DNA of 64,000 nucleotides from Thalassorhabdomicrobium marinisediminis (GTDB lineage Bacteria; Pseudomonadota; Alphaproteobacteria; Rhodobacterales; Rhodobacteraceae). Position numbers and translations under genes: made by a program. The notes beneath the pieces are model-generated. The model saw only the letters and a program-made list of their open reading frames with translations. It had not been told where the DNA came from and did no database searches. Positions 1 to 64,000 of this stretch are shown piece by piece; position 1 is the first letter of the stretch, and every line of letters starts with the position of its first letter. The stretch is taken from assembly GCF_003072065.1 (NCBI RefSeq), contig NZ_QCYG01000007.1:124001-188000 (forward strand), given 5' to 3'.

Positions 1-768
1 TTCCTTCAGCGCCAGCGTCGGGATCAGAGTGGTGAGGTTGGCATTGCCACAACGTTCGCCCAACCCGTTGAGCGTGCCCTGCACCTGCCGCGCGCCCGCC
101 GCCACGGCGACCAGACTGTTGGCCACGGCGTTCTCGGTGTCGTTGTGGGTGTGGATGCCGATATGGCTTCCCGGCACGCCCGCCTCGATCAAGGCCTTGA
201 CGCCCGCGCGCACGTCATGAGGCAGCGCGCCGCCGTTGGTGTCGCAGAGCACCACCCAGCGCGCGCCCGCGTCATAGGCCGCCTTGGCCGCGCACAGCGT
301 GTACTCGGGGTTGGATTTCAGCCCGTCGAAGAAGTGTTCCGCGTCGAACAACGCCTCGCGCCCGCTGACGACGATATGCGCGACCGAGGCGGAAATGTTC
401 TTGATGTTCTCCTCCAACGTGATGCCAAGGGCGGCTTCGACGTGGAAATCATGGGTCTTGCCGACGATGCAGACCGCCTGCGTGCCCGCGTTCATCACCG
501 CGGCGAGCACATCGTCGTTCTCGGCCGAGCGCCCCGCCCGTTTGGTCATCCCGAACGCGGTGAGCCGCGCGCGGGTTTTTGGCGCATCCTCGAAGAACTC
601 GCTGTCGGTGGGGTTCGCCCCCGGCCAGCCGCCTTCGATGTAGTCCACGCCCAGATCATCCAGCATCCGCGCCACGGCGTGCTTTTCGTCGGTGGAGAAC
701 TGCACACCCTGCGTCTGCTGCCCATCGCGCAGGGTGGTGTCGTAAAGGTAAAGACGTTCCTTGGTCAT
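1..768 (-). CDS. cimA: (R)-citramalate synthase, 5' part (runs off left edge)
   Basis: Condenses pyruvate and acetyl-CoA to (R)-citramalate, a threonine-independent route to isoleucine, in the cytoplasm. The N-terminus shows the DRE-TIM/isopropylmalate-synthase signature: residues YDTTLRDGQQTQG close to the start, then YIEGGWPGANPTD, and further in IHTHNDTENAVANSLVA and GTLNGLGERCGNANL, the metal-binding HxH and GxGERxGN motifs. The GGWPG form and the DGQQTQG variant fit the CimA branch better than LeuA. ATG at 766-768 is the first codon of the conserved N-terminus. About 256 residues are present of an expected ~530-540; the regulatory C-terminus lies outside the window. It lies downstream of cysS on the same strand, separated by a repeat-filled gap of 214 bases. 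Confidence 0.88.
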   Translation of the reverse strand, partial: MTKERLYLYDTTLRDGQQTQGVQFSTDEKHAVARMLDDLGVDYIEGGWPGANPTDSEFFEDAPKTRARLTAFGMTKRAGRSAENDDVLAAVMNAGTQAVCIVGKTHDFHVEAALGITLEENIKNISASVAHIVVSGREALFDAEHFFDGLKSNPEYTLCAAKAAYDAGARWVVLCDTNGGALPHDVRAGVKALIEAGVPGSHIGIHTHNDTENAVANSLVAVAAGARQVQGTLNGLGERCGNANLTTLIPTLALKE

Positions 769-820
769 TCTAGGCCCTCCCCGTCTGGCTTGGCCGCCGC
801 CGTGGCGCTTGTGGCAAGGT

Positions 821-957
821 CAGCCCCCGACCGCCCCGCCGGGCGGCGGCGATCCCCCCAGCCGCGGTCGGCGGAGTCCTGCGGACGGATCGCCCTGCGA
901 TCCGGACAGCCCCCGTCCGCCCCCCCGGGCGGGGGCTTCCCCCCCACCCGCGGCCGG
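821..957. repeat. two tandem GC-rich palindromic intergenic repeat units
   Basis: Two ~50-base units, at about 821-871 and 907-957, share the outline CAGCCCCCG-N-CCG-CCCC...GGGCGG...CCCCC...CCGCGG-N-CGG. Each can fold back on itself through the GCCCCCGCC/GGGCGGGGGC arms. A third copy lies inverted at 9781-9834. The units fill most of the cysS-cimA gap. They look like a dispersed intergenic element of the genome. No gene is apparent within them. Confidence 0.65.
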
Positions 958-982
958 GGACTGTCGTGCGTTGCGGCAAGGG

Positions 983-2407
983 TCATAGCAAGCCCTCCAG
1001 TTTGGAGGGGTCGAAGTTGCTGGAACGCTCCCCTTGCGGTCCTGTAGGTGTCGCCTGCACGACGAGGCCAGCTTCGTTAAGCTTCTGCCTAAATTCATCA
1101 GCCTCAGCCCAACGCTTTTGATCTCTGAGTGATTGCCAGTGGTCTAGATACGGGTGAATTAAATTCATCAGCTCAGATAGACTTTCGCCGCCAAGGGCGG
1201 TTGGTCCGGACGTCATCGTCAAATCGCTACGCCACCAATCAACCTCTTCGGGACTCCCGAAGCCCAAGAGTTCCATAGCTGCCCGCAGTTCCGCCGGTTT
1301 CTTCTGGAGCTGCTGCATTCGCTGGAGCGCCGCGTGCGTGTTCAAGTCATCTGACAAGGCGTCGATAATCAACACATCCACCCCGTCAGACGGTTTGACG
1401 CCAGCCGCCGCTGCATAGAGTCGTGCGAGCACCTTCTCCGCCTCAACCCGCTTCTTCTCGGTCCAATCCATCGGCTTGCGGTAATGCGTCGACAGCATCA
1501 CGAAGCGGATCACCTCGCCCGGCACGCCCTGCTCCAGCAAATCGCGCACGGTGAAGAAATTGCCCAGCGACTTGGACATTTTCTTACCCTCGACCTGCAA
1601 CATCTCGTTGTGCATCCAGACGTTGGCGAACCCGTGCCCCATGCAGGCCGATTGCGCGATCTCGTTTTCGTGGTGCGGGAATTGCAGATCGTTGCCGCCG
1701 CCGTGAATGTCGAAACTCTCGCCCAGAAGCTCCGCCGCCATGGCCGAGCATTCGATATGCCAGCCGGGCCGCCCGCGCCCCCAAGGGCTGTCCCAGCCGG
1801 GCAGATCATCCGTCGACGGCTTCCACAGCACGAAATCCAACGGGTCTTCCTTGAAGGGCGCGACCTCGACCCGCGCGCCCGCGATCATGTCATCCACCGT
1901 GCGCCCCGACAGCGCGCCATACTTCTCATAGGACCGCACGCGGAACAGCACGTGCCCTTCTTTGGCATAGGCGTGGCCCTTCTCGACCAGCGCTTCGATC
2001 ATCGCTACCATCTGACCGATGAACGCTGTGGCCCGCGGCTCTTTCGTGGGCCGCAGCGCCCCCAGTGCGTCCATATCCGCGTGATACCAGCCGATGGTCT
2101 CGTCCGAGCGCTCGCGCACCAGTTCCTCCAGCGACCCTTCGGCCCCCGCCTCTTTCCGCGCCAGCGCCGTCGCGTTGATCTTGTCGTCCACGTCCGTGAA
2201 ATTGCGCACATAGGTCACGTGCTCCGCGCCATAGACATGCCGCAAGAGCCTGAACAGCGTATCGAACACGATCACGGGGCGCGCGTTGCCCAGATGGGCG
2301 CGGTCATAGACCGTCGGCCCGCAGACATACATGCGCACGTTCTCGGGGTCGATCGGCGCGAATTCCACCTTCTTGCGCTGGGCGGTGTTGTACAATCTGA
2401 TCGTCAT
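983..2407 (-). CDS. cysS: cysteinyl-tRNA synthetase
   Basis: Charges tRNA-Cys with cysteine (class I aminoacyl-tRNA synthetase, cytoplasm, monomer). Zinc ligand and HIGH-type motif are seen near the N-terminus ([19 protein letters not shown]), further zinc ligands in WHIECSAM and HHENEIAQS, and the KMSKS loop as [10 protein letters not shown]. The 474-residue length fits the family (about 460-500). ATG at 2405-2407 starts exactly at the conserved MTIRLYNT sequence. The last ~130 codons (about 1000-1390) are clearly less GC-rich (roughly 48-57% per 60 bases, against above 70% further upstream) and use different codons, although the reading frame and anticodon-binding region continue normally. 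A recombined 3' end is possible. It is transcribed toward cimA. Confidence 0.97.
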
Positions 2408-2894
2408 AGCGGCCTCATAGGGAGTGTCCCCGCGGGCTTAGCAACTTCATGTAAGTGATGAAACGTGAAAGAGCGGCCCGCCGGATGGTCAGCAGGGAAT
2501 AATGCAGCAAATATTGCAAATGCTCTTCATGCCCGCGGTTGTAGCCTGCCCCGTTGCGCAAATCAACGGCGCAGCGTCACGGTCACCTCAGCCTGTGTTT
2601 ACCCTATGCGCCTAAACCTGTCCGCGAACGTTCAGGCGCCCCACAAAGGTGCCACAGGAAACAGGTCACGGGTCCCAGACCACCCAAGCCCGCCTTTGAT
2701 CATGGGGGCTGGCATATCGGGTGCAGACCCACGGCACAACGCGACGCGGTCCTTCCCATTCAACAAGGGGCCGCGCCGGACCATTCCGCACTGGCGGGCC
2801 CGTCACTCCTGACTGACATATCTGCGAAATGACCGAACCGCTGTGGCCGAACCGGCCGCCAAGCGGCCCGAAGTCATGCCCCGCCACCCGCACG
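2408..2894. other. 487-base intergenic region with no recognised gene
   Basis: This lies between the cysS start and the terminator of the outer-membrane protein gene. Open frames exist on both strands (for example plus strand 2465-2812), but they lack a ribosome-binding site, a recognisable protein family or typical codon bias. The cysS promoter should lie at its left end. The rest shows no tRNA, rRNA or clear sRNA signal. Confidence 0.5.
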
Positions 2895-2927
2895 AAAAAG
2901 GGCGCGGCAGGTTTCCCCGCCGCGCCC
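2895..2927 (-). terminator. rho-independent terminator of the outer-membrane protein gene
   Basis: Nine-base-pair stem GGGCGCGGC (2900-2908) / GCCGCGCCC (2919-2927) with a ten-base loop. Read on the minus strand it is followed by a T run (complement of 2895-2899). It lies 25 bases after the stop codon of the gene at 2953-3555. Confidence 0.85.
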
Positions 2928-2952
2928 CGATCAGCCCCATCGGGCCGGTCGC

Positions 2953-3555
2953 TTAGAATTCGTAGGACACGCGCAGCGAGGCTGTCGTGGCGTCAATGTC
3001 GTTGCCGGTGTCGTTGAAATCCTCGAAGTCGTGCTTGAGCACTTCACCACCCACGCGGATGCTGTCGGTCACCTTGTAGTCCAGACCCACACCGTAAACG
3101 GCGCCGGTGTCGTCACCGGAATCAAGGTTCAGCTGGGCCACACCTGCGGTCAGGTAAGGCATGAACTGGCCTGCATCATAACCGGCACGGGCCTTGAGGC
3201 GCGCGATCGAATCGACTTCGGCACCGGACACACCATCTTCGATGTCCGCACCGGCGATTTCGATCTCACCACCCAGAACGAACGTCCCGAAGTCGTAGTC
3301 GTAACCGGCGTGCACACCGTAGGTCATACCATTGGCATCGTCGTCGAACAGGGCGCCATCGTCTTCGATGTCCGCATAGCCCAGCGAGCCACCGACATAG
3401 GCGCCGGTCCAGTCGCTGCCCATGACCACGGGGGCGGCCATGACGGGGGCCGGGGCCTGAACCACAACGGGCTCGGCCAGGTTGCCAGCGAAAGCGGGGG
3501 CTGCGGCAACGGCAAGGGCTGCGGCGGCACAGGATGTGATAAACGTACGTGTCAT
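2953..3555 (-). CDS. small outer-membrane beta-barrel protein (OmpA/Opa-like porin family)
   Basis: Predicted outer-membrane protein of 200 residues. Residues 1-23 form a signal peptide (positive MTRT, hydrophobic core, AFA cleavage site before GNLAEP). After a Pro/Ala/Val-rich linker comes the hallmark DWTGAYVGGSLGYAD of the alphaproteobacterial Omp25/Opa-like barrel. Alternating aromatic/glycine strands follow (YGVHAGYDYDFG, RLKARAGYDAG, YLTAGVAQLN) and the protein ends with RVSYEF, the C-terminal Phe needed for Bam recognition. ATG 3553-3555 was chosen because it begins the signal peptide and has AAAGGA nearby; an upstream in-frame ATG would add a charged extension before it. It is monocistronic with its own terminator. 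The exact ligand or role is unknown. Confidence 0.9.
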   Translation of the reverse strand: MTRTFITSCAAAALAVAAAPAFAGNLAEPVVVQAPAPVMAAPVVMGSDWTGAYVGGSLGYADIEDDGALFDDDANGMTYGVHAGYDYDFGTFVLGGEIEIAGADIEDGVSGAEVDSIARLKARAGYDAGQFMPYLTAGVAQLNLDSGDDTGAVYGVGLDYKVTDSIRVGGEVLKHDFEDFNDTGNDIDATTASLRVSYEF

Positions 3556-3779
3556 TTGTTTTTTCCTTTTCACACAAGGTCGATTTTCAAAACGTGTGCA
3601 GTGCATCCGCACATCGTTCACGGGACCTCAACGCCCATGTAATCGCTCTGTTCCGGGATGCACGGGGTCACGAAATCGCAGGCGATTTTCTGCCCATCCG
3701 GGCCTGCGCATCGGCGGAAAACCCCACCAAATCAGCGGGTTCCCTGATCCGAGCAAAAAAGGTCGATTTTAGCCGCACT

Positions 3780-3824
3780 GTCGCAATTTTGCCCGGACGT
3801 CGCAAAGGGGACAGACCGTCGCAA
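3780..3824 (+). promoter_or_regulatory. three GTCGCAA direct repeats phased at 19 bp (candidate activator site)
   Basis: The heptamer GTCGCAA occurs at 3780-3786, 3799-3805 and 3818-3824, exactly 19 bp apart, about 180 bp upstream of the MttB-family gene. Even phasing of direct repeats is typical of AraC/XylS-type activators. Pseudomonas ArgR and related GATase1-AraC regulators of amino-acid and methylamine catabolism are known to use TGTCGC half-sites. Assigning such a regulator here is inference. Confidence 0.45.
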
Positions 3825-3860
3825 ACGGACGTCCGACGCTGAGCGGAAAGGAGCCTTGAT

Positions 3861-3950
3861 GTGAGCATCGAAACCCATCCCGTTCGCATTCGCCTGACCA
3901 TCGGCGCCCGGCGCGGTCGTGCGGCCCGGGGGCGGCCCGGCGGGGCCTGA
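3861..3950 (+). CDS. possible 29-residue leader peptide upstream of the MttB-family gene
   Basis: A GTG codon at 3861 follows a strong Shine-Dalgarno (GGAAAGGAG, 3846-3853 region) by seven bases and opens a 29-codon frame that starts MSIETHPVRIRLTIG and ends in an Arg/Gly-rich tail before TGA. Overlapping the same ribosome-binding site is a minimal ATG-TGA pair (3859-3864) in another frame. The frame closes 49 bases before the mttB start, just ahead of a GC-rich hairpin. No homologue is recognised. It may be a regulatory leader ORF or a chance frame behind a good ribosome-binding site. Confidence 0.35.
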   Translation: MSIETHPVRIRLTIGARRGRAARGRPGGA

Positions 3951-3975
3951 CCCCCGCCCCCCCCCCCTTTTCTTT
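3928..3975 (+). promoter_or_regulatory. GC-rich hairpin with pyrimidine tail between leader frame and mttB
   Basis: GGGGGCGG (3928-3935) can pair with CCGCCCCC (3954-3961), followed by a C run and then TTTTCTTTC. An alternative inner pairing (GGCCC/GGGCC) competes with it. It resembles an attenuator or weak terminator, but the U tract is broken. It lies immediately 5' of the mttB ribosome-binding site. Confidence 0.35.
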
Positions 3976-3999
3976 CGATCCTTTCACAAGGCTACCACC

Positions 4000-5550
4000 A
4001 TGACTGATCACGCTCCCTCCCGCCGCGCTGGCCGCTCCGGCGGTCGTGCCGCCCGCCTCGCCCTGCGCGCCGCGCCCATGTCCGACGATATGCGCCCGAT
4101 CCGACCGGGCATGACCGGTGGCACGTACCGTCCGCTTTCGAACGCGGATGTGCAGAAAATCCACAACGCCGCCCTCACCGCGCTCGAGACCATCGGCCTG
4201 GCCGACGCGCCGCCGTCCGGCGTCGAAATCCTGACGGGCGCAGGCGCAATCCTTGGCGACGATGGCCGCATCCGCTTCCCGCGCGCGCTGGTGGAAGACA
4301 TGCTCGCCGTCGCTTGCAAGGACCTCACGCTTTGCGCGCGCGATCCCCGCCATGACCTCGACCTCTCGGGCCAGCGGGTGCACTACGGCACCGCCGGGGC
4401 TGCGGTGAATATGGTCGATGTGACCGGCAACGCCTTCCGCGACAGCACCCTGCAAGACCTGCACGACGCCGCGCGGATTGCCGACACGCTGGACAACGTG
4501 CACTTCCTGCAACGCCCCATGGTGGCCCGCGACATCGCCGACAACCTCGAGATGGACCTCAACACCATTTACGCCTGCTGCGCCGGCACCACCAAACACG
4601 TGGGCACCTCGATCTCGGACCCGTCCCATGCACAGCCCTGCCTTGACCTGTGCTACGCCATCGCCGGGGGCGAGGCCGAATTCCGCGCGCGGCCCTTCGT
4701 GTCCATGTCGAACTGTTTTGTCGTCCCGCCGATGAAATTCGCCACCGAAAGCTGCGAGTCGATGGAGACCTGCGTGCGCGGCGGGATGCCGGTGCTGCTG
4801 CTCTCGGCGGGGATGTCGGGGGCCACCGCCCCCAGCACCATCGCCGGTGCGATCACACAGGCCGTGGCGGAATGTCTGGCGGGGCTGGTCTATGTCAACG
4901 CGATTGCCCCCGGCCATCCGGCGATCTTCGGCACCTGGCCCTTCGGGCTGGACCTGCGCACGGGTGCCATGACCGTAGGCTCGGGCGAACAGGCGTTGCT
5001 CACCGCCGGTTGCGCGCAGATGCACGCCTTCTACGGCGTCCCCGGCGGCGCGGCGGCGGGCGCGTCGGACAGCAAGATGCCCGACATGCAAGCCGGATGG
5101 GAGCAGATGTGCTCGAACGTCATGGCGGGGCTTGCGGGCTGCAACATGATTTATGAGGCGGCGGGCATGCATGCGTCTCTTCTGGGGTTCTGCCACGAAA
5201 GCCTGATTCTCGCAGACGATATCATCGGGCAGGCCCAACGCTGCGTGCGCGGGATCGAGGTGGACGATGAGACCCTCGCCCTCGACCAGATGGCCGAAGT
5301 TTGCATGGGCGGGCCGGGCCATTACCTCGGCACCGACCGCACGCTCAGCCATATGGAGCGCGATTGCGTCTATCCGGCCCTCGGCAACCGGATGAGCCCC
5401 AAGGAATGGGCCGAAAGCGACCGGCCCGACCTCATCGAACAGACCATCAAACGCAAAGAGGCGATCCTCGCCACCCGCGCGCCCGCGCGCTTCGATCCGG
5501 CGCTGGACGCTGATCTGCGCAAGCGATTCCCGATCCACCTGCCCGCCTGA
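4000..5550 (+). CDS. trimethylamine methyltransferase family protein (MttB superfamily, non-pyrrolysine)
   Basis: Predicted cytoplasmic corrinoid-dependent methyltransferase that would move a methyl group from a quaternary or methylated amine to a corrinoid protein, as characterised for MtgB-type glycine betaine methyltransferases. The 517-residue length is normal for the family. It matches it through the N-terminal MRPIRPGMTGGTYRPLS, the HYGTAGAAVNMVD, GTSISDPSHAQP, GSGEQALL and MPDMQAGWEQMCSN stretches, and the C-terminal KEWAE..RPDLIEQ. No in-frame amber codon interrupts it, so it is not a pyrrolysine enzyme. ATG 4000 follows AAGG. The first 25 residues are Arg/Gly-rich (RRAGRSGGRAAR) and probably disordered. 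No corrinoid protein gene is adjacent; MtgA- and MetF-like partners lie at 41.7-43.7 kb. The substrate is unproven. Confidence 0.88.
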   Translation: MTDHAPSRRAGRSGGRAARLALRAAPMSDDMRPIRPGMTGGTYRPLSNADVQKIHNAALTALETIGLADAPPSGVEILTGAGAILGDDGRIRFPRALVEDMLAVACKDLTLCARDPRHDLDLSGQRVHYGTAGAAVNMVDVTGNAFRDSTLQDLHDAARIADTLDNVHFLQRPMVARDIADNLEMDLNTIYACCAGTTKHVGTSISDPSHAQPCLDLCYAIAGGEAEFRARPFVSMSNCFVVPPMKFATESCESMETCVRGGMPVLLLSAGMSGATAPSTIAGAITQAVAECLAGLVYVNAIAPGHPAIFGTWPFGLDLRTGAMTVGSGEQALLTAGCAQMHAFYGVPGGAAAGASDSKMPDMQAGWEQMCSNVMAGLAGCNMIYEAAGMHASLLGFCHESLILADDIIGQAQRCVRGIEVDDETLALDQMAEVCMGGPGHYLGTDRTLSHMERDCVYPALGNRMSPKEWAESDRPDLIEQTIKRKEAILATRAPARFDPALDADLRKRFPIHLPA

Positions 5551-5621
5551 ACGGTTGAGCCGCCGGACGCGGCGCGGCACACTGTCCGTCAAGGGGCAGC
5601 AAGGGCAAGGGGAATCACGGG

Positions 5622-7346
5622 ATGCCGGAACAGGCCAGACCGCCAAGGGTGTTCGGCATCGGCCTGCCGATGAGCGGAGGGGCGTGGCTGGGGCAGCTCT
5701 TCGCCGCGAACGGTTACCTCTGGCGGCACGACCAAGGCGGCAAGATCGCGGTCGATCTGGCCTATGCACTGGCCGCCGGCACGCCCCCGCTGCGCCACTG
5801 GCCCCATGCGGTCGGCGTGTCGGGCCTGTCGCATCTAAGCAAGCGCCACCTGCCGCCAGTCTTCGTGCAAGACCTCGTCCCCGGTTTGCTGGCCCGCTTT
5901 CCCGACGCCTATTTTATCCTGACCCATCGCGACGAAGCCGCCTGGATCGCTGACCGCCTCTCGGCCGACGGCGGTGCCCACCGCAGCGCCGCCGCCTGGC
6001 ACGCCCGCGTGGCCGAAGCCGATCTGCCCGACCTTTGGGCGGCAGAGAAGCGAGACCACATTGCGCGGTGCAAGCAGCTCTTCGCGGATCATCCGCGTTT
6101 TCTTTGCTTTAACGTCACGTCCGATCCCTCTGAAACTCTGCAAGGTTTTTTCGAACCGCACTACAACCTCACAGCGCCTAAGCCTCGTCCGCAGCCCGCG
6201 ACGACGACGGAAGGCGCAGCCGGATTGCACACAGCCCTACGCGACGGGCCAACTCCGCCCCCCGCACCGCCGCCAGACATGAACTTCGTCCGCAACCTCG
6301 TTGATTTCGCAAGTGAAACCAAAGGACCCGCCGGACAGGAAAAGCACCTTAGCCCGATTTCCATCCTGTGGCGCGACCATGGCTTTCTCGACCGCACCGG
6401 CGCGCCCGCGCCCATGCTGCGCACCCCCAACGGCACGCTGCGGATCGACGCCAAGGCAGGGCTGGAACGGGCGCAAGGGGCGCTGGGCGAGTTGCTGGCC
6501 CACGGGGCCGAACCGCCGCTCAACATCGACATGATGGACGCGCGGTATATTGGCACCAAAGGGCGCCGCGCCGCGCCGCCACGCACGGTGGTCTACAACC
6601 GGCGCAAGGGGGCCACGAACCTCACGCTCTGGCCCTTGCCGGGCTATCACACGCTCGCCCCGCGCGGGGCCGTGGGCGGCTACCCCATCGACCAAATCCC
6701 CTTTGCCGAGAAGATCGACCGTTGCGTCTGGCTCGGCAACCTCACGGGGCGCATGTCGCCCACCCTGACCCCGAAGGGCCGCACGCGTCACGGTGTTTAC
6801 GCCCTGCGCGCTCGCATGGAAGACCTGCCGCCCGAGGCACCGGACTGGGACGACGTGATCGACGACCTCGCCTGCGTGCCGCGTTACCGCATCGTCAAGA
6901 CCTACCGCCATCACAAGAACTTCGTCGTGGGCTTGGTGCTGCGCGACAAGTGGAAGAAACTGGCGGAAACACCCGCCCTGCGCGGTCTATGCGTGCCCAT
7001 GAAGCCGCGCGACTGGTTCCACCGATACCGCTATATCCTGAGCCTTGCGGGCAACGACACAGGCTCGAACTTCCTCATGGCGGCGGCCTCCAACGCGTTG
7101 ATCCTCAAGGAAGAAGACGGGTGGGAGCTGTTCTACACCGAAGCCTTCCGCCCCTGGGTTCACTACGTGCCGCTGGCCGAGGGCGCGGGCGACGTCGAAG
7201 AAAAGCTCACCTGGGCGCGGGCCAATCCCACCGCATGCGCCGATATGGTCCGCGCCGCCACCGAGGTTTACGACCGCATCGCCGATCCGGCCACCCGCGC
7301 GGCGCTTCTGCGCGGCATCGCGGCGCGACTCAACGCCTCAGCCTGA
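5622..7346 (+). CDS. fusion protein: degenerate sulfotransferase-like domain plus GT90 (CAP10-like) glycosyltransferase
   Basis: 574 residues with two modules. Residues ~8-180 look like a P-loop sulfotransferase of the Sulfotransfer_4 type: [18 protein letters not shown] in the PAPS-loop position, [16 protein letters not shown], and a final ...[19 protein letters not shown]. The PAPS loop lacks the usual K/R-T-G-T-T residues (MSGGA instead). A Pro-rich linker follows (~190-240). Residues ~300-530 resemble glycosyltransferase family 90 (LPS/capsule-modifying, CAP10), with [18 protein letters not shown] at 468 onward, [16 protein letters not shown], and PWVHYVPL around 511-518. The role is likely decoration of a surface polysaccharide, with the N-terminal half perhaps non-catalytic. 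ATG 5622 follows AAGGGG. It is convergent with anmK, overlapping it by nine bases. Confidence 0.7.
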
Positions 7347-8435
7347 GGGACGTGAGAGCGTGCCACCCCCCACCGGCGCGCCCACCCCCGTGGTGCCCGG
7401 CGCGCTTGTGGGCAGGCCGTTGGCCACCCGCGCGGCGAGAAAGGCGAAGGCCTGCGCTTCCAGCATGTCGCCGTCGAACCCCGCCTCTTCGATGGGCGCG
7501 ACGGGCACCGTGCAGACCTGCGCCAGCATCGCCATAAGCGTGGGGTTCTTGCGCCCGCCGCCGGTGACCAGAATGCGCTCGGGCGGGGCCGGACAGGCCT
7601 GCAGCCCCTGCGCCACCGACGCGGCACAGGCCATGGTCAGCGTCGCCACCGCATCGGCGTCGGGCAGCTCCGCCACTGCCTCGACAAGTCCGGTGAACGC
7701 ATCCCGGTCCAGCGACTTCGGCGGCATGCGGAAGAAATAGGGGTGTTGCAGGAAGCCGTCGATCGCCCCCTGATCCACGCGCCCCGCCGCCGCCAGCGCC
7801 CCGTCGGTGTCGCAGTCCGCCCCCCGGCGGGCCTGCATCAGATCGTTGATCGGCGCGTTGGCCGGACCGGTGTCGAAGGCCAGCAGCGCGCCGTCGCTGT
7901 GCGGATGCGGCAGGCTCGGGTCAATCCATGTCACATTGCCCACGCCGCCCAGATTGAGGATCGCCAGCGGCGCGGTGGCCCCCATCCTCTGCGCCAGCGC
8001 GAAATGATAGAACGGGGCCAGCGGCGCGCCCTCGCCGCCCATCTGCACATCGGCGCTGCGGAAGTCCCAGACCACCGGCGTGCCCAGAACCTCGGCCAGC
8101 ACCGCACCGTCCCCCGCCTGATGGGTGCCGCGCCCCTGCGGCGCGTGGGCCAGCGTCTGGCCGTGGAAGCCGATAAGCTCGGCCTCCGTGAACCGCGACA
8201 GCACCTGCGCGTGCACCGTCTCGATCAGCTCCGACACCTCGGCCACGTCGTCCTCGGGCCATTTGCCCAAGGCGCCGCGCAGCACCGCCCGCTGGGCCGC
8301 GTCATAGGGCAGGAAGGCACTGTCGCCGAAGCTGAAGATCCGGTGCCCGTCGGTGACGATCTCGGCCGCGTCCACCCCGTCAAGCGAGGTGCCCGACATG
8401 GCCCCCACGACCCGCAGCTTGCGATCTTTCAACAT
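7338..8435 (-). CDS. anmK: anhydro-N-acetylmuramic acid kinase
   Basis: Phosphorylates and opens 1,6-anhydro-MurNAc released by lytic transglycosylases, giving MurNAc-6-phosphate for peptidoglycan recycling in the cytoplasm. The ASKHA fold is shown by the N-terminal phosphate loop [52 protein letters not shown] and [14 protein letters not shown]. The length of 365 residues is usual. ATG 8433-8435 starts one short basic stretch before the loop. It is divergent from tyrS with a 61-base gap, a pairing common in Rhodobacteraceae. Its 3' end overlaps the convergent GT90 fusion gene. Confidence 0.96.
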
Positions 8436-8496
8436 GGTCTTTCCCTTATGCCCTGCGGCCCCTATAGGTTGCCCCGCAAACTAGCAGGAACGCGAC

Positions 8497-9747
8497 ATGA
8501 CCTACCATCCCAAATCCGATTTCATCCGCATCATGACAGAACGTGGCTTTCTGGCCGACTGCACGGATTATCAGGGTCTGGACGAGGCTTTGGCCGCCGG
8601 CACCGTGCCCGCCTATATCGGGTATGACGCCACCGCGCAGTCGCTGCACGTGGGCCATCTGATGAACATCATGGTGCTGCGCTGGCTACAGAAAACCGGC
8701 CACAAGCCGATCACGCTGTTGGGGGGTGGCACCACCAAGGTGGGCGATCCGTCGTTTCGCAGCGATGAACGTCCGCTGCTGGGGCCCGAGCAGATCGAAT
8801 CCAACATCGCCGGCATGAAACAGGTGTTTGCCAAGCTGATCAGCTATGACGACAGTGACACCGGCGCCTTGATGCTCAACAACGCCGAATGGCTGGACGG
8901 GTTGAACTACCTCGATTTCCTGCGCGACATCGGGCGGCATTTCTCGGTCAACCGGATGCTGTCGTTTGAAAGCGTGAAGTCGCGGCTGGATCGCGAGCAA
9001 TCCCTGTCGTTCCTGGAATTCAACTACATGATCCTGCAAGCCTATGATTTCCTTGAGCTGAACCGCCGCTATGGCTGCTTGCTGCAGATGGGCGGCTCGG
9101 ACCAGTGGGGCAACATCGTCAACGGGATCGACCTGACGCGGCGGGTGCTCGACACCGAGATTTTCGGTCTCACGACACCGCTTCTGACCACCAGTGACGG
9201 GCGCAAGATGGGCAAGTCGCAGGGCGGCGCGATCTGGCTGAACGGCGATATGCTGTCGCCTTACGAGTTCTGGCAGTTCTGGCGCAACACGACCGATGCG
9301 GACACGGGCAAGTTCTTGAAACTCTTCACCGAATTGCCGGTCGAGGAGTGTGAGCGTCTGGGCGCGTTGCAAGGGTCCGAGATCAACGAGGCGAAGATCA
9401 TCCTCGCCAATGAGGTCACCGCCCTGTTGCACGGGACAGAGGCCGCCGAGGCCGCCGCGCAGACCGCGAAAGAGGTCTTCGAGAAGGGCGGCGTGGGCGA
9501 CGATTTGCCGACGCTGACACTGTCGCCGGATGAGCTGGGCGACGGGATTTCCATCGTGCAGCTGATCGTCAAATCCGGCCTTGCGGGCAGCGGGAAAGAG
9601 GCCAAGCGCCTGATCGCCGAAGGCGGTGCCAAACTCAACGACGCGGCACTGACCGATGCCGGCCGGATGATTGCACCGGCGGATCTCGCGACCCCGATCA
9701 AGCTGAGCGCGGGCAAAAAGCGCCACGCGCTGGTGCAACTGGGGTAG
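8497..9747 (+). CDS. tyrS: tyrosyl-tRNA synthetase
   Basis: Charges tRNA-Tyr (class I, dimer, cytoplasm). HIGH motif as SLHVGHLMN after YDATAQ, tyrosine pocket motif [16 protein letters not shown], and KMSKS as [16 protein letters not shown]-terminal S4-like RNA-binding region follows ([14 protein letters not shown]). The 416-residue length is normal. ATG 8497 opens [18 protein letters not shown], the usual alphaproteobacterial start. The only promoter room is the 61-base divergent gap shared with anmK. Confidence 0.97.
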
Positions 9748-9780
9748 CAGTGTCTGCACCCCGTTTAGGCTAAGACCAGC

Positions 9781-9834
9781 CCGCGGCCGCGGGTGGGGGT
9801 GAAGCCCCCGCCCGGGGGGGCGGTCGGGGGCTGG
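9781..9834. repeat. inverted copy of the GC-rich intergenic palindromic repeat
   Basis: Read on the minus strand, this ~54-base block matches the second unit at 907-957 almost base for base (CAGCCCCCGACCGCC...GGGCGGGGGCTT...ACCCGCGGCC). It lies 33 bases downstream of the tyrS stop, between tyrS and the convergent microprotein gene. Confidence 0.65.
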
Positions 9835-9867
9835 TCGGCGGTGCCGACCCGGCAAACTCCACCCGCC

Positions 9868-9978
9868 TCACATCACCACCGCCAACAGCGCCCCGCCCAA
9901 AAGCGCAACCGCTGCCGCCACCACTGCCGTGGCAAGCGGCGTGAGCCTTGGCGCGGGGATGCGGGGCAAATGTTTCAT
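9868..9978 (-). CDS. 36-residue single-span membrane microprotein, unknown
   Basis: A short frame beginning MKHLPRIPAPRLTPLATA and continuing into about 18 hydrophobic Ala/Val/Leu residues to the C-terminus: a basic N-terminus then one membrane span, as in bacterial membrane microproteins. No clear Shine-Dalgarno precedes the ATG (9976-9978). Instead a 33-bp palindrome lies seven bases upstream. It faces away from the acetyltransferase gene and converges with tyrS. No family is recognised; coding is supported only by the charge/hydrophobicity pattern and an undisturbed frame. Confidence 0.45.
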   Translation of the reverse strand: MKHLPRIPAPRLTPLATAVVAAAVALLGGALLAVVM

Positions 9979-9985
9979 CGCCACC

Positions 9986-10018
9986 ATTAACCGCGTCTTA
10001 GGTAAAGACGGGGTTAAT
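9986..10018. promoter_or_regulatory. 33-bp near-perfect palindrome between two divergent starts
   Basis: ATTAACC-G-CGTCTT (from 9986) is mirrored by AAGACG-G-GGTTAAT (to 10018) around a short centre. It lies seven bases from the microprotein ATG (9978) and six bases from the acetyltransferase ATG (10025). It contains TTAA-N7-TTAG (9987-10001), one base off a CtrA half-site pair. It may be an operator, or an mRNA hairpin occluding both ribosome-binding sites. Confidence 0.5.
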
Positions 10019-10024
10019 GGCCCA

Positions 10025-10795
10025 ATGCGCGCCCATCCCTTGCAACAATCGCCGCAGTTCGCCCGCGCCCTCGCGGCCTATGGCACCCCGCTGCGGTCCA
10101 CCGCGCCGGTCGTCCTGTCGCGCCGGTTCGCCCCCTTCGGCACGGTGGATTTCGCCAGTCGTCTCCGCGTCGAAGACCTGCACCTGCGCCCGCATCTTCT
10201 GAACCTCGAAGCCCCCGCGCCGGCCGCCATGCGCCGCGCGGGCTATGTGCAGATCCTCACCGCCGCCCATGTGGCCGACTGGGACCTGACCGTCCCGGAC
10301 CTGCGCGCCGCCATGCACCCCAAGTGGCGCAACCAGTTGCGCAAGGGGGCGGCGGCCGGACTTGATCTGCGCATCACCGGCTGGAGCGGGGCCGCGCATC
10401 CGCTTTTTGCCCATGCCGAGGCACAGGCTCGGGCGCGGCGCTATCGCGCCTATCCCACGGCCCTTTTGCAGCACTTCGCGCGGGCCAACCCCGGTGCCGC
10501 GCTGTTGGCCGAGGCGCGCGCGGGGGTCGCGCTTGTGGCCGCTTGTCTGGTCCTGCGTCACGGTCCCGTCGCCACCTATCAGACCGCCTGGGCCAGCGCA
10601 GGGGGTCTTGCCTGCAACGCTCCGCGCGTGCTGCTCACCCATGTGGCCGAACACCTGCAAACCCTTGGACACAGCACCTTCGATCTGGGAATGATCGAGA
10701 CCGACCACGCCCCCGGCCTTGCGCGTTTCAAATTGGGCACCGGGGCCACACCGCGCGCTCTGGGCGGCACATGGCTGGCGCTGCCGTGGCGCTGA
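10025..10795 (+). CDS. GNAT-fold (FemAB-like) acetyltransferase, uncharacterised
   Basis: 256-residue cytoplasmic protein. The C-terminal half resembles FemAB/GNAT acyltransferases: a basic helix MHPKWRNQLRKGAAAG that typically precedes the catalytic fold, then ALLAEARAGVALVAACLVLRHGPVATYQTAWASAGG (the beta-bulge region and substrate platform) and THVAEHLQTLGHSTFDLGMIETDHAPGLARFKLGTGA, where a FKLG(T)G-type ending is characteristic. The substrate is unknown. The start was taken at ATG 10025, right after the palindrome; further in-frame upstream sequence would run through the palindrome and the opposite gene. It stands alone, followed by fur in the same direction after 99 bases. Confidence 0.7.
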   Translation: MRAHPLQQSPQFARALAAYGTPLRSTAPVVLSRRFAPFGTVDFASRLRVEDLHLRPHLLNLEAPAPAAMRRAGYVQILTAAHVADWDLTVPDLRAAMHPKWRNQLRKGAAAGLDLRITGWSGAAHPLFAHAEAQARARRYRAYPTALLQHFARANPGAALLAEARAGVALVAACLVLRHGPVATYQTAWASAGGLACNAPRVLLTHVAEHLQTLGHSTFDLGMIETDHAPGLARFKLGTGATPRALGGTWLALPWR

Positions 10796-10894
10796 CGGGC
10801 GCGGCCCGCACCCGCCCGATGCCCTCTGGCCCCTGCCCTTATGATGGCGTAACAACACGGCGAACCGCCGATCGGACCGCGAATAGAGGCTGCC

Positions 10895-11314
10895 ATGACC
10901 GACACCATCCTGTCCCGCTGTGAAGCGCGGGGCCTGCGCATGACCGAGCAGCGACGGGTGATTGCCGGAGTGCTTGAGGCCGCCGACGACCACCCGGACG
11001 TGGAAGAGCTGCACGCCCGCGCCAGCGCCGCCGATCCGCGCATCTCGCTCGCCACGGTCTACCGCACGGTGAAGCTGTTCGAGGAATCCGGCATCCTCGA
11101 CAAACACGACTTCGGCGACGGGCGCGCGCGCTACGAAGCCTCGGACCGGGAACATCACGACCACCTGATCGACCTGACCTCCGGCGAGGTGATCGAATTC
11201 ATCGATGCCGAAATCGAAGCCCTGCAAGAGCGGATCGCCGACAAGCTGGGCTATGTTCTCATCGGGCACCGTCTGGAACTCTACGGTGTGAAAAAGGAGC
11301 CGAAAGATGGCTGA
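10895..11314 (+). CDS. Fur-family metalloregulator (Fur/Mur type)
   Basis: DNA-binding repressor that senses Fe(II) or Mn(II). The 139 residues show the winged helix (RMTEQRRVIAGVLEAADDHPDVEELHARA, SLATVYRTVKLFEESGIL), then the metal/dimerisation part HDFGDGRARYE..REHHDHLIDLTSGEVIEF, with the HHDHLI sensor motif. The C-terminal CxxC zinc sites of E. coli Fur are absent, as in alphaproteobacterial Mur/Fur proteins that mainly govern manganese uptake. So Mur function is likely but cannot be fixed from sequence. The stop overlaps the next gene by eight bases, implying translational coupling. Confidence 0.9.
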   Translation: MTDTILSRCEARGLRMTEQRRVIAGVLEAADDHPDVEELHARASAADPRISLATVYRTVKLFEESGILDKHDFGDGRARYEASDREHHDHLIDLTSGEVIEFIDAEIEALQERIADKLGYVLIGHRLELYGVKKEPKDG

Positions 11315-11993
11315 AGACCGCCCCCTGCTTGCCGTGCTGATCGACGCGGACAACGTGCCCGCGAAACACGCGCAAGCGATCCTGAAAGAGGTGTCGAGCA
11401 TCGGTGAGCCCGCCCTGCGCCGCGTCTATGGCGACTGGTCCGCCGAAAGCCTGAACGGCTGGAGCAAGGTGATCCCGCAGCTTGGCCTTGTGGCGCGGCA
11501 GGAAACCGCGAACACCAAGCAAAAGAACGCCAGCGACATCGGGCTGGTGATCGACGCCATGGACATCCTGCACACGCGGCGGTTCGACGGCTTCGTGATC
11601 GTGTCCTCCGACAGTGATTTCACCGCGCTGGCCAACCGGTTGCGCGAAGACGGGCTGAACGTCATCGGCATCGGCGAACGCAAGACCCCCGACAGCCTGC
11701 GCAACGTCTGCAACCGTTTCATCCTGATCGAGAACCTGAGCGCCGAAGAGCGCACGACCGAAGCCGCGCAGAACCTGCGCGACGCGCAGGTGCTGTTTCT
11801 TGAGGCGATGGACAAGATCGACAGCGACGACGACTGGTATCATCTGGGCGGTGTCGGCTCGATGATCCTTGCCGCGCATCCGGATTTCGACCCGCGCACC
11901 TATGGGCACAAGAAACTGTCGTCGCTGGCCCATGCGATCAAGGCGGTCGAGACGAAGAAGACCGGAAACCACCTGATGATCCGGCGCGTCTGA
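11307..11993 (+). CDS. NYN-domain (LabA/DUF88-like) nuclease with C-terminal OST-HTH domain
   Basis: Predicted cytoplasmic RNase-like protein of 228 residues. The N-terminal NYN/PIN-like fold shows the acidic catalytic residues in LAVLIDADNVP, the KNASDIGLVIDAMD strand and VIVSSDSDFTALANRL, followed by GIGERKTPDSLRNVC. After a linker, residues ~160-226 (FLEAMDKIDSDDDWYHLGGVG, DFDPRTYGHKKLSSLAHAI) match the OST-HTH/LOTUS RNA-binding module. This LabA-type architecture is widespread in bacteria but the RNA target is unknown. It overlaps fur by eight bases and overlaps the start of the DMT gene by one base, so the three probably form one transcript. Confidence 0.88.
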   Translation: MAEDRPLLAVLIDADNVPAKHAQAILKEVSSIGEPALRRVYGDWSAESLNGWSKVIPQLGLVARQETANTKQKNASDIGLVIDAMDILHTRRFDGFVIVSSDSDFTALANRLREDGLNVIGIGERKTPDSLRNVCNRFILIENLSAEERTTEAAQNLRDAQVLFLEAMDKIDSDDDWYHLGGVGSMILAAHPDFDPRTYGHKKLSSLAHAIKAVETKKTGNHLMIRRV

Positions 11994-12910
11994 TGGAGAA
12001 TTCAGGCGTCGACAATCTGCGCGGGGCGGTGATGATGGTCGCCTCGATGTTCGGCTTCGCGGTCGAGGATGCGCTGATCAAATCGCTCTCGGGGACGGTG
12101 CCGCCCGGGCAGATCGTCTCGACCATGGGCTTGGGCGGGGTGATCCTGTTTGCGCTCTGGCTGCGGTTTCAGGGCAAGCCCGCCTTTGTCGCCGACCAGC
12201 GCCGCTCGAGGGTGATCCTGCGCTCGGGCTTCGAGGCCTTCGGCACGGCCTTTTTCATCTCGTCGCTGGCGCTGGTGGAACTCACGCTCGTCTCGGCGGT
12301 CATTCAGGCGACACCGCTGGTGGTCGCCATGGGGGCCGCGCTGTTTCTGGGGCAACCGGTGGGCTGGCGGCGCTGGCTGGCGATCTTCGTGGGCTTCTCG
12401 GGCATCCTGTTCATCGTCAAACCCGGCGTGGCCACTTTCGATCCGCTGGTGCTTTTGGCGGTCGTGGGCATGGTGGCGCTGGCCGGGCGCGATCTGGTGA
12501 CGCGCAGCCTCAACTCCCCGATCTCGGGGCCGCATCTGTCCATCGCCGCCTTTGCCGGTTTGGTGCCCACGGGCCTTGTCCTGTGCTGGGTCTGGGGGCA
12601 GTCGCTGGTCCTGCCCACCGCGCTGGAATGGGGCGTCTTGGCCCTTTGCGTCATTGTCGGCATGACCGCCTATCTTGCCATCATCGCCGCCACGCGCATC
12701 GGCGACGCGGCCTTCATCTCGTCGTTCCGCTATTCGCGGATGCTGTTCGCGCTGGTGCTGGGCGCGCTGTTCTTCGCCGAAGCGCCGGACCTCTACACGC
12801 TCATCGGCGTCACCATCGTGATCGGCGCGGGCCTTTTCACCCTGTTGCGCGAAGCCCGCCTGAAACGCCGCGCGGCGCGCACTTCCCAAGCCGCAGCCAA
12901 GGCGCTATAG
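11993..12910 (+). CDS. EamA/DMT-superfamily transporter
   Basis: Inner-membrane permease of 305 residues with about ten hydrophobic segments arranged as two EamA repeats (first from LRGAVMMVASMFGFAVEDALIK, second from VLLAVVGMVALAGRDLVTRSL). In the RhaT/PecM-type drug/metabolite exporter group this means proton-coupled metabolite export; the substrate is unknown. The second repeat carries YSRMLFALVLGALFFAEAPDLYTLIG, typical of the last two spans. ATG overlaps the NYN stop (TGATG). The C-terminus is basic and cytoplasmic. Confidence 0.9.
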   Translation: MENSGVDNLRGAVMMVASMFGFAVEDALIKSLSGTVPPGQIVSTMGLGGVILFALWLRFQGKPAFVADQRRSRVILRSGFEAFGTAFFISSLALVELTLVSAVIQATPLVVAMGAALFLGQPVGWRRWLAIFVGFSGILFIVKPGVATFDPLVLLAVVGMVALAGRDLVTRSLNSPISGPHLSIAAFAGLVPTGLVLCWVWGQSLVLPTALEWGVLALCVIVGMTAYLAIIAATRIGDAAFISSFRYSRMLFALVLGALFFAEAPDLYTLIGVTIVIGAGLFTLLREARLKRRAARTSQAAAKAL

Positions 12911-12951
12911 CAAAGCCGACCCGCGCCATGTTTGCGCTAACAACCCTTTAG

Positions 12952-14235
<1,284 letters not shown>

Positions 14236-14269
14236 GCCGGTCTGCACCTGTATCTCATCATGGCCCCAC

Positions 14270-14300
14270 GGCCCCCGAGCTTGGCTTCGGGGGTCGTTTT
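14270..14300 (+). terminator. rho-independent terminator of eno
   Basis: GGCCCCCGAGC pairs with GCTTCGGGGGTC (about 14270-14295) through a short TTGG-containing loop and is followed by TTTTGTTT. It lies 35 bases after the eno stop. Confidence 0.85.
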
Positions 14301-14312
14301 GTTTACCGCCGG

Positions 14313-14552
14313 TCAATCGTCCAGATCGTCGTCGGGCGGCGTCGTGTGAAGATAGGTGCGCCCGATCCATCGCACCGGCGGCATGCTGAACAGCGCGACG
14401 ATAAACGCCGCCCCCAGAAGCCGGTTCAGCACGCCGACCGGCATCGGGTCCTGCTCGCCCGAATAGAGGTGAACGACGATGGTGATCACAACAAACCAGA
14501 TGCCGACCCGTATGGCCCGGCCCCAGACGTAGCCCCGTGTTACCCCTGACAT
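14313..14552 (-). CDS. small inner-membrane protein, unknown
   Basis: 79 residues, starting MSGVTRGYVWGRAIR at ATG 14550-14552, with two hydrophobic segments (IWFVVITIVVHLY, LLGAAFIVALFSM) and an acidic tail PPDDDLDD. A further upstream in-frame ATG exists but would add a charged stretch overlapping the 5' neighbour's stop. It lies 31 bases downstream of the FAD oxidoreductase gene and may be cotranscribed with it. It converges with the eno terminator. No family recognised. Confidence 0.65.
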   Translation of the reverse strand: MSGVTRGYVWGRAIRVGIWFVVITIVVHLYSGEQDPMPVGVLNRLLGAAFIVALFSMPPVRWIGRTYLHTTPPDDDLDD

Positions 14553-14583
14553 CCGATTGCCCCCGATCCCGTGCGGCCAGTCT

Positions 14584-15642
14584 TCACGGCTGAAAGCGCG
14601 CGGGACGATAGGGGGCCAGCAGGGCATCGTGCCCGCCCGCTCCCGTGACTTCGTCCGCCGTCACCTGTCCGGTGATCGCCGCCAAGGTCACGCCCGAATG
14701 CATGACCGCGATGTGCAGCCCCTGCGGCCCCGCGTGCCCGATCACCGGCAGGCCGTCTTCGGGGACCGGGCGGTGCGCCAGCGCAACCTGCGCCCATTGC
14801 AGGTCTGGCGCGCCCACCAGCGGCCGCAGCCAGTCCATGACGCGCGCGCCGATCTGCTCGGGCGTCTCCTCCACTTTCTCCGCATCGTCGCCCTGATGGT
14901 TCGCCACCGCCGAGGCGAGCAGCCGCCCGTCGGGCAGGTGCCGCAGCTCCCCATGGGGCGTCACGAGGATATGGTTCAACCGCGGCGCGTGCTGTTGCGT
15001 TGTCACCAGCACGCCCGGACGGGTCAGCATGGGCAGGCGCACCCCGACCGAGGCGAGGATCTCGGGCGCGCCGCATCCGGCGGCGATCACCACCCGATCG
15101 GCAGGCAAATCGCCGACCTGCGTGCGCACGCCGGTCACCGTCTCGCGCGCCGTGACGCCCGCGACCCGCAGCCCGCGCACCAACCGCGCGCCGGAAGCGG
15201 CCAGCAACCTTTGCGCCATCGCGGCGGGCTCTGCGGCCTGCTCCGCGTCGAACCGCAAGGCGGCTTGCGGCACCTGCGCCAAAGCGGGCTCCAGTTCCGC
15301 GATGCGAGCGGCGTCAAGGGTTTTGACCCCATAGGACAGCGCGGCGAGGTCGGCGGCGGTGCGCGCCATTGCGGCGCCCTGCTCTTCGAAACACAAGGCA
15401 CCGGTGCGTCGGATGGGAAGGTCCGGCAAGGCGGTCTGCAGCGCCTCATGGGCCTGCATCCCCGCCACCCGCAGCCGGTGGTGCGCGGCGTCGGCATAGA
15501 AACTCGCGTTGATCCACCCGAACGAGGCCTCGCTGGCGGCGGGCAGCCCACCGTCGATCACGGTGACATCGCAGCCCCGCCGCGACAGCGCATAGGCCAC
15601 CGAGGCCCCGATGATGCCTGCTCCGACCACGATCACCCGCAT
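14584..15642 (-). CDS. FAD-dependent oxidoreductase (DAO / D-amino-acid dehydrogenase-like)
   Basis: Predicted flavoprotein of 352 residues oxidising an amine or D-amino acid. The N-terminal Rossmann FAD-binding motif is VIVVGAGIIGASVAYALSRRG (GxGxxG) followed by the acidic VIDGG. DRVVIAAGCGAPEIL (the second FAD contact) and the C-terminal PVPEDGLPVIGHAGPQGLHIAVMHSGVTLA are typical of the DAO family. The substrate cannot be inferred. ATG 15640-15642 leads straight into the nucleotide-binding strand. It is divergent from the cupin gene, and a small membrane protein gene follows it. Confidence 0.88.
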   Translation of the reverse strand: MRVIVVGAGIIGASVAYALSRRGCDVTVIDGGLPAASEASFGWINASFYADAAHHRLRVAGMQAHEALQTALPDLPIRRTGALCFEEQGAAMARTAADLAALSYGVKTLDAARIAELEPALAQVPQAALRFDAEQAAEPAAMAQRLLAASGARLVRGLRVAGVTARETVTGVRTQVGDLPADRVVIAAGCGAPEILASVGVRLPMLTRPGVLVTTQQHAPRLNHILVTPHGELRHLPDGRLLASAVANHQGDDAEKVEETPEQIGARVMDWLRPLVGAPDLQWAQVALAHRPVPEDGLPVIGHAGPQGLHIAVMHSGVTLAAITGQVTADEVTGAGGHDALLAPYRPARFQP

Positions 15643-15713
15643 AAATGCCCCTTTTTTCCTGTTTCACAACGGCCCGTCTTGGCCCCCGTTGCAAACCACC
15701 CTAACCTGCGCCC

Positions 15714-16130
15714 ATGACAGCACAAGAGATCATCGCAAGGCTCAACCTCGCCCCCCACCCCGAGGGCGGTTATTATCGCCAGACGTGGCAGGCCGACGAC
15801 GGCCCGCGCCCCTCGGGGACCTGCATCTATTTCCTGCTTGAGCGCGACCGGCCAAGCCATTGGCACCGGGTCGATGCAGTGGAGATCTGGCACTATTACG
15901 CGGGCGCACCGCTGGTGCTGCGTCTGGCCGAGCACGATTCGGGCCCCAAGCGCGAGGTTCTGTTGGGCCCCGATCTGACCGGCGGGCAAGAGCCGCAAGC
16001 CATCGTGCCGAAAGACCACTGGCAGGCGGCGGCGACCACCGGCGACTGGACGCTGGTGGGCTGCACCGTCAGCCCCGGCTTCCGGTTCGAGGGGTTCGAA
16101 CTGGCGCCTGAGGGCTTCGACATTCCATAG
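15714..16130 (+). CDS. cupin-fold protein of the DUF985 family
   Basis: 138-residue cytoplasmic single-domain cupin. The family hallmark HPEGGYYRQTWQAD lies near the N-terminus, then CIYFLLERDRPSHWHRVDAVEIWHYYAGAPL, which holds the metal-site histidine/glutamate residues, and GCTVSPGFRFEGFELAPEGF at the end. Members are structurally known but their substrate is not settled. ATG 15714 directly precedes the conserved AQEIIARLNL helix. It is the first gene of a plus-strand pair with the bestrophin gene, 84 bases on. Confidence 0.88.
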   Translation: MTAQEIIARLNLAPHPEGGYYRQTWQADDGPRPSGTCIYFLLERDRPSHWHRVDAVEIWHYYAGAPLVLRLAEHDSGPKREVLLGPDLTGGQEPQAIVPKDHWQAAATTGDWTLVGCTVSPGFRFEGFELAPEGFDIP

Positions 16131-16214
16131 ACGACCGCCGCCATTGCGCTGGATTTCCGCGCCGTCACCCCCGATAAGGGCCGACATCCGCCCCCAAGCC
16201 TTAAGGACCGGCCC

Positions 16215-17120
16215 ATGATCGTGCGAGAGCACCCTTCCAACCTCAAGCTGTTTTTCGTTCTGCAAGGGTCGATCGTGCCGAAGATCATCGGGCGGATCGT
16301 GGGCGTGGCGCTGATCACCGCGATCGTGCTGCTGCTGGACCGCAAGGTCACGCCGCTGCCGCATATCTCGATCGGGGCGATGGGGGTTTTCGGCGTGGCG
16401 CTGTCGCTGTTTCTGGGCTTTCGCAACAACGCCGCTTACGACCGCTGGTGGGAGGCGCGCAAGCTTTGGGGGACGATGATCGCCGAGGTGCGCACTCTGG
16501 GGCGGCACGCGACGATCTTCGTGGACAGCCCCGAGGGGCGTGAGAGGATGCTGTCTTGCGCGGTGGTCTTTGCCCATGCGTTGCGCGGCAAGCTGCGCAG
16601 CGTCGATGTGCAGGCCGAGATGACGCCGTGGATGGACGCAGGCCGCGCCGCGCGGATCGCGGCGCATGGCAACCCCGCTGACGCTGCCTTGCGCGCGCTG
16701 GCGGACGAGGTCGCGACGCTGGGACGGGCCGGCGCGTTGGACGGGTTCGGGCAGATGACCATTGCCGGCTCGGTCTCGACACTGGCCGAGGCGCAGGCCG
16801 GGTGCGAGCGGATCCTGCTCACCCCGCTGCCCTTCGTCTATTCACTGCTGGTGCGGCGGACGACCTATCTTTATTGCGGGCTTCTGCCCTTCGCGTTGAT
16901 CGAACCCTCGGGCGGTTTCGCCCCCGCCTTAGCGGCGGTGGTGGCCTATGTGTTTTTCGGGTTGCAGGCGGTGACCAACGAGCTTGAACTGCCCTTCCGC
17001 AACGTCGAGAACGGCCTGCCGCTGGACGCCATGTGCCGCACGATGGAGATTTCCGTGGCCGAAGCCTTGAGCCGCATCCCGCCCGCGCCGCTGGAGCCCG
17101 AAGGCCACGTTCTGACTTGA
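16215..17120 (+). CDS. bestrophin family ion channel
   Basis: 301-residue inner-membrane protein of the bacterial bestrophin (UPF0187) family, predicted to form pentameric ion channels. It has an N-terminal MIVREHPSNLKLFFVLQGSIVPKI, hydrophobic segments around residues 20-50, the signature SLFLGFRNNAAYDRWWEARKLWG with the conserved Trp-Trp, and a C-terminal pair of spans before PFALIEPSGGFAPALAAVVAYVFFGLQAVTNELELPF..NGLPLDAMCRTMEI. Acidic, proline-containing motifs near the C-terminus fit the family's cytoplasmic gating region. The 3' end converges on the cbb3 operon with a 22-base gap. Confidence 0.9.
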   Translation: MIVREHPSNLKLFFVLQGSIVPKIIGRIVGVALITAIVLLLDRKVTPLPHISIGAMGVFGVALSLFLGFRNNAAYDRWWEARKLWGTMIAEVRTLGRHATIFVDSPEGRERMLSCAVVFAHALRGKLRSVDVQAEMTPWMDAGRAARIAAHGNPADAALRALADEVATLGRAGALDGFGQMTIAGSVSTLAEAQAGCERILLTPLPFVYSLLVRRTTYLYCGLLPFALIEPSGGFAPALAAVVAYVFFGLQAVTNELELPFRNVENGLPLDAMCRTMEISVAEALSRIPPAPLEPEGHVLT

Positions 17121-17142
17121 GGCGCGGGGCACCAAGGCGCGG

Positions 17143-17316
17143 TCAGTCGCGGCGGTCGCGCTCGGCCCTCGGGCGGGCCTCGGCCTCGGGCATCAGCACC
17201 CGTGCGGCATTGCCCTCGGGGTCGTCGAACTGGTCGTGCCGCAGCGCCCAAAGGAACGCGAGCAAGCCGATCAGCCCCATGCCGATGGACAACGGGATGA
17301 GCAACAGAAGGCTCAT
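17143..17316 (-). CDS. ccoS: cbb3-type cytochrome oxidase assembly protein CcoS
   Basis: 57 residues: one N-terminal membrane span (LLLLIPLSIGMGLIGLLAFLWAL) followed by the diagnostic RHDQFDDPEGNAARVL, the conserved W-x(3-5)-GQFDDx-EG-type sequence of CcoS. In Rhodobacter, CcoS is needed to insert cofactors into CcoN. Here it is the last gene of the oxidase operon. Its ATG overlaps the stop of the DUF2189 gene by four bases (ATGA). The usual partners ccoG, ccoH and ccoI are not adjacent. Confidence 0.9.
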   Translation of the reverse strand: MSLLLLIPLSIGMGLIGLLAFLWALRHDQFDDPEGNAARVLMPEAEARPRAERDRRD

Positions 17317-18110
17317 GCCTCGACCACCCGGATCGCGCGATAGGCATGCCACGTGCCGTGGCCAAGGATCGGGAAGACGATGGCAAGGCCCAGCAGACCG
17401 GTCAGAAAGCTCAGCAGGATGCCACCGGCGACGATGGCCCCCCAGGTCATGGTCGGGGCCAGATTCTGCGTCGTCATCACGAAGCTGGTGCCAAGCGCAG
17501 TGAGCGCGTCGCGCTTTTCCGCCACGATCATCGGGATCGAGAACAGGCTGAGCGCGAAGGCGAAGGCGGCAAAGAGCGCCCCCGTGGCGGTGCCCGTAAG
17601 GATCAGCATCCAGCCGCGCGGGGTGGTCAGGACGTTCACCAGCGCATCCTCGGCCCCCGGATAGGGCGTGAGCCCGAAGAACAGCGCGTAAAGCAGATCG
17701 GCGGTGCGGATCCACGACAGCACGAGCATCCCCAGCATCAGCCCCGCAAAGGCCAACTGCCCCAGCGGGCGGCCCCGCAGGACCAGCATCCTTCCAAGGC
17801 CGATCGGCTCGCCCGCTTCAAGCGCGCGGCTTTTTTCGTAAAGCCCCACGGCGAAGAACGGCCCGATGATCAGGAAGCCCGCGATCATCGGCAGCGCGAG
17901 GTAAAGCATCCCCGCCGCAGCCACCGCCCAGAGGATCAGATAGGACAGCGCCACGATCATCACCCCGTAGACCAGACTTTGCGCCAGCCCGTGGCGGAAA
18001 TCCTGCCAGCCGTGTGACAGCCAATCAAAGGCGGTGCTGGCGGGCAAGCCGCGCGCGTGGCGGCGGGGCGGTTTGATAGGGGTGCGGAGTGTCGGAAGCG
18101 GTTCAAGCAT
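17313..18110 (-). CDS. DUF2189 integral membrane protein in the cbb3 operon
   Basis: 265 residues beginning MLEPLPTLRTPIKPPRRHARGLP, with five to six membrane spans (LVYGVMIVALSYLILWAVAAAGMLYLALP, LIIGPFFAVGLYEKSR, QLAFAGLMLGMLVLSWI, LTGTATGALFAAFAFALSLF, AGGILLSFLTGLLGLAIVFPILGHGTWHAYRAI). This matches the DUF2189 family, often seen next to cytochrome oxidase genes in alphaproteobacteria. The function is unknown. ATG 18108-18110 was chosen because upstream codons in this frame run through the preceding 52-codon gene. It sits between the 52-residue protein and ccoS, with translational coupling to ccoS. Confidence 0.82.
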   Translation of the reverse strand: MLEPLPTLRTPIKPPRRHARGLPASTAFDWLSHGWQDFRHGLAQSLVYGVMIVALSYLILWAVAAAGMLYLALPMIAGFLIIGPFFAVGLYEKSRALEAGEPIGLGRMLVLRGRPLGQLAFAGLMLGMLVLSWIRTADLLYALFFGLTPYPGAEDALVNVLTTPRGWMLILTGTATGALFAAFAFALSLFSIPMIVAEKRDALTALGTSFVMTTQNLAPTMTWGAIVAGGILLSFLTGLLGLAIVFPILGHGTWHAYRAIRVVEA

Positions 18111-18121
18111 GAAGAAACCTT

Positions 18122-18280
18122 TCAACAGGCCGGTTTGGCGGCAGCGACGGGGTCCGTCAGGGTGCAGGCGGGCTGCGACTGGAAGGCGACGAGGAACAGA
18201 TGCGCATTGGCCGCGATGAACACCCCCGCCGCGAGCACCGCCGCGACAATGGCCAAACGGCGCTGGGTGACCGCGGTCAT
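18122..18280 (-). CDS. 52-residue membrane microprotein between ccoP and DUF2189 gene
   Basis: Starts MTAVTQRRLAIVAAVLAAGV at an ATG overlapping the ccoP stop (ATGA, 18277-18280). One span (LAIVAAVLAAGVFIAANAHLFLVAF) is preceded by two arginines, so the C-terminus should be periplasmic. The ~18-residue tail carries two cysteines, Cys39 and the terminal Cys52, and would be exposed outside the inner membrane. Only eleven bases separate its stop from the next start. The overlap on one side and tight spacing on the other support real translation. No family recognised; an oxidase accessory or copper-handling role is only a guess. Confidence 0.7.
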   Translation of the reverse strand: MTAVTQRRLAIVAAVLAAGVFIAANAHLFLVAFQSQPACTLTDPVAAAKPAC

Positions 18281-19218
18281 GGCTGCGCCCCTTCTTCGGC
18301 CTCACCCTCCTGCGCCAAGGTCGCCACGTAGAGCGCGAGCAGATTGATGTCGCCCTCGCTCAGCCGGTCGGACCATGCGGGCATCACGCCCTGTCGCCCG
18401 TAGCGCAGGGTTTCCAGCACGCTGTCGCGGTCCTGCCCGTAGATCACCGCGTCATCGGTGAGCGATGGCGCGCCGTTCTCATATCCGCCCGCGCCATCGT
18501 CCCCGTGGCAGGCGCTGCAATTGTCCAGAAACAGCACGCCGCCCTCGCTTTGCGGATCGGCGCTGCCGTCCTTCAGCGCCACGACGTAATCGGCCAGCGC
18601 GTGGCGTTCGCGGCGCTCAAGATAGTCGAACGCAGGCATCTGCGCGAAGCGGGTGTCGTCGCGGTCGGCGTTGATGCCCACGTGCAGGGTTTCGGCGATG
18701 ATCCCGGGCGTGCCCCCCCAGAGCCAATGGGCATCGTTGAGCGCGGGATAGCCCGGCCCGCCGGCCCCGTCAGTGCCGTGACAGGCGGCGCAATTGTCCT
18801 GATAGAGCCGGTCGGCGGCCAGCATTGCGGGGCCCATGAGCATCGGGTCCGCCTGCGCGGCCTCGAAATCGCTCGCCTCGAAGGGCGCCATCCAAGTGGC
18901 ACGGTCGGCGGCGATCCGGGCAAACCGCTCATCCGCCATGGTCTGTTGGTCCAGCCCCAGCACGCCGCGGGTGAAGCTTGACCCATAGGGCCAAGCGGGC
19001 AGCAGGATCCAGGCGACCACGGAATAGAGGAACGTCAGGATCATCGCCCAGAGCGCAATGCGCGAGAACGGGGTGTTCAACTCGCGGATGCCGTTCCAGT
19101 CATGGCCGGTGGTGTCATAGCCGGTGACGGGGTCAATCTCGCGGTGGCCGGTCTCTTCGTCGATCTGCTGCGCCGGATCGCGGGACGGATCGGGGTTGAG
19201 GCGTGGATCATCGCTCAT
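18277..19218 (-). CDS. ccoP: cbb3-type cytochrome c oxidase subunit III (diheme)
   Basis: Membrane-anchored diheme cytochrome c that feeds electrons into CcoN. 313 residues: a ~50-residue hydrophilic N-terminus (TTGHDWNGIRELNTPFSR just before the membrane), one span (IALWAMILTFLYSVVAWILLPAWPY), then two cytochrome c domains with CAACH (143-147) and CSACH (234-238). Axial methionines are available in AQMPAF and GVMPAW. The N-terminal extension is longer than in many CcoP proteins. It overlaps ccoQ upstream and the 52-residue gene downstream. Confidence 0.96.
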   Translation of the reverse strand: MSDDPRLNPDPSRDPAQQIDEETGHREIDPVTGYDTTGHDWNGIRELNTPFSRIALWAMILTFLYSVVAWILLPAWPYGSSFTRGVLGLDQQTMADERFARIAADRATWMAPFEASDFEAAQADPMLMGPAMLAADRLYQDNCAACHGTDGAGGPGYPALNDAHWLWGGTPGIIAETLHVGINADRDDTRFAQMPAFDYLERRERHALADYVVALKDGSADPQSEGGVLFLDNCSACHGDDGAGGYENGAPSLTDDAVIYGQDRDSVLETLRYGRQGVMPAWSDRLSEGDINLLALYVATLAQEGEAEEGAQP

Positions 19219-19381
19219 GGCGGTCCTCCTCGGGCGTGTCGGTCAGGATCGAGCGCGCGATGCGGTCCTGTTCGGCCCGGCGTTTGGGGTTGTAGGCGCG
19301 GATCGCGACGATCAGGAAAAACCCCATCATCCAGATCGGCCCAAGGGTCTTGGCCAAATAAACAAGGGTGTCGTGGCTCAT
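19208..19381 (-). CDS. ccoQ: cbb3-type cytochrome oxidase subunit CcoQ
   Basis: 57-residue protein with one span (LGPIWMMGFFLIVAIRAY) followed by NPKRRAEQDRIARS, the typical juxtamembrane sequence of CcoQ. It ends EEDRHER with its stop inside the ccoP start region (11-base overlap), and its ATG overlaps the ccoO stop. CcoQ stabilises the interaction of CcoP with the CcoNO core. Too small to identify by family alone, but position and topology make the assignment firm. Confidence 0.9.
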   Translation of the reverse strand: MSHDTLVYLAKTLGPIWMMGFFLIVAIRAYNPKRRAEQDRIARSILTDTPEEDRHER

Positions 19382-20106
19382 TGCGTCAACTCCACCGTGG
19401 TCGCGTAGGGAGCATTTGTCAGGGTGCCCAGAGCCTGCAGATAGGCCACGACCGCGTCCATCTCGGTCAGGCGCGAGGGGTCGCCGTCAAAGGCGCGCAC
19501 GGGCACACCCTCACCGTAGCGTTCGCGCACCGCGTCGCCACCATCGGTGTCCGGCTGGCTTTGCCCCAGCGCGTCGGCCACGGCGGCCTCAATCATCTCG
19601 GGGCCATAGGGCACGCCGAGGGTCGCCAGCACCGCCAGTTGATCGCTCAGGATCTCGGTGTCGAGCGGCCGCATCAGCCACGGATAGGCGGGCATGATCG
19701 AGGCAGGCACCACGCTGCGCGGATCGATGAGGTGGGCGGTGTGCCAGTCGTCGGAGTATTTCTCACCCAGTCGGGCAAGGTCCGGTCCGGTGCGTTTGGA
19801 CCCCCAAAGCATCGGGTGGTCATAGGCGCTTTCGGCGGCCAGCGAATAAGGCCCGTAGCGGTCCAGCTCATCGGCAAGGCTGCGCACCATCTGGCTGTGG
19901 CAGGCATAGCACCCTTCGCGGATGTAGATTTCCCGTCCGGCGAGTTCCAGCGGCGTGTGGGGGCGCATATCCTCGGGGATTTCGACCGTCTCGTCGATGG
20001 TGAACAGGGGCGCAATCTCGACGATGCCGCCGATCGAGGCGGCGACGATGATCGCCACCACAAGGCCCATCGAGACCTTCTCAAGGTTGTAATGAAGTCT
20101 GAGCAT
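19378..20106 (-). CDS. ccoO: cbb3-type cytochrome c oxidase subunit II (monoheme)
   Basis: Membrane-bound monoheme cytochrome c subunit, 242 residues. It has an N-terminal anchor (MGLVVAIIVAASIGGIVEIAPLF), the heme motif EGCYACHSQMVRS (C66, C69, H70), a GPYSLAAESAYDHPMLWGSKRTGPDLARLG segment characteristic of CcoO, and the axial methionine in SIMPAYPWL. The start immediately follows ccoN (three bases between stop and start). The stop overlaps ccoQ. Confidence 0.97.
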   Translation of the reverse strand: MLRLHYNLEKVSMGLVVAIIVAASIGGIVEIAPLFTIDETVEIPEDMRPHTPLELAGREIYIREGCYACHSQMVRSLADELDRYGPYSLAAESAYDHPMLWGSKRTGPDLARLGEKYSDDWHTAHLIDPRSVVPASIMPAYPWLMRPLDTEILSDQLAVLATLGVPYGPEMIEAAVADALGQSQPDTDGGDAVRERYGEGVPVRAFDGDPSRLTEMDAVVAYLQALGTLTNAPYATTVELTQ

Positions 20107-20109
20107 AGC

Positions 20110-21750
20110 TTACTCCGCCGGCGTGGGTCTAAGGGGCACATCGCGCGGCTCGGCCATAAGGGGCGCGCTGCGGAACGTGGCATAGCAGTTGGCCGCGCAG
20201 ATGATCGCGCCGGTCAGGAACATGCCGCCACCGATGGTGCGGATCAGGTAATAGGGGGCCATGGCTTCGACCGATTGCACGAAGCTGTAGGACAGCGCGC
20301 CATTCTCGTCATAGGCACGCCACATCAGCCCCTGGATGATGCCCGCGTTCCACATGGAGACCACGTAAACAAGCGTGCCCCCCACGGCGAGCCAGAAGTG
20401 CCATTCGATGGCGCGGGGCCAGGCCATGGTTTCGCGGCCCGACAACTGTGGCACCATGGTGTAGAGCGCGCCGAAGATGATCATCGCGACCCAGCCCAGC
20501 GTGCCCGAATGCACGTGGCCCACGGTCCAGTCGGTGTAATGCGACAGCGAGTTCACGGGCCGGATGGCAAGGAAAGACCCCTCGAACGTGGAAAGCCCGT
20601 AGAACACCGCTGCGACGAACATGAAGCGCAGCGTCGCATCATCGCGCACCTTGTGCCAGGCGCCGTTCAGCGTGGCGATGGCGTTGCCCGCCGAGGCCCA
20701 GCTTGGCACCAGCAGCATCACCGAGAAGGTCATGCCGAGGGTCTGCACCCAATAGGGCAGCGCGGTGTAATGCAGGTGGTGCGAGCCGACCCAGACGTAG
20801 AAGAACACGATGCCCCAGAAGCTCAGGATTGACAGCCGGTAGGACCAGATCGGACGGCCCGAGCGCACCGGCAGGAAGTAATAGAGCATGCCCAGAAAGC
20901 CCGCCGTCAGGAAGAAGGCCACGGCGTTGTGCCCATACCACCACTGGATCATTGCGTCCTGCACCCCGGCCCAAATGGTGAAACTGTCCGCGCCGTTCCA
21001 GCGCACGGGGATGGCGAGGTTGTTGACGATATGCAGCATCGCCACGACCAGAATGAAGGCCAGATAATACCAGTTCGCCACGTAGATATGCGGCTCATGC
21101 CGGCGGGCCAACGTGCGCAGGTAAACGACGAAATAGACCACCCAGACGATCACCAGCAGGATGTCCGCATACCATTCGGCCTCGGCGTATTCCTTGGACT
21201 GGGTGCTCCCCATGAGGTAGCCGCTTACCGCCCAGAGACAGAACAGGTTGAAGCCGATCAGCACGAACCACGGGCTGACGGCATCGGCCAGCCGCGTGCG
21301 CGCGGTGCGCTGCAACACGTAGAACGAGGTGGCGATCAGCGCGTTGCCGCCAAAGCCGAAGATGATGCCCGTGGTGTGGACGGGGCGCAGGCGGCCGAAA
21401 CTGGTCCATGGCACGGCGGGCGTGCCTTCGGGCCAATAGAGCAAAGCCGCGACCCAGACGCCGACGCCCATGGCGATGATCGCCCAGACCAGCGTCATCA
21501 CCACGCCGAACCGCGTTGGCCCGTCGAAATACCGGTCGTGCCGGTCCGGCCCGGCGGCGGAGTCGTACAGCTGCCCGCCAATGCGGAAGATCAAGAACAG
21601 ACCCGCCGCCAGCGCCATGGCGCCGTGAACGGCCATGACGCCCTTGGCCGCGAAGGCCGCCATCGCAAAGCCCAGAACGGCCAGAGCGATGGAGAGCCCG
21701 AAAGCAAATTGCCGCTCGTTGCGGCTTAGGGTTCCCGCAGGGGTCATCAC
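20110..21750 (-). CDS. ccoN: cbb3-type cytochrome c oxidase subunit I
   Basis: Catalytic heme-copper subunit reducing O2 to water at high affinity, 546 residues with about twelve spans. The heme and CuB histidines lie in GRLRPVHTTGIIFGFGGNALIATSFYV, QWWYGHNAVAFFLTAGFLGMLYYFLP, VWVGSHHLHYTALPYW and TDWTVGHVHSGTLGWVAMIIFGALY; the CcoN-specific Tyr is in the YGHNAV region. ATG overlaps the rrf2 stop (ATGA, 21747-21750), so its translation is coupled to the regulator gene. No TTGAT-N4-ATCAA Fnr box is visible ahead of the operon. Confidence 0.97.
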   Translation of the reverse strand: MMTPAGTLSRNERQFAFGLSIALAVLGFAMAAFAAKGVMAVHGAMALAAGLFLIFRIGGQLYDSAAGPDRHDRYFDGPTRFGVVMTLVWAIIAMGVGVWVAALLYWPEGTPAVPWTSFGRLRPVHTTGIIFGFGGNALIATSFYVLQRTARTRLADAVSPWFVLIGFNLFCLWAVSGYLMGSTQSKEYAEAEWYADILLVIVWVVYFVVYLRTLARRHEPHIYVANWYYLAFILVVAMLHIVNNLAIPVRWNGADSFTIWAGVQDAMIQWWYGHNAVAFFLTAGFLGMLYYFLPVRSGRPIWSYRLSILSFWGIVFFYVWVGSHHLHYTALPYWVQTLGMTFSVMLLVPSWASAGNAIATLNGAWHKVRDDATLRFMFVAAVFYGLSTFEGSFLAIRPVNSLSHYTDWTVGHVHSGTLGWVAMIIFGALYTMVPQLSGRETMAWPRAIEWHFWLAVGGTLVYVVSMWNAGIIQGLMWRAYDENGALSYSFVQSVEAMAPYYLIRTIGGGMFLTGAIICAANCYATFRSAPLMAEPRDVPLRPTPAE

Positions 21751-22175
21751 GCGGCTCCTTCAATATCTGTGAGGGGGGAAAGGGCGATGTCGGCGAGCGT
21801 GGTGCGGTCAAGCTCCGCCAGAAAGGCCGCCTCGGCGGCGCGCAGGCGGGACTTCAGCTTGCAACGCCCGTCAAGGGTACACCCGCCGCCACCGGGGGCG
21901 AAACATTCTACAAGGGCCTGCCGGTCTTCCAGCACGCGCACCACCTGCCCCACGCTGACCGCCTCGGCCGGTTGCGCCAGCGTGGCCCCGCCCCCGGCGC
22001 CGCGCCGGGTGGCGACGATGCCATGGCTGGCCAGCTTCTGGATGATCTTCGCCAGATGATGGCGCGAGACGTCGAACTCGGTGGAAAACTCAGCGGTGGA
22101 AAAGCCGCGCCCGGGCGCGCTGGCCATGCGCATCAGCATGCGCAATCCGTAGTCGGTGAATGAGGTCAGTCGCAT
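21747..22175 (-). CDS. Rrf2-family, NsrR-like iron-sulfur transcriptional regulator
   Basis: 142-residue winged-helix regulator. The N-terminus MRLTSFTDYGLRMLMRMA is the family's DNA-binding start. STEFDVSRHHLAKIIQKLASHGIVATRRGAGGG is the recognition region. Three cysteines, C91, C99 and C105 (C-x7-C-x5-C with CTLDGRCKLK), match the [Fe-S] ligand pattern of NsrR, a nitric-oxide sensor. ATG 22173-22175 is used because it opens the conserved helix; an in-frame upstream ATG adds twelve residues. It is the first gene of the cbb3 operon and overlaps ccoN. It probably autoregulates the operon through the imperfect palindrome at 22185-22200. Confidence 0.88.
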   Translation of the reverse strand: MRLTSFTDYGLRMLMRMASAPGRGFSTAEFSTEFDVSRHHLAKIIQKLASHGIVATRRGAGGGATLAQPAEAVSVGQVVRVLEDRQALVECFAPGGGGCTLDGRCKLKSRLRAAEAAFLAELDRTTLADIALSPLTDIEGAA

Positions 22176-22184
22176 AAGCGCCCC

Positions 22185-22200
22185 GATTCTAATAGGTATC
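22185..22200 (-). promoter_or_regulatory. candidate Rrf2/NsrR operator ahead of rrf2-ccoNOQP
   Basis: On the minus strand the sequence GATACCTATTAGAATC is an imperfect palindrome (ten of sixteen positions match its own reverse complement; GAT/ATC ends). It sits ten bases before the regulator's ATG. It overlaps a TATTAG/TAGAAT segment that could be a -10 element. The link to Rrf2 binding is inferred from position only. Confidence 0.4.
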
Positions 22201-22327
22201 CCCTCCACCACTTACCATGGCAGAGGTCGCAGCAAAACCAAAGCCCCCCGGAACTGGGGTGGCAAACGCCCTCATACACCGGGGCGCGCCGGGTCTGAGC
22301 AGGACAGAAGGACGCAGGTCAAACAGC

Positions 22328-22358
22328 AAAGCCGCCGACCCGGGGGATCGACGGCTTT
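22328..22358 (-). terminator. hairpin terminator downstream of tRNA-Leu
   Basis: AAAGCCG-C-CGA (22328-22338) pairs with TCG-A-CGGCTTT (22348-22358). On the minus strand the stem is followed by GCTGTTTG, an incomplete U tract. It lies 26 bases beyond the tRNA 3' end. Confidence 0.5.
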
Positions 22359-22384
22359 TATAATGCAAATCAAGGAATTGCGCG

Positions 22385-22470
22385 TGGTACCGGTGGCCGG
22401 ACTCGAACCGGCACGATGTCACCATCGGGGGATTTTGAATCCCCTGCGTCTACCATTCCGCCACACCGGC
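22385..22470 (-). tRNA. tRNA-Leu (anticodon CAA)
   Basis: 86 bases including an encoded 3' CCA. The minus strand starts GCCGGTGTGGCGGAATGGTA, typical of a leucine tRNA. The anticodon stem is GGGGA/TCCCC around the loop TTCAAAA (anticodon CAA, reads UUG). A long variable arm (CGATGGTGACATCG) and the T arm GCCGG-TTCGAGT-CCGGC follow. Acceptor GCCGGTG pairs with CACCGGT (last pair G-U). The long variable arm confirms the class II type. Confidence 0.96.
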
Positions 22471-22545
22471 ACGCGAGGCTTGCAATAGCCGCCTGCCCGC
22501 GCCCCGTCAACGGCCCAAATGAAGCGCAAATGAAAAACCCGAACG

Positions 22546-23391
22546 CTAAAGACGGTCCGTCCCGAAGGTATCACAGGCCGCCAGATCGCCGGTTTCATAA
22601 CCCGTGCGGAACCACCTTTGCCGCTGTTCCGACGTGCCGTGGGTAAAGGTGTGCGGCGTCACCGTGCGGCCCGCGTTGCGCTGCAAGGTGTCGTCGCCGA
22701 TCTGCGCGGCAGCGTTCATCGCCTCGGCGATATCGCCCCGCTCGAGCGAGTCGAATTTCTCGTCGGCGCGCCGGGCCCAGATGCCGGAATAACAATCGGC
22801 CTGAAGTTCGATGCGCACGGAAATCTCGTTGCTCTCGCGCTCGCTCACCTGAGCGCGGATCTGGTTGGCCTGCCCCAGAATGCCCAGCTCGTTCTGGACG
22901 TGGTGGGCCACCTCATGGGCGACCACATAGGCGGCGGCGAAATCCCCGCCCGCGCCCAGCCGCTGCTCCAGCGTGGTGAAGAAATTGGTGTCGAGATAGG
23001 CGCGTTTGTCGCCGGGGCAGTAGAACGGCCCGCTTTGCGCGGTGGCGCCGCCGCAGTCCGATTGCACGGCGCCCTTGAACAGCACCAGCTCGGGCGCGTT
23101 ATACGGCCCGTCCACTTGCTCGCGGAACACATCGGCCCAGACCTCTTCGGTGTCCGCCAGGGTAACCGAGACGAACTCGGCCGCGCGTTCATCCGCCGGC
23201 GTGACCTCGGCGCTTTGCTGGCTGCCGCCCCCGCCCAGATCGACAAAGCCCGAGGTATCAACCCCGAAATAAAGCCCCGCCAGAAGGATCAGCACCCCCG
23301 CGACGCCGCCAATGCCGCCCGCCGCACGGCCCCCGCTGACCCGTCTGCGATCCACGATGTTGCGGCTGCCCCGCCGACCTCTCCATTTCAT
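22546..23391 (-). CDS. neutral zinc metallopeptidase (YpfJ family)
   Basis: 281 residues. A basic N-terminus (MKWRGRRGSRNIVDRRR) and a single span (GGIGGVAGVLILLAGLYFGV) leave the catalytic domain periplasmic. The zinc-peptidase motif is VVAHEVAHHVQNELG (HExxH with an extra His). YCPGDKRAYLDTNFF, ELQADCYSGIWA (third ligand region, E..AD) and RRWFRTGYETGDLAACDTF are typical of the family. The substrate is unknown. It stands alone, upstream of tRNA-Leu on the same strand and divergent from the VTT gene. Confidence 0.92.
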   Translation of the reverse strand: MKWRGRRGSRNIVDRRRVSGGRAAGGIGGVAGVLILLAGLYFGVDTSGFVDLGGGGSQQSAEVTPADERAAEFVSVTLADTEEVWADVFREQVDGPYNAPELVLFKGAVQSDCGGATAQSGPFYCPGDKRAYLDTNFFTTLEQRLGAGGDFAAAYVVAHEVAHHVQNELGILGQANQIRAQVSERESNEISVRIELQADCYSGIWARRADEKFDSLERGDIAEAMNAAAQIGDDTLQRNAGRTVTPHTFTHGTSEQRQRWFRTGYETGDLAACDTFGTDRL

Positions 23392-23471
23392 GAGGTGCTC
23401 CTTTGGTCTGGTTCTGCTGCGGCAATGCCGCTAATAGAACCCCAACCAAAAACAGGACCGAGCAGTTCCCG

Positions 23472-24050
23472 ATGATCCGCCGCCTTTACGACTGGACCCT
23501 GTCCCACGCCACGGCGCCCTATGCGCTCTGGGCGCTGGCCTTTGTCGCCTTCATCGAAAGCTCGGTGTTTCCGATCCCGCCGGATCTGTTGATGATCCCG
23601 ATGATCATCGCCGCCCCGCGCCGCGCTTTCCTGATCGCGGGCGTGGCGACGCTGGCCTCGGTGCTGGGCGGGCTTTTGGGCTATGCCATCGGCATGTTCG
23701 CCTTCGACAGCATCGGCCAGCCGGTCCTGACCGCGCTGGGCAAGGGCGATGCGGTGGCGGCCTTCAACACGCGCTTCAACGATGTGGGCTTCTGGGCGGT
23801 GCTGGTAGCGGGTCTTACCCCGTTCCCTTACAAGGTCATCACCATCATGTCGGGCTGGACGGCGATGCCGCTGGGCACCTTCATGGTCACCTCGCTGATC
23901 GCGCGCGGGCTGCGGTTCTTCGTCATCGCCGCGTTGCTGTGGCGGTTCGGCACTCCGATCAAACAGTTCATCGAAAAGCGCCTTGGCCTTGTGTTCACCC
24001 TGTTTTGCGTGATCCTTGTGGGCGGCTTCTTTCTGGTGCGGTATCTATGA
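23472..24050 (+). CDS. VTT/DedA-type membrane protein (YqaA-like)
   Basis: 192-residue inner-membrane protein of the VTT (SNARE-associated/DedA) superfamily, related to YqaA. Features: LWALAFVAFIESSVFPIPPDLLMIPMIIAAPRRAF (the re-entrant loop with conserved E and PxxP), LLGYAIGMFAFDSIG, and a second half VLVAGLTPFPYKVITIMSGWTAMPLGTFMVTSLIARGLRFF, with the conserved Arg. Such proteins are linked to lipid flipping and membrane homeostasis. ATG 23472 follows a weak ribosome site; an earlier in-frame start would add a charged non-conserved stretch. The stop overlaps the dsbB start (ATGA). Confidence 0.9.
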   Translation: MIRRLYDWTLSHATAPYALWALAFVAFIESSVFPIPPDLLMIPMIIAAPRRAFLIAGVATLASVLGGLLGYAIGMFAFDSIGQPVLTALGKGDAVAAFNTRFNDVGFWAVLVAGLTPFPYKVITIMSGWTAMPLGTFMVTSLIARGLRFFVIAALLWRFGTPIKQFIEKRLGLVFTLFCVILVGGFFLVRYL

Positions 24051-24493
24051 GCAAAGCGAACCTGATCCTTCTGGCCACCCTTGGCAGCGCGGCGCTGCTG
24101 GGCGGCGCATTCATCTTTCAGCTGCTGGGCTACCCGCCCTGCAAGATGTGCCTGTGGCAACGCTGGCCCCATGCGTTGGCCATCCTTGCCGGCGCGGTTG
24201 CCCTGGTGCGGCCCGCCTTGATGCGCCCGCTGGCCTGGATCGGCGGGCTGGCGGCACTGACCACCGCGGGGCTGGGCGCCTATCACACGGGGGTTGAGCG
24301 CGGCTGGTGGGAAGGTCCGTCAAGCTGCACCGGCGGCGGCGGCCTTGGCACCGACCTTCTGAGCACCGACATCGCCCCCATCGTCATGTGCGACGATGTG
24401 ATCTGGAGCCTGCTGGGCTTGTCCATGGCGAGCTACAACGCGCTGTTCTCCGCGCTGCTTGCCGCGCTCTGGTTCACCGCCGCCCGCCGCTGA
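24047..24493 (+). CDS. dsbB: disulfide bond formation protein B (DsbB family)
   Basis: 148-residue four-span inner-membrane protein that reoxidises DsbA by passing electrons to ubiquinone. The first periplasmic Cys pair lies in YPPCKMCLWQRWPHALA (CxxC with the quinone-site Arg). The second pair is widely spaced in SCTGGGG...PIVMCDD. Translationally coupled to the VTT protein gene by ATGA overlap, an arrangement common in the roseobacters. It is followed directly by an intergenic repeat. Confidence 0.9.
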   Translation: MSKANLILLATLGSAALLGGAFIFQLLGYPPCKMCLWQRWPHALAILAGAVALVRPALMRPLAWIGGLAALTTAGLGAYHTGVERGWWEGPSSCTGGGGLGTDLLSTDIAPIVMCDDVIWSLLGLSMASYNALFSALLAALWFTAARR

Positions 24494-24557
24494 CCCCCGC
24501 TTCTCTGGTTCTAAAATACCTCGGGGGACGCGCGCCAGCGCGGGGGGCAGCGCCCCC
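24494..24557 (+). repeat. dispersed intergenic repeat, copy A (CTTCTCTGGTTC type)
   Basis: Begins immediately after the dsbB stop: CGCTTCTCTGGTTCTAAAAT then ACCTCGGGGG, followed by two hairpins (CGCGCGCCAGCGCG and GGGGGCAGCGCCCCC). The same CTTCTNTGGTTC-N-AAATACCT core recurs at 27107 and 62940, each time just after a gene end and in the same orientation on this strand. Confidence 0.7.
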
Positions 24558-24564
24558 TCTTACC

Positions 24565-24993
24565 TCACCGTCCCGCCCGGCGGGTGCTGAGCAACAGGCT
24601 TGTCTCCGACCGGGTCACCCCGCCCATGCGGCGGATGCGGAACAGGGCCTCGTCCAGCGCGTCGAGTGTTTCAGTGCCGATCTCGACGATCAGATCCCAG
24701 GTGCCGTTGGTGGAATGCACCGCCTGAACCTCGACCATGTTCAGCAGCGCGCGCATCACCGTCTCGGTCCCGCGCCCTTCGATGCCCAGCATGATCAGGC
24801 CCCGCACGCCATGGGCGGCGACATCGGCGCGGGTCAGCACGGTGAAGCCTGCGATCTCGCCGCGCGCGCGCAGCCGGTCCAGCCGCGCCTTCACCGTGGC
24901 CCGCGTGACCCCGAGATCAAGGCTCAGCTCCGAGATCGTGGCCCGCCCGTCCCGCTGCAACGCCTTGATCAGCCGCGTATCCAGATCGTCCAT
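24565..24993 (-). CDS. Lrp/AsnC-family regulator of arginine/ornithine catabolism
   Basis: 142 residues. N-terminal helix-turn-helix (MDDLDTRLIKALQRDGRATISELSLDLGVTRATVKARLDRLRARGEIAGF) and C-terminal RAM ligand-binding domain (VRGLIMLGIEGRGTETVMRALLNMVEVQAVHSTNGTWDLIVEIG). It is transcribed divergently from the arginase and ornithine cyclodeaminase genes, the usual position of a local Lrp-type activator responding to arginine or ornithine. The two TTGC-R-CAA palindromes in the shared gap are plausible sites. Confidence 0.9.
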   Translation of the reverse strand: MDDLDTRLIKALQRDGRATISELSLDLGVTRATVKARLDRLRARGEIAGFTVLTRADVAAHGVRGLIMLGIEGRGTETVMRALLNMVEVQAVHSTNGTWDLIVEIGTETLDALDEALFRIRRMGGVTRSETSLLLSTRRAGR

Positions 24994-25007
24994 ACCAACT
25001 GCCCATT

Positions 25008-25035
25008 TTGCGCAATATCAACCCAGATTGCACAA
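25008..25035. promoter_or_regulatory. two phased TTGC(G/A)CAA palindromes in the lrp-arginase gap
   Basis: TTGCGCAA at 25008-25015 and TTGCACAA at 25028-25035 are 20 bp apart, two helical turns, and flank a TATCAACC spacer. GCGCAA recurs at 25055 and 25064. They lie 15-42 bases from the lrp start and about 65-92 bases from the arginase start, a fitting place for a divergent Lrp operator. Binding is inferred. Confidence 0.45.
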
Positions 25036-25099
25036 TCTGCCCTCTTCCGCGAGCGCGCAACCCGCGCAAAGCTCCGCAGCAACCAAGCAGGAGCCTCAC

Positions 25100-26023
25100 A
25101 TGACCCCACAGAACATCATCCTCGTCGGCGCGCCGGTGGACAGTGGCAAGGACCGCAAGGGCTGCATCATGGGCCCCGACGCCTTCCGCACCGCACGACT
25201 GGCCGAAACCCTGACCGAACTGGGCCACAGCGTCACCGACACCGGCAACCTGACACCGGAAGAGACAGACATCGCCGAGCATCCCCACCTCGTCGCCCTG
25301 CCCCAGACCGTGGGCTGGACGCGCCGCCTGAAGACCACCGCCAAAAAGGTCGCGGCCGAAGGTCTGCCGATCTTCCTTGGCGGCGACCATTCGCTGGCGC
25401 TGGGCACCGTGGCGGGGATCGCCGATCACGCTGCCGAACAGGGCCGACCGCTTTTCGTGCTCTGGCTGGACGCGCACAGCGACTTCCACACGCCGCAAAG
25501 CACCGACAGCGGCAACCTGCACGGCACGCCGGTGGGCTATTTCACCGGCCGCGCGGGCTTTGATGACTTCCCCGAGGTGGGCAATCCGGTCCCGGCCGAG
25601 AACGTCTGCATGATCGGGCTGCGCTCGGTCGATCCGGCGGAACACGAAGCGCTGGCGCAGACGAAGATGGCGCTGGCGGATATGCGCGCCATCGACGAAG
25701 GCGGCATCCGCGCGCCGCTGGCGGAGTTCCTCGACAAGGTTGCGGCGGCCGGTGGCCTGCTGCACGTCTCGCTCGATGTGGATTTCCTCGACCCCACCAT
25801 CGCCCCGGCCGTGGGCACCACCGTGCCCGGCGGCGCGACCATGCGCGAAGGCCATCTGGTGATGGAGATGCTGCACGATTCCGGGCTGGTCACCTCGCTC
25901 GATCTGGTCGAGCTCAACCCCTTCATGGATGACCGTGGCAAGACGGCGCACCTGATGGTGGATCTGACCGCGTCACTCATGGGCCGCCGGGTGTTCGACC
26001 GCCCGACCCGGTCTTTTGCCTGA
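25100..26023 (+). CDS. rocF: arginase
   Basis: Hydrolyses L-arginine to ornithine and urea (Mn-dependent, cytoplasm). The 307-residue protein shows all three ureohydrolase metal motifs: FLGGDHSLALGT, LWLDAHSDFHTP and HVSLDVDFLDPTIAPAVGT. VGAPVDSGKDRKGCIMGPDAFR at the N-terminus and SLDLVELNPFMDDRGKTAHL near the C-terminus separate it from agmatinases. ATG 25100 follows AGGAG; the frame is open much further upstream, but that part crosses the divergent promoter and the lrp gene. It is followed after 18 bases by ornithine cyclodeaminase. Confidence 0.95.
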   Translation: MTPQNIILVGAPVDSGKDRKGCIMGPDAFRTARLAETLTELGHSVTDTGNLTPEETDIAEHPHLVALPQTVGWTRRLKTTAKKVAAEGLPIFLGGDHSLALGTVAGIADHAAEQGRPLFVLWLDAHSDFHTPQSTDSGNLHGTPVGYFTGRAGFDDFPEVGNPVPAENVCMIGLRSVDPAEHEALAQTKMALADMRAIDEGGIRAPLAEFLDKVAAAGGLLHVSLDVDFLDPTIAPAVGTTVPGGATMREGHLVMEMLHDSGLVTSLDLVELNPFMDDRGKTAHLMVDLTASLMGRRVFDRPTRSFA

Positions 26024-26041
26024 TTTTTGAAAGGAGCTCCC

Positions 26042-27091
26042 ATGACCCTCGCCCCGTCCAAACTGGCCCTTGTGCCCTTCGTTTCTGTCGACAACATGAT
26101 GCGCCTTGTCCACCACCACGGGCTGGATGCCATGCTGCGGATGCTCGCCGATGCCATCGAAGAAGATTTCCTTCGCTGGGAGGCGTTCGACAAGACGCCG
26201 CGCGTGGCCTCGCATTCCGAGGTCGGCGTCATCGAACTGATGCCCACCTCCGACGGAGAGCTTTACGGCTTCAAATACGTCAACGGTCACCCCAAGAACA
26301 CCGCCGAGGGGCTACAGACCGTCACCGCCTTCGGCCTCTTGGCAGACGTGCACTCGGGCTATCCGGTGCTGCTGTCCGAGATGACCCTGCTCACCGCGCT
26401 GCGCACGGCGGCCATGTCGGCGCTGGCGGCGAAACATCTGGCCCCCGAGGGGGCCACCACCATGGCGATGATCGGCAACGGCGCGCAGTCGGAATTCCAG
26501 TGCCGCGCGTTTCAGGCGATCTGCGGCGTGGACACCGTGCGCCTTTATGACACCGACCCTGCGGCGACGCGGAAGTGTGCGGCCAATCTCGAAGGCTCCG
26601 GCCTGACCGTGATCTCTTGCACGACCCCCGAGGATGCGGTCACCGGCGCGCAGATCATCACCACCTGCACCGCCGACAAGCAGAACGCGACGGTGCTGAC
26701 CGACAACATGGTGGGCGCCGGCGTGCACATCAACGCCATCGGCGGCGACTGCCCGGGCAAGACGGAGTTGCACAGCGACATCCTGCACCGCTCGGACATT
26801 TTCGTAGAGTTCCCGCCCCAGACCCGCGTCGAAGGCGAGATTCAGGCGCTGGCCGAGGATCACCCGGTGATCGAGCTGCACGAAGTCTTCGCGGGCAAGA
26901 CGCCGGGCCGCCGCGACGCGCGCCAGATCACGCTGTTCGACAGCGTCGGCTTCGCGATCGAGGATTTCTCGGCCCTGCGCTGCATCCACAAGGCGATCAA
27001 GGGAACCGATTACTACATCGACCTCGACATGCTGGCCGACCCGGACGACCCGCGCGACCTTTACGGCATGCTCGCCCGCGCCAAGTCCTGA
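26042..27091 (+). CDS. ornithine cyclodeaminase
   Basis: Converts ornithine to proline and ammonia using NAD+; cytoplasmic, mu-crystallin family. The 349-residue protein carries FVSVDNMMRLVHHHGLDAML at the start, YGFKYVNGHPKNTAEGLQTVTAFGLLADVHSGYPVLLSEMTLLTALRTAAMSALAAKHLA, the NAD loop MIGNGAQSEFQ (GxGxQ) and GVHINAIGGDCPGKTEL. It is therefore a proline-forming cyclodeaminase, not alanine dehydrogenase. ATG 26042 follows AAGGAG. With arginase upstream it completes arginine to proline, releasing urea and ammonia. Confidence 0.94.
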   Translation: MTLAPSKLALVPFVSVDNMMRLVHHHGLDAMLRMLADAIEEDFLRWEAFDKTPRVASHSEVGVIELMPTSDGELYGFKYVNGHPKNTAEGLQTVTAFGLLADVHSGYPVLLSEMTLLTALRTAAMSALAAKHLAPEGATTMAMIGNGAQSEFQCRAFQAICGVDTVRLYDTDPAATRKCAANLEGSGLTVISCTTPEDAVTGAQIITTCTADKQNATVLTDNMVGAGVHINAIGGDCPGKTELHSDILHRSDIFVEFPPQTRVEGEIQALAEDHPVIELHEVFAGKTPGRRDARQITLFDSVGFAIEDFSALRCIHKAIKGTDYYIDLDMLADPDDPRDLYGMLARAKS

Positions 27092-27106
27092 CGCCAGCAC
27101 GAACCG

Positions 27107-27155
27107 CCCTTCTTTGGTTCAAAAATACCTCGGGGTTCGGGGCAGCGCCCCGATC
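27107..27155 (+). repeat. dispersed intergenic repeat, copy B
   Basis: CCTTCTTTGGTTCAAAAATA then CCTCGGGG, followed by the hairpin CGGGGCAGCGCCCCG. It has the same core and orientation as the copy after dsbB and lies 15 bases after the cyclodeaminase stop. The remaining sequence up to gyrA holds further GC-rich inverted repeats and presumably the gyrA promoter. Confidence 0.65.
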
Positions 27156-27334
27156 CCGCCCCCTGATCCCGCGCCCGCCAGCACGGGGCCGGATGCCCCC
27201 ATCGGGCACCGGCCCCGCCGATTTGCGCCACTTCCTGTTTGCACCACCCCTATGCTCTGATAGTCTGCGCCCAACAAGATATAGACCATGCGCACCGGCT
27301 CGAATCGGGGGCGCGCAGCGGACAGGCAAATGAC

Positions 27335-30091
<2,757 letters not shown>

Positions 30092-30114
30092 CGCCGCACA
30101 CAATTTGAACCTGC

Positions 30115-30143
30115 AACACGCGCTCGATCCGGGCGCGTGTTTT
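30115..30143 (+). terminator. rho-independent terminator of gyrA
   Basis: AACACGCGC (30115-30123) pairs with GCGCGTGTT (30133-30141) across a nine-base loop and is followed by TTT. It lies 24 bases after the gyrA stop. Confidence 0.75.
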
Positions 30144-30321
30144 GCATCGACGCCCCGCGTGTGCCATGGCCGCCTTTTGCCGCCGTGGCAGGAAGGCAAC
30201 GCATTCGGGTCGAGGCACCAAGACAGGCGAAATACCGGCCAACTCCATTGTTCCCGCACAGGGTTAGCGGTATCACACCCGTGCAATTATGCAGTGTTTT
30301 CAAGCTGAACGGACCATTAAC

Positions 30322-31191
30322 GTGACCATCAAAGCAACTACTCTTGCCCTGCCTATTCTGGCACTGGGCACCTCTGCTCTAGCTCAGGGCATCGAATACC
30401 AAAGCTTCGGCGCAGGCTACAGCAACCTCTCTACCGGCGGGAGCGATGGCAGCCTGTTCAGCCTCGGCGGCGGTCTGGATTACCGCTCGGGCGGGTTCGT
30501 GTTCAACGGCAGCACCGGCTACCTTGATCTTGAGGACGACATTACTCTCACCGCACTCGACATGCGCGCTGGCTATTTCATTGTGCCGCAAGCGGCTGTT
30601 TATGTAGGCCTTGACTACATCGACGTCGAAGGTTTCGATCTGACGATCTACAACATCGGTGGCGAATACCAGTTCGGCCCCGGCGCCGTGGGTATCAACC
30701 TGAGCGAGCCGGATGTGAGCGGCGCCGAGACGATCACCACCGTCTATGGCGGCTATTCGGTCATGCCACAGCTTGAGATGAGCCTTGCGATCACCGAAGT
30801 CGACGGTGAAACCGGGGCCACGTTCGCGTCAGATTTCGATCTGGGCGGTAGCGAATTTGCTGCGACCTATATGACCTCTGATGGCATCGATATTTTCGCC
30901 GTGAACGGCAACTACGATCTTGGCAACAATTTCCGCGTCGGCGGCGGCTATGCCGATTTCGACGGCGACGTAGACCTCGTCTCGGTCAGCGGTGGCTATG
31001 AGATGCGCAACGACATGTGGCTCGACGTGTCCTACGGGCAGGCATCCTTCAGCGGTGGCCCGGACATCGACGTTCTGGGCTTTGCCCTGTCCTTCGAAAC
31101 CGGCCGCGAATCGCTGCTGGTGGACCGCGCCTCGACCGCGCAGGCCGATGCCTTGGGCGTTCTGGGCGATGTCTTCGCCCCCATGCGCTAA
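30322..31191 (+). CDS. outer-membrane beta-barrel (porin-like) protein
   Basis: 289 residues starting with GTG at 30322, chosen because it opens directly into a signal peptide (TIKATTLALPILALGTSALA, cleavage before QG). An in-frame ATG eleven codons upstream would put a charged stretch ahead of it. The mature part is a run of short amphipathic strands rich in Gly, Tyr, Phe and Asp (YQSFGAGYSNLSTGG, FNGSTGYLDLED, VYVGLDYIDVEGFDL, FRVGGGYADFDGDVDL). It is acidic, as expected of marine porins. The C-terminus (GDVFAPMR) does not end in Phe, unlike the barrel protein at 2953. The ligand is unknown. It has its own terminator. Confidence 0.8.
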   Translation: MTIKATTLALPILALGTSALAQGIEYQSFGAGYSNLSTGGSDGSLFSLGGGLDYRSGGFVFNGSTGYLDLEDDITLTALDMRAGYFIVPQAAVYVGLDYIDVEGFDLTIYNIGGEYQFGPGAVGINLSEPDVSGAETITTVYGGYSVMPQLEMSLAITEVDGETGATFASDFDLGGSEFAATYMTSDGIDIFAVNGNYDLGNNFRVGGGYADFDGDVDLVSVSGGYEMRNDMWLDVSYGQASFSGGPDIDVLGFALSFETGRESLLVDRASTAQADALGVLGDVFAPMR

Positions 31192-31210
31192 GCCACATCC
31201 ATCGCATGAG

Positions 31211-31239
31211 AAGCCCGGCCATTTCGGCCGGGCTTTTTT
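31211..31239 (+). terminator. rho-independent terminator of the porin-like gene
   Basis: AGCCCGGCC (31212-31220) pairs with GGCCGGGCT (31226-31234), with an ATTTC loop and a T run to 31239. Textbook form. Confidence 0.93.
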
Positions 31240-31326
31240 CGTGGCAGGATAGGAGCGCGTGCCGTTCCTGCACCGCCGCGCCATTCCGCCCTTTCATTGC
31301 GGCGCGGGACGTCCTATCTGACGGCC

Positions 31327-32661
31327 ATGACAGAAAAACTCCATATCATCGGCGGCGGCATGGCCGGGTCGGAAGCGGCCTGGCAGGCGGCGCAACAGGG
31401 CGCCCAGGTCGTGATCCACGAAATGCGCCCCAAGGTCGAAACCTTCGCCCACCGCACCGGCCATCTGGCCGAGATGGTGTGCTCGAATTCCTTCCGCTCG
31501 GACGACGACGAACAGAACGCCGTGGGCCTGTTGCATTGGGAAATGCGCGCCGCCAACGGGGTGATCATCCAAACCGCGGACCGGCACAAACTGCCCGCGG
31601 GTGGCGCGCTGGCCGTGGACCGGGACCCTTTCGCCGAAAGCGTGACCCAAGCTTTAACATCGCATCCTAACATATCGGTATCGCACGAAGAAATCGACAC
31701 GCTGCCCGATGACGGGCAGTGGATCATCGCCACCGGCCCGCTGACCTCGGGCAAGCTGGCCGAGGCAATCGCCAGTGAGACCGGGGCCGAGGCGCTGGCG
31801 TTTTTCGACGCCATCGCGCCCATCGTCTATGCCGACAGCATCGACATGAGCAAAGCCTGGATGCAGTCGCGCTACGACAAGGGCGAAACCGAGGCAGAGC
31901 GCACCGCCTACCTGAACTGTCCGATGACGAAAGAGGATTACGAAGGCTTCATCGACGCCCTGCTGGCGGCGGAAAAGACCGCGTTCAAGGAAGGTGAAAC
32001 CGCGGGCTATTTCGACGGTTGCCTGCCCATTGAGGTCATGGCGGAACGGGGGCGCGAAACCCTGCGGTTCGGTCCGATGAAACCCGTGGGGCTGACCAAT
32101 CCGCACCAGCCTGAGGTGAAGCCCTATGCAGTGGTGCAGCTGCGCCGGGACAACGCCCTTGGCACGCTTTACAATATCGTAGGCTTCCAGACCAAGATGA
32201 AGTATGGCGCGCAAGTCGATGTTTTTAAACGTATTCCGGGCCTTGAAAATGCCAGTTTCGCGCGACTTGGCGGCATCCACCGCAACACGTTCCTGAACGC
32301 GCCGACGTTGCTGGACGACCGGATGCGCCTGAAATCGAAGCCGAATATTCGTTTTGCCGGACAGATCACCGGCGTTGAAGGCTACGTTGAAAGTGCGGCC
32401 ATGGGGCTTTTGGCGGGCCGGTTGGCGGCCGCCGAGCTGCGCGGAGAGACGCTGCCCCCGGTGCCTGCTACTACCGCCACCGGCGCGCTGGTGACCCACA
32501 TCACCGGCGGGGCCGACGCCAAGACCTTCCAGCCCATGAACGTCAATTTCGGCCTGTTCCCTCCGGTGGAGGGGCTGAAAGGCGGACGCCGCGGGCGCAA
32601 GGATCGCTACAAGGCCTATACGGACCGCGCCAAGGCGGACTGGACGGCCTGGCTGGGATGA
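31327..32661 (+). CDS. trmFO: methylenetetrahydrofolate-tRNA-(uracil-5-)-methyltransferase
   Basis: Makes 5-methyluridine at position 54 of the tRNA T-loop using methylene-THF and FADH2 (the folate route, instead of SAM-dependent TrmA). 444 residues. The FAD motif is [21 protein letters not shown], with MRP...[49 protein letters not shown] and [11 protein letters not shown]-type [13 protein letters not shown], plus the C-terminal [25 protein letters not shown] 31327 starts just before the Rossmann strand; an upstream in-frame ATG adds ten non-conserved residues. gluQ follows after 55 bases, so two tRNA-modification genes lie together. Confidence 0.96.
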
Positions 32662-32716
32662 GGGGCACGGGGCGCGATATCGCAGGGGCCCCACGCGGTC
32701 CCGCGGGGGCCCGCCC

Positions 32717-33586
32717 ATGAGGACCCGGTTCGCCCCGTCCCCCACCGGTCCGCTGCATTTGGGCCACGCATATTCTGCGTTAACAGCGCATGATATGGCC
32801 TTGTCCGCAAAGGGAGAATTCCTTTTGCGGATTGAGGACATCGACCTTACCCGCGCGCGGCCGGAGTGGGAGGCCGCGATCTATAACGATCTGCGCTGGC
32901 TGGGCCTGTCTTGGCCAGAGCCGGTGATGCGCCAGTCGGACCGGATGCCCGCCTATCGCGCGACGTTGCAACAGCTGTGGGCGGAGCGCCTCGCTTTTGC
33001 CTGCAGTTGCACCCGCCGCGACGTGCTCGACGCGCTCTCGGCCCCGCAGGAAGGGGCGGCCCCCGCGACGGGGCCGGACGGGCTGATCTATCCGGGCACC
33101 TGCCGCGCGAACCTGTCGCGGACCGGCACCGCCCCCTATCCCGCCGATACGGCCCTGCGGCTATCGCTGGCGCGGGTGGCTGAGCGGCTCGCCGGGGCCC
33201 CCCTGGTTTTCACCGAGACCGGCGCTGGCCCCGAGGGACAAACCGGCCGCATCACGGTCTCGCTGGACGAAGCGGTCGAGACCATCGGCGACATCGTTCT
33301 GGCGCGTCGTGATCTGGGCACGTCGTATCATCTGTCGGTAGTGCTGGACGATGCGGCGCAGGGCATCACCCATGTGGTGCGCGGGCAGGACCTGTTCGAG
33401 GCCACGAAAATCCATGTGATCCTGCAGCGCCTGCTGGGATTGCCCACGCCGATTTACCACCATCACCGGCTGATCCGCGACGGGGACGGCAAGCGGCTGG
33501 CCAAGCGCGACGACGCTCGCGCGCTGGCGAAATACCGCGCCGAGGGGGCGACGCCCGACGACATTCGCGCCATGGTCGGCCTGTGA
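32717..33586 (+). CDS. gluQ: glutamyl-queuosine tRNA(Asp) synthetase
   Basis: Adds glutamate to queuosine-34 of tRNA-Asp. It is a truncated GluRS-like class I protein of 289 residues without the anticodon-binding domain. It has MRTRFAPSPTGPLHLGHAYSAL (HxGH), LRIEDIDLTRARPEWE, a zinc region FACSCTRRDVL...YPGTCR, VLDDAAQGITHVVRGQDLFEAT, and a KRLAKRDDARAL loop at the KMSKS position. The short length and the SCTR/GTCR zinc ligands separate it from GltX. It is convergent with hisI, ten bases apart. Confidence 0.95.
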   Translation: MRTRFAPSPTGPLHLGHAYSALTAHDMALSAKGEFLLRIEDIDLTRARPEWEAAIYNDLRWLGLSWPEPVMRQSDRMPAYRATLQQLWAERLAFACSCTRRDVLDALSAPQEGAAPATGPDGLIYPGTCRANLSRTGTAPYPADTALRLSLARVAERLAGAPLVFTETGAGPEGQTGRITVSLDEAVETIGDIVLARRDLGTSYHLSVVLDDAAQGITHVVRGQDLFEATKIHVILQRLLGLPTPIYHHHRLIRDGDGKRLAKRDDARALAKYRAEGATPDDIRAMVGL

Positions 33587-33596
33587 CGTGCGGTGG

Positions 33597-33956
33597 TCAG
33601 CCCTCGGGCGCCATCAATTCCACCTCGTCGCCCTCGATGACCGAGGTGTAGAAGCAGGAGCGGCGGTTGGTGTGACAGGCCGGACCGGATTGGTCGACCA
33701 CAGCCAGCAGGCAATCGCGGTCGCAGTCAAGGCGCAGGTCCACCAGACGTTGCACATAGCCCGAGGTCTCTCCCTTCACCCAGAAGGCGCGGCGCGAGCG
33801 CGACCAATAGGTGACCTTGCGCGTCTGCAAGGTCCGCGCGACGGCCTCGGCGTTCATCCAGGCCAGCATCAACACCTCGCCAGAGCGGTGATCCTGCGCG
33901 ATGCAAGGGATCAAGCCGTTGGAATCGTAGGATAATGTGGATGGATCGAAGGTCAT
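33597..33956 (-). CDS. hisI: phosphoribosyl-AMP cyclohydrolase
   Basis: Opens the purine ring of PR-AMP in histidine biosynthesis; zinc/magnesium dependent, cytoplasmic dimer. 119 residues, the size of stand-alone HisI without the HisE domain. Motifs: LIPCIAQDHRSGEVLMLAWMNAEAVA, RKVTYWSRSRRAFWVKGETSGYVQ, then LDCDRDCLLAVVDQSGPACHTNRRSCFY with the zinc cysteines. ATG 33954-33956. It is divergent from the Fe-S scaffold gene with a 71-base shared promoter gap. Confidence 0.96.
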   Translation of the reverse strand: MTFDPSTLSYDSNGLIPCIAQDHRSGEVLMLAWMNAEAVARTLQTRKVTYWSRSRRAFWVKGETSGYVQRLVDLRLDCDRDCLLAVVDQSGPACHTNRRSCFYTSVIEGDEVELMAPEG

Positions 33957-34027
33957 TGCAGGTTTTCCTTTGGCAACCGCGCGCTGCGCGCCTATCTAGA
34001 GGGGCAGATGCACAAAGGCAAACCGAC

Positions 34028-34480
34028 ATGTCCGCAGACACCGACCTTATCAAGCTCTATTCGACCCGCATTCTGGGGCTGGCGGCCGATATTCCCCATC
34101 GCCAGCGGCTTGAAGCGCCGGACGGCACGGCGAAGCGGCGCTCGCCGCTCTGCGGCTCGACGGTGACGGTGGATCTGGTGCTGAAGGACGGTCGGATCAG
34201 CGATTACGGGCAGGATGTGAAAGCCTGCGCGCTCGGACAGGCCTCGGCGGCGGTGGTCGGCGCGAACGTCATCGGTCAGGATGAGGCGACGGTGCAAAAA
34301 GGGCGCGATCAGCTTCACGCCATGCTGAAAGACGGGGGCGCGGTGCCGGAGGCGCCCTTTGACGGGCTCGAAGTTCTGGCACCCGCGGCGGAGTACAAGA
34401 ACCGCCACGCCTCGATCCTTCTGGCCTTCGACGCGACACTTGACGCTTTTGCGGCTGCCCGCACGGCGCAGGCCCGCTAG
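34028..34480 (+). CDS. iron-sulfur cluster assembly scaffold protein (IscU/NifU-N family)
   Basis: 150-residue U-type scaffold on which [2Fe-2S] clusters may be built. The N-terminus LIKLYSTRILGLAADIPH is followed by the first ligand in RRSPLCGSTVTVDLVLKDGRISDYG, the second in QDVKACALGQASAAVVGANVIG, and a late alanine-rich helix. The third canonical cysteine of IscU is not visible (the region ending EYKNRHASILLAFDATLDAF has none), as in a roseobacter branch of short scaffolds. ATG 34028 opens the conserved helix; the frame is open further upstream but overlaps hisI. Convergent with the SOS-type microprotein unit. Confidence 0.85.
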   Translation: MSADTDLIKLYSTRILGLAADIPHRQRLEAPDGTAKRRSPLCGSTVTVDLVLKDGRISDYGQDVKACALGQASAAVVGANVIGQDEATVQKGRDQLHAMLKDGGAVPEAPFDGLEVLAPAAEYKNRHASILLAFDATLDAFAAARTAQAR

Positions 34481-34492
34481 CCCCCTCCAAAG

Positions 34493-34530
34493 AAAAAAAC
34501 CGCCGCTTTCCGGGACAGGGAAAGCGGCGG
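34493..34530 (-). terminator. strong rho-independent terminator of the 40-residue membrane protein unit
   Basis: Twelve perfect base pairs, CCGCCGCTTTCC (34500-34511) with GGAAAGCGGCGG (34519-34530). On the minus strand it is followed by a seven-T run (complement of 34493-34499). It is about 145 bases beyond the microprotein stop, leaving a long 3' untranslated region. It may also stop the convergent scaffold gene. Confidence 0.92.
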
Positions 34531-34674
34531 CAGGATTGCATTTCGTGAGGCACCGGCGGGGTCGGGACAGGCAGTGTCCCGGGACGCGGCAAGACAGGCA
34601 ATGTCGAACGTCGGCAGATCAGATGGTGGGACACGAGATCCGGGACCACCGGCACGAAACGCGAAGGCAGACAG
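34531..34674 (-). ncRNA. structured 3' untranslated region / possible sRNA
   Basis: 144 bases between the microprotein stop and its terminator. The ends are complementary: CACGAAA near 34654 with TTTCGTG near 34550, closing a long-range helix. Inside are two copies of GACAGGCA(G/A)TGTC, one able to form GGGAC/GTCCC-type pairing. No frame with a ribosome site is apparent. It could simply be 3' UTR, or release a small RNA. Confidence 0.3.
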
Positions 34675-34797
34675 TCAGAACAGATTGGGCAGATAAAGCG
34701 CCGCGAACAGCATCACGATCAGGGCCGCCATACCAAGCGCATCGGCTAGGATCGTCTCGGACGAGCGGACAATAACGCTTTTGATTTCTCTGGCCAT
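34675..34797 (-). CDS. 40-residue single-span membrane protein with LexA and CtrA boxes (SidA-like candidate)
   Basis: The frame starts MAREIKSVIVRSSETILADA and continues into a hydrophobic C-terminal span of about 20 residues (GMAALIVMLFAALYLPNLF). A strong Shine-Dalgarno (GGGAGAGG) lies six bases before ATG 34795-34797. A polar, basic N-terminus followed by one span suggests an N-in inner-membrane peptide. Its promoter holds GAAC-N7-GAAC (34863-34877), the alphaproteobacterial LexA box, placed over a TATAAA -10-like element. A CtrA box (34843-34858) lies just downstream. A strong terminator ends the unit. Caulobacter SidA, a 29-residue SOS-induced inner-membrane inhibitor of FtsW/FtsN, has the same size class and control; homology cannot be claimed from sequence. 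It lies downstream of recG in the same direction. Confidence 0.72.
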   Translation of the reverse strand: MAREIKSVIVRSSETILADALGMAALIVMLFAALYLPNLF

Positions 34798-34842
34798 GAT
34801 CACCTCTCCCTTTCATGTTCCTTCTGTTGCCCCTTTGTTCCA

Positions 34843-34858
34843 TTAACCACGCATTAAC
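34843..34858 (+). promoter_or_regulatory. CtrA binding box TTAA-N7-TTAAC
   Basis: TTAACCACGCATTAAC at 34843-34858 matches the full CtrA consensus TTAA-N7-TTAAC on the plus strand. It is about 46 bases upstream of the 40-residue protein's ATG and just downstream of its predicted transcription start, a repressing position. Confidence 0.7.
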
Positions 34859-34862
34859 GCAA

Positions 34863-34877
34863 GAACTTTATAAGAAC
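34863..34877. promoter_or_regulatory. LexA (SOS) box GAAC-N7-GAAC
   Basis: GAACTTTATAAGAAC is a perfect match to the GAAC/GTTC-N7 direct repeat recognised by alphaproteobacterial LexA. Two further GAAC tetramers follow at 34884 and 34893 with N6 and N5 spacing. On the minus strand the box encloses TATAAA, a likely -10 of the microprotein gene, so LexA would block RNA polymerase directly. Confidence 0.75.
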
Positions 34878-34905
34878 AAACGAGAACAAAAAGAACGAGG
34901 AGGTG

Positions 34906-39113
<4,208 letters not shown>

Positions 39114-39274
39114 CTACCCCCATGTTCGTCAGATGTTGCCTGACCCAAGTGATAGGTCCGCACCCCTGTCGCGTCCAGCCCTGCCGTTCGGGATCGGCGC
39201 GGAAAGCGGGCGGTCCCCTGCGGCATGCAACCCGCCATAGGCGTAACCCGCGCCCGCCGCAACACCGGCGCCGG

Positions 39275-39994
39275 TCAGGCGTTGATGGCGATTTTCTGCG
39301 GGTCCTGCTGGTCCATCGGTTCGGGGTCGCGCAACACATAGCCCCTGCCCCAGACGGTTTCGATGTGGTTGTCGCCGCCGGTCGCCTCGGACAGTTTCTT
39401 GCGCAGCTTGCAGATGAAGACGTCGATGATCTTTAACTCGGGCTCATCCATACCGCCGTAGAGGTGGTTGAGGAACATTTCCTTGGTCAGGGTCGTGCCC
39501 TTGCGCAGGCTGAGCAGCTCCAGCATCTGGTATTCCTTGCCGGTGAGATGCACGGGGCTGCCGTCCACCTCAACCGTTTTGGCGTCCAGATTGACCGCGA
39601 TGGCACCAGTCTTGATGATCGACTGGGCGTGCCCCTTGGAGCGGCGGATGATCGCGTGGATCCGGGCCACAAGCTCTTCGCGGTGGAACGGTTTCGTCAT
39701 GTAGTCGTCGGCACCGAAGCCGAAGCCCTTGAGCTTGCTTTCGGTCCCGTCTTCACCGGAGAGGATCAGGATCGGGGTTTCGATCCTGCTCATCCTCAGT
39801 TGGCGCAAAACCTCATGCCCGTTCATGTCGGGCAGGTTGATGTCGAGCAGGATCAGGTCGTAGTCATAGAGCTTCGCAAGGTCGATCCCTTCCTCGCCCA
39901 GGTCGGTCGTATAGACGTTCAGGTTGGCATGGCTGAGCATCAGTTCAATGCTCTTGGCCGTGGATGGATCGTCTTCTACCAGCAATACACGCAT
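39275..39994 (-). CDS. ctrA: cell-cycle response regulator CtrA
   Basis: OmpR-type master regulator of alphaproteobacteria; in Rhodobacterales it governs motility, division-related and gene-transfer-agent functions rather than being strictly essential. 239 residues: receiver domain with the acidic pocket EDD at 7-9, phospho-acceptor Asp51 in [18 protein letters not shown] and Lys of [13 protein letters not shown]; then a winged helix with [53 protein letters not shown], diagnostic for CtrA. It ends KIAINA, so the Ala-Ala C-terminus linked to ClpXP turnover in Caulobacter is missing. ATG 39992-39994 starts the conserved MRVLLVEDD. The promoter has a CtrA-like box. Confidence 0.97.
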
Positions 39995-40044
39995 GTCGCT
40001 TCTCCGCTCAGTCGGTGTCTGCCCCCATCTTAGGGTAACAATGG

Positions 40045-40059
40045 TTAACCACACGTTAC
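40045..40059 (+). promoter_or_regulatory. CtrA-like box upstream of ctrA (autoregulation)
   Basis: TTAACCACACGTTAC is TTAA-N7-TTAC, one base from the CtrA consensus and closely similar to the box at 34843 (both contain TTAACCAC). It lies 51 bases upstream of the ctrA ATG, inside the 80-base gap between sciP and ctrA. Autoregulation of ctrA is established in Caulobacter and inferred here. Confidence 0.55.
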
Positions 40060-40074
40060 CGGACCTGAAGAACT

Positions 40075-40365
40075 TTACAACTCTGCCTTAGGTTGTCTGA
40101 ATTTTTGCAGGGCTGTCGCCTTGAGTGCGGCTTCCCCGTGATCGCGCACGGCCCCTTCCCATTCCGACAACTCGTCATCGGACAACGCATAGCGTGTCTT
40201 GGCTTCCGACCGCGACAGCAGGCCGAAGGCCACGGCGCGCACCACGCAGGCCTTGCGCGAGGCGACCCAGCGCCGGGTGTCCGGCGGCGGCAGGTCCGCA
40301 CGCGTCATCACGGTGCCGTCCGGCAGTTTCACGGACCGTGGCCCGTCGATTTTCTTTAGATACAT
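40075..40365 (-). CDS. sciP: CtrA inhibitor SciP (DUF1153)
   Basis: 96-residue small helix-turn-helix protein that binds CtrA and blocks activation of CtrA-dependent promoters in Caulobacter. The sequence is a typical DUF1153 protein: [39 protein letters not shown] near the N-terminus and [30 protein letters not shown] in the HTH. ATG 40363-40365. It sits directly upstream of ctrA on the same strand, so inhibitor and target are neighbours; the gap contains ctrA's own promoter box. Confidence 0.95.
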
Positions 40366-40436
40366 GTCTCACATCCCATTTAGTCCACCGCGGTCGGTTA
40401 TCCGCCGTGCGGGCTAACGGTTGGTAAAGCCGCCCC

Positions 40437-40464
40437 TTGAGAGTGATTACACTTTTCCTATATT
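40437..40464 (+). promoter_or_regulatory. sigma-70-like promoter of mnmA
   Basis: TTGAGA (40437-40442), a 16-base spacer and TATATT (40459-40464), with start expected near 40471 and the mnmA ATG at 40504 after AAAGGA. One of the clearest housekeeping promoters in the window. Confidence 0.55.
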
Positions 40465-40503
40465 GCCCCTGTTATCCCCAAGGGATGCTGCAAAGGATGT
40501 GCC

Positions 40504-41643
40504 ATGCCCCTCGACCCTGCGATCAACTCACTTGGTTTTGCCAAGCCCCCGTCCGAGACGCGTGTCGTCGTCGCCATGTCCGGCGGCGTGGACAGCTCTG
40601 TGGTGGCCGCGATGCTGGCGGAAGAAGGCTATGACGTCGTTGGCGTGACCTTGCAGCTTTACGACCACGGCGCAGCGCTGGCGAAAAAGGGCGCCTGCTG
40701 TGCGGGGCGCGACATTCACGACGCCCGCCGCGTGGCCGAAGAGATGGGCTTTCCGCATTACGTGCTCGACTATGAGAACGTGTTCAAGGAAGCGGTGATG
40801 GACGAGTTCGCCGACAGCTATCTGGGCGGTGCGACGCCGGTGCCCTGCATCCGCTGTAACGAGCGTGTGAAGTTCAAGGACCTGCTTGAGACGGCCAAGG
40901 ACCTTGAGGCTGATTGCATGGCGACGGGCCACTACATCCAGCGCATGGAGGGTGCGGCGGGGCCCGAGTTGCATTGCGCGGCGGACCCGAGCAAGGATCA
41001 AAGCTATTTCCTGTTCTCGACCACGCCTGAGCAGCTCGATTATCTGCGGTTTCCGCTGGGGCATCACGCCTCGAAAGAGGAAACCCGCGCGCTCGCGCGG
41101 AAATACGGGCTGGCGCTGGCGGACAAGCCGGACAGTCAGGACATCTGCTTTGTGCCCGACGGCAACTATGCCTCGGTGATCGAGAAGCTGCGCCCCGGTG
41201 CGGCGGAGCCCGGTGATATTGTGGACACCGAAGGCCACGTTCTGGGTCAGCACAACGGGGTCATCCACTACACCATCGGCCAGCGGCGCGGTCTGGGCAT
41301 CGGCGGTCTGGCCGATCCGCTGTACGTGGTGAAGCTGGATGTGGACAAGCGCCACGTGATCGTCGGCCCGAAAGAGATGTTGACCACCCGCACCGTGCCC
41401 GTGCGCGAGATCAACTGGCTTGGCGATGAGGCGTTCGATGCCGTGGCGGAGCGCCATGTGGCGGTGAAGGTGCGCTCGACCAAGCCGCCGGTGCCGGCGA
41501 TCCTGCGGCCCCTGTCGGCAACCACGGCCGAGGTGGAATTGCTCACGCCCGAGGAAGGCGTCTCACCGGGGCAGGCTTGCGTGTTCTACGACACGGACAG
41601 CAGCCGCATCTTCGGCGGCGGCTGGATCTGGCGCGGTTACTGA
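40504..41643 (+). CDS. mnmA: tRNA-specific 2-thiouridylase MnmA
   Basis: Thiolates U34 of tRNA-Lys, Glu and Gln. 379 residues. The PP-loop is [34 protein letters not shown]. It carries [18 protein letters not shown], the catalytic cysteine in [45 protein letters not shown], and the second catalytic cysteine in [13 protein letters not shown]. The beta-barrel C-terminus follows ([12 protein letters not shown]). ATG 40504 follows AAAGGATG. Divergent from sciP, with a clear promoter. Confidence 0.97.
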
Positions 41644-41718
41644 GGCTTTCACGCCGTTCAAGGCAAACGAGCGACGGGCGGGGTCAGAGCGGCCCTGCCC
41701 GCCCTGACCTGCGGGACC

Positions 41719-42804
41719 CTAGCTTGCGCGGCGACGACGCCCGCCGGTGCGGCCTGCGCGGCCGCGCCCTTCTTGCCCCGCTTTGGGGGCTTCGCGGTTC
41801 ATGGTGATCCAGGCCTCGCCGCCGTCGTCGTTGTTGGTGAGGAAGTTGGCGGCGCGCACGGCCTCCATCTCTTTGCCCGCGCGCGGCTTGGTGGAGCCCA
41901 TGCCGAAGATCTGCACGAAAGCCTCATCGTCCATCCCCTCGGGCAGGATGATTCCGGCGGCTTCGACAGCGGCTTTCTTCTCGGCGATTTTCATCGGGCC
42001 GATGGGCACCGCGACCGGGTTCATGATGGCCGAGGTCATGCCCGCCGTGATCGCCATAGGCAAGAAGGCGTTGTTGATCCCGTGGCGGTTGGGCAGGCCG
42101 AAGCTGATGTTGGACGCGCCGCAGGTGGTGTTGACGCCCAATTCCTCGCGCAGGCGGCGGACCAGGGCGAAGACCTGCAATCCGGCGGTGCTCATGGCGC
42201 CGATGGGCATGACCAGCGGGTCAACGACGATGTCATGGGCGGGAATGCCGAAATCCGCGGCCCGCTCAACGATCTTCTTGGCGACGGCAAAGCGCACGTC
42301 CGGGTCTTCGGAAATGCCGGTGTCGTCGTTGGAAATCGCCACCACGGGGACGTTGTATTTCTTCACCAGCGGCAGCACGAGTTCGAGCCGCTCCTCCTCG
42401 CCGGTGACCGAGTTCAATAGCGGGCGGCCCTCGGCGGTGGCAAGGCCGTTTTCCAGCGCGCCGGGGACCGAGCTGTCGATGCACAGCGGCGTATCGCAGA
42501 CCGCCTGCACCCGTTCGACAAGCTGCTTCATCAGCTCGGGCTCAACGAAGTTGTTGTCGGCGTAGCGGGGATCCTCGGCCATCTTGTTGGAAAACACCGC
42601 GCCGGAGTTGATGTCGAGCACATTGGCCCCGGCCATGGTCTGGGCGATGGCGTCGGCCTCGATCCGGCTGAAATCGCCGCGCTCAAGCTCTTCGTTGAGG
42701 ATCTTGCGGCCGGTGGGGTTGATCCGCTCTCCGATGACGCAGAAGGGCTCATCAAAGCCGATGATCGCGGTCTTGGTTCTGGATTCGATAACGGTGCGGG
42801 TCAT
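41719..42804 (-). CDS. methyltetrahydrofolate:corrinoid methyltransferase (MtgA/MtrH-like, pterin-binding)
   Basis: 361-residue cytoplasmic pterin-binding TIM barrel that would pass a methyl group between a corrinoid protein and tetrahydrofolate. FCVIGERINPTGRKIL is the pterin-binding start shared with MetH and AcsE. GANVLDINSGAVF, PLCIDSSVPGALENGL, PLLNSVTGEEERLE, DIVVDPLVMPIGA and TCGASNISFGLPNRHGINNAFL (the conserved Asn-Ile-Ser-Phe-Gly-Leu-Pro) complete the family. The last ~24 residues are a highly basic tail (GRGRAGRTGGRRRRAS). It is third in the operon, 12 bases after the MetF-like gene. The pair suggests methyl groups from demethylation go into the folate pool. Confidence 0.88.
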   Translation of the reverse strand: MTRTVIESRTKTAIIGFDEPFCVIGERINPTGRKILNEELERGDFSRIEADAIAQTMAGANVLDINSGAVFSNKMAEDPRYADNNFVEPELMKQLVERVQAVCDTPLCIDSSVPGALENGLATAEGRPLLNSVTGEEERLELVLPLVKKYNVPVVAISNDDTGISEDPDVRFAVAKKIVERAADFGIPAHDIVVDPLVMPIGAMSTAGLQVFALVRRLREELGVNTTCGASNISFGLPNRHGINNAFLPMAITAGMTSAIMNPVAVPIGPMKIAEKKAAVEAAGIILPEGMDDEAFVQIFGMGSTKPRAGKEMEAVRAANFLTNNDDGGEAWITMNREAPKAGQEGRGRAGRTGGRRRRAS

Positions 42805-42816
42805 GTGGGACTCTCT

Positions 42817-43746
42817 TCAGACGTGTGACGCAGGAACGGCAGAGGCTCCGCCGTGTTCGATGGCCCAATTGGCGTTGGCCGTGATGCCGCCAAGGGGGAA
42901 GAAGTGGACGCGTTCGATGTTGCTGTCCGGGGTCGCGGCCTTGTGGGCGGCCAGCTCGGTCAGCACCTCGGTCGGCTCGAACGGAAGCAACAGCTTGGTC
43001 ACATCCCGCGCGCGCTTTTGCAACACCTTGAGGGACGGACCCACGCCGCAGGCGACGGCGAACTTGATCATGGTCTGCAACTTGGCGGGCCCCGCGATGC
43101 CGATGTGGATCGGCAGGGTGATGCCCGCAGCCTTGAGGCTGTCGGCCCATTCGATGAGGGGGCGGGCTTCGAAGGCGAATTGGGTGGCCAGCGCCATCTG
43201 CGCATCCGTGGTTTCGGAGAATTTCTGCTTCCAGCGCAGGGCCGCATCGACGTTGAGCGTCCCGCCCGAGGGGTCGATGTCGCGGTTGCCTTCGGGGTGA
43301 CCAGCGACGTGCAACCGGGTGAAGCCCGCGCGGTCAAAGGCACCGGTCTCAAGCAGGGCGATGGAGCTGTCGAAATCGCCGTGGGGCTGGGCGACGCCGC
43401 CGGCCAGCAGCAGCGCCTGATCGACGCCCGCCTCGCCCTGATACATGGCGATCCAGTTCTCGAGCGTGGCTTGGTCCTTGATGATGCGGGCGGGGAAATG
43501 CGGCATCACCGGATAGCCGTCGCGGGCCAGATGGGCGGCGGTGGCGACCATGTCCTCGATCGGGGTGCCTTCGATATGGGCGATATAGACGCGGGTGCCG
43601 GTGGGCAGCAGGTCTTTGAAATCGGGAACCTTTTCCGCCGTCCGGGGCATCACCTCGATCGAGTAGCCCTGCAGGAAGGCTTCAAGATAGGGGTTCACCC
43701 CGGCGGGCTGGACGGTGTCCTTCTTGCGGAAATTCAAAAGGGCCAT
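42817..43746 (-). CDS. methylenetetrahydrofolate reductase-family protein
   Basis: 309-residue FAD-dependent TIM-barrel protein interconverting methyl- and methylene-THF. The sequence shows YSIEVMPRTAEKVPDF, RVYIAHIEGTPIEDMVATAAHLARDGYPVMPHFPARII, LLLAGGVAQPHGDF, LHVAGHPEGNRDIDPSGG (the H-P-E-G motif of MetF) and KQKFSETTDAQMALATQFAFE (the E-T-D-A-Q-FAD/NADH region). It diverges from MetH-supporting MetF and belongs to a roseobacter group found beside MtgA. ATG 43744-43746 follows GGGAGG. It would oxidise methyl-THF from the neighbour enzyme. Confidence 0.85.
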   Translation of the reverse strand: MALLNFRKKDTVQPAGVNPYLEAFLQGYSIEVMPRTAEKVPDFKDLLPTGTRVYIAHIEGTPIEDMVATAAHLARDGYPVMPHFPARIIKDQATLENWIAMYQGEAGVDQALLLAGGVAQPHGDFDSSIALLETGAFDRAGFTRLHVAGHPEGNRDIDPSGGTLNVDAALRWKQKFSETTDAQMALATQFAFEARPLIEWADSLKAAGITLPIHIGIAGPAKLQTMIKFAVACGVGPSLKVLQKRARDVTKLLLPFEPTEVLTELAAHKAATPDSNIERVHFFPLGGITANANWAIEHGGASAVPASHV

Positions 43747-43775
43747 GGCGGCCTCCCTCAGGTTGGACAGACCGC

Positions 43776-44072
43776 TCACGCACGGCCGTGGTTGTTGATC
43801 AGGGCAATCAGGCGATCCTTGTCGTAGTCCGCTTCGATCCGGGCGGCTTCGGCTTCTGCGGCTTCGGTATCGCTGCCCTCGACCGTATAGGCGGGGGCCT
43901 TGCGCCACTCAGCGAGGTATTCGTCGGTCTGGGCGGCACCGGATTTCATCGCGGCGCGGTCGATGGCCTGCTCGAAGCGTTCCGAAAGCGGGCGTTTCAC
44001 CCCCCGGCGGCCCTTGCCGACGATGACCTGTGCGGGGATGTCCCGCCAATATACCACAACAACCTCAGCCAT
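43776..44072 (-). CDS. small Virulence_fact-domain protein of the one-carbon operon, unknown function
   Basis: 98-residue cytoplasmic protein, beginning MAEVVVVYWRDIPAQVIVGKG and continuing RRGVKRPLSERFEQAIDRAAMKSGAAQTDEYLAEWRK. It matches the family annotated in databases as a virulence-factor domain, a misleading label for free-living bacteria. The C-terminal third is acidic and probably helical (TEAAEAEAARIEADYDKDRL). It is first in an operon with the MetF-like (29-base gap) and MtgA-like genes, so a role in corrinoid/folate methyl transfer is the best guess. ATG 44070-44072 begins the conserved part; upstream codons are not conserved-looking. Confidence 0.8.
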   Translation of the reverse strand: MAEVVVVYWRDIPAQVIVGKGRRGVKRPLSERFEQAIDRAAMKSGAAQTDEYLAEWRKAPAYTVEGSDTEAAEAEAARIEADYDKDRLIALINNHGRA

Positions 44073-44287
44073 AGCGTTCTGCGCCTCCCATTGCGTTCCT
44101 CGACACCTAAACCGGTGCAGCCATTCAACGAGGCCCATTTTCGACCTTGGGGACGCCTTTGGCGACCCGTAAAGCCCCGCGAGGACCCCCAAAGTCTTCA
44201 CGTTGTTCATGAAGTTCACCACAAGACTTGCGCGACGCCGCCTGCCCGCTTACGTTCAGGACAACACGAAAATTGGAGGGCGTGACC

Positions 44288-45400
44288 ATGGCGCCCAAGC
44301 GTCCCACAGGTGCGGGCGCGTTCCCGATACCGGTTGAGCACACCGTGCCGAAACCGCCCGATCCTGCTGAGCTTTATGCCGCGCTGGATCTGGGCACCAA
44401 CAGTTGCCGCATGCTGATTGCCCAACCCAAGGGCAGCCAGTTTCATGTGGTCGACAGCTTCTCCAAATCCGTCCAGCTTGGGCAGGGTCTGGAGCAGACT
44501 GGAAAGTTGTCCCGCGCCTCGATGGCGCGGACCGTTAATGCTATGCGCGTGTGCCGGCAAAAGCTGCAACGCCACAAGGTGCGCAACATGCGACTGGTGG
44601 CGACCGAGGCCTGCCGCCGCGCGCGCAATTCGGAATATTTCATCAATCAGGTCAAGCGCGAGACCGGGCTGCAACTCGAGATTATCCAGCCCGAGGAAGA
44701 GGCGCGCCTTGCGGTGATTTCCTGTGCGCCGCTGGTCAGCACCAAGACCGAGCAGTTGCTGGTGGTGGACATCGGCGGCGGCTCGACCGAGTTGGTCTGG
44801 ATCGACCTGCGCAACGTGCCCATGCGCGAACGCCCCCGGGCGATCATGCGGCTGCACGCGGGCTTCCGGCAGGACGCGGGCCCCTTTGCCGCCGCCAAGG
44901 TGGTGGACTGGATCTCGGTCCCGCTGGGCGTGGCGACCCTGCGCGATCAATTCGCGGACGTAGAGGATGACAGCGCGCGCTTTGCGCTGATGTCGTGGTT
45001 TTTCGAAGAGAACCTCGAGAAATTCGCCCCCTCGACCGAGGTTCAGGCGCGGGAGAATTTCCAGATCGTCGGCACCTCGGGCACGGTCACCACGGTTGCG
45101 GCCAGCCATCTGGGCCTGCGGCGGTACGACCGGACCAAAGTGGACGGCTTGCGCATGACCACCGACCAGATCGACGCGGTAATTCAGGATTACCTGCGCC
45201 TTGGCGAAGCCGGACGGCGCTCAGATCCGCGGATCGGCAAGGACCGGCAGGCGCTGATCATGTCCGGCGCGGCAATCCTGCAGGCGCTGATGCGGCTCTG
45301 GCCCACGGACCGGCTGTCGGTGGCGGACCGGGGTCTGCGCGAAGGCTTGCTCTATCAGCAGATGTCGGCGCAGGGCGTGCTTGAGGATACGCCCTTTTAG
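44288..45400 (+). CDS. Ppx/GppA phosphatase family protein
   Basis: 370-residue ASKHA-fold enzyme: exopolyphosphatase or pppGpp phosphohydrolase, cytoplasmic. YAALDLGTNSCRMLIAQ is the phosphate-1 motif. VATEACRRARNSEYFI, IIQPEEEARLAVIS, LLVVDIGGGSTELVWID (phosphate-2), QIVGTSGTVTTVAASHLGL and SGAAILQALMRLWPTDRLSVADRGLREGLLYQ follow. The length fits the short alphaproteobacterial form lacking the C-terminal HD-like extension. ATG 44288 follows GGAGGG. Its stop overlaps the convergent aldolase gene by four bases. Confidence 0.92.
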   Translation: MAPKRPTGAGAFPIPVEHTVPKPPDPAELYAALDLGTNSCRMLIAQPKGSQFHVVDSFSKSVQLGQGLEQTGKLSRASMARTVNAMRVCRQKLQRHKVRNMRLVATEACRRARNSEYFINQVKRETGLQLEIIQPEEEARLAVISCAPLVSTKTEQLLVVDIGGGSTELVWIDLRNVPMRERPRAIMRLHAGFRQDAGPFAAAKVVDWISVPLGVATLRDQFADVEDDSARFALMSWFFEENLEKFAPSTEVQARENFQIVGTSGTVTTVAASHLGLRRYDRTKVDGLRMTTDQIDAVIQDYLRLGEAGRRSDPRIGKDRQALIMSGAAILQALMRLWPTDRLSVADRGLREGLLYQQMSAQGVLEDTPF

Positions 45401-46176
45401 GGCGCGTCGTTTTTCGGGGCCTGCGCGGCCAACGCGCGGAAGGCCCGCGCGATCAGAATCGAGTCGCCACCCAGCCCCAGAAACGTCACCCCCTGCGCCA
45501 CTTGCGGGGCGAAGGCGGCTTCATCGAACATGATCGTGCCGATGATCTTGCCCGCCGCCTTGGTGCGCGCATAGACGTGGGCGATCGCCTCTTGAACCGG
45601 GGCCGCGTCCGGGGCGCCGACGAAGCCCATGTCGGCGCTCAGGTCTGCGGGGCCGACGAAGATGCCGTCCACCCCCGGAGTCGCGGCGATGGCGTCGATC
45701 TGGCGCACGGCCTCGGCGCTTTCGACCTGCACGAACAGGCAGATTTCGTCGTTGGCGCTGCTGACGTAGTCGACGATCTCGCCATAGCGCGTTGCGCGCG
45801 ACAGCACCGCCCCCATGCCGCGCACCCCTTGGCCCGGATAGCGCACCGCCGCGGCGACCTGTGCGGCCTGCTCGGCAGTGTTGACCATGGGCACGACGAC
45901 AGTCTGCACCCCGAGGTCAAGCACCTGTTTGAGGACCCAATCCTCACCCACCGGGACGCGCACGACGGGCTGCGCGGGGGTGCCCGCCAGCGCCTGCAGC
46001 TGCGCACGGATGGTGGTGAGCGTGTTGGGCCCGTGTTCGGCGTCGATCAGGCACCAGTCAAAGCCCGACTGTCCGGCGATTTCCGCGACCGTGGCGCTGG
46101 CCTGCGCGAGCCAGAGGCCCGATTGCACCTCACCGCGCAACAGGGCGGCTTTCAGCTGGTTTGTCGGGGCGGGCAT
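45397..46176 (-). CDS. HpaI/HpcH-family class II aldolase
   Basis: 259-residue metal-dependent pyruvate aldolase, cytoplasmic, cleaving 4-hydroxy-2-oxoacids (HpaI family, as in 4-hydroxyphenylacetate breakdown). Motifs: SGLWLAQASATVAEIAGQSGFDWCLIDAEHGPN (with the catalytic His), VVRVPVGEDWVLKQVLDLGVQTVVVPMVNTAEQA, ICLFVQVESAEAVRQIDAI (metal-binding Glu), GVDGIFVGPADLSADMG (metal-binding Asp region). The physiological substrate is unknown. It is the last gene of the lipid A run, 11 bases after lpxB, and convergent with ppx/gppA. Confidence 0.92.
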   Translation of the reverse strand: MPAPTNQLKAALLRGEVQSGLWLAQASATVAEIAGQSGFDWCLIDAEHGPNTLTTIRAQLQALAGTPAQPVVRVPVGEDWVLKQVLDLGVQTVVVPMVNTAEQAAQVAAAVRYPGQGVRGMGAVLSRATRYGEIVDYVSSANDEICLFVQVESAEAVRQIDAIAATPGVDGIFVGPADLSADMGFVGAPDAAPVQEAIAHVYARTKAAGKIIGTIMFDEAAFAPQVAQGVTFLGLGGDSILIARAFRALAAQAPKNDAP

Positions 46177-46187
46177 GGGCGGGCCTT

Positions 46188-47321
46188 TCAGTTGGAGCGC
46201 GGCAGACGGGCGAGCACCGCGCGGGCGGCGCGCAGACCGGGGGCATCGCCCCCCTGCCCCAGCCGGGTCATGGTCAGATCAAGCGCGTCGAGTTGCCGTT
46301 GCGGGTGGGCGGCGACCTCGGCCAGCGCGGGGCCGATGGCCTCGGGGCGGCAGGCGTCGCCGATGAATTCGGGCACCACGCGGGTCTCGCTCACGAGGTT
46401 GACGAGGGTGACGGTGTCGGTGCGCAGCATGCGGCTGATGATCTGCCGCGACATCCAGTTCATGTCGTAGGCCACGACCATGGGCGTGCGCGCGGCGGCG
46501 AGTTCGAGCGAGACCGTGCCCGAGGCGGCAAGCGCCACATCGGCCCGCGCCATGGCCACGAAACGCGCCCGCGCGGCGCTGGCGGCATCAGGGCTGTCCA
46601 GCCCGATCAGCGTGGGCGAGACGGCGGCGAAAAGCGAGGCGACCCGCTCGGCCAGATGCGGCAGCGTCGGGATCACCACCCGGTGCGGCAGGGCCGAGGC
46701 GCGGATCGCGGCGACGAAGGTCTGCGACAGACGCTCGACCTCGGACCGGCGCGACCCGGGCAGGACGACCAGCACCGGACCGGACAGCCCCAGCGCGTCA
46801 AGCTCGGCTTGGGTGGCCGGGGGTTCGGTGGCGATCGGGTGGCCCACGAAATCGCAATCCATGCCGGCGGCTTCCATATAGGGTGGCTCGAACGGGAACA
46901 GCGCCAGCACGTGGTCGATGTGGCGCGCCATTTTCGCAGCCCGCCCCGGACGCCACGCCCAGACCGTGGGGGCCACGTAATGCACCGTGCGCACGGTGCT
47001 GGCCGCCTTGACCAGCCGCGCCACGCGCAGGCAGAAGTCGGGGCTGTCGATGGTAATCAAAACATCCGGCTGCGCGGCGATCACCGCCTGCGCGGTCTGC
47101 CGGATGCGACGTTTCAGGTGGCGGTATTTCGGCAGGATCTCGGCGATCCCCATGAGCGAGAGTTCGTCCATGGCAAACAGGCTGTCGATCCCCTGCGCCT
47201 GCATCAGCGGCCCGCCGACGCCGGCGAAGGTGATGCCCGGCACCTCGTGGCGCAGACCGGCCATCAGCGCGGCGCCCAGCTTGTCGCCCGAAGGCTCGCC
47301 CGCAATCAGGAAGACCTTCAT
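46188..47321 (-). CDS. lpxB: lipid-A-disaccharide synthase
   Basis: Joins UDP-2,3-diacylglucosamine and lipid X to the lipid A disaccharide at the inner membrane (GT19). 377 residues. VFLIAGEPSGDKLGAALMAGL at the start, GVGGPLMQAQGIDSLF, DELSLMGIAEILPKY, PDVLITIDSPDFCLRVAR, HYVAPTVWAWRPGRAAKMARHIDHVLALFPFEPPYMEAAGMDCDFVGHP and VLPGSRRSEVERL are all family signatures. ATG overlaps the lpxI stop. Confidence 0.97.
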   Translation of the reverse strand: MKVFLIAGEPSGDKLGAALMAGLRHEVPGITFAGVGGPLMQAQGIDSLFAMDELSLMGIAEILPKYRHLKRRIRQTAQAVIAAQPDVLITIDSPDFCLRVARLVKAASTVRTVHYVAPTVWAWRPGRAAKMARHIDHVLALFPFEPPYMEAAGMDCDFVGHPIATEPPATQAELDALGLSGPVLVVLPGSRRSEVERLSQTFVAAIRASALPHRVVIPTLPHLAERVASLFAAVSPTLIGLDSPDAASAARARFVAMARADVALAASGTVSLELAAARTPMVVAYDMNWMSRQIISRMLRTDTVTLVNLVSETRVVPEFIGDACRPEAIGPALAEVAAHPQRQLDALDLTMTRLGQGGDAPGLRAARAVLARLPRSN

Positions 47322-48109
47322 GGCGCGGGCCTTTCACGCACCCAGAGGAACAGGCCCCGCGCGGCCATTTCGCGCTCGACCTCGGCGCGGTGCAAGACCA
47401 TGACGCCCTCTGCTTCGATGACGATGCCGCAAAGCCCCGCCGCGTCCGCGCCCAGCACCGTGCGGGGGCCGATCACCGGCAGATCGGCGCGGCGGTCCTG
47501 ATCGGGCTTCGGCCCCTTGAACAGAAAGCCGCCCCGGGCGGTCCCGGGGGTCAGACCCTCAAGCAAAGCGTCGGTTCCGGCGTCTTGCTCGCGAGCAAGA
47601 ACCGCACCGCCGCGGATCACGCAGGCCTGCCCTAGATCGGCCTGTCCCATGGCGCGCAGGGCGGTGTCGCCCAGCCGCACGTCGGCGCGGACGGCCTCGG
47701 GGACATGGCCCACGGAGACGCCGGCGGGGGGCAGAAGGTCCGGCGCGATCTTGTGGGCCGGACGCACGGCGAAGCCCGCGCCCTCGAAAATCGAGATCAC
47801 CGCCCGCAAGGCCCCGTCGTCGCCCGCGCGCAGGGCAGAAAGGATCGTCGGCACAAGAGGCGCGGTCTGCGCGTCGATGGCGGCGGGGTCGATGGCCGGA
47901 CGGCGCACGGCCCCGGCCATGCAGACGGTGCGGACGCCGCGATCTTTGAGCGTGGCAAGCAGGCTGCCCAGATGTTCCAGCCGGAACCGCAGATCGGGCG
48001 TCACGGCAGGCTCGAACCCCTCCAGCGCGCAGACAAGGGGGCGCGCGTCCAGCGCCTCTATCAAGGCGGGGGGCAGATCCCCGGTGCCTGCGATCAGGGC
48101 GAGCGTCAT
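47318..48109 (-). CDS. lpxI: UDP-2,3-diacylglucosamine pyrophosphatase LpxI
   Basis: 263 residues of the DUF1009 family. LpxI, first characterised in Caulobacter, replaces LpxH in alphaproteobacteria and yields lipid X. Features: LALIAGTGDLPPALIEAL at the N-terminus, RFRLEHLGSLLATLKDRGVRTVCMAGAVRRP, GDDGALRAVISIFEGAGFAVRPAHKIAPDLLPP, QACVIRGGAVLAREQDAGTDALL, and VIGPRTVLGADAAGLCGIVIEAEGVMVLHRAE. Overlaps lpxA and lpxB by four bases on each side, so its translation is coupled. Confidence 0.95.
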   Translation of the reverse strand: MTLALIAGTGDLPPALIEALDARPLVCALEGFEPAVTPDLRFRLEHLGSLLATLKDRGVRTVCMAGAVRRPAIDPAAIDAQTAPLVPTILSALRAGDDGALRAVISIFEGAGFAVRPAHKIAPDLLPPAGVSVGHVPEAVRADVRLGDTALRAMGQADLGQACVIRGGAVLAREQDAGTDALLEGLTPGTARGGFLFKGPKPDQDRRADLPVIGPRTVLGADAAGLCGIVIEAEGVMVLHRAEVEREMAARGLFLWVRERPAP

Positions 48110-48885
48110 CGCGGCGTCAGGAAATTGCGGTCGGTGTCGCCCAGAATGAAGGCCATCATCTCGGCGACCTGTTCGCTGTCGGTCTCGTCGCTCATCCGGC
48201 GGGCGCGGTCCATGAAGGACCCCTCTCCGTCTTTCAGGGTCTGGAAGGCCACGCGCAGGGCGGTGATGTCGCTGCGGGCCACGCCGCGTCGCTTCAGCCC
48301 GACAAGGTTGAGGCCGTCCAGCTCACCCCTTGGGCCCTGCACCAGCCCGTAGGGGATCACGTCATTGGTGACCATGGACAGCGCCCCGATGATCGCGCCG
48401 CGGCCGATGCGGACGAACTGGTGGATGCCACAAAGCCCGCCGATGATGACGTCATCCTCGATCACGCAGTGGCCCGCCACGGCGGATTGGTTCACGATGA
48501 TCACACGGTCGCCCACGGTGGCGTCATGGGCCACGTGGCACCCGGCCAGAAAAAAGCCGTCGTCGCCCACGCGGGTGATGCCGCCGCCGCCGGCGGTGCC
48601 GGGGTTCATGGTGACATGTTCGCGGATGCGGTTGCGCTCTCCGATGACAAGCTTCGCTGCCTCGCCCTTGAACTTCACGTCCTGGGGAATCTCGCCGATA
48701 CAACAGAAAGGAAAGACGCAGGTGTCCGCGCCGATCGTCGTGTCGCCGGTGACGACCACGTGGGACTTCAGCTCAACCCGGTCGCCCAGCACGACCTTGG
48801 GGCCGACGATGCAGAACGGCCCGACACTGACATCGGCGCCAAGGCGCGCGCCGTCCTCGATGATCGCGGTGGGGTGGATCGCCAT
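48106..48885 (-). CDS. lpxA: UDP-N-acetylglucosamine acyltransferase
   Basis: First step of lipid A synthesis: 3-O-acylation of UDP-GlcNAc with a hydroxyacyl-ACP. 259 residues with hexapeptide (left-handed beta-helix) repeats from IHPTAIIEDGARLGADVSVGPFCIVGPKVVLGDRVELKSHVVVTGDTTIG onward. GCHVAHDATVGDRVIIVNQSAVAGHCVIEDDVIIGGLCGIHQFVRIGRGAIIGALS contains the catalytic His (HVAHD) and the chain-length region. The C-terminal helix region ends NFLTPR. fabZ is four bases upstream. Confidence 0.97.
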   Translation of the reverse strand: MAIHPTAIIEDGARLGADVSVGPFCIVGPKVVLGDRVELKSHVVVTGDTTIGADTCVFPFCCIGEIPQDVKFKGEAAKLVIGERNRIREHVTMNPGTAGGGGITRVGDDGFFLAGCHVAHDATVGDRVIIVNQSAVAGHCVIEDDVIIGGLCGIHQFVRIGRGAIIGALSMVTNDVIPYGLVQGPRGELDGLNLVGLKRRGVARSDITALRVAFQTLKDGEGSFMDRARRMSDETDSEQVAEMMAFILGDTDRNFLTPR

Positions 48886-48888
48886 GGG

Positions 48889-49350
48889 CTAGGCCTGCAG
48901 GTCCATCATCGCGGTGAACTCGGCCTCGGCGGCGAGCTCTCCATCCACGGTGGCCACGCCCTTGAACTTCCAGACCTTGCCGCCGGGCTTGCCGCGTGTG
49001 GTTTCGACCTTCATTTCAAGCACGTCACCGGGCACCACCTTGCGGCGGAACTTGCAGCCGTCGATGCCCATGAAATAGATCAGCATGTCCTTGTCCATCA
49101 GGCCCATCGTCGCCCCCACCATCACCGCAGAGGTCTGCGCCATGGCTTCGATGATCGTGACGCCGGGCATGATCGGGGTGCCGGGGAAATGGCCCTGAAA
49201 GTGCGGCTCGTTCATGGTGACGTTCTTGATGCCGGTGGCCGAGCTGGTCCCGTCGATGTCGATCACCTTGTCCACCAGCAAGAAGGGATAGCGGTGCGGA
49301 ATGATCCGCTGGATCAACTGGATGTCGGCGGTGGTGATCGGGTCGGACAT
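48889..49350 (-). CDS. fabZ: 3-hydroxyacyl-[acyl-carrier-protein] dehydratase FabZ
   Basis: Hot-dog fold dehydratase of fatty-acid elongation; it competes with LpxA for hydroxyacyl-ACP, so their adjacency balances membrane lipid and lipid A. 153 residues. [21 protein letters not shown], the catalytic His in [27 protein letters not shown], and the Glu in the same helix are present. ATG 49348-49350 was chosen as the start of the conserved region; the next in-frame ATG upstream adds a nine-residue Pro/Arg stretch. A 92-base gap separates it from skp, where lpxD would be expected in many proteobacteria. Confidence 0.95.
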
Positions 49351-49442
49351 GCGGGGTCTCCGGGGTTTGGGGCGCACCTGAGGTGTCGTTGATTGCGGCT
49401 TAACAAGCCTGATCGACCGCGAAAAGGCAAGATCGCGCAGTG

Positions 49443-50015
49443 CTAATTCTGGCCCTCGGGCGTGCTGCCGTCGCCGATCGCCGCATCGATCAGGGCGATG
49501 GCATCGTCGGTCACGTCGATGCGTTCCAGTGACAACAGGACCGAACGGCGGTCGAGAATGGCCGCAGCGTCGCGGTCCGCCATGAGTTGGACGAGAATCG
49601 GGCGCGACACCTCAAGGAACTGGGCGCGCCCCTCATCGAGCGTGTCCTCAAGCGCGGCTTCCTTGGCGTCCTGCGCCCGGCGGATGCTTTGCGCCTTCTC
49701 GTCAAAGGCGGCGGCTTCGGCCTGAAACACCGCAGGGTCCATCTGCGGGCGCTGCTCGGCCAGCGCGAGCTCTTCCTGGCGCAGAGCCTCGGCGATGCGC
49801 CGGTTCTCCGCAGCAAGCGCCGTGCGGCCCTCGGTATAGGTGCGCGCGATCCTCTCGCCAAAGCGGGACTGACCGAACAGTCGGTCGATGTCGACGGTCA
49901 GAAGCGTTGCCGCCCCCTGCGGCGCGGCGGCTGCGGAGGGCGTGCGTTCGGGCTGTTGCGCCAGCGCGCCGCCGGCCCCGATCGCCAGACAAAGGCCGAC
50001 CAGCAGCGCGCGCAT
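49443..50015 (-). CDS. OmpH/Skp-family periplasmic chaperone
   Basis: 190 residues. A signal peptide ([19 protein letters not shown], cut before QQ) is followed by [85 protein letters not shown], the long coiled-coil arms of Skp, and a C-terminal helix with [25 protein letters not shown], typical of the family. It holds unfolded outer-membrane proteins on the way to Bam. Its ATG overlaps the bamA stop by one base. Confidence 0.88.
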
Positions 50016-52333
50016 CAGAATTCGGTCGAGATCGTCACGTCGAACTGCTTGGTTTCGTCATTCGGCTGCACGTCCAGCGGTTCGGTGAAGTTGAAGCGCA
50101 ACGGCCCGATGGGGGTTTTCCAGAAAACCGAGACACCGGCAATCGTGCGGGGCGTGAAATCGTTGTAGTCCACGTTGCCGCCGGTGGCGCGACCGATGTC
50201 CCAGACCGAGCCGTAATCGAGGAACACACCGCCCGAGATGCCGTATTCCTCCGGCAGGCCGACGGGGAACTCGGCCTCGAACCGGGCCACGGCATAGGCG
50301 TTGCCGCCCAAGGCGTCGCCGGTGTTGGAATCGCGTGGGCCGATGCCGCCGGGCTCAAACCCGCGCATGGTGCGGCTGTTGAGGAAATACCGGTCGGTGA
50401 TGCGCGACTGCCCCTCCCCATAGGAGAGATACCCGCCTTCGAGCGTGGCGCGCAGGGTCACCTCTTCGTTGAGGATCAGCTTTTGCGCGGTCAGCTCGGC
50501 GGTGGTTTCGATATATTCGCTGTCATTGTCGCCAAAGCCGAATTCCTGCCCGAACCGGACCAGAACGCCCGCCGTCGGGTCCAGCCCGGTGCGGCGCGTG
50601 TCGAAGCTGTAGCTGTAGCCAAGCGCTTGCGTGGCGACCGCGCCCTCGGCCTCATCCGCGACGATGAAGGGCGAGGTGGTCGTCACATCGGTGATGTCGG
50701 TGTAATTGTAGGCGTAGTAGAGCGACACGCGGCCATTCTCGCTGACCGGGAAGCCGATGCGCGGGCTGAACCGACCCGAGGTCGTGTCGTACAGCGCGTT
50801 CTGGTTGTCGGTGGTGTTGTAGCTGGTGCTGATCCCGAACGAGAGGTCACGGCCCAACAGACGCGGCTCGGTGAAGGAGAAGCTGAACTGGCGGTTGTCC
50901 TCGCCCCCTTGCAAGCTGAAGCTGAGCGCTTGGCCCCGGCCGAGGAAGTTGCGCTGGTTGAACTTCGCCATCAGGCCGAAGCCGTTGTCGGTGGAGAAGT
51001 TGCCGCCGAAGGAGAGCGAGCCTGTGGGCCCCTCTTCCACGTCGACATCAATCACCACCTGATCGGGGCTTGAGCCTTCACGGGCGTTCACATCGGCATT
51101 GGCGAAATAGCCCATGGCGCGGATGCGTTCGGCGCTTTCGCGAATCTCGCGCGGGTTGAAGGGATCGCCCTCAACCACGTTAAAGCGCGAGCGGATCACC
51201 CGGTCGAGCGTGGTGTTGTTGCCTTCGATGTCGATGCGTTCGACGAAGATGCGCGGGCCGTTGACCAGCGCGAAATCCACGTCCAGCGTCAGGGTGCGGT
51301 CGTTGCGGGTGATGCGCGGCTCGACCCGGACGAAGTTGAGACCCTGGCGCAGGGCCAGACGTTCAAGCCGGGAGATGTCACGCTCGATCACGTCGGGCGA
51401 ATAGGTGGCACCGGTGCGCACCTTCAGCGCGTCCTGAAAGACCGCGGGATCGGCGCCGGCCACCTCGGAAGAGACAGTGATGTTGCCGAAGTCGAACTTC
51501 TGCCCTTCCTGCACGTTGAACGTGATGTAATAGGCATCGCGTTCGCGCGTCAGGCCGACGTCGACGTTCTGCACCTGAAAATCCACGTAGCCACGGGACT
51601 GGTAGAAATCGGTGAGCACCTGACGGTCAAAGGCGACCCGGTCGCTGATGTAGGTGTCGCGACTGATGATCGCGCGCAGCAGCCCTGCCTGTTTGGTTTC
51701 AAGCACCCGGCGCAGACGGCCTTCGCCGAAGCTGCGGTTGCCGACGAAGCTGATGCGCTCAACCTCGGTCAACCCGCCTTCGAAAATCTCGAACACCAGA
51801 TCGACGCGGTTGTCCGCGCGCCGGATGATGCGGGGCGAGACGGTCGCGTTGATGCGGCCCTGATCGGCGTAAACTTGTGTGATCGCGGCGGTGTCGGCCT
51901 CAGCCTGGGCGGGGCTGTAAACGCGGCGCGGCTCTGAGCGGACGGCGGCGGCGAGCTCGGCATCGCGCACCCGGCTGTTCCCCTCAAAGGTGATCTGGTT
52001 GACCGTCGGGAATTCCGTCACCCGGATCACCAGCGTGCCCCCTTGCGGGACGACATCGACGGTTTCGAACAGGCCGGTGGCGCGGATCCTTTGGGCCGCA
52101 TCGTTGAGGGCCGCAGCGCTTACTGCTTCCCCCCGCGCGAAGCCGAGATAGGTCAGGATCGTCGGAGTCTCGATCCGCTGGTTCCCTTCAACCGTAACGG
52201 TCGAGAAGCTGTAGGTCTGCGCCAGCGCCGGTGATGCCACGGCGGTCAGCCCCAGAAGCAGCAGCGCGGCCGCATGGCCCTTTGGGTTCAGTGGTGCCGA
52301 ACGGCGGGCATTGGCCTGTGTCGCTTTTTTCAT
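50015..52333 (-). CDS. bamA: outer-membrane protein assembly factor BamA
   Basis: 772-residue core of the Bam complex. A basic signal peptide (to ASPALA) precedes five POTRA domains (first starts YSFSTVTVEGNQRIETPTILTYLGFARGE; later VERISFVGNRSFGEGRLRRVLETK and VERIDIEGNNTTLDRVIRSRFNVVEGDPFNPREI). The 16-strand barrel carries the conserved GIGPRDSNTGDALGGNAYAVARFEAEFP (RGF loop as MRGFEPGGIGPR) and ends TISTEF with a terminal Phe. A terminator-like hairpin lies upstream, between it and the 42-residue gene, so it may have its own promoter. Confidence 0.97.
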   Translation of the reverse strand: MKKATQANARRSAPLNPKGHAAALLLLGLTAVASPALAQTYSFSTVTVEGNQRIETPTILTYLGFARGEAVSAAALNDAAQRIRATGLFETVDVVPQGGTLVIRVTEFPTVNQITFEGNSRVRDAELAAAVRSEPRRVYSPAQAEADTAAITQVYADQGRINATVSPRIIRRADNRVDLVFEIFEGGLTEVERISFVGNRSFGEGRLRRVLETKQAGLLRAIISRDTYISDRVAFDRQVLTDFYQSRGYVDFQVQNVDVGLTRERDAYYITFNVQEGQKFDFGNITVSSEVAGADPAVFQDALKVRTGATYSPDVIERDISRLERLALRQGLNFVRVEPRITRNDRTLTLDVDFALVNGPRIFVERIDIEGNNTTLDRVIRSRFNVVEGDPFNPREIRESAERIRAMGYFANADVNAREGSSPDQVVIDVDVEEGPTGSLSFGGNFSTDNGFGLMAKFNQRNFLGRGQALSFSLQGGEDNRQFSFSFTEPRLLGRDLSFGISTSYNTTDNQNALYDTTSGRFSPRIGFPVSENGRVSLYYAYNYTDITDVTTTSPFIVADEAEGAVATQALGYSYSFDTRRTGLDPTAGVLVRFGQEFGFGDNDSEYIETTAELTAQKLILNEEVTLRATLEGGYLSYGEGQSRITDRYFLNSRTMRGFEPGGIGPRDSNTGDALGGNAYAVARFEAEFPVGLPEEYGISGGVFLDYGSVWDIGRATGGNVDYNDFTPRTIAGVSVFWKTPIGPLRFNFTEPLDVQPNDETKQFDVTISTEF

Positions 52334-52391
52334 TTTGCTGCTCTTTTAGACGTCCCAAGTAGGTCTGGTCTAACGGGCCGTTTGCGCCTTG

Positions 52392-52423
52392 TCAAAACGA
52401 ACAAACGCGCCCGAAGGGGCGCG
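52392..52423 (-). terminator. terminator-like hairpin between the 42-residue gene and bamA
   Basis: CGCGCCC (52406-52412) pairs with GGGCGCG (52417-52423) around GAAG. On the minus strand it is followed by TTTGTTCGTTTTG. It would reduce read-through from rseP into bamA, or act as a processing hairpin. Confidence 0.55.
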
Positions 52424-52461
52424 CAGGTTCATGCCATCGAAGGCGGTGAGAGGTCCAGGCT

Positions 52462-52590
52462 CTACTGGTGCGATCCGACCCATGCGCCAAGGCCCAGGGC
52501 CGCGGCAATCGTGCCCAGATACAGCAGGCGATCCCAGTTCAGGTTCACCAGCAGGCTAACGCCCTGATATCCAGCGGTAATAGTTTGCAT
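52462..52590 (-). CDS. 42-residue membrane microprotein between rseP and bamA
   Basis: Starts MQTITAGYQGVSLLVNLNWD at ATG 52588-52590 behind a strong GGAGGG Shine-Dalgarno. A span of about 18 residues follows (LLYLGTIAAALGLGAWVG), and the gene ends SHQ. One amphipathic N-terminal stretch plus one membrane span. The position between the site-2 protease and bamA and the hairpin just downstream suggest a real gene. No family recognised. An accessory role in sigma-E-type stress or Bam assembly is speculative. Confidence 0.65.
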   Translation of the reverse strand: MQTITAGYQGVSLLVNLNWDRLLYLGTIAAALGLGAWVGSHQ

Positions 52591-52690
52591 GATCGGCCCT
52601 CCGACTCGGTTCCACTCAGCCGTAGTGTCGCAAAGGATTGTGGCAAGATCGGGGCAGCATCGGGGCGGCGCGGGGGCGTTTGGGGGACGG

Positions 52691-54112
52691 TCAGGGGCAG
52701 AACAACAAGTCGTTGCCGATGGCAAAAAGCATCAGCGTGCCGATCAGCGCCAGACCGATGGCCATGAAAATCCGCAAGGCACCTTCGCTGGGCATCTTTC
52801 CGGTCACCGCCTCATAGGCGTGAAACACCAGATGACCGCCGTCCAGCACCGGGATCGGGAACAGGTTCAACAACCCCACCGCAGTCGAGAGCACGGCGAT
52901 CAGGGTGATAAAGCTCATGGCGCCTTGACTGGCCATGGAGCCTGCGGTCTCGGCGATGCCCACGGGGCCGCTGAGGTTGCAGGTGTTGATGTTGCCGATG
53001 ATCATCTGTTTGAGGCCGTTGAGCGATTGCACGATGATGAACCAGACCTGCTGCGCGGCCAGCGTCACCGAATCCCACAGGCCCACGGTCCGCGTGGCGG
53101 GCGCAAAGAACAGACCGCCATTGCCGATGCCGAGCTTGGGTTCGTCCTTGAGCGAGCCGTCGGGCTGGGGGATCGCGGCAAGGCGCGGGGTCAGCGTGCT
53201 GGTGAAAAGCTCACCGTTGCGCCAAACCTCAAGCGCGATGGGGGCCGCGCCGGTGACGGTCACCACGTCGACCATATCGCCGAACTGATAAACCGGGGTG
53301 CCGTTCATGCTGACGATCACGTCGCCGATCTTCAGGCCCGCATCATCGGCGGCCGAACGGGGCGTGACCGATTGCACCAGCGCGGGCTGTGGCTGCGGGC
53401 CGCGCACGGTCATCCGCTCTCCGTCGCGGCGGATGTCATAAGCGAGCGATGGCTGCGACGGCAGATCGGCCACGGCGGCGCTGAACCCTTCGGGATAGTC
53501 GAGCGCCCTGCCCTCAACGGCGAGCACCTGATCGCCGGGCAAAAGCTCTTGCGTGATGGCGGGCGGGAAGCTGGGAACGGTCGACACGGTAAGCGGGGTG
53601 ATCGGCTGGCCCTGAAACAGCATCAGGCCCGCGAAGACGAAAAACGACAGGATGAAATTGAAGATCGGACCGGCAGCGACCGTGGCCGCCCGCGCCCAAA
53701 GCGGCGCGCCCAGCATGGTGTTGCGGCTGTCCAGCGCGCTGACGTAGGCCTGCGCATGGGGCGCGCGTTCGGCGGTCTCCGCCAGATATTCGCTGAACCG
53801 CGTGGGCTCGGCCCCGTCGCCCGTGGCTGCGTCACCGCCGACCGAGGCCGCGTTGGCGTCGCCCAAAAACTTGACGTAGCCGCCAAAGGGCAAGGCGGCG
53901 ATCTGCCAGACCGTGCCGCGCTTGTCCGTCCGGCTCCAAAGCACCTTGCCAAAGCCGATCGAGAACACCTCTGCATGGATGCCCGACCAGCGGCCGACGA
54001 TGTAATGGCCGTATTCGTGGATGAAGACGATGATCGACAGGGCCACCACGAAAGACACGAGCGTCCATCCCAGGTTGCCGAACGACGCCAGAAGGTTAGT
54101 GAGAATATCCAA
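52691..54112 (-). CDS. rseP: site-2 intramembrane zinc protease RseP
   Basis: Regulated intramembrane proteolysis of anti-sigma factors and clearance of signal peptides. 473 residues. The HExxH motif is FIHEYGHYIVGRW in span 1 (His32, His36). Then FSIGFGKVLWSRTDKRGTVWQIAALPFGGYVKFLGD, two PDZ regions (PGDQVLAVEGRAL, DAGLKIGDVIVSMNGTPVYQFGDMVDVV) and the last catalytic span NLFPIPVLDGGHLVFHAYEAVTG (conserved DGG). ATG 54110-54112. It is three bases downstream of dxr. Confidence 0.96.
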   Translation of the reverse strand: MDILTNLLASFGNLGWTLVSFVVALSIIVFIHEYGHYIVGRWSGIHAEVFSIGFGKVLWSRTDKRGTVWQIAALPFGGYVKFLGDANAASVGGDAATGDGAEPTRFSEYLAETAERAPHAQAYVSALDSRNTMLGAPLWARAATVAAGPIFNFILSFFVFAGLMLFQGQPITPLTVSTVPSFPPAITQELLPGDQVLAVEGRALDYPEGFSAAVADLPSQPSLAYDIRRDGERMTVRGPQPQPALVQSVTPRSAADDAGLKIGDVIVSMNGTPVYQFGDMVDVVTVTGAAPIALEVWRNGELFTSTLTPRLAAIPQPDGSLKDEPKLGIGNGGLFFAPATRTVGLWDSVTLAAQQVWFIIVQSLNGLKQMIIGNINTCNLSGPVGIAETAGSMASQGAMSFITLIAVLSTAVGLLNLFPIPVLDGGHLVFHAYEAVTGKMPSEGALRIFMAIGLALIGTLMLFAIGNDLLFCP

Positions 54113-54115
54113 GGT

Positions 54116-55300
54116 TCAGCCCTTTGTGTTGGCGCGATCTTCGCAGGTGCGGGCGCGGGCCTCGGCATCGACGTCGCGCACATTGTCCAAGGTGATCGTG
54201 GCATTTTGCAGCCGGTGACGGGTCAACATCACGTCAACGGTCCTGTCAACCATCCGCGCCATGTCGGTGAAACGGCACTGCCCCGCGATGAACAGATCCA
54301 GCGCCTGTTCCTTGGCGGCATTGAACACAGCACCCGTGAGCCCGCCTTCGTGCATGACACGCGACGCAAGGCCAAGGGCGGGGTAGCGGGCCGGATCGGG
54401 GGCGCGGAAGTTCAACTGTCCGATTTTCGCCAGATCCAGCCGCTCGACCGGCAGCGTGCGCCGCTCGGGCCAGTTCAGCGCGAAGCCGATGGCGTGGCGC
54501 ATGTCCGGCGGGCCCACATGGGCCATAAGCGCGCCGTCGTTGAAGCCCACCAGCGCATGGATCAGGCTTTCGGGATGCACGATGGTTTCGATCCGGTCCG
54601 GGCCAACCTCGAAGAACTCTTTCGTTTCAATAAGTTCCATCGCCTTGTTGAACATGGTCGCGCTGTCGATGGTGATCCGCTGGCCCATGTTCCAGTTGGG
54701 ATGTTGCGAGGCTTCGGCCACCGAGACGTGATCGAGGTCCGACAGGGGCCGATCGCGGAAGGCCCCGCCGCTGGCGGTGATGATGATACGCTCCACGGCG
54801 CGGATATCCTCACCGATCAAAGCCTGAAACACGGCGGAATGCTCGGAATCCACGGGCAGGATCGTGGCCCCGTGCTCGCGCGCCGTCTGCATGAGAAGCG
54901 GCCCCGCCGTGACCAGCGATTCCTTGTTGGCGAGCGCCAGCGTCGTGCCGTGGCGCAGGGCTTCCAACCCCGGCGCGAGGCCCGCGACGCCGACGATGGC
55001 CGACATGACCCAATCCGCAGGCCGGGCGGCGGCCTCGATCAGCGCGGCGTCACCGGCGGCGGCGGCGATGCCCGTGCCCGCCAGCCCGTCGCGCAGCTCG
55101 GCCAGCCGCGATGGATCGGACGTCACGGCAACTTCGGCCCGCACGGCTTTGGCGTCTTGGATCAATTGCGCGATGTTGCGCGCGCCGGTCAGGGCTACCA
55201 CGTGGAAGTCGTCGGGCCGGCGGCGCACCAGATCAAGCGTGCTTTGCCCGATGGAACCGGTGGCCCCGAAAATGCTGATCCGTCGCCGCATCCCGGTCAT
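54116..55300 (-). CDS. dxr: 1-deoxy-D-xylulose 5-phosphate reductoisomerase
   Basis: Second step of the MEP isoprenoid pathway, feeding UppS next door. 394 residues. NADPH motif ISIFGATGSIGQSTLDLVRRRP. LALANKESLVTAGPLLM, LPVDSEHSAVFQAL, IITASGGAFRDRPLSDL, HPNWNMGQRITIDSATMFNKAMELIETKEFFEV and IVHPESLIHALVGFNDGALMAHVGPPDMRHAIGFAL are the catalytic and metal regions. Its ATG overlaps the cdsA stop by one base. The order uppS-cdsA-dxr-rseP is widely conserved. Confidence 0.97.
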   Translation of the reverse strand: MTGMRRRISIFGATGSIGQSTLDLVRRRPDDFHVVALTGARNIAQLIQDAKAVRAEVAVTSDPSRLAELRDGLAGTGIAAAAGDAALIEAAARPADWVMSAIVGVAGLAPGLEALRHGTTLALANKESLVTAGPLLMQTAREHGATILPVDSEHSAVFQALIGEDIRAVERIIITASGGAFRDRPLSDLDHVSVAEASQHPNWNMGQRITIDSATMFNKAMELIETKEFFEVGPDRIETIVHPESLIHALVGFNDGALMAHVGPPDMRHAIGFALNWPERRTLPVERLDLAKIGQLNFRAPDPARYPALGLASRVMHEGGLTGAVFNAAKEQALDLFIAGQCRFTDMARMVDRTVDVMLTRHRLQNATITLDNVRDVDAEARARTCEDRANTKG

Positions 55301-56103
55301 CAGAAGGCAACGCCGGGCACGTTGAAGGTCTGCGCCACGAAAAGCATGAACAAGGCCGCACCCAGCAGCGCGTCGAAGCGGTCAAACAGCCCGCCGTGGC
55401 CGGGGATCAGGGTCGAGCTGTCCTTGACCCCCTGCCGCCGTTTCAGCGCGCTTTCGGCGATGTCGCCCATCTGGCCCGCGAAACTGATGACCACGGAAAT
55501 CACGATGATCGTCCAGTTGGCATTGGTGAAGGACATGAAAATAGCGCCGACAAGGGCTGCGCCGACCCAGCCGCCAATGGTCCCGCTCCAGGTCTTTTTC
55601 GGGCTGACCGCAGGCCAGAATTTCGGCCCGCCAATGGATTTGCCTGCGAAATAACCGGCAATGTCGGTCACCACCACGATGGAGACCAGCCAGATCAGCC
55701 AGGTGAAGCCGTAGTCGATGCGGAAATGCACCAGCCCGTAGCCGGCGATCTGCACCGCCAGCGCGAAGATGAAAAAGGTCACCCGTTCCCGTTTGAGCAC
55801 CAGCGCGCCGATGATCGGCACCACAAGGAACAGCAGCACGAATTCCGTATCCAGCGCCGCGCCGAAGACCTGCGCCGACAGGATCGAAGCCACCGCCGCC
55901 GCCAGCAGCATCCCCGACGTCGGAGAGGCCCCGCGGATCATGATCCAGCATTCCCAGACCATCACGGCGGTCACGAATACGGCGAGCATCTGGAACCAGA
56001 CGCCGCCCAGAATGATCGCGCCCACGCCCACGGCGGCCATCGCCGCGCCCGAGGCCAGACGGACCTTCAAATCGTCCCAGTTGCCGCGTGTCTCAAGGGC
56101 CAT
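55300..56103 (-). CDS. cdsA: phosphatidate cytidylyltransferase
   Basis: Makes CDP-diacylglycerol from phosphatidic acid and CTP, the entry to phospholipid synthesis. 267 residues with seven to eight membrane spans and the C-terminal family signature SALKRRQGVKDSSTLIPGHGGLFDRFDALL (S-x3-KR..KD..PGHGG..DR.D). Also TDIAGYFAGKSIGG and SPKKTWSGTIGGW. ATG 56101-56103 follows uppS by one base. Confidence 0.96.
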   Translation of the reverse strand: MALETRGNWDDLKVRLASGAAMAAVGVGAIILGGVWFQMLAVFVTAVMVWECWIMIRGASPTSGMLLAAAVASILSAQVFGAALDTEFVLLFLVVPIIGALVLKRERVTFFIFALAVQIAGYGLVHFRIDYGFTWLIWLVSIVVVTDIAGYFAGKSIGGPKFWPAVSPKKTWSGTIGGWVGAALVGAIFMSFTNANWTIIVISVVISFAGQMGDIAESALKRRQGVKDSSTLIPGHGGLFDRFDALLGAALFMLFVAQTFNVPGVAF

Positions 56104-56104
56104 G

Positions 56105-56851
56105 CTAGACCGTCACCGCGCCGAACCGGCGATCCCGCGCCTTGAACCCCGCCAGCACACGGCCGAAGACCTCGGCGGTGAAATCGGGCCAGAGCGTGTC
56201 GATGAATTCATATTCCGCATAGGCCGATTGCCAGAGCAGGAAGTTCGAAATCCGCGCCTCGCCGCTGGTGCGGATCACCAGATCGGGGTCGGGCAGCAGG
56301 CAGGTGTCGAGGTATTTTGGCAAGGTCTCTTCGTTGATGTCCTTGGGCGCCAGCCGCCCCTGCGCCACGTCATAGGCCAGCCGCTTGGTGGCGCGGGCGA
56401 TTTCGTCCTGACCGCCGTAGTTGAGCGCAATGGTCAGGTGCACCTTGTCGTTGCCAGCGGTCAGAAGCTCAAGCTCGTCCATCAGGTTGACCAGCTTGCC
56501 GTCAAGCCGCACGCGGTCGCCGATGAAGCGCACGCGCACGCCGCGCGCCAGCAGGTCGCGGGCCTCGCGCTGGATGTAGCGGCGGAACAGCTTCATCAAC
56601 CCGGCGACCTCGGTCTGGGTGCGTTTCCAGTTCTCGGTCGAAAAGGCGAAGATTGTCAGATACTTGACGCCCACGTCCGGGCAGGCTTCGACGATCTCGC
56701 GCACCCGTTTGGCGCCCGCATGATGCCCGAAAAGCCGTGGCCGCCCGCGCATCTGTGCCCAGCGGCCGTTGCCATCCATGATGATCGCCACGTGTTCCGG
56801 CCCTGTTGTCGGCTCTGTGACCTTAGATGTCTTTGTCTTGTCTCTGGCCAT
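56105..56851 (-). CDS. uppS: undecaprenyl pyrophosphate synthase (isoprenyl transferase)
   Basis: cis-Prenyltransferase making the C55 carrier for peptidoglycan and O-antigen. 248 residues. VAIIMDGNGRWAQMRGRPRLFGHHAGAKRVREIVE is the catalytic loop. YLTIFAFSTENWKRTQTEVAGLMKLF, LNYGGQDEIARATKRLA and DLVIRTSGEARISNFLLWQSAYAEYEFIDTLWPDF are all family motifs. The N-terminal ~17 residues (ARDKTKTSKVTEPTTG) are extra and polar. Upstream lies a 235-base gap filled by tandem palindromic repeats, unusual inside this otherwise tightly packed run. Confidence 0.97.
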   Translation of the reverse strand: MARDKTKTSKVTEPTTGPEHVAIIMDGNGRWAQMRGRPRLFGHHAGAKRVREIVEACPDVGVKYLTIFAFSTENWKRTQTEVAGLMKLFRRYIQREARDLLARGVRVRFIGDRVRLDGKLVNLMDELELLTAGNDKVHLTIALNYGGQDEIARATKRLAYDVAQGRLAPKDINEETLPKYLDTCLLPDPDLVIRTSGEARISNFLLWQSAYAEYEFIDTLWPDFTAEVFGRVLAGFKARDRRFGAVTV

Positions 56852-56910
56852 ACTCCGGCCCCCGCTTCACTCGTTTCAACCGCGCCCCGCCCGACGCGGA
56901 GCTTGCGCCC

Positions 56911-57086
56911 TTTGACCCGCCGAAAAGGTCCACTGGACCTTTTCCAAGTTGGCGGGTTCATCCGGGGCTTCGCCCTTTGACCCGCCGAAAAGGTCCACTG
57001 GACCTTTTCAAAGATGGCGGGTTCATCCGGGGCTTCGCCCTTTGACCCGCCGAAAAGGTCCACTGGACCTTTTCAAAGATGGCGGG
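56911..57086. repeat. tandem palindromic repeat array (three units) between frr and uppS
   Basis: Units start at 56911, 56977 and 57041 (66 and 64 bases apart; the third is cut short at the frr stop). Each contains GACCCGCC then GAAAAGGTCCA-C-TGGACC-TTTTC, an 11-bp perfect inverted arm around one base, then GGCGGGT. The whole can form a nested cruciform or mRNA hairpin. The first two units end with the spacer TTCATCCGGGGCTTCGCCC. Differences between units are few (CCAAGTT against CAAAGAT, one T). Confidence 0.9.
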
Positions 57087-57650
57087 TCAAACCTGCATGA
57101 TCTCGGCTTGTTTGGTTTCGAGCTGGTCGTCCACCCGCTTGATGAAAGTATCGGTCAGGTCCTGCACCTCGGTTTCCCAGAACTTCTGGTCGTCCTCGGA
57201 CATGCCGTCGGCCTTGGCCTTCTTGATCTGGTCCATCCCGTCACGGCGCACGTTGCGGATACTGACGCGGGCGTTCTCGGCATAGGTGCCGGCCACCTTC
57301 GTCAGCTCACGCCGCCGCTCTTCGTTGAGCTCGGGAATCGGCAGCATGATGATCGTGCCGTTGAGCTGCGGGTTGATGCCCAGCCCGCTTTCGCGGATGG
57401 CTTTTTCGACCTTGCCCACAAGGCTCTTGTCCCAGACGTTGATCGTGACCATGCGCGGCTCGGGGACGTTGACCGTGCCAACCTGGTTGATCGGGGTGAG
57501 CGAGCCGTAGGCGTCGACCATCACCGGCTCAAGCATGGAGGCCGAGGCCCGCCCGGTCCGCAAGGAGGCGAACTCGGTCCGCAGGTTGGCGATCGCACCC
57601 TCCATACGGCGCTGCAAATCGTCGGTATCTAGAATGAAATCATCTGACAT
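57087..57650 (-). CDS. frr: ribosome recycling factor
   Basis: Splits post-termination ribosomes with EF-G. 187 residues, almost exactly the family length. [84 protein letters not shown] is the classic two-domain start. [37 protein letters not shown] follows. ATG 57648-57650 gives the expected [12 protein letters not shown]. pyrH lies 146 bases upstream on the same strand. Confidence 0.97.
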
Positions 57651-57796
57651 AGTGCTGCTCTTCTTGACTGGTTTGGCCCCATATACCTGCAACGCACCGC
57701 GTTTGTATAGAAGCCGTGGCAAATTGTGCCCCGCAGGCTGTCCCGCAGGGCGCACCCACGGGGCGAAGTCGCTGTGTGACGGGCAGCCGGTGCGGC

Positions 57797-58522
57797 CTAG
57801 TCGCGCACCGTGGTCGAGGTGCCCGAGCCGTCGAGGATGCCCTTGAACCCGCCTTCGTCATCAAGGCTGAACACCACGATCGGCAGGGAGTTTTCCCGCG
57901 CAAGGGCGATGGCGCTGGCGTCCATCACGCCAAGGTGCTGGGCCAGAACCTCATCATAGGTGATCGTCTCGTAGCGCACGGCGTCGGGGAACTTCGCGGG
58001 ATCCTTGTCATAGACGCCATCGACCTTGGTGCCCTTGAAGATCGCCTCACACGACATCTCGGAGGCGCGCAGCGTGGCGGCAGTGTCGGTGGTGAAATAG
58101 GGGTTGCCGGTGCCCGCAGCGAAGATGCAGATCCGCTTCTTCTCAAGGTGGCGCACGGCGCGGCGGCGGATGTAGGGTTCGGCCACCTCGTTCATGGTGA
58201 TCGCGGAAATCACCCGCGTGTGGATGTCGAGCCCTTCGAGCGCCGACTGCATCGCCAGCGCGTTCATCACCGTGGCAAGCATGCCCATGTAATCGGCGGT
58301 TGTCCGCTCCATCCCCTGCGCCGAGCCCTGTAGCCCGCGAAAGATGTTGCCGCCGCCGATCACCATGCAGATCTCGACGCCCAGCTTGTGCACGCTCTGC
58401 ACCTCGCGGGCGATGCGTTCGACCGTCGGTGGATGCAGCCCGAACCCCTGATCGCCCATCAAAGCCTCACCCGAAATTTTCAGCATGACCCTTTTATAGG
58501 CGACGGATTCGGTCTCTGACAT
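57797..58522 (-). CDS. pyrH: UMP kinase
   Basis: Phosphorylates UMP to UDP; hexameric amino-acid-kinase fold regulated by GTP and UTP. 241 residues. [22 protein letters not shown] is the phosphate loop. [16 protein letters not shown]-type [63 protein letters not shown] and [16 protein letters not shown] are the remaining motifs. First gene of the minus-strand run that continues to 45.4 kb. Divergent from miaA with a 60-base gap containing GGCCCC/GGGGCC and TTTGCG/CGCAAA inverted repeats. Confidence 0.97.
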
Positions 58523-58582
58523 TGTGGGCCCCTAAGCTGCTTTGCGTTCGCCGCAAAATGTCGCAAAAGGGGCCAAGGTGCA

Positions 58583-59473
58583 ATGGGACATGTGATGCTT
58601 GACCTCAGGACAATCGACCCCGGCAAACCGGTGCTGATCTTCGGGCCGACCGCCTCGGGCAAGTCGGCGCTGGCGCTGCGGATCGCTGTGGCGCAGGGAC
58701 GCGCGGTGGTGAACGCCGACGCGCTGCAGGTCTATCGCGGCTGGCCGATCCTGACCGCGCAACCGCCCGAGGAGGACCGCGCGCAGGTGCCGCATCACCT
58801 CTATGGGCACCTGCCCGTGGATGCGCCCTATTCCGTGGGCGACTGGCTGCGCGACGTGGCCCCGTTTCTGGGCGCGGGCAATCCGGTGATCGTCGGCGGC
58901 ACGGGGCTTTATTTCACCGCGCTGACCGAGGGGCTGGCCGAGATCCCGGCGACCCCGCCCGAGGTGCGCACAAGGGCGGATGCGATGCCCCTGCCCGATC
59001 TGGTTGCCGCCCTTGACGGCACCACCCGCGGGGCCATTGACCTCAACAACCGCGCCCGGGTGCAGCGCGCGTGGGAGGTGCAGGCCAGCACCGGGCGCAG
59101 CATCACCGATTGGCAGGCCGCGACCCCGCCGCCGCTGCTTCCGCTGGAGCGCTGCACCCCGCTGGCGCTGTCGCCGCAGGTGGACTGGCTGAATGCGCGG
59201 ATCGCGGCGCGGTTCGACCTGATGCTCGCCGCCGGAGCACAGGCCGAGGCCCGTGCGATGGAGCCGACATGGGACCCGGCCGCCCCTGCCTCCAAGGCCA
59301 TCGGCGCGCGCGAGATGATCGATCTGGTGCGCGGAGAGGCCACGCTCGATTCGGTCCGAGAGGCCGTGATCGTCGCTTCGCGGCAATACGCCAAGCGGCA
59401 GCGGACGTGGCTGCGGTCCCGTATGAAGCGGTGGCGGATCGTGCCGCTACCAGATGTGGACGCTGACACATAA
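58583..59473 (+). CDS. miaA: tRNA dimethylallyltransferase
   Basis: Adds the isopentenyl group to A37 of tRNAs reading UNN codons. 296 residues. P-loop LIFGPTASGKSALALRIAVAQG, VNADALQVYRGWPILTAQPPEED, VPHHLYGHLPVDAPYSVGDW, NPVIVGGTGLYFTALTEGL, and RQYAKRQRTWLRSRM near the C-terminus are typical. ATG 58583 or the in-frame ATG four codons on (58595) could be the start; both precede the conserved core. Divergent from pyrH. An AraC-type regulator gene follows 75 bases later. Confidence 0.95.
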   Translation: MGHVMLDLRTIDPGKPVLIFGPTASGKSALALRIAVAQGRAVVNADALQVYRGWPILTAQPPEEDRAQVPHHLYGHLPVDAPYSVGDWLRDVAPFLGAGNPVIVGGTGLYFTALTEGLAEIPATPPEVRTRADAMPLPDLVAALDGTTRGAIDLNNRARVQRAWEVQASTGRSITDWQAATPPPLLPLERCTPLALSPQVDWLNARIAARFDLMLAAGAQAEARAMEPTWDPAAPASKAIGAREMIDLVRGEATLDSVREAVIVASRQYAKRQRTWLRSRMKRWRIVPLPDVDADT

Positions 59474-59548
59474 ACGATTTATTTTCGTTGATTTGCAGCC
59501 TCTTGCCCGCAAAACTTGTCCCAATCGAACCTGAACGGGACACGCGCC

Positions 59549-60394
59549 ATGACCTTGGATTCACCCCACCGGCTGACCCTGACACCCATCGCCCAGACCC
59601 GAACCCAGAGCCGTTGGCGGTTCGAGGCGATGCGCGCCCACAGCGCCCCGCGGCTGATCTTCATCGCCCGTGGGCAAGGCCGCATCACCGTGGCGGGGCT
59701 GACGGCCGGCTATGGCGCCAACAACCTGATTTACGTGCCCGCCCGGGTGATGCACGGCCTTGAGGTCGGCCCGACGGTCTTTGGCCAGATGCTGACCATT
59801 CCCGCGGCGATGGCCAGCGACTGGCCGGATGCGCCGGTGCATCTGCGCCTGCGGGACGTGCCCGTGCAAAAGCAGTTGGCCGGGCATCTGGATGCGCTCG
59901 AGCGTGAGCTTTCCTCGGACCTGCCGGGCCACGACCGCGCGGCGCTTTATCAACTGGGCTTGCTTTCGATCTTCTTCGACCGCCAGATGCAGGCCCGCCC
60001 GGCCGAAGCGGTCGATCGGCGCGCGGACACGGCTGCGGCGCGCCTCGTGGCTGCTTATACGGACCTGATCGAACGGGATTTTCGCAGCGCGCAGGGCGTG
60101 GCGGCGTATGCAGCGCAGCTAGGCGTGACACCCACACACCTCACACGCTGTTGCAAGGCGACCTGCGGGAAATCGGCCCTGCGTCTGCTCAATGACCGCG
60201 TGCTCCATGAAGCGCGCGTGATGTTGCGCGACAGCAAGACGCCAGTGAACCGCATCGCCGCCGGGCTTGGCTTCGGCTCGGCCGCCTATTTCACCCGTGC
60301 CTTCCAGTCGCGCACCGGGCTGACCCCGAGCGCCTTTCGCAGCCGCGAGGGAGGCGCACCCGGTTTTGAGGCCCGAAGTCTCACAAACCCGTAA
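59549..60394 (+). CDS. AraC-family transcriptional regulator
   Basis: 281 residues. The N-terminal half resembles a cupin sensor domain (PRLIFIARGQGRITVAGLTAGYGANNLIYVPARVMHGLEVGPTVFGQMLTIP). The C-terminal half has two helix-turn-helix motifs: SAQGVAAYAAQLGVTPTHLTRCCKATCGKSALRLLNDRVLHEARVMLRDSKTPVNRIAAGLGFGSAAYFTRAFQSRTGLTPSAFR, the full AraC/XylS signature. ATG 59549 was chosen as the first ATG before the cupin; a TTG eleven codons upstream is possible. It lies directly upstream of a solute-binding protein gene in the same direction, which may be its target. Confidence 0.9.
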   Translation: MTLDSPHRLTLTPIAQTRTQSRWRFEAMRAHSAPRLIFIARGQGRITVAGLTAGYGANNLIYVPARVMHGLEVGPTVFGQMLTIPAAMASDWPDAPVHLRLRDVPVQKQLAGHLDALERELSSDLPGHDRAALYQLGLLSIFFDRQMQARPAEAVDRRADTAAARLVAAYTDLIERDFRSAQGVAAYAAQLGVTPTHLTRCCKATCGKSALRLLNDRVLHEARVMLRDSKTPVNRIAAGLGFGSAAYFTRAFQSRTGLTPSAFRSREGGAPGFEARSLTNP

Positions 60395-60535
60395 AGGCGC
60401 GGCTTTCCGGTTGCCGCCTGCCAGCGGCCATGCCAACCTTTGCCGCAACGCGCGACTTCGATCTCGCGGCCATTGACGGTTTGCACGACGGGCTACATCC
60501 GCTCCACCGGAGGGCCGTCTTTTGGGGGAACAGGA

Positions 60536-62224
60536 ATGAGCATCACAGCGCCCGGCACAGGGCCCTTGCACCCGGCCATCGCCACCTGTCTTGCGGATGC
60601 GACCGCGGGCAAGATCTCACGGCGCGAGTTTCTTACCCGGGCGACGGCTTTGGGCGCGAGCAGTCTGGCCGCCTACGGGTTGCTCGGCCTGCCCCGGCCC
60701 GCCGCAGCCGCGACCCCGCTTCGGGGCGGCACCCTGCGGATGCAGATGGAGGTGCGCGCCCTGAAAGACCCCCGCGCCTTCGACTGGACGCAGATGGCCT
60801 ATATCACCGCCGGATGGCTGGAATATCTGGTGGAATACAACTCCGACGGCACCTTTGAGCCGATGCTGCTTTCGGGATGGGAGGTTAACGACAACGCCAC
60901 CGAATACACGTTGAACGTGCGACAGGGCGTGACCTGGAACAGCGGCGATCCGTTCACCGCCGAGGATGTGGCGCGGGTGCTGAGCGACTGGTGCGACACC
61001 CACGCGCCGGGCAATTCCATGGCGGGGCGCTTCGCCGCGCTGATCGACCCCGAAAGCGGCCGCGCCCGCGCCGGTGCCATCGAGGTTGCCGACCGTCACA
61101 CGGTCATGCTGCACCTGCCCGCCCCCGACATTACGCTGATTGCGGGCATGTCCGACTATCCGGCGGCGATCTATCACAGCTCTATCGACCGCGACGATCC
61201 GGCCAGCACCCCCGTCGGCACCGGCCCCTACCTGCCCGAGGCGGTCGAACCGGGCCAGCGTGCGGTGCTGGTGCGCAACGAGGATCACGACTGGTGGGGC
61301 TACGACGCTGGCAAGGGCGCCTACCTCGACCGGATCGAATACCTCGATTACGGCACCGATCCGTCCTCATGGATCGCCGCAGCGGCCGCTGACGAGGTCG
61401 ACATGCTTTATGAGACCGTGGGCGAATTCGTCGAGGTGGCCGAGAGCATCGGGCTGGAAGGCTCGGAAGTGGCCTCGGGGGCGACCATCGTGATCCGCCC
61501 CAACCAGACCGCCGAGGTGGATGGAATCCGCCCCTATGCGGACGTGCGCGTGCGCCGGGCCATCGCCATGGCGGTCAGCAATGAGGTCTGCCTTGAGCTG
61601 GGCTACGCCGACCGGGGCCGCGTCGCGCGCAACCAGCACGTGGGGCCGATGCATCCCGAATATGCCGATGTGCCGAAGATCGACCATGACCCGGCGGCGG
61701 CGCTGGCCCTGCTGGAAGAGGCCGGGATGGCGAGCTTCGAGATGGAGATCACCTCGATCGATGACGACTGGCGCCGGAACACCACCGATGCCGTCGCCGC
61801 ACAACTGCGCGACGCGGGATTCACCGTCAAACGCACCATCGTTCCCAGTGCGACCTACCGCGCCAACTGGAAGGACTATGCGTTTTCCTCGACCAACTGG
61901 AACCACCGCCCGCTGGGCACCCAGATCCTGAGCCTGGCCTATCGCAGCGGCGCGCCCTGGAACGAGTTCGGCTACAGCAACCCCGAGTTCGACGCCCTGC
62001 TGGATGAGGCGAACGCCATCGCGGACGCAGACAAGCGGCGCGAGGTCATGGCGAAAATCCAGACAATCCTGACCGAGGACGCAGTCACGCTGCAGCCCTA
62101 TTGGCGGCTGCTCTACCGGCATGCGAAACCGGGCTTTACCGGCTGGGATATGCACATCGCCTACCTTCCGCAAATCTACAAGATCGGCCGAACGACGCCC
62201 CAGGACGCAGGCCGCGACGAATAA
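60536..62224 (+). CDS. Tat-exported ABC transporter substrate-binding protein, family 5 (DppA/OppA type)
   Basis: 562-residue periplasmic binding protein for a peptide, opine or similar solute. Unusual N-terminus: a twin-arginine motif SRREFL at residues 28-33 within a Tat signal that ends AAAATPL. The mature domain shows LSGWEVNDNATEYTLNVRQGVTWNSGDPFTAEDV (family-5 signature), DRHTVMLHLPAPD, GTGPYLPEAVEPGQRAVLVRNEDHDWWG, and YADVRVRRAIAMAVSNEVCLELGY. No permease or ATPase genes adjoin, so it is an orphan or works with a distant transporter. ATG 60536 follows GGGGGAACAGG. Preceded by an AraC regulator. Confidence 0.92.
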   Translation: MSITAPGTGPLHPAIATCLADATAGKISRREFLTRATALGASSLAAYGLLGLPRPAAAATPLRGGTLRMQMEVRALKDPRAFDWTQMAYITAGWLEYLVEYNSDGTFEPMLLSGWEVNDNATEYTLNVRQGVTWNSGDPFTAEDVARVLSDWCDTHAPGNSMAGRFAALIDPESGRARAGAIEVADRHTVMLHLPAPDITLIAGMSDYPAAIYHSSIDRDDPASTPVGTGPYLPEAVEPGQRAVLVRNEDHDWWGYDAGKGAYLDRIEYLDYGTDPSSWIAAAAADEVDMLYETVGEFVEVAESIGLEGSEVASGATIVIRPNQTAEVDGIRPYADVRVRRAIAMAVSNEVCLELGYADRGRVARNQHVGPMHPEYADVPKIDHDPAAALALLEEAGMASFEMEITSIDDDWRRNTTDAVAAQLRDAGFTVKRTIVPSATYRANWKDYAFSSTNWNHRPLGTQILSLAYRSGAPWNEFGYSNPEFDALLDEANAIADADKRREVMAKIQTILTEDAVTLQPYWRLLYRHAKPGFTGWDMHIAYLPQIYKIGRTTPQDAGRDE

Positions 62225-62325
62225 GCGGCGCACAGCACCCCCGGCCCCCAATCACCCTTTCCGCCAAAGGCCCGCTGCTGTAACAGGGATCAAATCAAAC
62301 GCAGGAATCGACAGGAGACGCCACA

Positions 62326-62835
62326 ATGGCAGGTTCACTCAACAAGGTCATGATCATCGGGAACCTGGGGCGCGACCCGGAAGTGCGCAGCTTCCAGAAC
62401 GGCGGCAAGGTCTGCAACCTGCGGATCGCCACCTCGGAAAGCTGGAAAGACAAGAACACTGGTGAGCGGCGCGAAAAAACCGAATGGCATTCCGTCGCGA
62501 TTTTTTCCGAGCCCTTGGTGCGCGTAGCCGAGAATTATCTGCGCAAGGGCTCCAAGGTCTATATCGAAGGTCAGCTTGAGACTCGTAAATGGCAAGATCA
62601 ATCCGGTCAGGACCGCTACTCCACCGAGGTCGTGCTGCGCCCCTTCCGGAGCGAGTTGACCATGCTCGACGGTCGTGACGGCGGCGGTGGCGGCGGCGGC
62701 CAGCCCGGCGGCTACGGCGATCAGGGCGGCTACGGTGGTGGCAGCGGCGGCGGCTACGGCGGTGGCGATCAGGGCGGCGGCTACGGCGGCGGGCAAGGTG
62801 GCGGCGGTGGCATGGACGACGAAATCCCGTTCTAA
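62326..62835 (+). CDS. ssb: single-stranded DNA-binding protein
   Basis: Coats single-stranded DNA during replication, recombination and repair. 169 residues. OB-fold with [104 protein letters not shown], a Gly/Gln/Tyr-rich flexible linker of about 45 residues, and the acidic tip DDEIPF that docks repair proteins. ATG 62326 follows AGGAGA. It ends in a strong terminator. Confidence 0.98.
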
Positions 62836-62857
62836 GCCACCCATCGACCAACAGTCC

Positions 62858-62889
62858 AACGGGGTCAGGTCCAGCCTGGCCCCGTTTCC
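62858..62889 (+). terminator. rho-independent terminator of ssb
   Basis: AACGGGGTCAGG (62858-62869) pairs with CCTGGCCCCGTT (62875-62886; one G-T/C mismatch region) around TCCAG and is followed by TTCC. It lies 22 bases after the stop. Confidence 0.8.
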
Positions 62890-62933
62890 ATATCCGCCCA
62901 CAAGGCACCGAACCACGCCAGCAAGCCTGCCCC

Positions 62934-63009
62934 GCCCCCCGCTTCTCTGGTTCCCAAATACCTGAAAGCGCGCCGCAGGCGCGCTTGTCGGATGGGCAAG
63001 GCCCATCCG
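62934..63009 (+). repeat. dispersed intergenic repeat, copy C, with two hairpins
   Basis: CCGCTTCTCTGGTTCCCAAA then TACCT shares the core with copies A and B. It is followed by AAGCGCGCCGCAGGCGCGCTT and CGGATGGGCAAGGCCCATCCG, two perfect hairpins. It lies between ssb and the end of aroB, where it could help stop transcription from both sides. Confidence 0.65.
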
Positions 63010-63026
63010 ATCCGCACCACCCGACC

Positions 63027-64000
63027 TCAGGCCCCGCGCAAGGCGTCGCGCAGAACCTGCAACACTTGGTCTTGCGGCACATCCGAGGCCACGAACGCCG
63101 CGCCAATCCCCCGTGCGAGGATGAACCGGAGCTGCCCATCCACCACCTTCTTGTCCTGCGCCATAAGCGCCAGCAGCGCCTCGGCGTCCGGCAGCTCTCC
63201 GGCGATGTCCGTGGGGTCGGTCTTCATCCCCATGGCCGTCAGATGCGCCCGCACGCGGCTCGGCTCTTCCTGACTGCACAGCCCCAGACGCGCGGACAGC
63301 TCGAAGGCCAGCGCACAGCCGATGGCGACGCCCTCTCCGTGCAACAGGCGGTCGGAATAGCCGGTCGCGGCCTCGAGCGCGTGACAGAAAGTATGGCCGA
63401 GGTTCAGCAGCGCGCGGTCGCCCTGTTCGGTCTCGTCCCGCGCGACGATGTCGGCCTTCATCTGCACCGAACGGCGCACCGCTTCAATGCGCAGATCAAC
63501 GTCGCCCGCCGCAAGCTGCGGCCCGCGCGCCTCAAGCCATTCGAAGAAATCCGCGTCCCCCAGAAGCCCGTATTTCACCACCTCGCCATAGCCCGACAGA
63601 AAATCCCGCGCGGTGAGCGTGCCGAGCAGCGCCACATCGGCCAGCACCAGCGTGGGCTGGTGGAACGCGCCGATCAGGTTCTTGCCCGCCGGAGAGTTGA
63701 TCCCCGTCTTGCCGCCCACGGAACTGTCCACTTGTGCCAGAAGCGAGGTCGGGATTTGCACGAAACGCACGCCGCGCCGCACGGTGGCGGCGGCGAATCC
63801 CACCAGATCGCCGATCACGCCGCCGCCGAAGGCCACGACGACATCGCCGCGTTCAACCTTCTGCGCCAGAAGCCATTCGACGGTCTGTTCCAGATAGCGC
63901 CAGCTTTTCGTGGCCTCTCCGGGCGGCAGGACCAGCGCCTCCGAGGCGATGCCCGCCGTCGTCAACCCGGCCTGCAAAGCCTCCAGGTGCAGGCCCGCGA
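63027..64000 (-). CDS. aroB: 3-dehydroquinate synthase, 3' part (runs off right edge)
   Basis: Converts DAHP to 3-dehydroquinate in the shikimate pathway (NAD, Zn/Co). About 324 codons of ~370 are present; the start lies outside. Visible motifs: LPPGEATKSW (NAD region), ERGDVVVAFGGGVIGDLVGFAAATVRRGVRFVQIPTSLLAQVDSSVGGKTGIN, NLIGAFHQPTLVLADVALLGTLTARDFLSGYGEVVKYGLLGD, LLNLGHTFCHALEAATGYSDRLLHGEGVAIGCALA (zinc His) and DKKVVDGQLRFILARGIGAAFV. The last residues are LRDALRGA. No upstream gene (usually aroK) can be seen. Confidence 0.97.
   Translation of the reverse strand, partial: AGLHLEALQAGLTTAGIASEALVLPPGEATKSWRYLEQTVEWLLAQKVERGDVVVAFGGGVIGDLVGFAAATVRRGVRFVQIPTSLLAQVDSSVGGKTGINSPAGKNLIGAFHQPTLVLADVALLGTLTARDFLSGYGEVVKYGLLGDADFFEWLEARGPQLAAGDVDLRIEAVRRSVQMKADIVARDETEQGDRALLNLGHTFCHALEAATGYSDRLLHGEGVAIGCALAFELSARLGLCSQEEPSRVRAHLTAMGMKTDPTDIAGELPDAEALLALMAQDKKVVDGQLRFILARGIGAAFVASDVPQDQVLQVLRDALRGA

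Follow-up and report, generated by a model that had tools for sequence, protein, structure and literature searches.

A LexA-boxed cassette beside recG pairs a conserved, predicted membrane microprotein with a structured RNA in the Rhodobacteraceae

Abstract

We describe a small genetic cassette of Thalassorhabdomicrobium marinisediminis, located in a 64,000-nucleotide stretch of DNA (hereafter the window), in which a conserved microprotein gene, LexA-type operators, and a conserved structured RNA lie together. LexA control of the cassette is strongly supported by comparison among relatives, and the 40-residue microprotein is apparently switched on by DNA damage. With moderate confidence, and by analogy with SidA and YneA, we regard the cassette as a LexA-repressed unit of a single-span microprotein and a structured RNA that most likely acts as a brake on cell division.

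The microprotein gene and its product

The gene occupies positions 34675 to 34797 on the reverse strand and comprises 40 codons opening with ATG; a Shine-Dalgarno sequence read directly, GGGAGAGG, stands five bases 5' of the start (34803 to 34810, reverse strand). A single-sequence search places the gene in 134 of 198 Rhodobacteraceae genomes, and a profile search in 174 of 198. Across 123 pairs, dN/dS is 0.12, which indicates selection on the protein, and third codon positions account for 1681 of 2555 differences. The frame of 40 codons is a genuine gene, kept by purifying selection.

The family appears confined to the Rhodobacteraceae. A profile search of 385 genomes across the class gave no convincing relative outside the family: its five strong matches are all in same-family genomes, and four others are short fragments within long frames (E 0.004-0.01). 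For the loci compared here, four of the 134 single-sequence matches were left out (G021, G028, G153, and G166), and two of the resulting 130 loci were removed because tblastn did not re-find the ORF (L114 and L137), leaving 128. The protein alignment took 62 of 81 diverse microproteins picked from these. In it, Asp19, Gly22, and Leu34 are invariant and Leu36-Pro37 nearly so. No NCBIfam model matches the 40-residue protein, and Pfam gives only a sub-threshold match to YldA (E 0.025); the 62 relatives add one marginal Pfam match and one marginal PHROGs match. A phage collection held no match to the microprotein, and a plasmid collection held one, in a 1.58-Mb Pseudorhodobacter record.

The product is predicted to lie in the membrane. 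AlphaFold2 models two helices, residues 2-11 and 13-39 (pLDDT 90.5, pTM 0.50). The central 15 membrane positions carry no charged residue in any of 127 relatives, mean net charge N-terminal of Asp19 is +1.1, and the amphipathicity of the N-terminal helix exceeds that of its own shuffles in 121 of the 127. These features suggest a membrane-inserted peptide whose N-terminus faces inwards and which has a helix at the interface. A preliminary description, made from the sequence alone, had proposed a 40-codon frame with a Shine-Dalgarno sequence and a single membrane span. The frame and its ribosome-binding site are located as claimed, the span is likewise predicted from the modelled helices and the uncharged core, and the frame, instead of being lost where its flanks are kept, persists across the Rhodobacteraceae.

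Operators, promoter, and genomic setting

Upstream of the gene lie two LexA-type operators. Operator 1 (34863 to 34877) reads GTTC-N7-GTTC on the coding strand and GAAC-N7-GAAC on the forward strand; within 160 nt upstream, it is present in 125 of the 128 loci. Operator 2, GAAC-N7-CAAC (34826 to 34840, reverse strand), is absent from the preliminary description; it overlaps the -10-like position, and the form GAAC-N7-[GC]AAC recurs within 160 nt in 112 of 128. The probable promoter, TTGCGT and GAACAA separated by 16 bases (34835 to 34862, reverse strand), owes its assignment to a spaced pattern in relatives: TT[TG] is spaced 20 bases from GAACAA in 111 of 128 upstream regions (within 160 nt), where the elements mostly read TTTACA, 17 bases, GAACAA. 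Two further GAAC tetramers (34884 to 34887 and 34893 to 34896) stand next to operator 1 at spacings of 6 and 5 bases; by eye, an additional GTTC 5' of operator 1 is common among relatives.

A single box of this kind is not evidence alone, because it is not rarer than expected at random: the window holds two copies of GAAC-N7-GAAC where 1.51 would be expected, and the genome holds 93 where a reversed control gives 113. The ORF together with its LexA boxes stands above chance because the arrangement is conserved among relatives. The conservation also holds when loci are anchored on recG, independently of the ORF: operator 1 is present in 78 of 80, operator 2 in 74 of 80, and the ORF in 77 of 80 by pattern plus one (L160) by reading the sequence. 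The two ORF-less loci, L208 and L163, are also without boxes beside recG. In Caulobacter, LexA recognises the consensus GTTC-N7-GTTC, and a single box is the rule, described for about 97% of SOS promoters (PMC12700426); the cassette differs in having two. Their position on either side of the promoter suggests tight repression, as would suit a product harmful if mistimed.

The genome of origin carries GAAC-N7-GAAC upstream of lexA and recA. The box also precedes frames matching UvrA, PcrA/UvrD, ImuA, and two radical-SAM families, all matched from roughly their first 200 residues and below whole-protein cut-offs. Elsewhere in this genome, LexA-type boxes stand beside a 159-residue frame, which we take to resemble MmcB, and a 97-residue frame (L230 and L233); neither has an NCBIfam match, and both are possible further SOS genes.

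The distribution of LexA itself speaks for the link. Genomes without a LexA hit more often lack the gene (6 of 14 vs 18 of 184, Fisher p 0.0027, with kinship and genome incompleteness ignored), and so they do among high-quality genomes only (4 of 6 vs 17 of 168, p 0.0021, kinship likewise ignored); several of the genomes without a hit are incomplete, and of the 24 genomes lacking the gene, 4 were recognised as such by elimination. Against the link, the gene is present in 8 of the 14 genomes without a LexA hit and absent from 18 of the 184 LexA-bearing ones. One genome (G150; 3 contigs, 100% complete) has a microprotein match at E 5.9e-7, yet no match to the LexA DNA-binding domain, which suggests either LexA-free regulation or a diverged LexA.

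The promoter spacer also holds a CtrA-like box, TTAA-N7-TTAAC (34843 to 34858), whose single occurrence in the window compares with 0.00 expected from window shuffles. Despite this rarity, CtrA control finds no support in conservation. Among the 128 loci the strict box occurs only in the window itself, and it occurs in none of the 80 recG-anchored loci; the looser TTAA-N7-TTAA is found in 2 of 128 and in 3 of 80, and those three loci belong to the nine nearest kin. Not being conserved, the box is probably not functional. Of the regulatory elements in the preliminary description, the GAAC-N7-GAAC box and the two extra tetramers are borne out, the former by its retention in relatives and the latter by their presence; the CtrA box exists as a motif, and the link to CtrA is not supported.

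The cassette is bounded by recG, its upstream neighbour and not part of it (34906 to 36996, reverse strand), and by a convergent NifU_N-like gene (34028 to 34480, forward strand; 19.8 bits, just below the cut-off of 22). In 123 of 128 loci, recG is found upstream of the ORF and on its strand, and a relative of the NifU_N-like gene is present in 92 of 128; the 128 loci show no other conserved neighbour. The nearest named relatives of this recG are those of Octadecabacter and Pseudooctadecabacter, which identifies the family as the Rhodobacteraceae. In Tropicimonas marinistellae (L208), operators, ORF, and RNA lie intact about 2 kb from recG, behind an unrelated gene, and operator 1 is retained in all five of the 128 loci without a recG neighbour; the cassette is therefore autonomous. 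At L163, no cassette was found within the 3 kb examined at recG. Another locus (L098, genome G157) has a 75-residue version of the frame behind recG and an upstream region without LexA-type boxes; it has the look of a copy that decayed or was rewired.

A structured RNA in the 3' untranslated region

A conserved structured RNA, absent from the preliminary description, lies in the 3' untranslated region (UTR) of the cassette, between the stop codon and the terminator (34538 to 34662, reverse strand). It was recognised by covariation and anchored hairpin tests and consists of a long closing helix, a hairpin with a CUGUCCC loop, a small hairpin over UGCC, and a third hairpin with a UGCCU loop. The intrinsic terminator behind it, read directly and by folding, is the 12-bp hairpin with a T-run that had been claimed (34493 to 34530, reverse strand). 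The 187 nt 3' of the stop fold with a z-score of -6.58, and none of 200 shuffles is as stable. For the UTRs of 59 relatives, with the terminator removed, the median z is -1.78, and 41% fall below -2; the terminator went unrecognised in 12 of 204 UTRs.

Plain MAFFT alignment recovered the terminator only, the other stems having diverged too far to be aligned by sequence, and was replaced by anchored hairpin tests and a covariance model. The anchored test is independent of any alignment fitted to the structure. By this test, a hairpin of at least six pairs surrounds [CU]GUCCC in 99 of 137 cases against 35 expected, a hairpin of at least six pairs surrounds UGCC[UC] in 62 of 121 against 31, and a closing helix of at least nine pairs is present in 56 of 152 against 15. 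A first covariance model was built from seven close sequences and searched with L149 excluded. Of 79 named loci, 60 gave a match to it at the cassette when E values up to 1 were allowed, and 50 did with the limit set at 0.0054; two weak matches fell elsewhere. In 63 aligned matches, all 30 base pairs show changes on both sides, compensated cells number 472, where shuffles give 122.7 (none of 500 reaching the observed count), and the covariation score is 0.685, compared with 0.086 or less when slid; these counts lean towards the structure because the alignment was fitted to it.

A second covariance model finds one copy in the genome of origin; under strict filters, with only 17 candidates scored per genome, 63 of the 198 family genomes gave matches. 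The matches lie 11-43 nt 3' of the microprotein stop in 56 of 64 cases overall and in 47 of the 47 best. Outside the Rhodobacteraceae, the model gives weak matches only (E 0.009 and above, 8 of 289 genomes).

The RNA corresponds to no Rfam family at threshold, either in the window (34300 to 35000) or in seven relatives. The Rfam family ar7 (RF02342) scored 27.5 bits in the window (E 0.002) against a gathering score of 60 and was absent from the seven relatives at E up to 1; it was set aside. The R. sphaeroides sRNA StsR was weighed as a candidate identity, and it is not supported: the available part of its description presents it as an orphan under RpoHI/RpoHII, without recG or SOS. In the accessible portion of the Weinberg 2010 set of candidate structured RNAs, recG appears in a reference title only.

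ftsZ as a possible target

DinR of Klebsiella pneumoniae derives from the 3' end of the LexA-controlled dinI mRNA and represses ftsZ (PMC10907235). On this precedent, ftsZ was examined as a target of the RNA. The conserved exposed motifs of the RNA are CUGUCCC and UGCCUGUC. Two exposed motifs, GCCUGU and CUGUCC, are complementary to the ftsZ ribosome-binding site; GCCUGU is present in 77 and CUGUCC in 102 of 127 UTRs, against 13 and 9 of the ORFs. That ribosome-binding site is CAGGCGGA in 57 of 59 gene-bearing genomes vs 6 of 10 gene-less ones (p 0.003, kinship ignored). For ACAGGC and GGACAG near ftsZ, gene-bearing and gene-less genomes do not differ significantly (p 0.25 and 0.30). In the genus of origin, ACAGGCGGACAG stands immediately before the ftsZ ATG in all 12 readable leaders (13 genomes; L257 is unreadable).

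Pairing strength was compared with 57 background starts, all drawn from the window. In the genome of origin, 1, 2, and 0 of the 57 pair as strongly as ftsZ for the three loops. Across 42 genomes (6 of 48 genome pairs were excluded because the UTR was short or not recognised), the pairing of ftsZ exceeds the mean of the background (Wilcoxon 1.8e-8), at a median rank of 9 of 57, but 5 of the 57 starts average pairing as strong as ftsZ. These values are suggestive only, and we keep as a working hypothesis that the RNA pairs with the ftsZ ribosome-binding site.

The ftsZ leaders of the family (L249-L339) are themselves notable: their ribosome-binding site, CAGGCGGA(C), is unusual and conserved, and the genus of origin adds a hairpin with GGGACGGGC just upstream of it. 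These features suggest that ftsZ is under special translational control, whatever the cassette does.

Proposed function and alternatives

To our knowledge, SOS division brakes have been described in only a handful of lineages, each time with a different inhibitor. The microprotein resembles SOS membrane division inhibitors, without demonstrable membership among them. SidA of Caulobacter crescentus is a very short protein of the inner membrane on which LexA acts through GTTC-N7-GTTC (PMC4211646, PMC12700426); the microprotein is likewise very short, predicted to lie in the membrane, and preceded by such a box. Unlike SidA, which has 29 residues, it has 40, sits beside recG, and is accompanied by a structured 3' RNA; the likeness is one of description, and among 385 genomes of the class the profile turned up no convincing member beyond the Rhodobacteraceae. 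That it works like SidA is a reasonable inference. It also resembles YneA of Bacillus subtilis, a single-span SOS division inhibitor whose helix binds FtsW TM7 (PMC13396833).

We propose the following course of events. In the undamaged cell, LexA on the two operators flanking the promoter would keep the cassette shut. Upon damage, RecA-triggered LexA cleavage would release a transcript of about 330 nt, with an inferred 5' end. Its first part would be translated into a 40-residue, single-span inner-membrane microprotein with its N-terminus inside; its second part would form the structured RNA ending at the terminator. The microprotein, in the manner of SidA and YneA, would attach to one of the membrane helices in the complex for septal wall synthesis (FtsW/FtsI/FtsN), causing a temporary stop in division. 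The RNA may stabilise the message or serve as a second, RNA-level arm.

Division arrest is rated likeliest because single-span SOS peptides acting on the septal synthase recur, as SidA (PMC4211646) and YneA (PMC13396833), and because a Caulobacter lexA deletion filaments on account of sidA (PMC12700426). Against it, the microprotein is without a periplasmic domain; it has no counterpart of the extracytoplasmic LysM domain that YneA is reported to require for inhibition (PMC13396833).

The membrane prediction would fit a different kind of SOS peptide equally well. The microprotein is like TisB and DinQ of Escherichia coli in being a short, predicted membrane peptide under LexA-type control, and a depolarising peptide of their kind would lower membrane potential and ATP with no direct divisome target, leading to slowed growth or favoured persistence. 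We consider this unlikely. TisB is a charged amphipathic membrane helix, unlike the span described here, which is uncharged in 127 of 127 relatives. No antisense RNA partner was recognised (Rfam gave no antisense RNA antitoxin above threshold over 34300 to 35000), and the conserved RNA is on the gene's own strand. Many type I toxins are patchily distributed; the microprotein gene is instead a fixed, family-wide single locus. DinQ speaks for this rival, being of the same size class with a single membrane helix and SOS control; it depolarises the membrane and reportedly has no effect on filamentation (PMC3567139).

It is likewise improbable, in our judgement, that the microprotein tunes another envelope process, such as a protease, a sensor kinase, a transporter, or gene-transfer-agent release. 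In its favour, many small membrane proteins regulate larger ones. LexA has also been linked to the CckA-CtrA pathway in R. capsulatus (PMC6473078). Against this idea, no pathway is indicated, and the conserved neighbours are only recG and the NifU_N-like gene.

The ftsZ comparison bears on two further proposals. Like DinR, the cassette RNA sits at the 3' end of an mRNA for a small protein under LexA-type control, and DinR is linked to division (PMC10907235). It differs in that the stretch through which DinR pairs is reported to be specific to Klebsiella (PMC10907235), whereas the cassette RNA is structured and conserved across the family; and ftsZ is only a suggested target here, unlike for DinR. 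The DinR authors describe no further sRNA linked to a LexA box in their Klebsiella data (PMC10907235). One proposal, which we hold to be doubtful, is a two-armed SOS checkpoint carried by a single transcript, in which the microprotein blocks septal wall synthesis while the RNA loops CUGUCCC and UGCCUGUC mask CAGGCGGA of ftsZ; if true, a protein and an RNA would stop division together, in an arrangement conserved across a bacterial family. The other, that the main product is a LexA-controlled regulatory RNA like DinR, which as the 3'-end RNA of dinI mRNA represses ftsZ (PMC10907235), and that the frame is accessory, is very unlikely: compensatory changes in 30 of 30 pairs, the exposed and conserved CUGUCCC and UGCCUGUC, and partial complementarity to the ftsZ ribosome-binding site speak for it, but a dN/dS of 0.12 reflects selection on the protein, 5 of 57 background starts average equally strong pairing, and ftsZ keeps CAGGCGGA in 6 of 10 genomes without the microprotein gene.

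In searches of openly licensed papers, none of the titles or abstract openings listed described the microprotein gene or the RNA. It is unusual for a conserved membrane microprotein and a conserved structured RNA to share one LexA-controlled unit. If our preferred reading of the cassette as a division brake is true, it would be the SOS division brake of a large and well-studied bacterial family.
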